Program-made: the position numbers and the translations under genes
Notes under the pieces: model-generated
Seen by the model: only the letters and a program-made list of their open reading frames with translations
The model's database searches: none
Told to the model about the DNA's origin: nothing
Source of the DNA: Fimbriimonadaceae bacterium
GTDB lineage: Bacteria; Armatimonadota; Fimbriimonadia; Fimbriimonadales; Fimbriimonadaceae
DNA: 32,475 bases
Reading direction: 5' to 3'
Assembly: GCA_025455775.1 (NCBI GenBank)
Contig: JALOLT010000017.1
Span: forward strand, 1 to 32,475
Shown: one piece after another, positions 1 through 32,475 of the stretch
Layout: each line of letters opens with the position of its first letter
Position numbering within the stretch: the stretch's first letter is position 1

Positions 1-447
1 TAAGGTGGAAAAAACAATGGAGAATAGCCGGCGATAGTGACCGGTCCGCCCGACAGCCAGCAATCCGAAGAGTGCCGTGGTGCAGGCCCACAGCAACACC
101 GAGCCCTCTTGACCAGACCAGACACCTGCGATTAAGTACTGCAGCTCGTGGTCTTTTGCCGAGTGCTTGAAGACGTATTCGTACTGGAACTGGTTGCGGA
201 CAAAGAGGGCAGCCAGACAGGCGAAAGATCCGAAGAAAGAGAGGTTTGCCGTGGTAAAGGCGAGCTTCCCAACCTTTTCCAGGGCCTCACCCCTCTTGCC
301 ACTGGCTCTCGGCTGCATCAACCAGGCAACGATTGCAACGAGTGAGGCAAGCAAGGCCAGGAAGATCAGGAGTCGGCCCAGATCACCGGCAAGGATCGAC
401 CACGGCTGGGCGACTGCCGCGGTCGAGGGATCCAGTTGGATTCTCAC
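1..447 (-). CDS. ccmF: CcmF-like cytochrome c maturation protein, N-terminal part (cut by window edge)
   Basis: The minus strand reads open from a GTG at 447 to the window edge (149 codons). The GTG overlaps the stop of the upstream CcmE gene (GTGA), so the two are translationally coupled. The visible part has an N-terminal membrane segment rich in L, A and V, then a stretch with EYVFKHSAKD, and then GVWSGQEGSVLLWA. That last stretch is the typical CcmF/CcsA-family segment (W-x-G-Q-E-G-S-x-L-L-W) next to the heme-handling region. In the family, CcmF is a multi-spanning inner-membrane protein that ligates heme delivered by CcmE to apocytochrome c. The rest of the gene, including the WWD domain, lies outside the window. 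Family assignment is firm; the exact start is inferred from the coupling. Confidence 0.85.
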   Translation of the reverse strand, partial: MRIQLDPSTAAVAQPWSILAGDLGRLLIFLALLASLVAIVAWLMQPRASGKRGEALEKVGKLAFTTANLSFFGSFACLAALFVRNQFQYEYVFKHSAKDHELQYLIAGVWSGQEGSVLLWACTTALFGLLAVGRTGHYRRLFSIVFSTL

Positions 448-971
448 TGCCGAATGACCTCAGCCTTTCCTGTGAGGGAAACCGTCGATTCGCCGTAAGC
501 CCTCTCGGCCCCTTGGCTTGAGGCAGGTTTGATTTTGTCAACTTGGATTTCACCCTCGTACTTGCTCGGACATTTCAGAAGGAGATTCTCAGCCTCAAAT
601 ACGCCATTCTTCATGCCCCCCACCGCGACCAGTCTGGTCGCGGTGCCCATGTTGGCCGGTGGAATTCCGTTGTAGACGACATCCAAGATGTTTCCGTCAT
701 CCCCGCGCATCTTAAACCGAACCTGCTGGCTCGCTGCGCTGACCTTCACAGTTTCTTTCAGGAGGTCACCTGGGACGTGAAGGTTGTTCCCCCTCATAGA
801 TTTTGCCTCAGAGGCAGAGACGTAGGGGCTCGCATTCGTAAGAAATGCTGTAACGACGACGGTCAGTCCGACTCCCGAGAGGACTATTGCGAGGATTGCG
901 CCAAGTTTCATTTCTGGCTGAAATTTAATGATACCGAACTCGGCTGAATCTGGGGAAGATTCGGGACTCAA
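444..971 (-). CDS. ccmE: Cytochrome c maturation heme chaperone CcmE, CxxxY variant
   Basis: This 175-aa reading frame has one N-terminal membrane anchor (about residues 22-44) followed by a beta-rich OB-fold region (about 50-145), as in the periplasmic heme chaperone CcmE. The segment LLLKCPSKYEGE aligns with the heme-attachment region, where the usual motif is HxxxY. Here the residue is Cys134 with Tyr138, giving CxxxY. Cysteine-type CcmE proteins are known from some archaea and deltaproteobacteria. The gene is directly upstream of and overlapping ccmF, which supports the assignment. The full frame starts with TTG at 971; an ATG at 911 (residue 21, just before the anchor) is an equally good start, and neither has a strong ribosome binding site. 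Residues after about 150 form a polar tail of unknown role. Confidence 0.8.
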   Translation of the reverse strand: MSPESSPDSAEFGIIKFQPEMKLGAILAIVLSGVGLTVVVTAFLTNASPYVSASEAKSMRGNNLHVPGDLLKETVKVSAASQQVRFKMRGDDGNILDVVYNGIPPANMGTATRLVAVGGMKNGVFEAENLLLKCPSKYEGEIQVDKIKPASSQGAERAYGESTVSLTGKAEVIRQ

Positions 972-1113
972 ATCTTATCCGGAACGTTCCAGAGCGTGGT
1001 TGCGTTAGGGAGTTCGGGAGTGGATGTCGCGAAAACCCTGGTCTTCCGGGCCATAATCAAACGCGCATTCCGGTTCCCCACTGAAAGCAAGCTATATTTG
1101 TGAGACACTCCTG

Positions 1114-1665
1114 ATGATTGCCCGTCCTCTCTCCGTCCTTGCCTGCGTTGGCGCTCTGGTTGGCTTACCCCTTGCCCAGTCTCAGGCTCCCCAGCCAGTT
1201 GCTACGACCCCAACTCCCAGAAGCGATTTTGGCACCATCAACGTTCAATCAAACCTTGGGAGCTTCCGCTTGATCGACGGCGAAGGCAGAGTCGAAGTCT
1301 CCTTCAAGGGGACGATCCTGATTTCCCGGCTCGTGGGTGAAGCAATCCCTACCGGCAACATCAAGCTTGAGCACGAGACTCCCGATAAGCAGCGCCGACT
1401 CTACTCTGGCCAGGGCACCTTTGTGATCAGTGGCAAGTGGCGAGCAGTTCAGTGGTTTGGGAGCGACATGAGACTTCGTTGGAATGGGAAAGGAATCATC
1501 CGCATCACCGGCGAATTCGACCGAAATCTGGAAACTGGTCGCTACTGGTACGACGAGCCGGACAAGTGGCAGCCTCTTCCCAGCACCAGCATGATCACCC
1601 TAACTGTTCCCCAGCAGAGGTTGACCCCCAACGTCACCCCCAGGGAAAGACCCTCCGGCGGCTAG
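1114..1665 (+). CDS. Secreted protein of unknown function
   Basis: This 183-aa protein begins with a clear signal peptide: a basic start, then a hydrophobic stretch LSVLACVGALVGLPLA, with likely cleavage after the SQA near residue 25. The mature part looks all-beta, with alternating hydrophobic residues and repeated short strands (about 40-165), and contains RITGEFDRNLETGRYWY. I do not recognise a family. It is divergent from ccmEF and lies 11 bases upstream of the YprB-like exonuclease gene, so the two may be co-transcribed. No catalytic motif or cysteine pair is visible in the mature protein. A structural or ligand-binding role in the cell envelope is possible, but nothing in the sequence fixes it. 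Confidence 0.75.
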   Translation: MIARPLSVLACVGALVGLPLAQSQAPQPVATTPTPRSDFGTINVQSNLGSFRLIDGEGRVEVSFKGTILISRLVGEAIPTGNIKLEHETPDKQRRLYSGQGTFVISGKWRAVQWFGSDMRLRWNGKGIIRITGEFDRNLETGRYWYDEPDKWQPLPSTSMITLTVPQQRLTPNVTPRERPSGG

Positions 1666-1676
1666 ACTGGAGTCGA

Positions 1677-2435
1677 GTGCTCACCCAAACTTTTATTCAC
1701 GTGCCTGGCCTCGGTGGGGCGACAGAAAGAGGTCTCTGGGGCCAAGGCTGCGATTCGTGGCAGGCCTTTCTGAATGACCCGGATCGATGGAAAGTCGGTT
1801 CTTCAACCAGAAAGTCAATGGCTGAGACTCTAGCTGAGTCTGTCGTTGCCCTTGACCACAAAAACGCAAGTTACTTTAAGAGTCAGTTGGGGGCAAAAGA
1901 GGCCTGGCGTGCTTGGCCAGAGTTCCAGAGCGATTGTTGCTACCTGGATATCGAAACCGACGGGGGCATGAGTGGCTCTTCGGTCACAACCATTGGCCTC
2001 TACGACGGCAATCGCTTCACCTGCCTTGTTCGTGGGCAAGATCTCGAAATCTTCCCCGATTACATCTCGCGCTTTAAGTACTTGGTGACCTTCTATGGCA
2101 CTGGGTTCGATCTTCCGATGCTTCAGAAGGCCTTTCCCGGCCTCAGATTTCCCCAAATCCACTTGGATCTTTGTTTCGCCCTTAAGCGGCTTGGCTACCG
2201 AGGTGGACTGAAACGCATCGAAAAGCAACTGGGTATCTCACGTGGGGACGAAACAGATGGACTGAGCGGACTGGATGCGATTCGCTTGTGGCGTGAGTAT
2301 CAACTAGGGCGCGAAGAGTCTCTCCGCACCCTTATCGAATACAACCAGGAAGACGTCGTCAATCTTGAGATTCTGGCTCAGCTCGCGTTTGATCAGCTCA
2401 AAGAGGCGACCTTGAGTGGTTCGAAGTTACGCTGA
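1677..2435 (+). CDS. YprB-like RNase H-fold 3'-5' exonuclease
   Basis: This is a 252-aa protein of the YprB ribonuclease H-like exonuclease family (DnaQ-like DEDD fold). The acidic residues are visible: D91 and E93 in YLDIETD, D145 in YGTGFDLPML, and D226 in YNQEDVVNL. The N-terminus FIHVPGLGGATERGLW, followed by W-x-x-F-L, is the usual lead-in of this family, which fixes the start near here. I chose the GTG at 1677, which has GGAG four bases upstream and lies just after the preceding stop; the frame remains open further upstream but overlaps the other gene. Such proteins are thought to trim nucleic acid 3' ends, but the substrate is not established. Transcription faces convergent sdhC, with a shared terminator between them. 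Confidence 0.85.
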   Translation: MLTQTFIHVPGLGGATERGLWGQGCDSWQAFLNDPDRWKVGSSTRKSMAETLAESVVALDHKNASYFKSQLGAKEAWRAWPEFQSDCCYLDIETDGGMSGSSVTTIGLYDGNRFTCLVRGQDLEIFPDYISRFKYLVTFYGTGFDLPMLQKAFPGLRFPQIHLDLCFALKRLGYRGGLKRIEKQLGISRGDETDGLSGLDAIRLWREYQLGREESLRTLIEYNQEDVVNLEILAQLAFDQLKEATLSGSKLR

Positions 2436-2520
2436 GCGGTTAGTTGGGAAGAAACGATAAGCCAGGTTTTCAAAAAAGCCCCACTAGATTAACAAAAATG
2501 CCTACAGGCAAAAGAAGGGA

Positions 2521-2551
2521 ACCCCAACCCTCACTTACCGAGGGCTGGGGT
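2521..2551 (-). terminator. Bidirectional hairpin terminator between yprB-like gene and sdhC
   Basis: A strong stem pairs ACCCCAACCCTC at 2521-2532 with GAGGGCTGGGGT at 2540-2551 around a 7-base loop. On the minus strand it is followed by a T/C-rich stretch (TCCCTTCTTTTG), so it most likely ends sdhC transcription. It also sits downstream of the convergent exonuclease gene. Confidence 0.7.
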
Positions 2552-2577
2552 ATCAAGTTGAAGAGTCGTTCTAACTG

Positions 2578-3333
2578 CTAAGGTAGCTGTCTGGTCTCGC
2601 TGGTCGGAACCATCGGCTGGCTCATGCGAGCTTCGACCGGCTTCGCCTCATCCTTCTTTTCAAAGATGGGGTTGAAGAACCCGAAGAGTGCAACCCAGCC
2701 GAAGAGAGTCAACACCACGAAGGCGGCAAAGCCAACTTTGGCCATCGCCATCTGGGCTTTCTCGCTAACAGTGATTCCCCATCGAATGCAGAAGTTCCAA
2801 AGTCCATAACCCAGATGGTATGTGCAGACCAAGATTCCGAGCATGTAGACCACAAGGATCAGGTAGGTATCAACCCCGCCAATCGTTGGCCCCGCGAGCT
2901 TCGATGCCCACTGGTCGTAGGCAATCGTCTGTTCCACTCCCCAGATTTTCGCTGCCACCGACGTCGTGAACATGTGGTAGCAAAGGAAGAAGAAGGCAAA
3001 GATGCCGCTCCAGCGTTGCCATGTGTAGTAGCGATTTTCGCGGTACTTATAGGCCTTTTCAGAGTAATTCCCCTCGGCGCGAGAAATGATGAAGATCCCG
3101 TAGACAGCGTGGAAGATCAAGGGGATCCAGATCGCCACAATCTTGAGTGCCAAGAGAAAGTGAGTGGGCATCCCTTCGAAGAATCCGATGACGCCGTTGA
3201 ATCTGCTTGCCCCCGCCAAGCTGAAAGTATTGAGAAGAAGGTGCTGCGCAAGGTAATAGCCAACTGGAACGATGCCAGTCAGTGAGTGGACTTTGTGCCA
3301 GAAATAGTCTTCCCGCACCAAACGGACGAGCAT
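2578..3333 (-). CDS. sdhC: Succinate dehydrogenase / fumarate reductase cytochrome b558 subunit
   Basis: This membrane anchor subunit of complex II has five predicted transmembrane helices. It carries four well-placed histidines, H31 (AQHLLLN), H75 (IFHAVYG), H120 (CYHMF) and H173 (TYHLGYG), matching the di-heme ligands of the Bacillus-type B558 SdhC family. The N-terminal EDYFWHKVHSLTG matches family members. The reading frame extends to a TTG at 3369, but I chose the ATG at 3333. It has an ideal AGAGGA eight bases upstream, and the predicted transcription start near 3367 makes the longest start unlikely. A C-terminal tail rich in E and K (about residues 220-251) is extra. No sdhA or sdhB is adjacent: downstream is a terminator and upstream is enolase. 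Confidence 0.9.
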   Translation of the reverse strand: MLVRLVREDYFWHKVHSLTGIVPVGYYLAQHLLLNTFSLAGASRFNGVIGFFEGMPTHFLLALKIVAIWIPLIFHAVYGIFIISRAEGNYSEKAYKYRENRYYTWQRWSGIFAFFFLCYHMFTTSVAAKIWGVEQTIAYDQWASKLAGPTIGGVDTYLILVVYMLGILVCTYHLGYGLWNFCIRWGITVSEKAQMAMAKVGFAAFVVLTLFGWVALFGFFNPIFEKKDEAKPVEARMSQPMVPTSETRQLP

Positions 3334-3373
3334 GTTCTGGTTCCTCTGTTCAATCATGTCTGATCTCAATTCA

Positions 3374-4771
<1,398 letters not shown>

Positions 4772-4772
<1 letters not shown>

Positions 4773-5086
4773 TGGAAATCACACCGCAGGAGCTCAAAGC
4801 CAGGATGGATGCAGGGGAAACTTTCACCCTGCTCGATGTCCGCGAACCTCACGAACTGGCAATCAGTCGTTTGGACGGAATTGTCTCCATCCCAATGGGA
4901 CAAGTGCCAAGCCGACTGGAGGAAATCCGGTCGGCTCCTGCTCCCCTCGTCGTCATTTGTCGCACAGGAGGGAGAAGTGGTCAGGTCTGCGACTTCCTGG
5001 CAGAAAAGGGGATTTCAGCGAGCAACCTACTCAGTGGCATGAATGGCTGGGCCACAACAGTGGATCCTTCCCTGCCGACCTACTAA
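4772..5086 (+). CDS. Single-domain rhodanese-like sulfurtransferase
   Basis: This 104-aa single-domain rhodanese resembles GlpE/PspE-type proteins. The domain fills the protein: LLDVREPHELAISRLDG near residue 20 and the active-site loop CRTGGRS with Cys63. The final GMNGW is typical of the family. The cysteine would carry a persulfide in sulfur transfer; the acceptor is not evident. The ATG overlaps the enolase stop (TGATG), and a terminator follows at 5113, so the enolase-rhodanese pair forms a transcription unit. No signal peptide is visible, so it is cytoplasmic. Confidence 0.92.
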
Positions 5087-5112
5087 TTGCGGCTTTGACC
5101 AGAAAAATCCCG

Positions 5113-5146
5113 GGGCTGTCTCAAAAGAGGCAGCCCTGCTTTTGTT
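5113..5146 (+). terminator. Rho-independent terminator of eno-rhodanese unit
   Basis: GGGCTG-t-CTC (5113-5122) pairs with GAG-g-CAGCCC (5127-5136) around an AAAA loop, followed by TGCTTTTGTT. It lies 27 bases after the rhodanese stop. Confidence 0.8.
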
Positions 5147-5209
5147 ACCCTTTGATCACACCCAAATCACCAAGCCAAACCAGGGCTTGATCAGATAACC
5201 TATCACTCA

Positions 5210-6160
5210 ATGAGATATCGAAGACTCGGCTCCAGTAGTGTCAAGGTGAGTGAGGTAGCCCTTGGCGGATGGCTGACCCAAGGACGAAAGCTCGACGCCC
5301 ACGCCACAACGAAACTCGTCCACGCTGCTTTCGATGTCGGGATCAACTTTTTTGACACAGCCGATGTCTACGCGAACGGCGAAGCTGAAAAGGCCTTGGG
5401 GGTCGCGATCCGAAGCCTAAAGCGCGAAGACCTTTTCATCGCCACAAAGTGCTTCTTCCCGATGTCAGACAGCCCAAACGATCAGGGCCTCAGCCGGAAG
5501 CATATCGTCGAGTCAGTGAACCATTCTCTCAAGCGACTCGGGATCGAGACGATCGACCTGATGCAGTTTCACCGCTTTGATCCGGAAACACCTTTTGAGG
5601 AAATCGTGCGAGCCATCGATGATCTCGTGAGGGCAGGGAAAGTCCATTACTGGGGAGTCAGTTGCTGGACAGGGGGCCAAATCAAGGAGATTTGTGACAC
5701 TGCAAAGGATTGGCTCTGTACCAAGCCGATCAGCAACCAGCCTCCCTACAACATGCTGGATCGACACATCGAGCAAGAGATCATCCCGACTTCCCTTTCT
5801 TGCGGCGTCAGCCAAGTCGTCTTCTCGCCCCTGGCTCAAGGGGTTCTGACCGGAAAGTATAAGCCAGGTGAACCACTTCCCGAAGGCTCGCGAGGTTCGG
5901 ATAGTTCATCCAACCAATGGATGGGACGACTCTTGAGCGAAGCCAACCTCGTGAAGGTGCAAAAGATCGGAGCTATAGCATCCGAGTTTGGCTGTACAAC
6001 TGGCCAATTTGCCCTCGCTTGGTGTCTCCGTCAGCCTAACGTCAGCAGCGTGATTATGGGGGCGAGCACGGCGGAACAGGTGAAGGAGAATGCTGTCGCT
6101 GGCGTGGTCGAAATCCCAGAGAGCGCTTGGCAAAGAGTCGAAGAAATTCTCGCTTCATAA
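5210..6160 (+). CDS. Aldo/keto reductase (Kv-beta / YajO-like subfamily)
   Basis: This 316-aa NAD(P)H-dependent oxidoreductase has the (beta/alpha)8 barrel of the aldo/keto reductase family. The catalytic tetrad is visible as D49 and Y54 in FFDTADVYANGE, K80 in IATKCF, and H121 in MQFHRFD. The C-terminal nucleotide-binding segment VIMGASTAEQVKEN is also present. N-terminal YRRLGSSSVKVSEVALGG is typical of the Kv-channel beta-subunit-like clade. The natural substrate cannot be told from sequence. It stands alone, with the eno terminator upstream and a 75-base gap before the ACT protein. Confidence 0.93.
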   Translation: MRYRRLGSSSVKVSEVALGGWLTQGRKLDAHATTKLVHAAFDVGINFFDTADVYANGEAEKALGVAIRSLKREDLFIATKCFFPMSDSPNDQGLSRKHIVESVNHSLKRLGIETIDLMQFHRFDPETPFEEIVRAIDDLVRAGKVHYWGVSCWTGGQIKEICDTAKDWLCTKPISNQPPYNMLDRHIEQEIIPTSLSCGVSQVVFSPLAQGVLTGKYKPGEPLPEGSRGSDSSSNQWMGRLLSEANLVKVQKIGAIASEFGCTTGQFALAWCLRQPNVSSVIMGASTAEQVKENAVAGVVEIPESAWQRVEEILAS

Positions 6161-6235
6161 ACCTTGGCCGGGAGGGGCTACTATCGAGGATAGCCCCAGG
6201 CATCCCACCCCCCCAGCCTCATAATCAACGTTGGA

Positions 6236-6802
6236 ATGGACTTCACCCTTGAATCCGGCGACCGACCGGATGAGCTAGCTGGGCAACCTTTTCGGAAGGC
6301 CCTCAGCGATCCGGAACAGGATCTGCCTCCCCAAGTGGAAACGGAGTTTGAGAAGGCCAGAGGCATTCACCTCGTTGAACAGCGAACAGGGCTGAGCCGG
6401 GTTCATGTTGTGAATCTCGCCGAGCCCCTCATGGCTTCTCGGCTTAATGTTCTCAAGATGGTCGCAGAAGCAAAGGTCTCGATCGACTTCCTTAAATTCA
6501 CTCCCGATGGCATCACTTTCATCGTGAGCGACACCCATACCTCCACGGTTGAGGCTTGCCTGAAGGCGCTAGACGTGGAGCACTCCATTTTGAGAGATCG
6601 TTCCGTTGTCCTCGCCCATGCGGCGAATCTGCGGGATGAAGAAGGCCTGATCGCCCAACTCGTCAGTGAAGCGATTGACTCGGTTCAAGAGATCGATCAC
6701 CTGGGGGACATGCACGACCGTCTCCTCTTTGTCGTGAAGGCGAGCCATGCACCAGAACTGACTGCCCGCATCAAAGAGCGATTTATGGAGAAGATTCTGT
6801 GA
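6236..6802 (+). CDS. ACT-domain protein coupled to aspartokinase
   Basis: This 188-aa protein has an acidic, low-complexity N-terminus (about 1-45). Two ACT-like beta-alpha-beta units follow: about 50-120 (SRVHVVNLAEPLMASRLNVL, then VSIDFLKFTPDGITFIVSD) and about 122-188 (RDRSVVLAHAANLRDEEGL). ACT domains bind amino acids and control biosynthetic enzymes. Its stop overlaps the GTG of the aspartokinase gene (GTGA), so the two are translationally coupled. A role as a separate regulatory subunit of that enzyme is a reasonable inference. No kinase domain is present. The start is the first ATG; the acidic leader has no recognised function. Confidence 0.75.
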   Translation: MDFTLESGDRPDELAGQPFRKALSDPEQDLPPQVETEFEKARGIHLVEQRTGLSRVHVVNLAEPLMASRLNVLKMVAEAKVSIDFLKFTPDGITFIVSDTHTSTVEACLKALDVEHSILRDRSVVLAHAANLRDEEGLIAQLVSEAIDSVQEIDHLGDMHDRLLFVVKASHAPELTARIKERFMEKIL

Positions 6803-8148
6803 AGATCAAGGTGATGAAGTTCGGCGGAACCAGCGTCCGCACGAAGGAAGCGAGAGCCCTCGCCGCTCTCAAGGTCGTCAGTGCCAAGGAGCAGGGCTTC
6901 TCCCCAGTCGTGGTGGTGAGTGCCATCGGAAGGCGCGGGGAGCCCTACGCGACCGATACCCTCATTAACCTTGTCCGGGAGGTCGATCCCACCATCGCTC
7001 CCGACGATCGTGAACTCGACCTGATTATGAGCTGCGGCGAGGTACTAAGCAGCGTGATCTTTGCCCAAACGTTACGGGCTCTCGGCCACCCTTCCATGTC
7101 ACTCCGCGGAGGTCAAGCCGGGATTCGAACTGACGGCATTTACGGCTCAGCCCGGATTCTGGGAGTCAACCCAATCGGGGTGATTGAGGTGCTCAAACGG
7201 GGTTCGATCCCTGTCGTCTGCGGCTTTCAGGGCGTATGGGTACAGGGAGGTTTGCCAGGAGCGGAACTTACCACCCTGGGCCGTGGCGGGAGCGATACGA
7301 CTGCTTCTGCCCTGGGTGCTGCTCTCCGGGCAAACGCGGTCGAGATCTTTACTGATGTAGATGGGGTCAAAACCGCTGACCCTGATTTCGTTCCAGGAGC
7401 CCCGACCCTTCGGAGAGTGGCCTACGACGAGGTCGCAGAGATTGCCCACTTAGGAGCGAAAGTGCTCCACCCTCGCGCTGCAGAAATCGCAATGAGATTT
7501 CAAATTCCTTTGTGGGTCAAGAGCACCTTCACCGACGACCCAGGAACAGAGATTGTTTCCAAAGAAGGGTTGCCACCCCGCCGCATGACCGGTGTGAGTC
7601 ACACCGGGAAGCTGGTGTACATTCAAGTGGATTTGGATGATGTCGTGCCTCACCACCGAAAGGCCTTCGAAGCACGAGTATACGAGGCGCTGGCGCAATT
7701 CGGCATCAATCTCTTTATGATCAACATGTCGCCCGATTCGATCGGCTTCGCCGTGTCTCGCGAGCAATTCCCCGAGGTGCAAGACATGTTTGATGCCCTT
7801 GTCTTGCCTGTCGATGAATCTGGGAAGACGATCTACCTGATTCAATCAGGTGAGGAAGCAAGCCGAGCCTTCTCGACCCAGCTCAAGCTCCTGTCTGCCC
7901 TTGGCAATACTCAAGTCATCAAGCTCCGCATCACGGAGGGCTGTACGATGGTTTCGGTTGTGGGGCAAAGCACGATGCAGCAGCCAGGGTTGTTCTACAA
8001 GGTTTTGAGCGCTCTCACAGAAGCACAAATCGCAGTGTTGCAAACAAGCGACAGCGACTACAGTCTGAGTTGCTTGATCCCGGAGAGTGAACTCCGCCGC
8101 GCTGTCTCGCTCCTTCATTCCCTCTTTAGCCTCGACCAGGCGAGCTAA
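6799..8148 (+). CDS. lysC: Aspartate kinase
   Basis: This 449-aa protein catalyses the first committed step from aspartate toward lysine, methionine and threonine. The kinase domain (about 1-250) shows KVMKFGGTSV at the start, VVVVSAIGR, the LSSVIF helix region, LGRGGSDTTASALGAAL, and EIFTDVDGVKTADPD. Two C-terminal ACT domains follow (about 270-345, GKLVYIQVDLDDV; and 365-449, KLRITEGCTMVSVVGQ). These usually bind lysine or threonine for feedback control. Length and layout fit monofunctional DapG/LysC enzymes. The start is GTG at 6799, overlapping the ACT-protein stop, and no ribosome binding site is needed beyond the coupling. Confidence 0.95.
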   Translation: MKIKVMKFGGTSVRTKEARALAALKVVSAKEQGFSPVVVVSAIGRRGEPYATDTLINLVREVDPTIAPDDRELDLIMSCGEVLSSVIFAQTLRALGHPSMSLRGGQAGIRTDGIYGSARILGVNPIGVIEVLKRGSIPVVCGFQGVWVQGGLPGAELTTLGRGGSDTTASALGAALRANAVEIFTDVDGVKTADPDFVPGAPTLRRVAYDEVAEIAHLGAKVLHPRAAEIAMRFQIPLWVKSTFTDDPGTEIVSKEGLPPRRMTGVSHTGKLVYIQVDLDDVVPHHRKAFEARVYEALAQFGINLFMINMSPDSIGFAVSREQFPEVQDMFDALVLPVDESGKTIYLIQSGEEASRAFSTQLKLLSALGNTQVIKLRITEGCTMVSVVGQSTMQQPGLFYKVLSALTEAQIAVLQTSDSDYSLSCLIPESELRRAVSLLHSLFSLDQAS

Positions 8149-8163
8149 GTGCTTTTTGGGTCT

Positions 8164-8212
8164 AAGCCTCCAGGCTTCAAGCGGGAGAGAGGGGCTTTCG
8201 GAGAAGCCCTTT
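8164..8212 (+). terminator. Possible terminator hairpins after aspartokinase
   Basis: Two hairpins follow the lysC stop: AAGCCT-cc-AGGCTT (8164-8177) and GGGCTT-tcggag-AAGCCC (8192-8209). The second is followed only by TTTG, so termination would be weak. Confidence 0.4.
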
Positions 8213-8389
8213 GATGCAAAGGGACTTAGAAAGGAGACATGGAACCATTCTCTCCGAAAATATCGGGGGGAGGAATCGGAGAACGAGCGCGACATTCCCG
8301 CCCTTAGGACCTGGTATTTGCTCTTGGAACTTTCTTGGGCCTCAAACAGTTGTATGAGATGTTGGTCTTCGGACTAAACGGAGTGAAAA

Positions 8390-8977
8390 ATGACTGCAAC
8401 ACTATCCCCCGAACAAGAAATCAGATTCCAGGAGCTATCCCAGGCAACCTATTCCAAGGTGTTCAATCTGGCCTATCGCCTGTCTGGGGATAGAGCCGAC
8501 GCGGAAGATTTGACCCAGGAAGCATTCTATCGGGCTTACCGGGGATTCGATGGATTCGAAGGAGACAGGCCGTTTGAAAACTGGATTTTCCGCATCCTGA
8601 CCAGACTCTTCTTGGACATGAAGCGCGCGAGGAGCAGACGAGTTCAAACAGTGAGTTCAGATGCCCCCATCCGCGCCGAAGGACGAGACGACACGGTGCA
8701 GTTCGAAGTGGCCGACGCCAGGCCAGGTCCGGAAGACGAGCTGATGAAAGGGATTGTCTCCCCCGAGCTTGAGAAGTCTTTGCTCAAACTCAGCGAGGAT
8801 CAGAGGCGTCTCGTCTGGCTCGCAGACGTAGAGGGAGTTCCCTACGCGGAGATTGCGACGATGATGGACACACCGGTGGGAACAGTCAGATCCAGACTCC
8901 ACCGCGCCCACAAGCAACTGCGCGCCATGATCGAAAAGATGAAGTCCCAACCGGGCGAGCCTTGCCTGGCCTGCTAA
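8390..8977 (+). CDS. ECF-type RNA polymerase sigma factor
   Basis: This 195-aa sigma-70 family protein of the extracytoplasmic-function group has only regions 2 and 4. Region 2 (about 18-90) includes NLAYRLSGDRADAEDLTQEA and FENWIFRILTRLFLDMKRA. Region 4 (about 128-185) includes LSEDQRRLVWLADVEGVPYAEIA and the helix-turn-helix TPVGTVRSRLHRAHKQLR. It directs RNA polymerase to a dedicated promoter set. An AACGGAG ribosome binding site precedes the ATG. No anti-sigma factor is adjacent: a strong terminator follows directly. The last residues are PCLAC, a CxxC-like pair that could sense redox or metal, but this is speculation. Confidence 0.93.
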   Translation: MTATLSPEQEIRFQELSQATYSKVFNLAYRLSGDRADAEDLTQEAFYRAYRGFDGFEGDRPFENWIFRILTRLFLDMKRARSRRVQTVSSDAPIRAEGRDDTVQFEVADARPGPEDELMKGIVSPELEKSLLKLSEDQRRLVWLADVEGVPYAEIATMMDTPVGTVRSRLHRAHKQLRAMIEKMKSQPGEPCLAC

Positions 8978-9001
8978 ACGACTTATCTTAGCAAAAGAAG
9001 A

Positions 9002-9043
9002 CCGCTTGCCTCGGATCCAACGAGGACAAGCGGCTTCGTTTTT
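9002..9043 (+). terminator. Strong bidirectional terminator after ECF sigma gene
   Basis: CCGCTTG plus CCTC (9002-9012) pairs with GAGG and CAAGCGG (9022-9033). On the plus strand a T-rich run follows (CTTCGTTTTTG), and on the minus strand TCTTCTTTTG follows. It can end both the sigma gene and the convergent small gene at 9082-9516. Confidence 0.8.
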
Positions 9044-9081
9044 GCAGTCTGCCGAGCGGTTGCCCGGCGTGGATTTGCCAT

Positions 9082-9516
9082 TTAGCCAGCCAGTGGCATC
9101 AGCACCTTTGACGACTCTGGCCGCGTCAAGATCGGATCGACGGGAGGTCGAGGCAGACGAGCCCCCATTCCTCCATCTGAGTCCTGGTCTTTGGATTTCG
9201 GTAGGTCGTCGACTCTGGCGTTCATAGCAAAGGAAAGTTGAGTGTAGTGAGCCGTTGTCCAATCATCGCGATCCGGATTCAACCGCTCCACAACAGCGAG
9301 TTTCGCTTCTGGGGGCAGAGCGTTGAAAACTGCCGCAGCGCGCTGGGCCAGGCCAGTCCTGCGAATCGGTTTGACATACAGAAGCTGGGCCTGAGAAGGA
9401 CAACCCAGCACAGCCAACTCTACCAAGGAATCCCGGTAGGTGAAGGCATGAGCTCGGATTTCTCCAAAACGGTCGGACACCAGAAAAATACAGGTTTGAA
9501 AGAGGTTAGCCACCAT
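9082..9516 (-). CDS. Small protein of unknown function
   Basis: This 144-aa reading frame has no recognised family. Residues 55-110 look helical and polar (LAQRAAAVFNALPPEAKLAV, then VERLNPDRDDWTTAHYTQL). The C-terminal 40 residues are rich in P, D, R and S and probably disordered. Support that it is a real gene comes from context: a promoter-like TTGAGA/TATCAT pair upstream at 9576-9603, and a terminator at 9002-9043 whose minus-strand T-run would end it. It lies downstream of ruvB on the same strand with a 118-base gap. A plus-strand frame over part of the same stretch looks less protein-like. Confidence 0.5.
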   Translation of the reverse strand: MVANLFQTCIFLVSDRFGEIRAHAFTYRDSLVELAVLGCPSQAQLLYVKPIRRTGLAQRAAAVFNALPPEAKLAVVERLNPDRDDWTTAHYTQLSFAMNARVDDLPKSKDQDSDGGMGARLPRPPVDPILTRPESSKVLMPLAG

Positions 9517-9575
9517 TGCATCACCAATTCCGAAAACTTATTATCCAGCACAAATACTAGAAACTGAAAGGGGAA

Positions 9576-9603
9576 ATGATATGTTTTTCCAGCCGTTTCT
9601 CAA
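9576..9603 (-). promoter_or_regulatory. Predicted promoter of the small gene at 9082-9516
   Basis: On the minus strand TTGAGA (9603-9598) and TATCAT (9581-9576) are 16 bases apart. Transcription would start near 9569, about 50 bases before the ATG. Confidence 0.4.
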
Positions 9604-9634
9604 GTTTTCTCATCCTAGTTCAACGCGCCAAAAG

Positions 9635-10657
9635 TTATTCCAGAAGCGAAGTCTGGCCATCGCGAGGCTTTAGTCCCAAGTGCTGGTAGGCAGAAGCAGT
9701 CGCGATTCTGCCCCTCGGTGTTCTGGCAATCAATCCCCTCTGCAAGAGGTAGGGCTCGCAGACGTCTTCGAGCGTTCCGGAATCTTCCCCTGTGCTGGCA
9801 GCGAGGGTCTCGAGCCCGACGGGACCGCCATCGTACTTCTTGATGATGGTTTCGAGCAACGAACGATCCAGCCGGTCGAGCCCCAGGTCATCCACCCCAA
9901 TAATCGCCAAAGCTCTTTTGGCAGAGGTGGCTGAGATGACCTCCTCCCCATCCACCTGGGCAAAGTCTCGTACTCGGCGCAAGAGACGGTTAGCGATTCG
10001 CGGCGTCCCTCTGGCCCTGCGAGCGATCTCCCTCCCGCCCGACTCCGAGAGCTCGAACCCCAGAATCTTGGCAGATCGACGCACAATCTCGTAAAGAGGA
10101 TCTTCTCCATAAAATCCAAGGGTGAGATGAATCCCAAACCGATCCCTCAGGGGGCTGGTGAGGAGCCCTTGGCGGGTGGTAGCCCCGACGACCGTGAAAG
10201 GCGGGAGATCGATCCGGACGGAACGAGCCGCTGGCCCTTGGCCAATCATGATATCGACTTTGGAATCCTCCATTGCAGGGTAGAGGTATTCCTCGACAGC
10301 CCTCGCGAGACGGTGGATCTCGTCAATGAACAAGATGGCGTAGGGTTCAAGCCCGGTCAGGATTCCCAGAAGATCGCCCGGCTTGGAAATGGCAGGGCCG
10401 CTCGTGACGTGGACATTCACCTCCATCTCGTTCGCCACGATGTGGGCAAGGGTCGTCTTCCCCAACCCTGGAGGGCCGTAGAGCAGGATGTGATCGATAG
10501 CTTCGCTCCTTTGCTTGGCGGCTGTGACGAAAACGTTCAGGTTTTCCTTCACCTCTTCCTGCCCAATGAACTCTCTCAACCTCCTTGGCCTCAGGCTTAG
10601 CTCTGGCGAGAGATCTTCTGGCTGAGCAAGAGGCCCGAGATCTTCGTTTCGATTCAT
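9635..10657 (-). CDS. ruvB: Holliday junction branch migration ATPase RuvB
   Basis: This 340-aa AAA+ motor of the RuvAB complex drives branch migration of Holliday junctions during recombination and repair. Walker A is GPPGLGKTT (residues 61-69) and Walker B is LFIDEIHRL (D112, E113). Sensor 1 lies in [21 protein letters not shown] with its arginine finger. The C-terminal winged helix contains [15 protein letters not shown] and ends with [14 protein letters not shown]. Length is normal. Its ATG overlaps the ruvA stop (10654-10657), so the two are coupled. No ruvC is present here. Confidence 0.98.
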
Positions 10658-11250
10658 CGCGAAAGACTCCTGAGGGCAAAGCGGAGGCGATCCTCAAAGC
10701 TGCCATCCTGCTCGGAAGCAAGTTGAGCCGCAGATTCCGCCTCTGGCCTTCGATACCCCAACGAAACGAGAGCCTCAACCAAATCCTGATTTGGTTGAGA
10801 TTGCGTCGGATTCGGCCCCTGGCTCGCTGCCAGAGAAGCCAAATGAAGGCCTCCGACTTTATCCTTCAACTCGACAATGATTCGCTCCGCGAGCCTCGCC
10901 CCGATCCCTGGGGTCAGAGCCAGAGCCTTGGCATCTTGGCGGGCAATCGCTTCGACAGTTCCCCGTTCGCCTAGAGTGCCGATCGCATTCAAGCTGATAC
11001 GGCTCCCACAGCCCTTTACCTCCCGAAGAAGGTCAAACAAAGCTCTCTGCTCTTTGTTTTGAAATCCATACAGGGAAAGGTCATCTTCTCGGACGATCTG
11101 GCGGACGAAGAGGTCGATCTTCGCACCGACAATCCCCATCTCTGCGAGAACAGACTCAGGAACAACGACCTCGTAGCCGACTCCCGCGCAATCGACTACG
11201 AGGGAGTTGCCCCAAGATTCCAGAACTTCTCCCCGAAGGCGAGCGATCAT
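10654..11250 (-). CDS. ruvA: Holliday junction DNA-binding protein RuvA
   Basis: This 198-aa protein binds Holliday junctions as a tetramer and loads RuvB. Domain I (about 1-62, OB fold) starts [14 protein letters not shown] and includes [11 protein letters not shown]. Domain II (about 65-140) has two helix-hairpin-helix motifs, one imperfect at [13 protein letters not shown] and one in [21 protein letters not shown]. Domain III (about 150-198) has [18 protein letters not shown], which contacts RuvB. An A/T-poor linker rich in Q, N and P joins II and III. No good ribosome binding site is seen before the ATG at 11250. It is first in the ruvA-ruvB unit. Confidence 0.97.
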
Positions 11251-11351
11251 ATGGCGAGTATGTTACCTTCTGTCTACAGGATTTTGAACTCCGTATTTTG
11301 GGCCGACCTGTGTTGACCGAAACGAAGAAAAGGGTAACAAGAAGCCACGTC

Positions 11352-11891
11352 ATGAAAACCCTGCCCATCGTCCGACCTTATCACCACCAAAAAGATCAAG
11401 AATCTGTGGTCGAGGCAGTAAAGGCGGTTTACTTCGAGTACGGCTTCACCTGGGATCCAGAGGACTACCACTCAGACCTCTTCAATATTCCTGGCGAGTA
11501 TCTCGACACAGGCGGCGACTTCTGGGTGGCAGAGATCGCGGGAGAGGTCGTCGGCTGCGTCGGCCTGGTTCCCCATGCTGAGATCCCTGGCGCACCAGGA
11601 ACAACCACTCTCCACGAGGGCAAAATCCGCGTCAGTGCCACTCAGGGGGAACTTGTCCGTCTTTATGTCCATCCAAATGGAAGAGGCCACGGCCTAGGAA
11701 TTGCCCTAACCCAAACAGTGATGACCAGAGCAAAAGAACGAGGATTGAAGAGCCTGGAACTCTGGAGCGACAAGCATTTCACCCACGCCCATGCCGTCTA
11801 TCGACAGCTGGGAGCGGTCATTGTCGGAGAGCGAATTTGCGACGATCCGGACGAGGCCCCCGAGTGGGGGATGAAGCTAGACCTGTTATAA
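11352..11891 (+). CDS. GNAT-family N-acetyltransferase
   Basis: This 179-aa protein belongs to the Gcn5-related acetyltransferase family. The acetyl-CoA site is visible as LVRLYVHPNGRGHGLGIALT (motif A, with the R/G-x-x-G-x-G/A pattern), followed by MTRAKERGLKSLELWSDK and a last beta-strand region around YRQLGAVIVGE. The frame is open to a TTG at 11298, but I prefer the ATG at 11352 (MKTLPIVRPYHH), where the fold begins. The substrate is unknown. It is divergent from ruvAB, with a short shared upstream region of about 100 bases, and the downstream 110 bases to the PAP2 gene hold no recognisable feature. Confidence 0.88.
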   Translation: MKTLPIVRPYHHQKDQESVVEAVKAVYFEYGFTWDPEDYHSDLFNIPGEYLDTGGDFWVAEIAGEVVGCVGLVPHAEIPGAPGTTTLHEGKIRVSATQGELVRLYVHPNGRGHGLGIALTQTVMTRAKERGLKSLELWSDKHFTHAHAVYRQLGAVIVGERICDDPDEAPEWGMKLDLL

Positions 11892-12001
11892 ATACTGGCC
11901 GATGATTTAATATCGAATGTTATGGGTGGCCCCAAAAATGTGTCTTACTCGTATAGCCAGACTCAAAAGTGCATATTCGTTTCCTACACATCTGTTCGCC
12001 T

Positions 12002-12577
12002 CTAAACCATCTCATGCTCAGGTTCTTGGTTTTCGTCCAGCTTCCTGCGAGAAAACACCGAGACACCTGCTTGTAAGGTAATTGAAACAAGCCAGGCAAC
12101 AAAGGCTCCAACCCCCCACCCAAAAAGGACTTGGTAGGGAAAGTGCACCCCGTTATAGATACGACTGATCCCAGTCAGCAGGGCAATGACAAGCCAACAG
12201 CAAAAGAGCCCTTTGTGGCCAAAGACTCCGAAGACAATTGCGATCGCCATCATGTTGGCGGAGTGGGCAGAGGCAGTGCCGTTCCCCATCCCCCCTTCCA
12301 CCCGGTGCATCACATCTGAGAGGGCGACAGGAGGGCGGGGCATTGGCCAAGTTGCCTTGATGACATCGGTGCAGGCGTTAGCCACTGGCCAAGCCAGCAT
12401 GGCGGCAAATCCTGCGAGCCTTGTCTTTTGCCTGACCAGCAAGAAAACAACGAATCCCAAAAGAAGCAACCGAACTGGCCACCAACCGTAACCATCACTC
12501 AGGAGCCTGAAGAGGGGATCCAGTTCATCGGGCCATCGATTGATCCATCGGAACAGGCTGAGATCCCAATTCTGCAC
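12002..12577 (-). CDS. PAP2-family membrane phosphatase
   Basis: This 191-aa integral membrane protein has about five hydrophobic helices and the three phosphatase motifs of the PAP2 superfamily. Motif 1 is K74-x6-R81-P82 (KATWPMPRP), motif 2 is S103-A-H105-S in TASAHSAN (usually PSGH), and motif 3 is S138-R139-x5-H145 (SRIYNGVHFP). Histidines 105 and 145 would be the catalytic pair. Members dephosphorylate undecaprenyl diphosphate or phosphatidic acid; which one applies here is not decidable. The SAH for SGH change in motif 2 is a mild departure. The gene is divergent from the ADP-ribosylglycohydrolase-like gene 50 bases away. Confidence 0.9.
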   Translation of the reverse strand: MQNWDLSLFRWINRWPDELDPLFRLLSDGYGWWPVRLLLLGFVVFLLVRQKTRLAGFAAMLAWPVANACTDVIKATWPMPRPPVALSDVMHRVEGGMGNGTASAHSANMMAIAIVFGVFGHKGLFCCWLVIALLTGISRIYNGVHFPYQVLFGWGVGAFVAWLVSITLQAGVSVFSRRKLDENQEPEHEMV

Positions 12578-12627
12578 TTTGGTATTCTACTGGAGCGCGA
12601 GGAGAGCCAAGGGCGACCACTACTACT

Positions 12628-14538
12628 ATGTCTGACCTCATCCAACCTGCCGTTTGGGGCAGTGTGATTGGCGCAACTCTTGGAGCACCCCGCAAGGGTC
12701 GCTCTGGGTTTGCCCGTCCCAACTTTTACGAGCCAGTCCCAGCCAGGATGGCACCCTCTGCTTCGCTGGATGCCTGGTGCGTATGGGCAGCTCATCTTAA
12801 GCAGGGTCGCTCTGTGCATCACCTTAGCCAGAGCCTTCTCGCCCACTGGGGTTATGATGGAGGAGAGTCTGCTTTTGGACTCCTAAACCTCCGACTCGGT
12901 CTTGGCTCGCCTGTTTCTGGTTCTGCCTCGAATCCCCTGTTTTGTGGCCCATCCGGGATTGCCCGCAGTCTGTTCTGGGGCCTTGTCTTTCCCCAACAGC
13001 CAGAGAAGGCAGGAGAGTTTGCCTTCTACGATGCTTCCATCGACCACGCGGGGGAAGGGGTCTGGCTCGCAGTGGCTTTTGCCTGCCTCGCCTCCATCTG
13101 GTCACCTAAATTGACGACTCACGAGGCGATTTCATTCTTAACCTCGGTGATCCCAAAGGAGTCTGGGTTTTTTTCAGATCTCCCAATTCTCCTCAAGCTA
13201 GTGGGAGATCCTGAAGGGGCGAGGCAACTCTCGATCGGAGCCAGGTGTTTTACCGATGATCCTGGGTCCGCAACTACGACGGGACTCTCTGTTTTGGCGG
13301 GACTCGTTTTCGGGGGCCAAAAATTCAGCGACACGATTCGCGCTACTGTCGCCTATGGAGGATCGGCCGAGGCTAGCACCCTTGTGGCAGGAGCCCTCGC
13401 TGGAATGACTCTGGGGAAAATCGACAAAGAGTGGGCCGATCCTCTTGGTGAGGCCTACGTCGCTGGTTCTGGGTTAAAGGGGATGGATCCTCCCAAAACG
13501 ATTGACGACTTCTGTGCTCTTGTGTCCCAATCTGTGCAGGAAAAGTCGATCGTCGTCGCGGTGGCCGAGGTTCCGGCTGATCCGCAACCCTCTCCAGCCC
13601 TTGAAGAGTCGCTCGAAACGCCAGAGTCTGAACCTCAGGAAACACCATCCGAACCAGTCGTACCGAATGAACCAGTGGTAGCGGCAAAGCCAAAACCAAA
13701 CCTTGGTAACTTGACCCAACTCCTCTCCTGCCAGGCGAATTGGACGATGGTCGAAGTCGGGGACATCCTGGTCAAGGTCACTTATCTCGAATCACCCTAC
13801 GCAACCCTCGGCATTCCTTTTAAGCTGCAAATTAGCCTATCCACCACCAAAAGCGAACCCCAAGTCGTGGCTGCTTCAATCTCCGCTGGGTCGGATGATG
13901 AAGTCGCGACGAGAATCACAGACGTTCGCCTCGATCCAGGCCAAGAAACCCACTTCCCAACCGTGATTCGCTTCAAGAGCAAGATCACGCAACCCCGCCT
14001 GAAAGTCAACGGCTTGGAACTCCTTGTGCCTCTCCTGACCGCAGATCCCTGGATGACGGTTGGACCTTTTGTGAACCACGATGGGATGGGATACGAAAGA
14101 TCTTTCATGCCAGAGAGCGCGCAGCTCCGCTCTTCACCCTTTAGTGGCAGGAGCGAAATGCCTGTCCGTTGGCAGGAGTCGAGCTTCAACGGCCCAGTTC
14201 TGAACGTTGAACCACTTTTTAAGCTCGGACCTGGCACTGTGTATCTCTGGCGCAAGGTTCGTTTTGCCAAGGCTGGTCAGTATCAGATCGTCGTTTCGCT
14301 TCCTACCAGTGCGATCGCCTGGGCAGACGGACAAAGGGTTCTTTGGTACAACGGAATTGAGCGGCTCACAGCCTCGCCGGTTCCCCCCTTCGTCGGAACC
14401 TTCTCAACCACTGGTCTCACCACAATCTTGATCAAGATTCTGCGAGGCAAGACACCGGTTGGCCCTCTGACTGTCTATTTTCTTGATGAGACCGGCAAAG
14501 TCGTGCAACCCCTAGAAGACGTGCCGATGGAGCCTTAA
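12628..14538 (+). CDS. ADP-ribosylglycohydrolase-fold protein lacking metal ligands, with C-terminal beta domain
   Basis: This 636-aa protein is modular. Residues 1-300 follow the all-helical ADP-ribosylglycohydrolase pattern: WGSVIGATLGAP near the start, FAFYDASIDHAGEGVW at 132-146 (the D-A-x-x-x-H segment), and GGSAEASTLVAGALAGMTLG at 244-263. In active enzymes the first acidic cluster is TDDT and the last is G-D-T-D-x; here the equivalents are PSASLD (43-48) and GSAEAS (245-250). The magnesium ligands therefore look lost. A linker rich in P and E (about 305-350) leads to a beta-rich region (about 360-636) resembling a carbohydrate-binding or accessory domain. No signal peptide is visible. 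It is probably a binding protein rather than a hydrolase; the ligand is unknown. Confidence 0.65.
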   Translation: MSDLIQPAVWGSVIGATLGAPRKGRSGFARPNFYEPVPARMAPSASLDAWCVWAAHLKQGRSVHHLSQSLLAHWGYDGGESAFGLLNLRLGLGSPVSGSASNPLFCGPSGIARSLFWGLVFPQQPEKAGEFAFYDASIDHAGEGVWLAVAFACLASIWSPKLTTHEAISFLTSVIPKESGFFSDLPILLKLVGDPEGARQLSIGARCFTDDPGSATTTGLSVLAGLVFGGQKFSDTIRATVAYGGSAEASTLVAGALAGMTLGKIDKEWADPLGEAYVAGSGLKGMDPPKTIDDFCALVSQSVQEKSIVVAVAEVPADPQPSPALEESLETPESEPQETPSEPVVPNEPVVAAKPKPNLGNLTQLLSCQANWTMVEVGDILVKVTYLESPYATLGIPFKLQISLSTTKSEPQVVAASISAGSDDEVATRITDVRLDPGQETHFPTVIRFKSKITQPRLKVNGLELLVPLLTADPWMTVGPFVNHDGMGYERSFMPESAQLRSSPFSGRSEMPVRWQESSFNGPVLNVEPLFKLGPGTVYLWRKVRFAKAGQYQIVVSLPTSAIAWADGQRVLWYNGIERLTASPVPPFVGTFSTTGLTTILIKILRGKTPVGPLTVYFLDETGKVVQPLEDVPMEP

Positions 14539-14549
14539 AGGGATTCCCC

Positions 14550-14885
14550 ATGCGCCACGACCTCAGCACTCTTTGGGCAAGGGGAATCTGGGCAGCAATG
14601 CTATGGGTGATGAGACGCCCACCTATTCGCCGCCTGCAAAGGATGTCTGTGCAGTGGCTCCCGGAGGAAAGGCAAGAGAGGGCCTGGCAAAACCTGGTGA
14701 AACAGGAGCGGTGGGCAAGGCGCTATGGGCTCAAACTCATTACCTTCACCCTAAAGCTCTTCCTCTTGAGCGTCGCCCTGACAGTCACCTTTATGGCAGC
14801 CCTCCAGGCCCACGAAAGGGGCTGGCTCCCGTTTCCCACGGATCGAACAACTGGCCAAGCTGCTAGTCAATCCCGAACAAGCTAG
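14550..14885 (+). CDS. Small single-pass membrane protein of unknown function
   Basis: This 111-aa protein begins 11 bases after the ADP-ribosylglycohydrolase-like gene, with AAAGGGA before the ATG, so co-transcription is likely. The first half is basic and tryptophan-rich (RMSVQWLPEERQERAWQNL). One hydrophobic helix follows at about residues 62-86 (LITFTLKLFLLSVALTVTF), with a polar S/T/Q-rich tail. Its last 23 bases overlap the end of convergent mutY. I do not recognise a family. Confidence 0.65.
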   Translation: MRHDLSTLWARGIWAAMLWVMRRPPIRRLQRMSVQWLPEERQERAWQNLVKQERWARRYGLKLITFTLKLFLLSVALTVTFMAALQAHERGWLPFPTDRTTGQAASQSRTS

Positions 14886-15885
14886 AGCGATGACGGGTCA
14901 AGATCTTGCGTTGGGGAGCAGAGAGAGGCATGGCAAGAACTTCTTCCCAGGTTTTGGCGGAGTGTATCGGCGTTTTTTCTGAGGGGATCGCTCGGTACAG
15001 AGTCAGAGAGATCTTGTGGTGGGTCACAACGTGATTGATCGTAAGGAGCTCTTCGGCTCGCACCGCATGAGTTCTTGCCGAGAGTTCTTCTGTTCCTGAT
15101 TCACTGTTGATCGCGCGCGGAACTTGCCAGAGCCCTTCCCACCATTCCCCCTTTGGGACTTGCTCGATGAGCAGTTTCCCGTCAGAAACAATCAGCCAGG
15201 CTTGGTGAGAGAGATGCTTCCACTCCCGTTTGGGGGCTTTTTGCGGTAGCTGATCAATCTGGCCCCTTTCTCTTGCCCGACAAGCCCATTGAACCGGACA
15301 GGCATGGCACTGAGGAGATTGGGGAGTGCAGACCGTCGCCCCAAGCTCCATCAAGGCCTGGTTCCAATCTCCTGGCCGATCTTTGGCAAGGGTCTGTTTT
15401 GCCCAGTCCCAAGCATTCTTTTTCAGAGTTTGACCGACGGAGAAGTCTGCCATCAGACGGGAATAAACTCGTTCCACATTTCCATCTACAAGGGGAACTG
15501 GCAGCCCCTGGGCGATGCTCGCGATGGCTCCACTCGTGTAGTCGCCGATGCCAGGGATCTGTTTCCACCCTTCCGCTGAGGTAGGCAGTCCCTCTTCGAC
15601 GACCTGCCTCGCCCCCTTTTGCAGATTTCTTGCCCGGGAGTAGTAGCCGAGGCCTTGCCAATGGCCCAGCACTTCCTGCTCATCGGCTGTTGCTAAGGAC
15701 TCGACGGTCGGAAAGCGTTCCATCCACTTATGCCAAAAGGGAATCACCGTCGCGACGGTGGTCTGCTGGAGCATAATCTCACTCACCCAAATGGCGTAGG
15801 GGTCAGAAGTCCGCCGCCAAGGGAGGTCTCGCTTGTTTGCCTCGTACCAAGCTAGGAGCGAAGCCAAAAACTCAGGCGACGTCAC
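14863..15885 (-). CDS. mutY: Adenine DNA glycosylase MutY
   Basis: This 340-aa base-excision repair enzyme removes adenine mispaired with 8-oxoguanine. The catalytic Glu36 lies in SEIMLQQTTV, the helix-hairpin-helix is QIPGIGDYTSGAIASIA (109-125), and Asp134 is in VDGNVERV. The [4Fe-4S] cluster cysteines are C186, C193, C196 and C202 (C-x6-C-x2-C-x5-C). The C-terminal part (about 225-340) is the Nudix-like domain that reads 8-oxoG, containing GEWWEGLWQVP. The gene overlaps the end of pyrF by 14 bases, so it is probably expressed from the pyrF promoter. Its 3' end overlaps the convergent small membrane protein gene. Confidence 0.97.
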   Translation of the reverse strand: MTSPEFLASLLAWYEANKRDLPWRRTSDPYAIWVSEIMLQQTTVATVIPFWHKWMERFPTVESLATADEQEVLGHWQGLGYYSRARNLQKGARQVVEEGLPTSAEGWKQIPGIGDYTSGAIASIAQGLPVPLVDGNVERVYSRLMADFSVGQTLKKNAWDWAKQTLAKDRPGDWNQALMELGATVCTPQSPQCHACPVQWACRARERGQIDQLPQKAPKREWKHLSHQAWLIVSDGKLLIEQVPKGEWWEGLWQVPRAINSESGTEELSARTHAVRAEELLTINHVVTHHKISLTLYRAIPSEKTPIHSAKTWEEVLAMPLSAPQRKILTRHRSSLFGID

Positions 15886-16576
15886 TGGTGAAACCTAGTC
15901 TGGCTAAGGCCTGCAATGGGTCAGCAGCGGAAGTCAGGGCTCTGCCGATCACCAAGTAGTCGGCTCCATCCTTCAGGGCTTCCTGGGCAGTTCCAACTCG
16001 TCTCTGGTCATCCGCATCTCCCTCGACTGGGCGAATCCCTGGGACAACGATGACAGAGTGACCAATCTCCGGGCGGATCGCAGAAATCTCGTGAGCAGAA
16101 CACACAACCCCATCAAGGCCATTTTCGATCCCCAACCGACTCAAGGAGACCATCTGATCAACCAGGCTTCGATTGACAGCAAGGTGGTCGTGCAAATCCT
16201 TTTCGGTGAGGGAGGTCAAGACAGAAACTCCTACAACCATGGGTGCCCTTTCGACAGAATATGACTTCGCTTCCTCTGCGGCAGCAGCGAGCATCGCTGG
16301 CCCACCGGAAAGATGAACGGTCACCATCCAAACCCCGCGCTTGGCCGCCTCTCGAACCGCTAGAGCCACGGAGTTCGGAATGTCGTGAAACTTTAGGTCG
16401 AGGAATACTCGCTCCGCCCCTGCCTCTCGCAAACGAGAGATCACATCCAGACCACTTGGCAAAGTCAAAGCGTGGCCAATCTTAAAGGCACCCACAATTC
16501 CCTTAAGCTTTTGCACCGTGGCCAGCGCTTCATCCAAGTTGCTGGTATCGAGCGCGCAGATTATTTTTCGCTTCAT
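15872..16576 (-). CDS. pyrF: Orotidine 5'-phosphate decarboxylase
   Basis: This 234-aa enzyme performs the last step of UMP synthesis. The hallmark segment VFLDLKFHDIPN carries the catalytic D60-x-K62-x2-D65 array. D10 (ICALDTS) and K32 (FKIG) complete the active site, and the phosphate loop is VPGIRP near residue 180 together with VIGRAL. It belongs to the short bacterial (subtype I) group. It is the first gene of a pyrF-mutY unit. It is divergent from the aldehyde dehydrogenase gene across 54 bases. Confidence 0.97.
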   Translation of the reverse strand: MKRKIICALDTSNLDEALATVQKLKGIVGAFKIGHALTLPSGLDVISRLREAGAERVFLDLKFHDIPNSVALAVREAAKRGVWMVTVHLSGGPAMLAAAAEEAKSYSVERAPMVVGVSVLTSLTEKDLHDHLAVNRSLVDQMVSLSRLGIENGLDGVVCSAHEISAIRPEIGHSVIVVPGIRPVEGDADDQRRVGTAQEALKDGADYLVIGRALTSAADPLQALARLGFTSDVA

Positions 16577-16630
16577 ACCAGGTCATCAGTCTACCTTAGA
16601 TATTAGGTCGCCAGACAAAATAAGAATGTC

Positions 16631-18064
16631 ATGCACCGCGAACTCCTGATCGGTGGCCACTTCTTTGGAGGCCCATGTGACCAAAGCATCGGCAAGGATC
16701 TCTCGACGAATCCATTCGATGGCTCCTTGGTCGGTACCGTAGCCGAGGCAGGCTGGGCGGAAGTTGACTCTGCTCTCCACTTTGCCCAAAAAGCATTCGA
16801 AGACTATCGATTCTCACCGAGGAGCCAAAGGCAATTCCTTCTGCGCAAAATCGCTGCTTCGGTACGCGAACGCCGCCAAGAACTCGCAGAGCTCGTAATG
16901 AAGGAGGTCGGAAAGCCGATCACCTTGGCACTCGCGGAAGTGGATCGGACTGCCATCACCTTTGACCTCGCGGGAGACCTGCTCACAGCTCCCTGTGGAT
17001 CCCTCCTCCCGGTTGATCAGGATCCACGCGGTACTGGTTACCGCTGCTTCACCGAGCGAGTCCCTCTTGGACCTGTCTTGGCGATCATCCCAAGCAACTG
17101 GCCCCTTAACCTGGCAGCACACAAGCTAGCTCCTGCCCTCGCGGCTGGAGCAACGGTGGTGGTTAAAGCCCCAGGGACTGCCCCCCTTGCAACCCTCACC
17201 CTCGCAAGAATTATTCACGAAGCCGGATGTCCGGATGGAGTTGTGAACGCCGTGCACTGCGTCCCAGCTCTTGCTCAGAAGGCAGTGCTCGACCCACGGA
17301 TCAAGGTTTTGAGCTTCACCGGAAGCGAGGCGGTCGGATGGATGCTCAAGTCCCTCGTTCCTGAAAAGAAGGTGATTCTGGAACTCGGGGGAGATGCCTC
17401 GGTGGTCTTTTTCGACGGAAACCTGGAATGGGCTTGCCAAAGGATGGTTGCGGGAGCGTTTGGCTATGCTGGCCAGGTCTGCATCAGTGTCCAGCACGCT
17501 CGCATCCACCAAGACTCACTCCCTGAAGCGAGGGAGAGATTGATCCATCTCACCGATACCTTCCCCACTGGCGACCCCTCCGACCCTTCCGTTCTGTGCG
17601 GCCCGATGATCACTGATGAGGCGGCAGACAAGGTCATGGATTTTCTTGATGAAGCGGTGAATGGCGGGGCATCGATTCTGGCAGGAGGAAATCGCATCGG
17701 ACGGATGATCGAACCAACCTTGATCGAAAACGTCCCGGCTCAATGCCGCCTTGCCAAGGAAGAAGTCTTTGGACCAGTCCTGACCTTGTCCTCTTTCGAG
17801 ACTGCCGAAGAGGCTCTTCGCCAAGTCAACCAGAGTCGCTATGGAATCCAGCTGGGAATTTTCACCGAAAGCATGAAGCTCGCGGAGAAGATCTACAGAG
17901 AAGCCCAGGTGGGGGGAGTCGTGGTGAACGACTTCCCCACCCTTCGATTCGACGTGATGCCCTACGGCGGGGTGAAACGATCAGGATTCGGCCGAGAAGG
18001 GGTCGCGTCTGGTTACCTTGAGCTCACCGAAGACAAGGTTATGATTTCTCGACTGGTTGACTAG
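16631..18064 (+). CDS. NAD(P)-dependent aldehyde dehydrogenase
   Basis: This 477-aa member of the aldehyde dehydrogenase superfamily has the catalytic Cys284 in YAGQVCISVQ, the general base Glu251 in ILELGGDA, and the cofactor segment IIPSNWPLN plus VVKAPGTAPL. FTGSEAVG and EEVFGPVL are also present. The nearest groups by feel are the GapN/CALDH-like enzymes that act on phosphorylated or short aldehydes, but the substrate cannot be fixed. Its last 26 bases overlap the end of the convergent GH4 gene. The ATG at 16631 lacks a strong ribosome binding site. Confidence 0.92.
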   Translation: MHRELLIGGHFFGGPCDQSIGKDLSTNPFDGSLVGTVAEAGWAEVDSALHFAQKAFEDYRFSPRSQRQFLLRKIAASVRERRQELAELVMKEVGKPITLALAEVDRTAITFDLAGDLLTAPCGSLLPVDQDPRGTGYRCFTERVPLGPVLAIIPSNWPLNLAAHKLAPALAAGATVVVKAPGTAPLATLTLARIIHEAGCPDGVVNAVHCVPALAQKAVLDPRIKVLSFTGSEAVGWMLKSLVPEKKVILELGGDASVVFFDGNLEWACQRMVAGAFGYAGQVCISVQHARIHQDSLPEARERLIHLTDTFPTGDPSDPSVLCGPMITDEAADKVMDFLDEAVNGGASILAGGNRIGRMIEPTLIENVPAQCRLAKEEVFGPVLTLSSFETAEEALRQVNQSRYGIQLGIFTESMKLAEKIYREAQVGGVVVNDFPTLRFDVMPYGGVKRSGFGREGVASGYLELTEDKVMISRLVD

Positions 18065-19472
18065 GGATTCTCACTGCCCCTTTAAATCCATCCATCGTCG
18101 GAATAAGGTTGCCTGCGGCGAGGCGTTGTTCGGCAGCCGAGATCGCAGTGGCATATTGCGGGAGATACTCCTTGCCTGCCACGAGCATCTCGTCCACCAT
18201 TTGCCAAACCTCTGGTGGGTTGCAGACCGCTCCTGTGAGAGGATCGAGTAGGAAGGCTTGACGCAGAAGTTGATCGTCGCCCGTCACAGCAGCGTGGACT
18301 GCCAGGCGCTGAACCGAAATCGATTGGCTACAAACGGCCGCGCAACCGAGCGGCAAATCGCCAACGATCGCCATGCTAATTCCGTTCCGGTCGGCATATC
18401 CCGGTGCTTCGATGATCGCATCTGCCGGAAGGTTTGAGATCGTACCTGTGTTCTTTCGATTGAAGTGGCCTCGATAAACGCGACCGGTTTCGAGCCCTTC
18501 GATGATATAGCTTCCATGTTCATCGCTGCGTTGCTCCGGGTCAATGGCGCGAGGCGGCTCCTTCATCAGGTCGTCAAAGTAAGTCATCGAATGGTCGCGC
18601 CACTCTCGGCAAACCCTCAGGTAGCCGCCTGTCTCACCGTGAATCCAGTAGCTGAGATCAACCCACTTCTCAATTTCGCTCAGTCGCTTTCGGTACCAGG
18701 GGAGGTACTCACTCAGGTGACCGTTTGACTCTGTGCTGTAGTAGCCGAAGCGACGCATGACATCGATTCGAACCTTCTCTGTCTTGCTGTACTCTTCGTG
18801 ATTTTCGAACGCCTCCAGCAAGCCAGGAATGAGGTCTCGCTTTCCGTGTCTGGCTTGGATGTACCACGTTTGGTGGTTGATACCAGCGCAGATGATGTCC
18901 ACATCCTTTTTCTCCAGCCCGTAGACCTTGGCAATCTGGCGATGGCCGTGTTGAACCCCGTGACACAACCCAACGACATTGACCCCGCCGAACTCGGCAC
19001 AGGCCCAGGTGAGGATCGCCATAGGGTTGCTGTAGTTCAGGAGGAGGGCGTCTGGTGCTGCAACCTCACGGATATCTTTGCAGATGCTAAGCAGGACCGG
19101 GATCCCCCTTTGGCCATACATGATGCCTCCTGGCCCGAGGGTGTCTCCGACGCACTGATCAACTCCGTACTTGAGAGGAATTTCGACGTCTGTCTCGAAC
19201 ATGGAAAGGCCCCCGACCCTCACAAAGCACATGACATAGTTCGCGTCTTGGATCGCTTCTCTCTGGCTCCCCGCTGGGATGATCTTGGCAGGAAGCTTTG
19301 CCTCCGAGACATCTCTGCCCACGAGCTGAACAGCGTGATCCAGATACTCGGCATCGATATCCCAGAGGTGAAACTCTGTCTCTCGGAACTCTGGAACGCA
19401 CAGAAGATCTGTGACGAGCGTCCTGGTGAACGTGAGGCTGCCAGCCCCGATGATGGCTACTTTTATGCTCAT
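18039..19472 (-). CDS. Family GH4 glycosidase (alpha-galactosidase / MelA-like)
   Basis: This 477-aa NAD- and metal-dependent glycoside hydrolase belongs to family 4. It begins with a Rossmann nucleotide-binding motif, VAIIGAGSLTFTR (6-18). The metal and substrate residues are visible: N149 in LLLNYSNPMA, C170 in GLCHGVQ, and H200 in CAGINHQ. Family members cleave glycosides by an oxidation-elimination mechanism; the CHGVQ and GINH forms suggest alpha-galactosidase or alpha-glucuronidase-type rather than the 6-phospho-glycosidases. It follows the PhyH gene by 7 bases, with AGTAGGTAG as ribosome binding site, so they form an operon. It is cytoplasmic. Confidence 0.93.
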   Translation of the reverse strand: MSIKVAIIGAGSLTFTRTLVTDLLCVPEFRETEFHLWDIDAEYLDHAVQLVGRDVSEAKLPAKIIPAGSQREAIQDANYVMCFVRVGGLSMFETDVEIPLKYGVDQCVGDTLGPGGIMYGQRGIPVLLSICKDIREVAAPDALLLNYSNPMAILTWACAEFGGVNVVGLCHGVQHGHRQIAKVYGLEKKDVDIICAGINHQTWYIQARHGKRDLIPGLLEAFENHEEYSKTEKVRIDVMRRFGYYSTESNGHLSEYLPWYRKRLSEIEKWVDLSYWIHGETGGYLRVCREWRDHSMTYFDDLMKEPPRAIDPEQRSDEHGSYIIEGLETGRVYRGHFNRKNTGTISNLPADAIIEAPGYADRNGISMAIVGDLPLGCAAVCSQSISVQRLAVHAAVTGDDQLLRQAFLLDPLTGAVCNPPEVWQMVDEMLVAGKEYLPQYATAISAAEQRLAAGNLIPTMDGFKGAVRIPSQPVEKS

Positions 19473-19479
19473 AAACTAC

Positions 19480-20337
19480 CTACTCGGTTCTTAAAACTTT
19501 GTCGTGATCTCGAGCAGGCACCAAGGTGACCTCCGAGCCGTCTGTTCCATCTACCCAGACCCCACAGGTATCGCCAGCTTCGCCTGGCTCAAGACTAATC
19601 TGAGTCCCATCCATGCGAAATGCCGGGAAATAGCCTTTCGCAACATGACTACAGTCGCCAGTGACGTAGTGGCCAATCAGGGCCCGGCGGAAAAGATCTT
19701 GACTGGTATTTGGCAAGCTCCCATGAATGACTGACCCGTTGAAGAAAAGAACGTCCCCTGCCTTCATCCGAGCAGGGACGATCTCAGCATCATCTGGAAC
19801 TGGGACCGTCACGTCTGTGAAACTCTGGCTTGAATCAGCTTCCACAGTGCAAAGGATGGGAAGATCTTGAGATCCTTTCATCAACATCATGCAGCCGTTT
19901 TCTTCGCTGCAATCATCCAAGGCTAGCCAGGCAGCGATGCAGGTGCCAGGGTGGGCGCGCAAATAAAAGTTATCTTGGTGAAGAGCTTGGCCCCTTGCCC
20001 CAGGTGGTTTGAAGTACACCATGGTCTGAACGGCATAGGGTGATGAGCCTGTGAGTTGGGTCAAGATCTGATCGAGCCGCTGATCAATCAGCCAATCAAA
20101 AGCCACTTGATCATAGCGGTGGGGCTGCATCAAGCGGGGGTAGCGACGAAGAGGATCTTGGTGATTTGGCTCTGGTGGGCGGTCATCCAGCGGACGAGAT
20201 TCTTGCCGGAGATCCATGAAGTGGTCTCTCAGAGCCTCGACCTCATCTTCCGAAAAAAGCTGGGGAACGAGGGTGAAGCCGTTTTGCTCGAAATCCTTAA
20301 CCTTGGTTTGCACTAACGCTTGCTCAAGCACGATCAA
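19480..20337 (-). CDS. Phytanoyl-CoA dioxygenase (PhyH) family Fe(II)/2-oxoglutarate oxygenase
   Basis: This 285-aa protein has the double-stranded beta-helix of the PhyH family. The iron facial triad is H120 and D122 in ALHQDNFYLR and H205 in FFNGSVIHGS. An arginine for 2-oxoglutarate follows in FRRALIGHYV (about 217-218). N-terminal FEQNGFTLVPQLFSEDEVEAL is typical. The substrate is not known; bacterial members often act on small metabolites. It is upstream of and 7 bases from the GH4 gene, suggesting joint use of some glycoside. The frame starts with TTG at 20337; a GTG at 20331 is also possible, and neither has a good ribosome binding site. Confidence 0.9.
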   Translation of the reverse strand: MIVLEQALVQTKVKDFEQNGFTLVPQLFSEDEVEALRDHFMDLRQESRPLDDRPPEPNHQDPLRRYPRLMQPHRYDQVAFDWLIDQRLDQILTQLTGSSPYAVQTMVYFKPPGARGQALHQDNFYLRAHPGTCIAAWLALDDCSEENGCMMLMKGSQDLPILCTVEADSSQSFTDVTVPVPDDAEIVPARMKAGDVLFFNGSVIHGSLPNTSQDLFRRALIGHYVTGDCSHVAKGYFPAFRMDGTQISLEPGEAGDTCGVWVDGTDGSEVTLVPARDHDKVLRTE

Positions 20338-20448
20338 GGCTTATGATATGCGAAAGGAGCTCCGAAGAGTCCATTTAATGAGCCGGTTTTGCTTCCGGTT
20401 TTCTCTCACATTTCTCCCCCTCGGAGCGAGTTTGGGTTCGTGAGGTCG

Positions 20449-21021
20449 CTAGGCGACTTTTCCTTCCGATGCGAGCTCGTGCAGATAGTTGACCCAGAGA
20501 TCCGAAACCACTCGGCCATTTGCCTCGAGGATCACCCCATATTCGATGACGTCCGATTCCGGTGCCTGCTTTGCCCGAACCACCTTACAATTCAGGGCAA
20601 CCTGGATCCCTGTCTCCACGAGGCGGACAGAAATTCGACTCCCAACCGGAATCCGATCAAATGCTGCGAATGCAATACCAGATCTGGAGACGTTGGTTAG
20701 CTTGCCAGAAAATCGATCTGACCCAGCTGTCACGTCCACAAGCATGCCATAGACTCCAACTCGTGGCTCCCTTTCTTGACTCGTACTCATGTGGCTATCG
20801 GTGAGCCAGCACTGCACCATATCCCCACTTACGTTCACCACTTGAAAGACTTGCCGGAGCTGGATACCGCCGTCGATCATCGTACATCTGAGGAATTCGC
20901 CTGGCACAAGGCTGTCCTGCCTATTGATCCGAATCATGAGCCGTGGGGACTTCCAACCCTCGACAAGGGCATGAATGATTCCCTTCGATCCCGCTCGAGT
21001 AAACGTTGCCCGATTAAACAT
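20449..21021 (-). CDS. PilZ-domain protein (probable c-di-GMP receptor)
   Basis: This 190-aa protein has a YcgR-like two-part layout. An N-terminal beta domain (about 1-80) includes LVPGEFLRCTMIDGG. A C-terminal PilZ domain (about 82-180) follows, with the arginine cluster around R84 and R87 (QEREPRVGV) and the N-x-S-x-x-G signature at N110-S112-G115 (TNVSRSGIAF). In PilZ proteins these residues grip cyclic di-GMP. The arginine spacing is one short of the usual RxxxR, so binding is likely but not certain. The downstream target (motility or polysaccharide) is not shown by the neighbours. It is preceded by the AraC-type gene on the same strand, with a hairpin between. Confidence 0.78.
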   Translation of the reverse strand: MFNRATFTRAGSKGIIHALVEGWKSPRLMIRINRQDSLVPGEFLRCTMIDGGIQLRQVFQVVNVSGDMVQCWLTDSHMSTSQEREPRVGVYGMLVDVTAGSDRFSGKLTNVSRSGIAFAAFDRIPVGSRISVRLVETGIQVALNCKVVRAKQAPESDVIEYGVILEANGRVVSDLWVNYLHELASEGKVA

Positions 21022-21093
21022 TTCTTGTGTAATTCGCTGAAAAGGAATCCCTGTTCATTTATTGGCTCACATCAAGCCATTCTTTCGGGCATC

Positions 21094-21122
21094 AAAAAGC
21101 AAAAGTTCCGCAATTTTTGCTT
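21094..21122 (-). terminator. A/T-rich terminator after the AraC-type gene
   Basis: AAGCAAAA (minus, 21122-21115) pairs with TTTTGCTT (21104-21097) around a 10-base loop, followed by TTTGATG. The stem is weak but well placed, right after the regulator stop. Confidence 0.45.
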
Positions 21123-21129
21123 GTTGTAG

Positions 21130-21963
21130 CTACAGGGCAACCGTTCGCAGAGCTTTTTGACGAAACTCCGCCGGAGTGAGGCCAGTGAGGGAGGCAAACC
21201 TGCGGTGAAAATCACCAGCAGTGCCAAATCCGACCCTCCGGCAAATCTCTTCAACGGTGAGATCCGTCTTGCGAAGAAGTTCCATGGCTGCCTCGACTCG
21301 AATCCTCGCCACGAGCGAACTCGGAGTAGTCTGGTAAATCTTTTGAACGCTCCTCGCCAGATGGGCATCCGTTACCTGGGCAGCGCGCCTCATCGCTCCG
21401 ATCCCTTCGAGAAGACCTTGGGGAGTCCGGACTGCGTCAATGGCGTTCTGCAACCAGGCAGGAGCCACGATCGCTGGAAGCGAGGCCACTGACTCATCCA
21501 GGGCGGCAAAAAGACTCAAGAGGTGGCGGCCATTGTTGCGCTGATCCACGTGAGCCAGACACTCCTCAAACAGTCTGCGAAGATGCAAGAGATCCTTACC
21601 GCCAAAGTGGTGGCTCAAGATCGTGCCCTCCTCGTGGAGGGGCGAAAAAACCGAACTCTCAGGGAGCAAAGATTTCAGAGATTTCGTCGTTTCTTGGGTA
21701 ATCGCGACATTGACCATCCTAAAAGGTTCGCTTTTAGCAAGAGTGAACCGATGGGAGTGATCCGGGCTGATCATGCGCAGATCACCCCGACGAAGAATTT
21801 CTTGACGAGACATCAAATCGTGTTCACAAGTTCCCTCGAGAACAAGAAACACTTCCGTGAAATCGTGCCGATGCATGACCCCCATTGGCCGCATGCTACT
21901 TGCGTCAAGCAGTGCGGCATGGTATTGCCCCGGAACGTGCAGATCATCGAAGAGGAGTACCAT
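21130..21963 (-). CDS. AraC-family transcriptional regulator
   Basis: This 277-aa regulator has an N-terminal cupin-like sensor domain (about 1-150), containing MHRHDFTEVFLVLEGTCEH and the H-x-F pattern SPDHSHRFTL. A C-terminal pair of helix-turn-helix motifs follows (about 175-277), seen as LLRKTDLTVEEICRRVGFG then DFHRRFASLTGLTPAEFRQ. Such proteins usually sense a sugar or related compound and activate nearby catabolic genes. The closest candidates are the divergent PhyH pseudogene and, on the same strand, the PhyH-GH4 pair. The upstream region (21964-22037) is A/T-rich and contains short inverted repeats (AATATCAAATAATG region) that could hold its operator. Confidence 0.92.
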   Translation of the reverse strand: MVLLFDDLHVPGQYHAALLDASSMRPMGVMHRHDFTEVFLVLEGTCEHDLMSRQEILRRGDLRMISPDHSHRFTLAKSEPFRMVNVAITQETTKSLKSLLPESSVFSPLHEEGTILSHHFGGKDLLHLRRLFEECLAHVDQRNNGRHLLSLFAALDESVASLPAIVAPAWLQNAIDAVRTPQGLLEGIGAMRRAAQVTDAHLARSVQKIYQTTPSSLVARIRVEAAMELLRKTDLTVEEICRRVGFGTAGDFHRRFASLTGLTPAEFRQKALRTVAL

Positions 21964-22037
21964 TGAATATCAAATAATGTGACAATATTGATGGTGACTG
22001 ATATGCAATTCACTTTCAAGCCGTGAAAAATAAGGAC

Positions 22038-22463
22038 ATGGGAAAGAGCTTAGGTAACTACCTTAGTTTCCAGGAAGTTCAGAATTTCCAAAAATAGGGC
22101 TTCATTAGTTACAGCAAGCACGTCTTTTCGCCAGAAAAATTCAGCCGTTTTAAAGATATTTTTGAAGAATATCTTGCTCTTTACGGAGAAGATGAGCTCG
22201 ATGTTATCCACTTCAAAGATTCAAAATTGCTAGAATTCCTTCTCCATAATTCTGTGCACGATCTTGTGGAATCCTTAGTCGGTCCGGACATCGGATTATG
22301 GTCGAGTCACTTCATTTCGAAGCCCCCGAGAACCGGTAAAAAGACCCCCTGGCACGAGGATTCGGCCTATTGGGCGGGACGTATTTCGACAATGGAGAAC
22401 GTCGTGACGGTTTGGCTCGCCAGGGGGCGAAACCTCGCCGGGAACCAGTACGAAAACGAGTAA
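22038..22463 (+). pseudogene. Broken phytanoyl-CoA dioxygenase family gene
   Basis: Read in one frame from the ATG at 22038, this gives a clear PhyH N-terminus: LSFQEVQNFQK, then a TAG stop at 22095-22097, then GFISYSKHVFSPEKFSRF. Normal family members have an acidic residue where the TAG sits (F-x-x-x-G-F), so one base change explains it. The frame continues through VGPDIGLWSSHFISKPPRTG and the iron-binding H-x-D of TPWHEDSAYW. It departs from the family after VTVWLA, so the second half with the distal His is missing. This is a remnant with a nonsense mutation and a lost 3' end. It is divergent from the AraC-type gene. The base composition is more A/T-rich than its neighbours, suggesting acquisition. 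Confidence 0.8.
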
Positions 22464-22465
22464 GC

Positions 22466-22510
22466 AAAAACTCCCTTCTGCCAGTTTTCATCTGGGAGAA
22501 GGGAGTTTTT
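22466..22510 (-). terminator. Strong bidirectional terminator (rpsJ / PhyH remnant)
   Basis: AAAAACTCCCTTCT (22466-22479) pairs with AGAAGGGAGTTTTT (22497-22510), with an inner CCAG/CTGG pairing. T-runs follow on both strands. On the minus strand it lies 20 bases after the rpsJ stop. Confidence 0.88.
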
Positions 22511-22529
22511 GGATGGCGGAGGCCAGCCA

Positions 22530-22844
22530 CTAAACGGTCTTGATTTCGATGTCGACGCCGCTCGGCAAGTCGAGTCTCATCAAGCTATCGATCGTCTTGT
22601 TCGTCGGCTCATTGATGTCGATGAGTCGGTTGTGGATGCGAAGCTCGAAGTGCTCCATCGACTCTTTGTCGATGTGGGGGCCGCGAATGACGCAAAATCG
22701 TCGGATTCTGGTTGGAAGGGGGATCGGGCCTGCGATCTTCGCGCCGGTTCGCTTGGCAGTATCGGTGATCTTAGAAGCAGATTGATCCAGAATGCGGTGA
22801 TCGTAGGCGCGCAGTCGGATTCGGATGCGGACATTAGCTGACAT
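22530..22844 (-). CDS. rpsJ: 30S ribosomal protein S10 (NusE)
   Basis: This 104-aa protein is of normal S10 length. Family marks are [18 protein letters not shown] near the start, the loop [20 protein letters not shown] (about 39-58), [12 protein letters not shown], and the C-terminal [11 protein letters not shown]10 is a small-subunit protein that also joins NusB in antitermination. A clear AAGGAAA ribosome binding site precedes the ATG. Usually rpsJ opens the S10 ribosomal operon; here a strong terminator follows directly and no rplC is present, so the gene stands apart from that cluster. Tuf lies upstream on the same strand, separated by a lipoprotein gene. Confidence 0.98.
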
Positions 22845-22989
22845 AGTCTTTCCTTCGTTGTGTCGAAAGCACCTGGGAGGATCTGTTTGTTAACTTCCTT
22901 CAAGGGGCTGCAAATTCCAGGCTTTCGTCAACACAAAAGCCCCCACCTTGCAGCACTCCGAAAGATACCCAAGTTAAGAACCATTCCCT

Positions 22990-23005
22990 CGGCCCTTAGG
23001 CCGAA
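22990..23005 (-). other. Perfect GC hairpin between BON lipoprotein gene and rpsJ
   Basis: TCGGCC (22990-22995) pairs with GGCCGA (23000-23005) around a 4-base loop in the 212-base gap upstream of rpsJ. No T-run follows on either strand, so it may be part of an rpsJ leader structure or a weak transcription stop. The rest of the gap holds only the rpsJ ribosome binding site and a lone TTGACG. Confidence 0.4.
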
Positions 23006-23056
23006 AACGGGGCCATGACCCTGCGGCTTTAGTTTGATTTCCAACTATGGATCGGA

Positions 23057-23398
23057 CTATGGCTTAATCGTGAGTTTGTCGACGACCTTCTCCACCCCTT
23101 TGGTTTCCCTGGCTATCTCCAGCACCAGGGCCTTCTCCTTGGCAGTACGGACGTGACCAGAGACAGTGATCGTTCCCCCCTCGCTTTCGACCCTTAGGCC
23201 AGTCATATCAACACCCTTCCTCAAACCAAGGGCTGTATTCACCTTAACGGCGAGGCTGGCATTCACAAGAGATCTGGTGCCGCTCTCGGCAAGTTGGCCA
23301 GCGTCTTGGGTCAGCTCTTTAGCATCGGTCGGATTGCAGGCCACGAGCCCCAGACCTAAACCAACGACAACCACGGATAAAGTCAAGAAGCTTTTCAT
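23057..23398 (-). CDS. BON-domain lipoprotein
   Basis: This 113-aa protein starts with a lipoprotein signal: [21 protein letters not shown], with the lipobox cysteine at residue 21. A polar linker follows, then one BON domain (about 48-113), seen as [38 protein letters not shown] and [14 protein letters not shown] domains are found in OsmY-like envelope proteins and are linked to membrane or phospholipid association. The open frame extends upstream to 23482, but the signal peptide fixes the ATG at 23398. It sits between the tuf terminator and rpsJ, an unusual place for an envelope protein gene. Confidence 0.88.
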
Positions 23399-23493
23399 TT
23401 CAGTATTTGTTGGACGAGAATGGCGAACCAGTGGTTGTAAAGGACCTACTGAAAGTGAGCCAAGACCTTGCAACCAACGCAAGGGGAGCCGGC

Positions 23494-23532
23494 CAAAAAA
23501 AGTTTCACCTGCCCCAAGGGACAGGTGAAACT
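23494..23532 (-). terminator. Rho-independent terminator of tuf
   Basis: AGTTTCACCTG (minus, 23532-23522) pairs perfectly with CAGGTGAAACT (23511-23501) around a CCC/GGG-closed loop. A run of seven T follows on the minus strand (23500-23494). It lies 21 bases after the tuf stop. Confidence 0.92.
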
Positions 23533-23553
23533 GAGTCGCTGACGACCGAGGTC

Positions 23554-24762
23554 TTACGCGTAGACCTTGGTGATCGTGCCAGCACCGACGGTGCGGCCGC
23601 CTTCGCGGATCGCGAACTTCGAACCCTCTTCCATAGCGATCGGGTTGATGAGTTCAACGGTCATCACGATGTTCTCGCCAGGCATAACCATTTCGACACC
23701 GGTTGGCAGGTTGAGCGTTCCGGTAACGTCAGTTGTGCGGAAGTAGAACTGAGGTCGGTATCCGTTGGTGAACGGCGTATGGCGACCGCCTTCTTCCTTG
23801 GAAAGGACGTAAACCTGGGCATCAAACTTCGTGTGGGGCTTGATGGATCCTGGCTTGCAGATAACCATGCCTCGCTCGATGTCGGTTCGGCCGATACCAC
23901 GGAGGAGCAAACCGACGTTGTCGCCAGCTTGGCACTCATCCAGCAGCTTTCGGAACATTTCGACTCCGGTACAGGTGGTCTTGCGAGTCTCGCGAATTCC
24001 GACGATTTCGACTTCAGTGTTAACCTGGAGTCTGCCTCGCTCAACGCGGCCGGTGGCAACCGTACCACGACCAGTGATGGTGAAGACGTCTTCCACCGCG
24101 CAGAGGAACGGCTTGTCGACATCTCGCTCTGGGTTAGGAATGAAGCTGTCCACAGCATCCATCAGGTCAGTGATCGACTTCACGTTGTCGTCTTCGTAGT
24201 TCACCGTTCCGGCTTCGACTTGGTCGAGAGCCTTTCGGGCGGAACCCTTTACGATCGGTGTGGCGTCGCCATCGAAACCGTAGGTGGTGAGAAGCTCGCG
24301 AATCTCCATCTCGACAAGCTCAATCAGTTCTGCGTCATCCACGAGGTCAGTCTTGTTGACATAAACCACGATGTAAGGGACACCGACCTGGCGGGCGAGC
24401 AGGATGTGCTCTCGCGTCTGGGGCATAGGGCCGTCAGTAGCAGACACAACCAGAATCGCACCGTCCATTTGGGCGGCGCCAGTGATCATGTTCTTGATGA
24501 AGTCAGCGTGGCCAGGGCAGTCGACGTGGGCATAGTGCCTTGTGTCGGTCTCGTACTCCTGGTGCGAAATGTTGATCGTAATACCGCGTGCCTTCTCTTC
24601 AGGCGCCGAGTCGATTTCATCGTATCGGCGGGCTTGGGCGAGGCCCTTGGTTTGTAAGACGCCGGTGATAGCGGCGGTCAGGGTGGTCTTTCCGTGGTCG
24701 ACGTGGCCAATGGTACCAACGTTGACGTGCGGCTTTTTCCTTTCGAACTTAGCTCGTGCCAT
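23554..24762 (-). CDS. tuf: Elongation factor Tu
   Basis: This 402-aa GTPase delivers aminoacyl-tRNA to the ribosome. G-domain motifs are [10 protein letters not shown] (G1), RGITIN (G2), DCPGH (G3), NKTDLVDD (G4) and GSARKALD (G5). Domain 2 begins near [13 protein letters not shown], and domain 3 ends in [13 protein letters not shown]. The length is normal, slightly above that of E. coli. AAAGGACAAACAAC upstream gives a good ribosome binding site for the ATG at 24762. It is not followed by the rest of the str operon; a perfect terminator ends it. A long reading frame on the opposite strand is a codon-usage shadow. Confidence 0.99.
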
Positions 24763-25347
24763 GTTGTTTGTCCTTTTTTCGTCCGGTTTTTACTGCTCAG
24801 GGCCAGAGGCCTTCGCAGAGCCACCATGGTCAAAGTGAACCAAGGCCGGAGATCGATGCTCATGCGCTTTATTGAGTTCGCTACGCTCCGCACAAGCACT
24901 GTATATTGTCACTTCAAAGGGGTCGCCTTCAACCTGGCCTAGGGCTATGGATCAATTGAGCGGGTCTTCCAGCGGTTCGTGGGGCGGTCGTCGTTCATTT
25001 CGAATCTCTCCATAGATATCTGTGATCCTTTGGTTGACCTAGCTCAGAACGACCTGCCCGCCTCCCAGAGTCAACGTTCTTGCCTCCGGTAGCGCTCCGG
25101 GACTGCGCCTTGGTTGGCAGATCCCCGTGGATCGGTGGGGTCTCCCTGGGAGTTGAGGGCGAGGGTGGCAACCGGTCAGCAGAGTCGGAACGCCCTGTCT
25201 CCGAGGCCCGCAGGAATCAACCCGCGAAGGCTGGCTTTTTTCGGTGAAAAGGGTGGCCTTGGGCCATAAAGGGGCTTGGTTAACTGGGACGAGGAAAAAA
25301 CTGCAAAGAGGGAAAACCTACTCCTTTTGCTCATCAAAGGGGTTTGA

Positions 25348-25429
25348 GCGCCCGGGGGCGGCCCGGAGACCAAGATTGGAACCTGGTTCCCTGGTCTTTT
25401 CCGGGCGGGGAGGCCGCGGGCCAGGGCGC
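25348..25429. other. Large nested hairpin upstream of groES
   Basis: Four stems nest around one axis: GCGCCC (25348-25353) with GGGCGC (25424-25429), GCGGCC (25358-25363) with GGCCGC (25412-25417), CGGA (25364-25367) with TCCG (25400-25403), and GACCA (25368-25372) with TGGTC (25392-25396). GGAACC/GGTTCC lies at the tip. No T-run follows on either strand in the right place, so it is not a standard terminator. It may be a structured RNA or DNA element of unknown role. Confidence 0.6.
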
Positions 25430-25558
25430 GCAAACCCGAAAAAAAGATCCCCCGCTCAGAAGCAAGACCCCTGGTCACGGCCGTGGAAACTCACCGCGAA
25501 TGGCCCCTATCGTTGGCACTCTAGTCCTAAGTCTGCTAAAACCTCCCCGCCAAGGACG

Positions 25559-25564
25559 TACAAT
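25559..25564 (+). promoter_or_regulatory. Predicted -10 element of groESL
   Basis: TACAAT at 25559-25564 matches the -10 consensus in five of six positions. It lies just upstream of the CIRCE-like repeat, so transcription would start inside the operator. The -35 region (around 25536-25541, CTAAAA) is weak. Confidence 0.4.
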
Positions 25565-25566
25565 AT

Positions 25567-25593
25567 TTAGCAATCAAAGGCAGCGACTGCTAA
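25567..25593 (+). promoter_or_regulatory. CIRCE-like operator (HrcA binding site) of groESL
   Basis: TTAGCAATC (25567-25575), nine spacer bases, then GACTGCTAA (25585-25593). This is the CIRCE consensus TTAGCACTC-N9-GAGTGCTAA with one matched-position change in each half. The spacing of exactly nine and the position before groES make heat-shock control by an HrcA repressor very likely. hrcA itself is not in the window. Confidence 0.85.
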
Positions 25594-25628
25594 AGTTGCA
25601 GCCCTCACCAGACTGGAGAAAAAACACT

Positions 25629-25919
25629 ATGGCCAATATTCGCCCCTTAGGAGACAAGGTCGTCGTCGAGCTGATGGAAGCCGAAGAGAAGACCGCCGGC
25701 GGCATCCTGCTGCCCGATTCTGCAAAGAAGAAGCCGACCGAAGGAAAGATCGTCGCAGTAGGAGCAGGTCGAGTCCTCGAAACCGGCGAGCGCAATGCCC
25801 TCACCGTGAAGGTCGGAGATAAGGTGCTCTTTAGCAAGTACGGCGGAAATGAAGTGACCGTCGACGGCAAAGAGTACACGATCCTCGACGAAGACCAAAT
25901 CTACGCCATCGTCAACTAA
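25629..25919 (+). CDS. groES: Co-chaperonin GroES
   Basis: This 96-aa protein forms the heptameric lid of the GroEL chamber. Family marks are [33 protein letters not shown] with its mobile loop (about 16-33), [25 protein letters not shown] and the C-terminal [15 protein letters not shown] lies nine bases before the ATG at 25629, so a much longer in-frame extension upstream is not used. It is followed by groEL after 39 bases in the same operon, under the CIRCE-like operator. Confidence 0.98.
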
Positions 25920-25943
25920 ATCCTCTCAGACACACACTAGTAG

Positions 25944-27584
<1,641 letters not shown>

Positions 27585-27604
27585 AAGTCAGGTCACGCAA
27601 AATC

Positions 27605-27636
27605 AAGGCCTCCGGCAGTAGCCGGAGGCCTTTTTT
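27605..27636 (+). terminator. Rho-independent terminator of groESL
   Basis: GGCCTCCGG (27607-27615) pairs with CCGGAGGCC (27622-27630) around a 6-base loop, followed by six T. It lies 22 bases after the groEL stop and insulates the CRISPR locus from groESL transcription. Confidence 0.95.
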
Positions 27637-27703
27637 ACTGGGTCGATCTCACAGACCAGAGCCGTTGCTCCTGGACCCCTTAACCACCCACCCTTAAGAA
27701 ACG

Positions 27704-27727
27704 AAAAACGCTCTCGTTTGAGAGCGT
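27704..27727 (-). terminator. Rho-independent terminator of tracrRNA
   Basis: An 8-bp perfect stem (ACGCTCTC with GAGAGCGT), a 4-base loop, and TTTTT on the minus strand at 27708-27704. In tracrRNAs such a hairpin also contacts Cas9. Confidence 0.9.
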
Positions 27728-27829
27728 CATCGATTGACTCTTTCGAACCATTTTATCGTTGCCCCGGAGGGCATGTCCTACGGTTTTTCTACCTTGTTGA
27801 GAAAGAACTCCCGCAAGCTCTGATCTGAT
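27704..27829 (-). ncRNA. tracrRNA of the type II-C CRISPR-Cas9 system
   Basis: On the minus strand the anti-repeat lies at about 27829-27793. Its core (27829-27812) is identical to 18 bases of the repeat unit at 32416-32451. The next bases pair with the repeat's first ten (GCTGGGAAAG) with one wobble and one mismatch. Downstream are a small hairpin (GGT/ACC, 27793-27782), a TGCCC/GGGCA hairpin (27773-27760), and a terminal stem ACGCTCTC/GAGAGCGT (27727-27708 region) followed by five T. A possible -10, TATTAT, lies at 27833-27828, which would start the RNA near 27821 and give about 118 nt. It pairs with crRNA and scaffolds Cas9. Order and ends are predicted, not measured. Confidence 0.88.
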
Positions 27830-27834
27830 AATAT
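27826..27834 (+). promoter_or_regulatory. Predicted extended -10 promoter of cas9, inside the degenerate repeat
   Basis: TGATAATAT on the plus strand fits the extended -10 form TG-n-TATAAT with two changes. The same place in the true repeat reads TGATATACT. Transcription would begin near 27841, about 34 bases before the cas9 ATG. No good -35 is needed for this promoter type and none is seen. Confidence 0.5.
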
Positions 27835-27874
27835 TCAGTTTGGCACGACGACGTGCAAAAGTCAAGGGTAAGTC

Positions 27875-30800
27875 ATGAAATACGAAATCGGACTCGATCT
27901 CGGAACGTCTTCCGTAGGTTGGGCAGTCATCCAAGTTAACGACGACATGGAACCAGTCGACCTCGTCGATCTCGGCTCGCGCCACTTCGAGGAAGTGCTA
28001 GAAAGCAAAGGAAAGAAGCTGAAGAACGAAAAGCGGAGACAGATGCGGGCTCTGCGCCGCAACATAGCACGACGGAGAGCCCGGAAAAGGGCCGTCCGTC
28101 ATGTGCTGGTTGATGCCAAACTCCTTCCCTCAATCGACGATCCATTTACACAGTCTGAGACCACGCTCGAACCCTACGAACTCCGAGTGAAAGGGCTCAC
28201 TGAACTCCTCACACCCTACGAATTCTCGCGAGCCATCTACCACCTCGCACAGCGCCGTGGCTACAAGTCGAACCGAGGGGCGAAACTGGCATCCCTCGCC
28301 ACAGAACCCGAGCTGAGAGAACTCCTCGCCAATGACTTGGAAGAAGACTCAGAACCAGCCGAGACAAGTCAAAAAGACTCTGCTAAAGAAGAAGACACAG
28401 GAAAAATCCTCGCTGCCATCAAAAGCTTAGCTGCTGAGCTAGAAGGTAAAACACTCGGTCAGTTTTTTCTGAGTGAGCTACAAGCGGGAAAAAAAGTACG
28501 TCGCCGCTACACCCTGCGGTCTATGTACGAGGAAGAATTCGATCGAATCTTCTCGGCACAACAAAAGTTCAACCCTGGTCTTACAGACGATTTACGGGCA
28601 AAACTCTTCCAGGCACTGTTCTTTCAACGCCCGCTTAAAGCGCAGAAGTTTCTTGTCGGCAAGTGCAAGCTGGAACCGACGAAGAAGCGAGCTCAGCTCG
28701 GCACATTGGTCGCCCAGAGGTTCCGGATCTGGCAGGATCTGGCAAATCTCCAACTGACCGATACTGCAACGGGCGAAAAGCGGTTTCTGACTCTAAATGA
28801 AAAGGAAGGCCTTGCGGACCAACTCGAAAAAGTCGCTTCTCTCTCCTGGATCGCCGTTGCCAAGTTGCTCGGCTATAAGAACACAAAGCAAGTTGAATTC
28901 AATTTGCAAACAACATATAAAGAAGGCCTGAGTGGAAACTCAACCGTCAACAAGATCGAGCGCAGAGCACCGGGACTCCTTCCAAGCCTCAATCAAGCCG
29001 AGCAGCAAAGTCTTGTGGAAACCATCCTCACGGCTGAAGACCGAGGCACACTCTACCGAACGCTCCGAAGCAAGTACAAGCTAGACGTTCAACCTGCCTA
29101 TCAACTCGCAATCGTAGAACTGGCTCCCGGTTACGTGCGCCTCAGCAGCAAGGCAATGGAAAAGATGCTTGACCAAATGAGGCAAGGACTCCGACGTACC
29201 GATGCACAAGTTGCTTGCGGGTACGAACCATGGTCAGAAGAAATCCAGAAGGAAACCGAAATCATCGAACCACCGCGCCGGGAGGAAATCACGAGCCCCA
29301 GAGTTAGAAAGGCACTCAACCAAACGCGTCGAATCGTCAACGCCATCATACGTAAAATGGGCGGAGTCCGCCCAACCACCATCCGGATCGAGATGGCCAG
29401 AAGCATGAGCCTTAACAAAAAGGAAAAGGCAAGCCTGGAGAAAGCCCAATCCCTAGGCAAAAAGGAAAATGATGAGGCAAAGAAGGCACTCCAGAAAATG
29501 GGGATTCAAGAGCCGACCTCCTCTGACATCCGCTGGTACCGCCTTGCGAAACAGGTGAACTGGGAATGCCCTTATTCAGGCGCAACGATTCCCCAAGCTC
29601 CCTCTTCGATGAGCCTCTTTCAAGTGGAGCACATTATCCCTCGCGAGATCTCCTTCGATGACTCGTTCAATAATCTCACCCTCTGCCGACAGGATTACAA
29701 CCTGAAGAAAGGGATGAAAACTCCGTTCCAAGCCTTCGGTGGCACTCCAGAGTGGCCAGCCATCGCGGAGAGGATCAACAGATTGACAGGATATGGCTCG
29801 GGTCATAAAAAGCGGCTCTTCCTCGACGAAAGAAATCCAGAACCGAACCAGATGATTGAAAGACAATTGGTTGAAACGCGCTGGATCGTGAAAGAGACAG
29901 CCCAGTTCCTGAGGCCTCTTACCGATAACATCGAGTGCACTAGAGGAGGAACCACCAAGATACTCCGCACAGAGTGGGGCTTAATGGAGGCGCTCTACGG
30001 CATCAACGAAAAGCGGCGGGACGATCTTCGCCACCATGCAGTTGACGCAGTCGCCATCGCCTTTACAACCAGAAGCCTCTTCATGAAGATGACCACGGAA
30101 AGGAAGAAGGAGATCACTGGGCCTCGACCAACTGTTCTTCCTCCTACCCCAACTTGGCTAGTGCCGAAGCTAAAGCGAATGCTGGCAAACCTTGTCGTCA
30201 GCCACGAAACGACGCGCCAAATCGCAGGGGCTCTTCATGAAGAGACAGTCTATGGCAAGCGTGGACCGGGTGAATATCACTACCGAAGGCCTCTGGTGAA
30301 CTTGAAGGCAACGGATCTTGAAAAAGTCATAGATCCTAGCCTCCGGAAGCTCATGAAGCAGGCAAAGGAAGCTGCCAGAGCTAGAGGCGAGAATCATGAA
30401 GACTTCACAAAGCTCTTTGCAGATGGTCTTCCCTACGGAAAGACGATCGCTCGCCGAGCAAGAATTTTGTCCCGAATCACCTCTGCCAAGCAGCTTAATC
30501 CGATCAAGCACGTCGTTTTGGGAAATAACCACCATGTTGCAATTTGGATGAACCCAGAAGATGGGAAGAGAGTTGGAGTTTTCAAGTCAATGATGGAGGC
30601 AGCCAAGGCAGTGAGGCCAGAACGAAACCACACAGAGTCGAAAAAGAAATCCTGTCCCGTTGACCTTACTCCCCCATTTCCGGGAGCCAGGTTCGTAATG
30701 TGGCTTGCCATCAACGACACGATCGAGTTCCAGGGAAAAATCTATCGTGTGCAACAACTCGACTCGACAAACGACCGCCTCTGCCTGCGAGAGATTCAGG

Positions 30801-30919
30801 CAGCTACTGTCAACGACAACAGTCAGAGGGTGCTCAAGAGTATTAACCTCTTGGATTGTCAAAAGCTAGAAGTCGATCTCCTCGGTCAAGTCAGGATCTA
30901 CCCAGAAGGCAAGTTATGA
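27875..30919 (+). CDS. cas9: CRISPR-associated endonuclease Cas9, type II-C
   Basis: This 1014-aa RNA-guided DNA endonuclease is in the compact II-C size range. RuvC-I is YEIGLDLGTSSVGWAV with D8. An arginine-rich bridge helix follows (about 48-77, KNEKRRQMRALRRNIARRRA). The recognition lobe spans about 80-490. RuvC-II is IRIEMARS with E506. The HNH domain has H586 in VEHIIPRE and N600 in FNNLTLC, plus YNLKKG. RuvC-III is LRHHAVDAVAIA with H720/H721 and D724. The rest (about 780-1014) is the wedge/PAM-interacting region, without a family signature I recognise. All nuclease residues are intact. The start at 27875 has AAGGG six bases upstream, and the end overlaps cas1 (ATGA). Confidence 0.97.
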   Translation: MKYEIGLDLGTSSVGWAVIQVNDDMEPVDLVDLGSRHFEEVLESKGKKLKNEKRRQMRALRRNIARRRARKRAVRHVLVDAKLLPSIDDPFTQSETTLEPYELRVKGLTELLTPYEFSRAIYHLAQRRGYKSNRGAKLASLATEPELRELLANDLEEDSEPAETSQKDSAKEEDTGKILAAIKSLAAELEGKTLGQFFLSELQAGKKVRRRYTLRSMYEEEFDRIFSAQQKFNPGLTDDLRAKLFQALFFQRPLKAQKFLVGKCKLEPTKKRAQLGTLVAQRFRIWQDLANLQLTDTATGEKRFLTLNEKEGLADQLEKVASLSWIAVAKLLGYKNTKQVEFNLQTTYKEGLSGNSTVNKIERRAPGLLPSLNQAEQQSLVETILTAEDRGTLYRTLRSKYKLDVQPAYQLAIVELAPGYVRLSSKAMEKMLDQMRQGLRRTDAQVACGYEPWSEEIQKETEIIEPPRREEITSPRVRKALNQTRRIVNAIIRKMGGVRPTTIRIEMARSMSLNKKEKASLEKAQSLGKKENDEAKKALQKMGIQEPTSSDIRWYRLAKQVNWECPYSGATIPQAPSSMSLFQVEHIIPREISFDDSFNNLTLCRQDYNLKKGMKTPFQAFGGTPEWPAIAERINRLTGYGSGHKKRLFLDERNPEPNQMIERQLVETRWIVKETAQFLRPLTDNIECTRGGTTKILRTEWGLMEALYGINEKRRDDLRHHAVDAVAIAFTTRSLFMKMTTERKKEITGPRPTVLPPTPTWLVPKLKRMLANLVVSHETTRQIAGALHEETVYGKRGPGEYHYRRPLVNLKATDLEKVIDPSLRKLMKQAKEAARARGENHEDFTKLFADGLPYGKTIARRARILSRITSAKQLNPIKHVVLGNNHHVAIWMNPEDGKRVGVFKSMMEAAKAVRPERNHTESKKKSCPVDLTPPFPGARFVMWLAINDTIEFQGKIYRVQQLDSTNDRLCLREIQAATVNDNSQRVLKSINLLDCQKLEVDLLGQVRIYPEGKL

Positions 30920-31809
30920 GCCTAAGGGTGCTCTCTCTCGTTGGGCCAGGTTTTCTGGCCCTGCAAGATCTGGCAGTGACTTTCTCCCGTCAGAACGAGC
31001 TCGTGGCAAAGATTGCCCTAGAAGACCTTGCGATGATCGTCGTAGACGGGCCTGATCTTGTAATGAGCCACTCTCTTCTCTCTGCCTGTGCCGAATCGAA
31101 GGTGGTTCTTGTCACCAGCAACGAAAAGCACCTCCCCAGCGGCGTCCTGCTCCCTCTTGCTGGCCACACGACCCACACTGCTATCCTGAGACAGCAGATT
31201 CAGGCGACGAAGCCATCTATTAAGCGAACTTGGCAGACCCTGGTTCGCATGAAAATCCTTGCCCAGGCAGGCCATGTCGCTTTCCAAGGTGGCGATCCAA
31301 CCAGACTTTGTTCCCTCGCTGCCCAAGTGCGGAGCGGAGACCCTGACAATCGCGAAGCAGTGGCGGCAGCTCTCTACTTTGAACTCATTTTCGGGGAGGA
31401 TTTTCAAAGGGAACGTGATGCCGAAGGGGTTAACGGACTCCTTAACTATGGCTACGCGGTTCTGCGGGCGGCAGTTGCCAGGGCGATTGTTGGGGCAGGA
31501 CTCCATCCCGCTCTCGGGGTTCATCATCAAAATCAGTACAACTCGCTTTGCCTGGCCGATGATGCCATGGAGCCCCTTCGACCCCTTATTGATCAGGTGT
31601 CGCGGCGCATCTTAGACGAACAGGGGGAATCGACTAGTGTAAATCCCCACACCAAGCGACTCCTGATCCAGAGTTTGGGTCGAAAAGTGACTTTTGAGGA
31701 TCAGTCCTATCCTCTTCTTGTCGCCCTCGACCGCTTTGGGGCAAGCCTGCGGCGCGCTATCTGTGAAGGACAAGACCTTCAAGTGCCGAGAATCATCTTT
31801 GAGGAATAG
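30916..31809 (+). CDS. cas1: CRISPR-associated integrase Cas1, type II
   Basis: This 297-aa protein is the spacer-integrating enzyme. Its metal ligands are visible as E147 in DNREAVAAALYF, H203 in GVHHQNQYN, and D216 in DDAMEPLRP, which matches the usual D-L-x-E-P-F-R-P box. H203 to D216 are 13 residues apart, as in E. coli Cas1. An N-terminal beta domain (about 1-95) precedes the helical catalytic domain. The ATG at 30916 overlaps the cas9 stop (ATGA). A longer frame begins 20 codons upstream inside cas9 but is not needed. It acts with Cas2 as a complex. Confidence 0.97.
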   Translation: MSLRVLSLVGPGFLALQDLAVTFSRQNELVAKIALEDLAMIVVDGPDLVMSHSLLSACAESKVVLVTSNEKHLPSGVLLPLAGHTTHTAILRQQIQATKPSIKRTWQTLVRMKILAQAGHVAFQGGDPTRLCSLAAQVRSGDPDNREAVAAALYFELIFGEDFQRERDAEGVNGLLNYGYAVLRAAVARAIVGAGLHPALGVHHQNQYNSLCLADDAMEPLRPLIDQVSRRILDEQGESTSVNPHTKRLLIQSLGRKVTFEDQSYPLLVALDRFGASLRRAICEGQDLQVPRIIFEE

Positions 31810-32324
31810 TGATTCCTGGCTACCGACTCATGTGGCTCATGGTCACCTTTGATCTCCCTGTCGCAACCAAACAGAACAAGAGAGATTACCGACGCTTCGT
31901 GGACTTCCTCGAAGACGATGGCTATTCGCGTCTTCAGTACAGCATCTACGTACGTCCGACGGCGACACTGGAAAACACTGATGTCCATGCAAAGCGAGTC
32001 GCGGACAACATTCCCCCCCTCGGAGAAGTGCGAGTCTTTAGACTCACAGATAAACAGTGGGCGAGAACAGATTGCTACCATCACGCCAAACTTGGCAAGC
32101 CGGAACTTCCTCCAGAACAGTTCACGTTTTTCGATGAGGCAGATGAGGTGATTCCCTATCCCCCTGTCGCGGTAGACGGTCTTGATTTGATCGACCTTGA
32201 GGTTCCGATTTCCATGGTGGCCGAGACACGAATGCCCTATCCTGCCCACGGAATTTCAAAAACAGTCAAGAGATCCAAAAAGAAAGCTGCTCCTGATCGC
32301 CAGGCGCAGCTGTTTTCTGATTAG
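31809..32324 (+). CDS. cas2: CRISPR-associated Cas2 with long C-terminal tail
   Basis: This protein is Cas2 by its first strand, LMWLMVTFDLPVATKQNKRDY, with the conserved Asp, and by LQYSIYVRPTATLEN. The ferredoxin-like core ends near residue 105, where most Cas2 proteins stop. Here about 65 more residues follow: an acidic/proline stretch (FFDEADEVIPYPPVAVDGLDL) and a lysine-rich segment (VKRSKKKAAPDR). The last residues are QAQLFSD, in which Q165-x-x-L168-F169 fits the sliding-clamp-binding pattern. The GTG at 31809 shares a base with the cas1 stop (TAGTG); an ATG at 31830 is also possible and would give 164 residues. It is structural in the Cas1-Cas2 complex. Confidence 0.94.
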   Translation: MIPGYRLMWLMVTFDLPVATKQNKRDYRRFVDFLEDDGYSRLQYSIYVRPTATLENTDVHAKRVADNIPPLGEVRVFRLTDKQWARTDCYHHAKLGKPELPPEQFTFFDEADEVIPYPPVAVDGLDLIDLEVPISMVAETRMPYPAHGISKTVKRSKKKAAPDRQAQLFSD

Positions 32325-32333
32325 CGAAATTCT

Positions 32334-32360
32334 AAAAAAACGCTTTGGACTGTATCCAAA
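32334..32360 (-). terminator. Rho-independent terminator of the CRISPR array transcript
   Basis: TTTGGA (32360-32355) pairs with TCCAAA (32349-32344) around a 5-base loop on the minus strand, followed by GCG and seven T (32340-32334). Only the minus strand has the T-run, so it stops transcription coming from the array toward cas2. Confidence 0.7.
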
Positions 32361-32392
32361 AACGGGAATTGAGCCAATTTTTGCTCTGTCCC

Positions 32393-32412
32393 CCCGCCTC
32401 AAAAGAGTCGGG
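32393..32412. other. Short hairpin next to the terminal CRISPR repeat
   Basis: CCCG-c-CTC (32393-32400) pairs with GAG-t-CGGG (32405-32412) around AAAA. It sits three bases from the repeat boundary. It may block read-through or mark the array end; no T-run follows closely. Confidence 0.45.
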
Positions 32413-32415
32413 AGG

Positions 32416-32475
32416 AGTATATCAGATCAGAGCTTGCGAGCCTTTCCCAGCATATCTCTAGTGAGAGAGTAATCC
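32416..32475 (-). CRISPR. Terminal CRISPR repeat (32416-32451) and start of the first visible spacer (32452-32475)
   Basis: Only one repeat unit is inside the window, so it is recognised by homology to the tracrRNA anti-repeat, not by repetition. In crRNA sense (minus strand) it begins GCTGGGAAAGGCTCGCAAGC and ends CTGATCTGATATACT, 36 bases, a typical II-C length. Its bases 13-30 are identical to the anti-repeat complement at 27812-27829. It ends in the extended -10 TGATATACT. The 24 bases to the window end would be the spacer nearest cas2. Boundaries are set by the pairing and the usual 36-nt length and could move by a few bases. The array continues past the window. Confidence 0.8.

What the first reader, a model, noticed from the sequence alone, without database searches (positions are those of the whole stretch)
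27704..32475. Complete compact type II-C CRISPR-Cas9 locus with tracrRNA and array orientation readable from sequence
Cas9 (1014 aa, all RuvC and HNH catalytic residues present), cas1 and cas2 form a coupled operon. A minus-strand tracrRNA lies upstream, and a matching repeat sits at the window edge. No csn2 or cas4 is present. The size is at the small end for Cas9. The host looks like a little-studied phylum, so guide RNA and PAM are probably uncharacterised.
Basis: partly seen in the sequence, partly recalled or inferred. Interest (0 to 1): 0.82.

Follow-up and report, generated by a model that had tools for sequence, protein, structure and literature searches.

The report
Ordinary type II-C CRISPR-Cas9, array cut off
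This stretch carries a normal, intact-looking bacterial Cas9 immune system of the compact II-C type, with its guide-RNA partner gene, but the assembled DNA stops inside its memory array, so it is a new member of a well-known kind.

Summary
Cas9 (27875-30919, 1014 aa), Cas1 (ATG 30916-31809) and Cas2 (GTG 31809-32324) overlap head to tail. All RuvC and HNH catalytic residues align with Nme1Cas9. A minus-strand tracrRNA (about 27830-27700) ends in a terminator. One 36-nt repeat (32416-32451) plus 24 nt of spacer sit at the contig end. The repeat pairs with the tracrRNA anti-repeat at -48 kcal/mol, better than with 15 foreign anti-repeats.

'Complete' is too strong: the window is the whole contig, and no further repeat exists in the held assembly. 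About 18 related loci share the gene order, 36-nt repeats and roughly 30-nt spacers, most with the same tracrRNA placement. In about eight of them the contig also ends in the array. The closest Cas9s are 50-51% identical; the nearest solved structures are Nme1Cas9, ThermoCas9 and HpaCas9.

So this is an ordinary type II-C system from an unnamed host. The guide scaffold is readable. The PAM is not: no spacer matched.

In passing: type II-C Cas2 tails carry an invariant Q-x-x-x-F (12 of 12 aligned; 0 of 30 other Cas2 hits), like a sliding-clamp-binding motif. Type II-A has R for Q, so a structural strand remains a good rival.

The parts
27875..30919 (+). cas9, type II-C effector, 1014 aa
   Evidence: TIGR01865 602 bits; catalytic residues D8/E506/H721/D724 and H586/N609 invariant in 18 homologues; Foldseek nearest Nme1Cas9
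30916..31809 (+). cas1, 297 aa; ATG overlaps the cas9 stop (ATGA)
   Evidence: TIGR03639 and PADLOC Cas1_II
31809..32324 (+). cas2, 171 aa; GTG overlaps the cas1 TAG; core residues 8-85, then a low-confidence tail with Q104-x-x-x-F108
   Evidence: TIGR01573, PADLOC Cas2_II; AlphaFold; alignment
27700..27830 (-). tracrRNA (ends predicted, not mapped)
   Evidence: fold z-score -3.9; same position and strand in relatives
27796..27830 (-). anti-repeat of the tracrRNA
   Evidence: duplex with the edge repeat -48.0 kcal/mol, best of 16 anti-repeats
27702..27728 (-). intrinsic terminator of the tracrRNA (9-bp stem, then T-run)
27777..27817 (-). tracrRNA helix B:B' (27817-27811 with 27783-27777), alternative to crRNA pairing
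   Evidence: 96.8% of cells paired in 11 tracrRNAs
32416..32451 (-). CRISPR repeat, cas2-proximal; crRNA strand GCTGGGAAAGGCTCGCAAGCTCTGATCTGATATACT
   Evidence: 36 nt, same kind as relatives' repeats; 3' end is -10-like
32452..32475 (-). 24 nt of the adjoining spacer, cut by the contig end
   Evidence: occurs only here in the genome
32390..32415 (-). hairpin just 3' of the array on the crRNA strand, possible array terminator
   Evidence: fold; hairpins at the same place in several relatives

Best explanation
A chromosomal type II-C CRISPR-Cas9 adaptive immune system placed just after groEL. Cas1-Cas2 insert spacers of about 30 bp into an array downstream of cas2. The array and the tracrRNA are both transcribed on the strand opposite the cas genes. 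The crRNA repeat pairs with the tracrRNA anti-repeat, Cas9 binds this duplex, and HNH and RuvC cut DNA that matches the spacer next to an unknown PAM. As in Neisseria meningitidis, each repeat probably ends in its own -10 promoter element, so that each crRNA can start inside its spacer. Shown from sequence: the genes, catalytic residues, tracrRNA, one repeat and their pairing. Inferred: array length, crRNA start sites, PAM and activity.
For: Families; catalytic residues and alignment; structure model pLDDT 78 with II-C Cas9s among the best PDB matches; repeat:anti-repeat duplex -48.0 kcal/mol, rank 1 of 16; same layout in relatives with real arrays of 3 to 37 repeats; terminator and fold; -10-like repeat end TAnAnT in 18 of 19 repeats, mean 4.5 of 6 consensus matches against at most 3.0 elsewhere in the repeat; repeat-embedded promoters in N. 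meningitidis (PMC5052741).
Against: Only one repeat is visible. It differs from relatives' GTTGGGG start (GCTGGGA), so it could be a decayed terminal repeat. No protospacer was found for the 24-nt spacer piece or for four spacers of relatives.
Confidence: 0.94

Rival explanations
1. A decayed or solitary locus: the genes survive but the array is reduced to one or two degenerate repeats, so the system no longer provides immunity.
For: One repeat only in the held assembly; its 5' end departs from relatives' GTTGGGG, whereas their cas2-proximal repeats are nearly all canonical.
Against: All three ORFs and all catalytic residues are intact; the repeat still pairs with the anti-repeat over most of its length; the contig ends inside the array in about eight relatives too, the usual failure of short-read assembly at repeats.
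Confidence: 0.05
2. Another type II subtype (II-A, II-B or II-D) that only looks like II-C because the contig ends before csn2 or cas4.
For: The region beyond 32475 is unseen.
Against: The array already begins after cas2, where csn2 or cas4 would stand; relatives show the same order; the Cas9d model scores 139.8 against a cut-off of 375; Nme1Cas9 is the best solved match.
Confidence: 0.01

Closest known systems
Neisseria meningitidis Nme1Cas9 type II-C system
   Same: Gene content, Cas9 domain order and catalytic residues; -10-like end of the repeat (Nme repeat-embedded promoters: PMC5052741)
   Different: About 22-24% identity in the structure alignment; different repeat and tracrRNA sequence; PAM unknown; Cas2 has an added tail
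ThermoCas9 / GeoCas9 / HpaCas9
   Same: Compact II-C Cas9s, same overall fold
   Different: About 22-23% identity; different guide RNA
Uncharacterised II-C systems of the same family (L040, L041, L045)
   Same: Same operon, tracrRNA position, repeat family and Cas2 tail; window, L040 and L041 form a fully supported clade
   Different: Cas9 about 50% identical; the L045 cas9 is split between two frames

Membership tests
Type II CRISPR-Cas | Cas9 with RuvC and HNH nuclease residues | tested here: met
Type II CRISPR-Cas | tracrRNA whose anti-repeat pairs with the CRISPR repeat | tested here: met
Type II CRISPR-Cas | Array of at least two repeats with spacers | tested here: inconclusive
   One repeat and 24 nt of spacer; the contig ends; no other copy in the assembly; arrays in relatives
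Subtype II-C | Only cas9, cas1, cas2; no csn2, no cas4 | tested here: met
   Met up to the contig end, where the array has begun; same gene order in relatives
Subtype II-C | Cas9 sequence closest to II-C enzymes | tested here: met
   Best solved matches Nme1Cas9, HpaCas9, ThermoCas9, GeoCas9; no tree with reference Cas9s of all subtypes was built
Subtype II-C | crRNA promoters inside repeats (as in N. meningitidis; not universal) | tested here: inconclusive
   -10-like 3' ends; no transcript data
Subtype II-D (Cas9d) | Score above the NF049971 cut-off | tested here: not met
   139.8 against 375 bits
Subtype II-A | csn2 in the operon | tested here: not met
   cas2 is followed by the repeat

The most novel reading that the evidence does not exclude
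The C-terminal tail of Cas2 in this and other type II-C systems is a sliding-clamp (DnaN) binding motif (Q-phi-x-[L/F]-F), which would tether Cas1-Cas2 to replication or repair sites and help explain where spacers are captured.
Probability: 0.18. Interest if true: 0.6.

Novelty: new member of a known kind. Interest (0 to 1): 0.22.

Why it matters
It adds a divergent compact Cas9 (nearest held homologue 51% identical) with a readable guide scaffold, of some use for tool mining once a PAM is measured. The biology is that of a well-studied system. The side observation on Cas2 tails, if confirmed, would bear on the open question of how Cas1-Cas2 find DNA.

Tried and rejected
(1) Further array copies elsewhere in the assembly: none. 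(2) Protospacers: the 24-nt spacer piece and four spacers of relatives gave no exact match in IMG/VR; no self-target; so no PAM. (5) Rfam: no hit. (6) The conserved B:B' helix in the tracrRNA was first read as a pseudoknot of the guide complex. In the window and most relatives the crRNA pairs with B, so an alternative form of the free tracrRNA is at least as likely. (7) Literature on Cas2 and clamp motifs: no paper joining the two was found in the held library.

Full report
OBSERVATION. The window is contig C27 of a 2.99-Mb, 170-contig genome (98% complete), from its first to its last base. cas9 runs 27875-30919 (1014 aa). The ORF tool starts cas1 at a TTG (30856), but an in-frame ATG at 30916 overlaps the cas9 stop as ATGA and is the likelier start (297 aa). 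cas2 starts with GTG at 31809, overlapping the cas1 TAG. NCBIfam gives TIGR01865 (Cas9, 602 bits), TIGR03639 (type II Cas1) and TIGR01573 (Cas2). PADLOC gives Cas9, Cas1_II and Cas2_II. Aligned with Nme1Cas9 the query has D8, E506, H721, D724 (RuvC) and H586 (HNH). These are invariant in 18 homologues together with N609.

RNA PARTS. The last 60 bases hold one 36-nt repeat, 32416-32451, and 24 nt of the next spacer. Its crRNA strand is the minus strand. The best partner of this repeat anywhere on either strand of the window, apart from its own complement, is the minus strand at 27796-27835 (-48.0 kcal/mol against mean -17.2, sd 4.2). Against anti-repeats of 15 relatives its own ranks first; the mean of the others is -26.5. 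The minus-strand transcript folds better than shuffles (z -3.9) and ends in a 9-bp terminator hairpin, 27728-27707, with a T-run. A -35 TTGACT with a 17-nt spacer and a poor -10 can be read upstream by eye; the promoter scan did not list it, so the tracrRNA start is not settled. A hairpin follows the repeat on the crRNA strand, between array and cas2, as in several relatives.

RELATIVES. A search of 201 related genomes, the own genome included, found matches in 30, a few of them to HNH stretches only. About 18 loci with flanks show cas9-cas1-cas2-array, 36-nt repeats (37 in two) and spacers of about 30 nt, most with the anti-repeat just upstream of cas9 on the opposite strand. The three closest Cas9s (L040, L041, L045) are about 50% identical; window, L040 and L041 form a fully supported clade. 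In about eight relatives the contig also ends within the array, so the cut here is most simply an assembly failure at repeats. It is not evidence that the array is absent.

MECHANISM. Standard type II-C immunity. The crRNA strand opposite to the cas genes, and repeats that end in TAnAnT in 18 of 19 cases (mean 4.5 of 6 matches to TATAAT at the very end of the repeat, at most 3.0 elsewhere), point to promoters inside the repeats, as reported for N. meningitidis (PMC5052741). In the window the repeat ends TGATATACT, an extended -10. This step is inferred. The -10-like end could also be kept for pairing or for Cas1-Cas2 recognition.

PLACEMENT. An AlphaFold model (pLDDT 78, pTM 0.49, 18-row alignment) matches Nme1Cas9, ThermoCas9 and HpaCas9 best, with SaCas9 and GeoCas9 further down, at 20-24% identity. 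TM-scores are 0.4-0.56, as expected for a multi-domain protein with uncertain lobe positions. Cas9d is excluded by score. The listed plasmid-borne homologues are at most about 29% identical. Nothing described is near-identical in the collections searched, but these do not include all deposited Cas9s.

SIDE OBSERVATIONS. (a) Cas2 of the window and its closest relatives has a tail of about 60 residues after the usual end. (b) In 12 aligned type II-C Cas2s the only invariant residues beyond the core are Q104 and F108, in the frame Q-[L/F]-x-[F/L]-F, in a region with low model confidence. Further relatives end the same way or nearly so (L046 QLVFS, L047 QVLLL). Three Cas2s from plasmids of Bdellovibrionota and Alphaproteobacteria end NQMVLL, EQYVLF and PQILLF. 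None of 30 other Cas2 hits from the same phylum has it, though two or three of those 30 ORFs may be wrongly picked. The frame resembles the sliding-clamp-binding consensus Q-phi-x-[L/M]-[F/L] (PMC11139829, PMC12309361). Against it: type II-A Cas2s of solved structure have R-[L/I]-V-F-L at the same place, so a strand that contacts Cas1 would explain the hydrophobic residues without any clamp, and phenylalanine at the fourth place is not canonical. (c) The tracrRNA has a conserved helix between the middle of the anti-repeat and the stretch after the first hairpin (96.8% of cells paired, few double changes). It competes with crRNA pairing in the window.

VERDICT. A sound observation and a correct filing, with 'complete' overstated. 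Ordinary in kind; PAM and host unresolved.

Noticed in passing
window 32118-32132 (Cas2 residues 104-108); L048, L052, L053, L099-L101: Type II-C Cas2 tails share a conserved Q-x-x-x-F (QLSFF, QLSLF, QFTFF, QILLF), resembling the DnaN clamp-binding motif; absent from 30 other Cas2 hits of the phylum; type II-A has R in place of Q.
   Followed up: partly
window 32133-32321; L040, L041, L045: Cas2 of this clade carries an extra C-terminal tail of about 60 residues, ending in F-[DE]-FF-[DE] in three relatives and QLFSD in the window.
   Followed up: partly
window 27817-27777, minus strand: Conserved tracrRNA helix between mid-anti-repeat and the stretch after the first hairpin; competes with the crRNA in the window; also visible in most relatives.
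   Followed up: partly
window 32416-32421 and repeats of 17 relatives: Repeats end in a -10-like hexamer, as in the promoter-bearing repeats of N. meningitidis.
   Followed up: partly
L045 2046-5103: cas9 of this relative is split between two overlapping frames; decay or an assembly error.
   Followed up: no
window 23554-27632: The locus follows EF-Tu (minus strand), groES and groEL with a terminator at 27605-27632: a housekeeping neighbourhood, with no sign of a mobile element next to cas9.
   Followed up: partly
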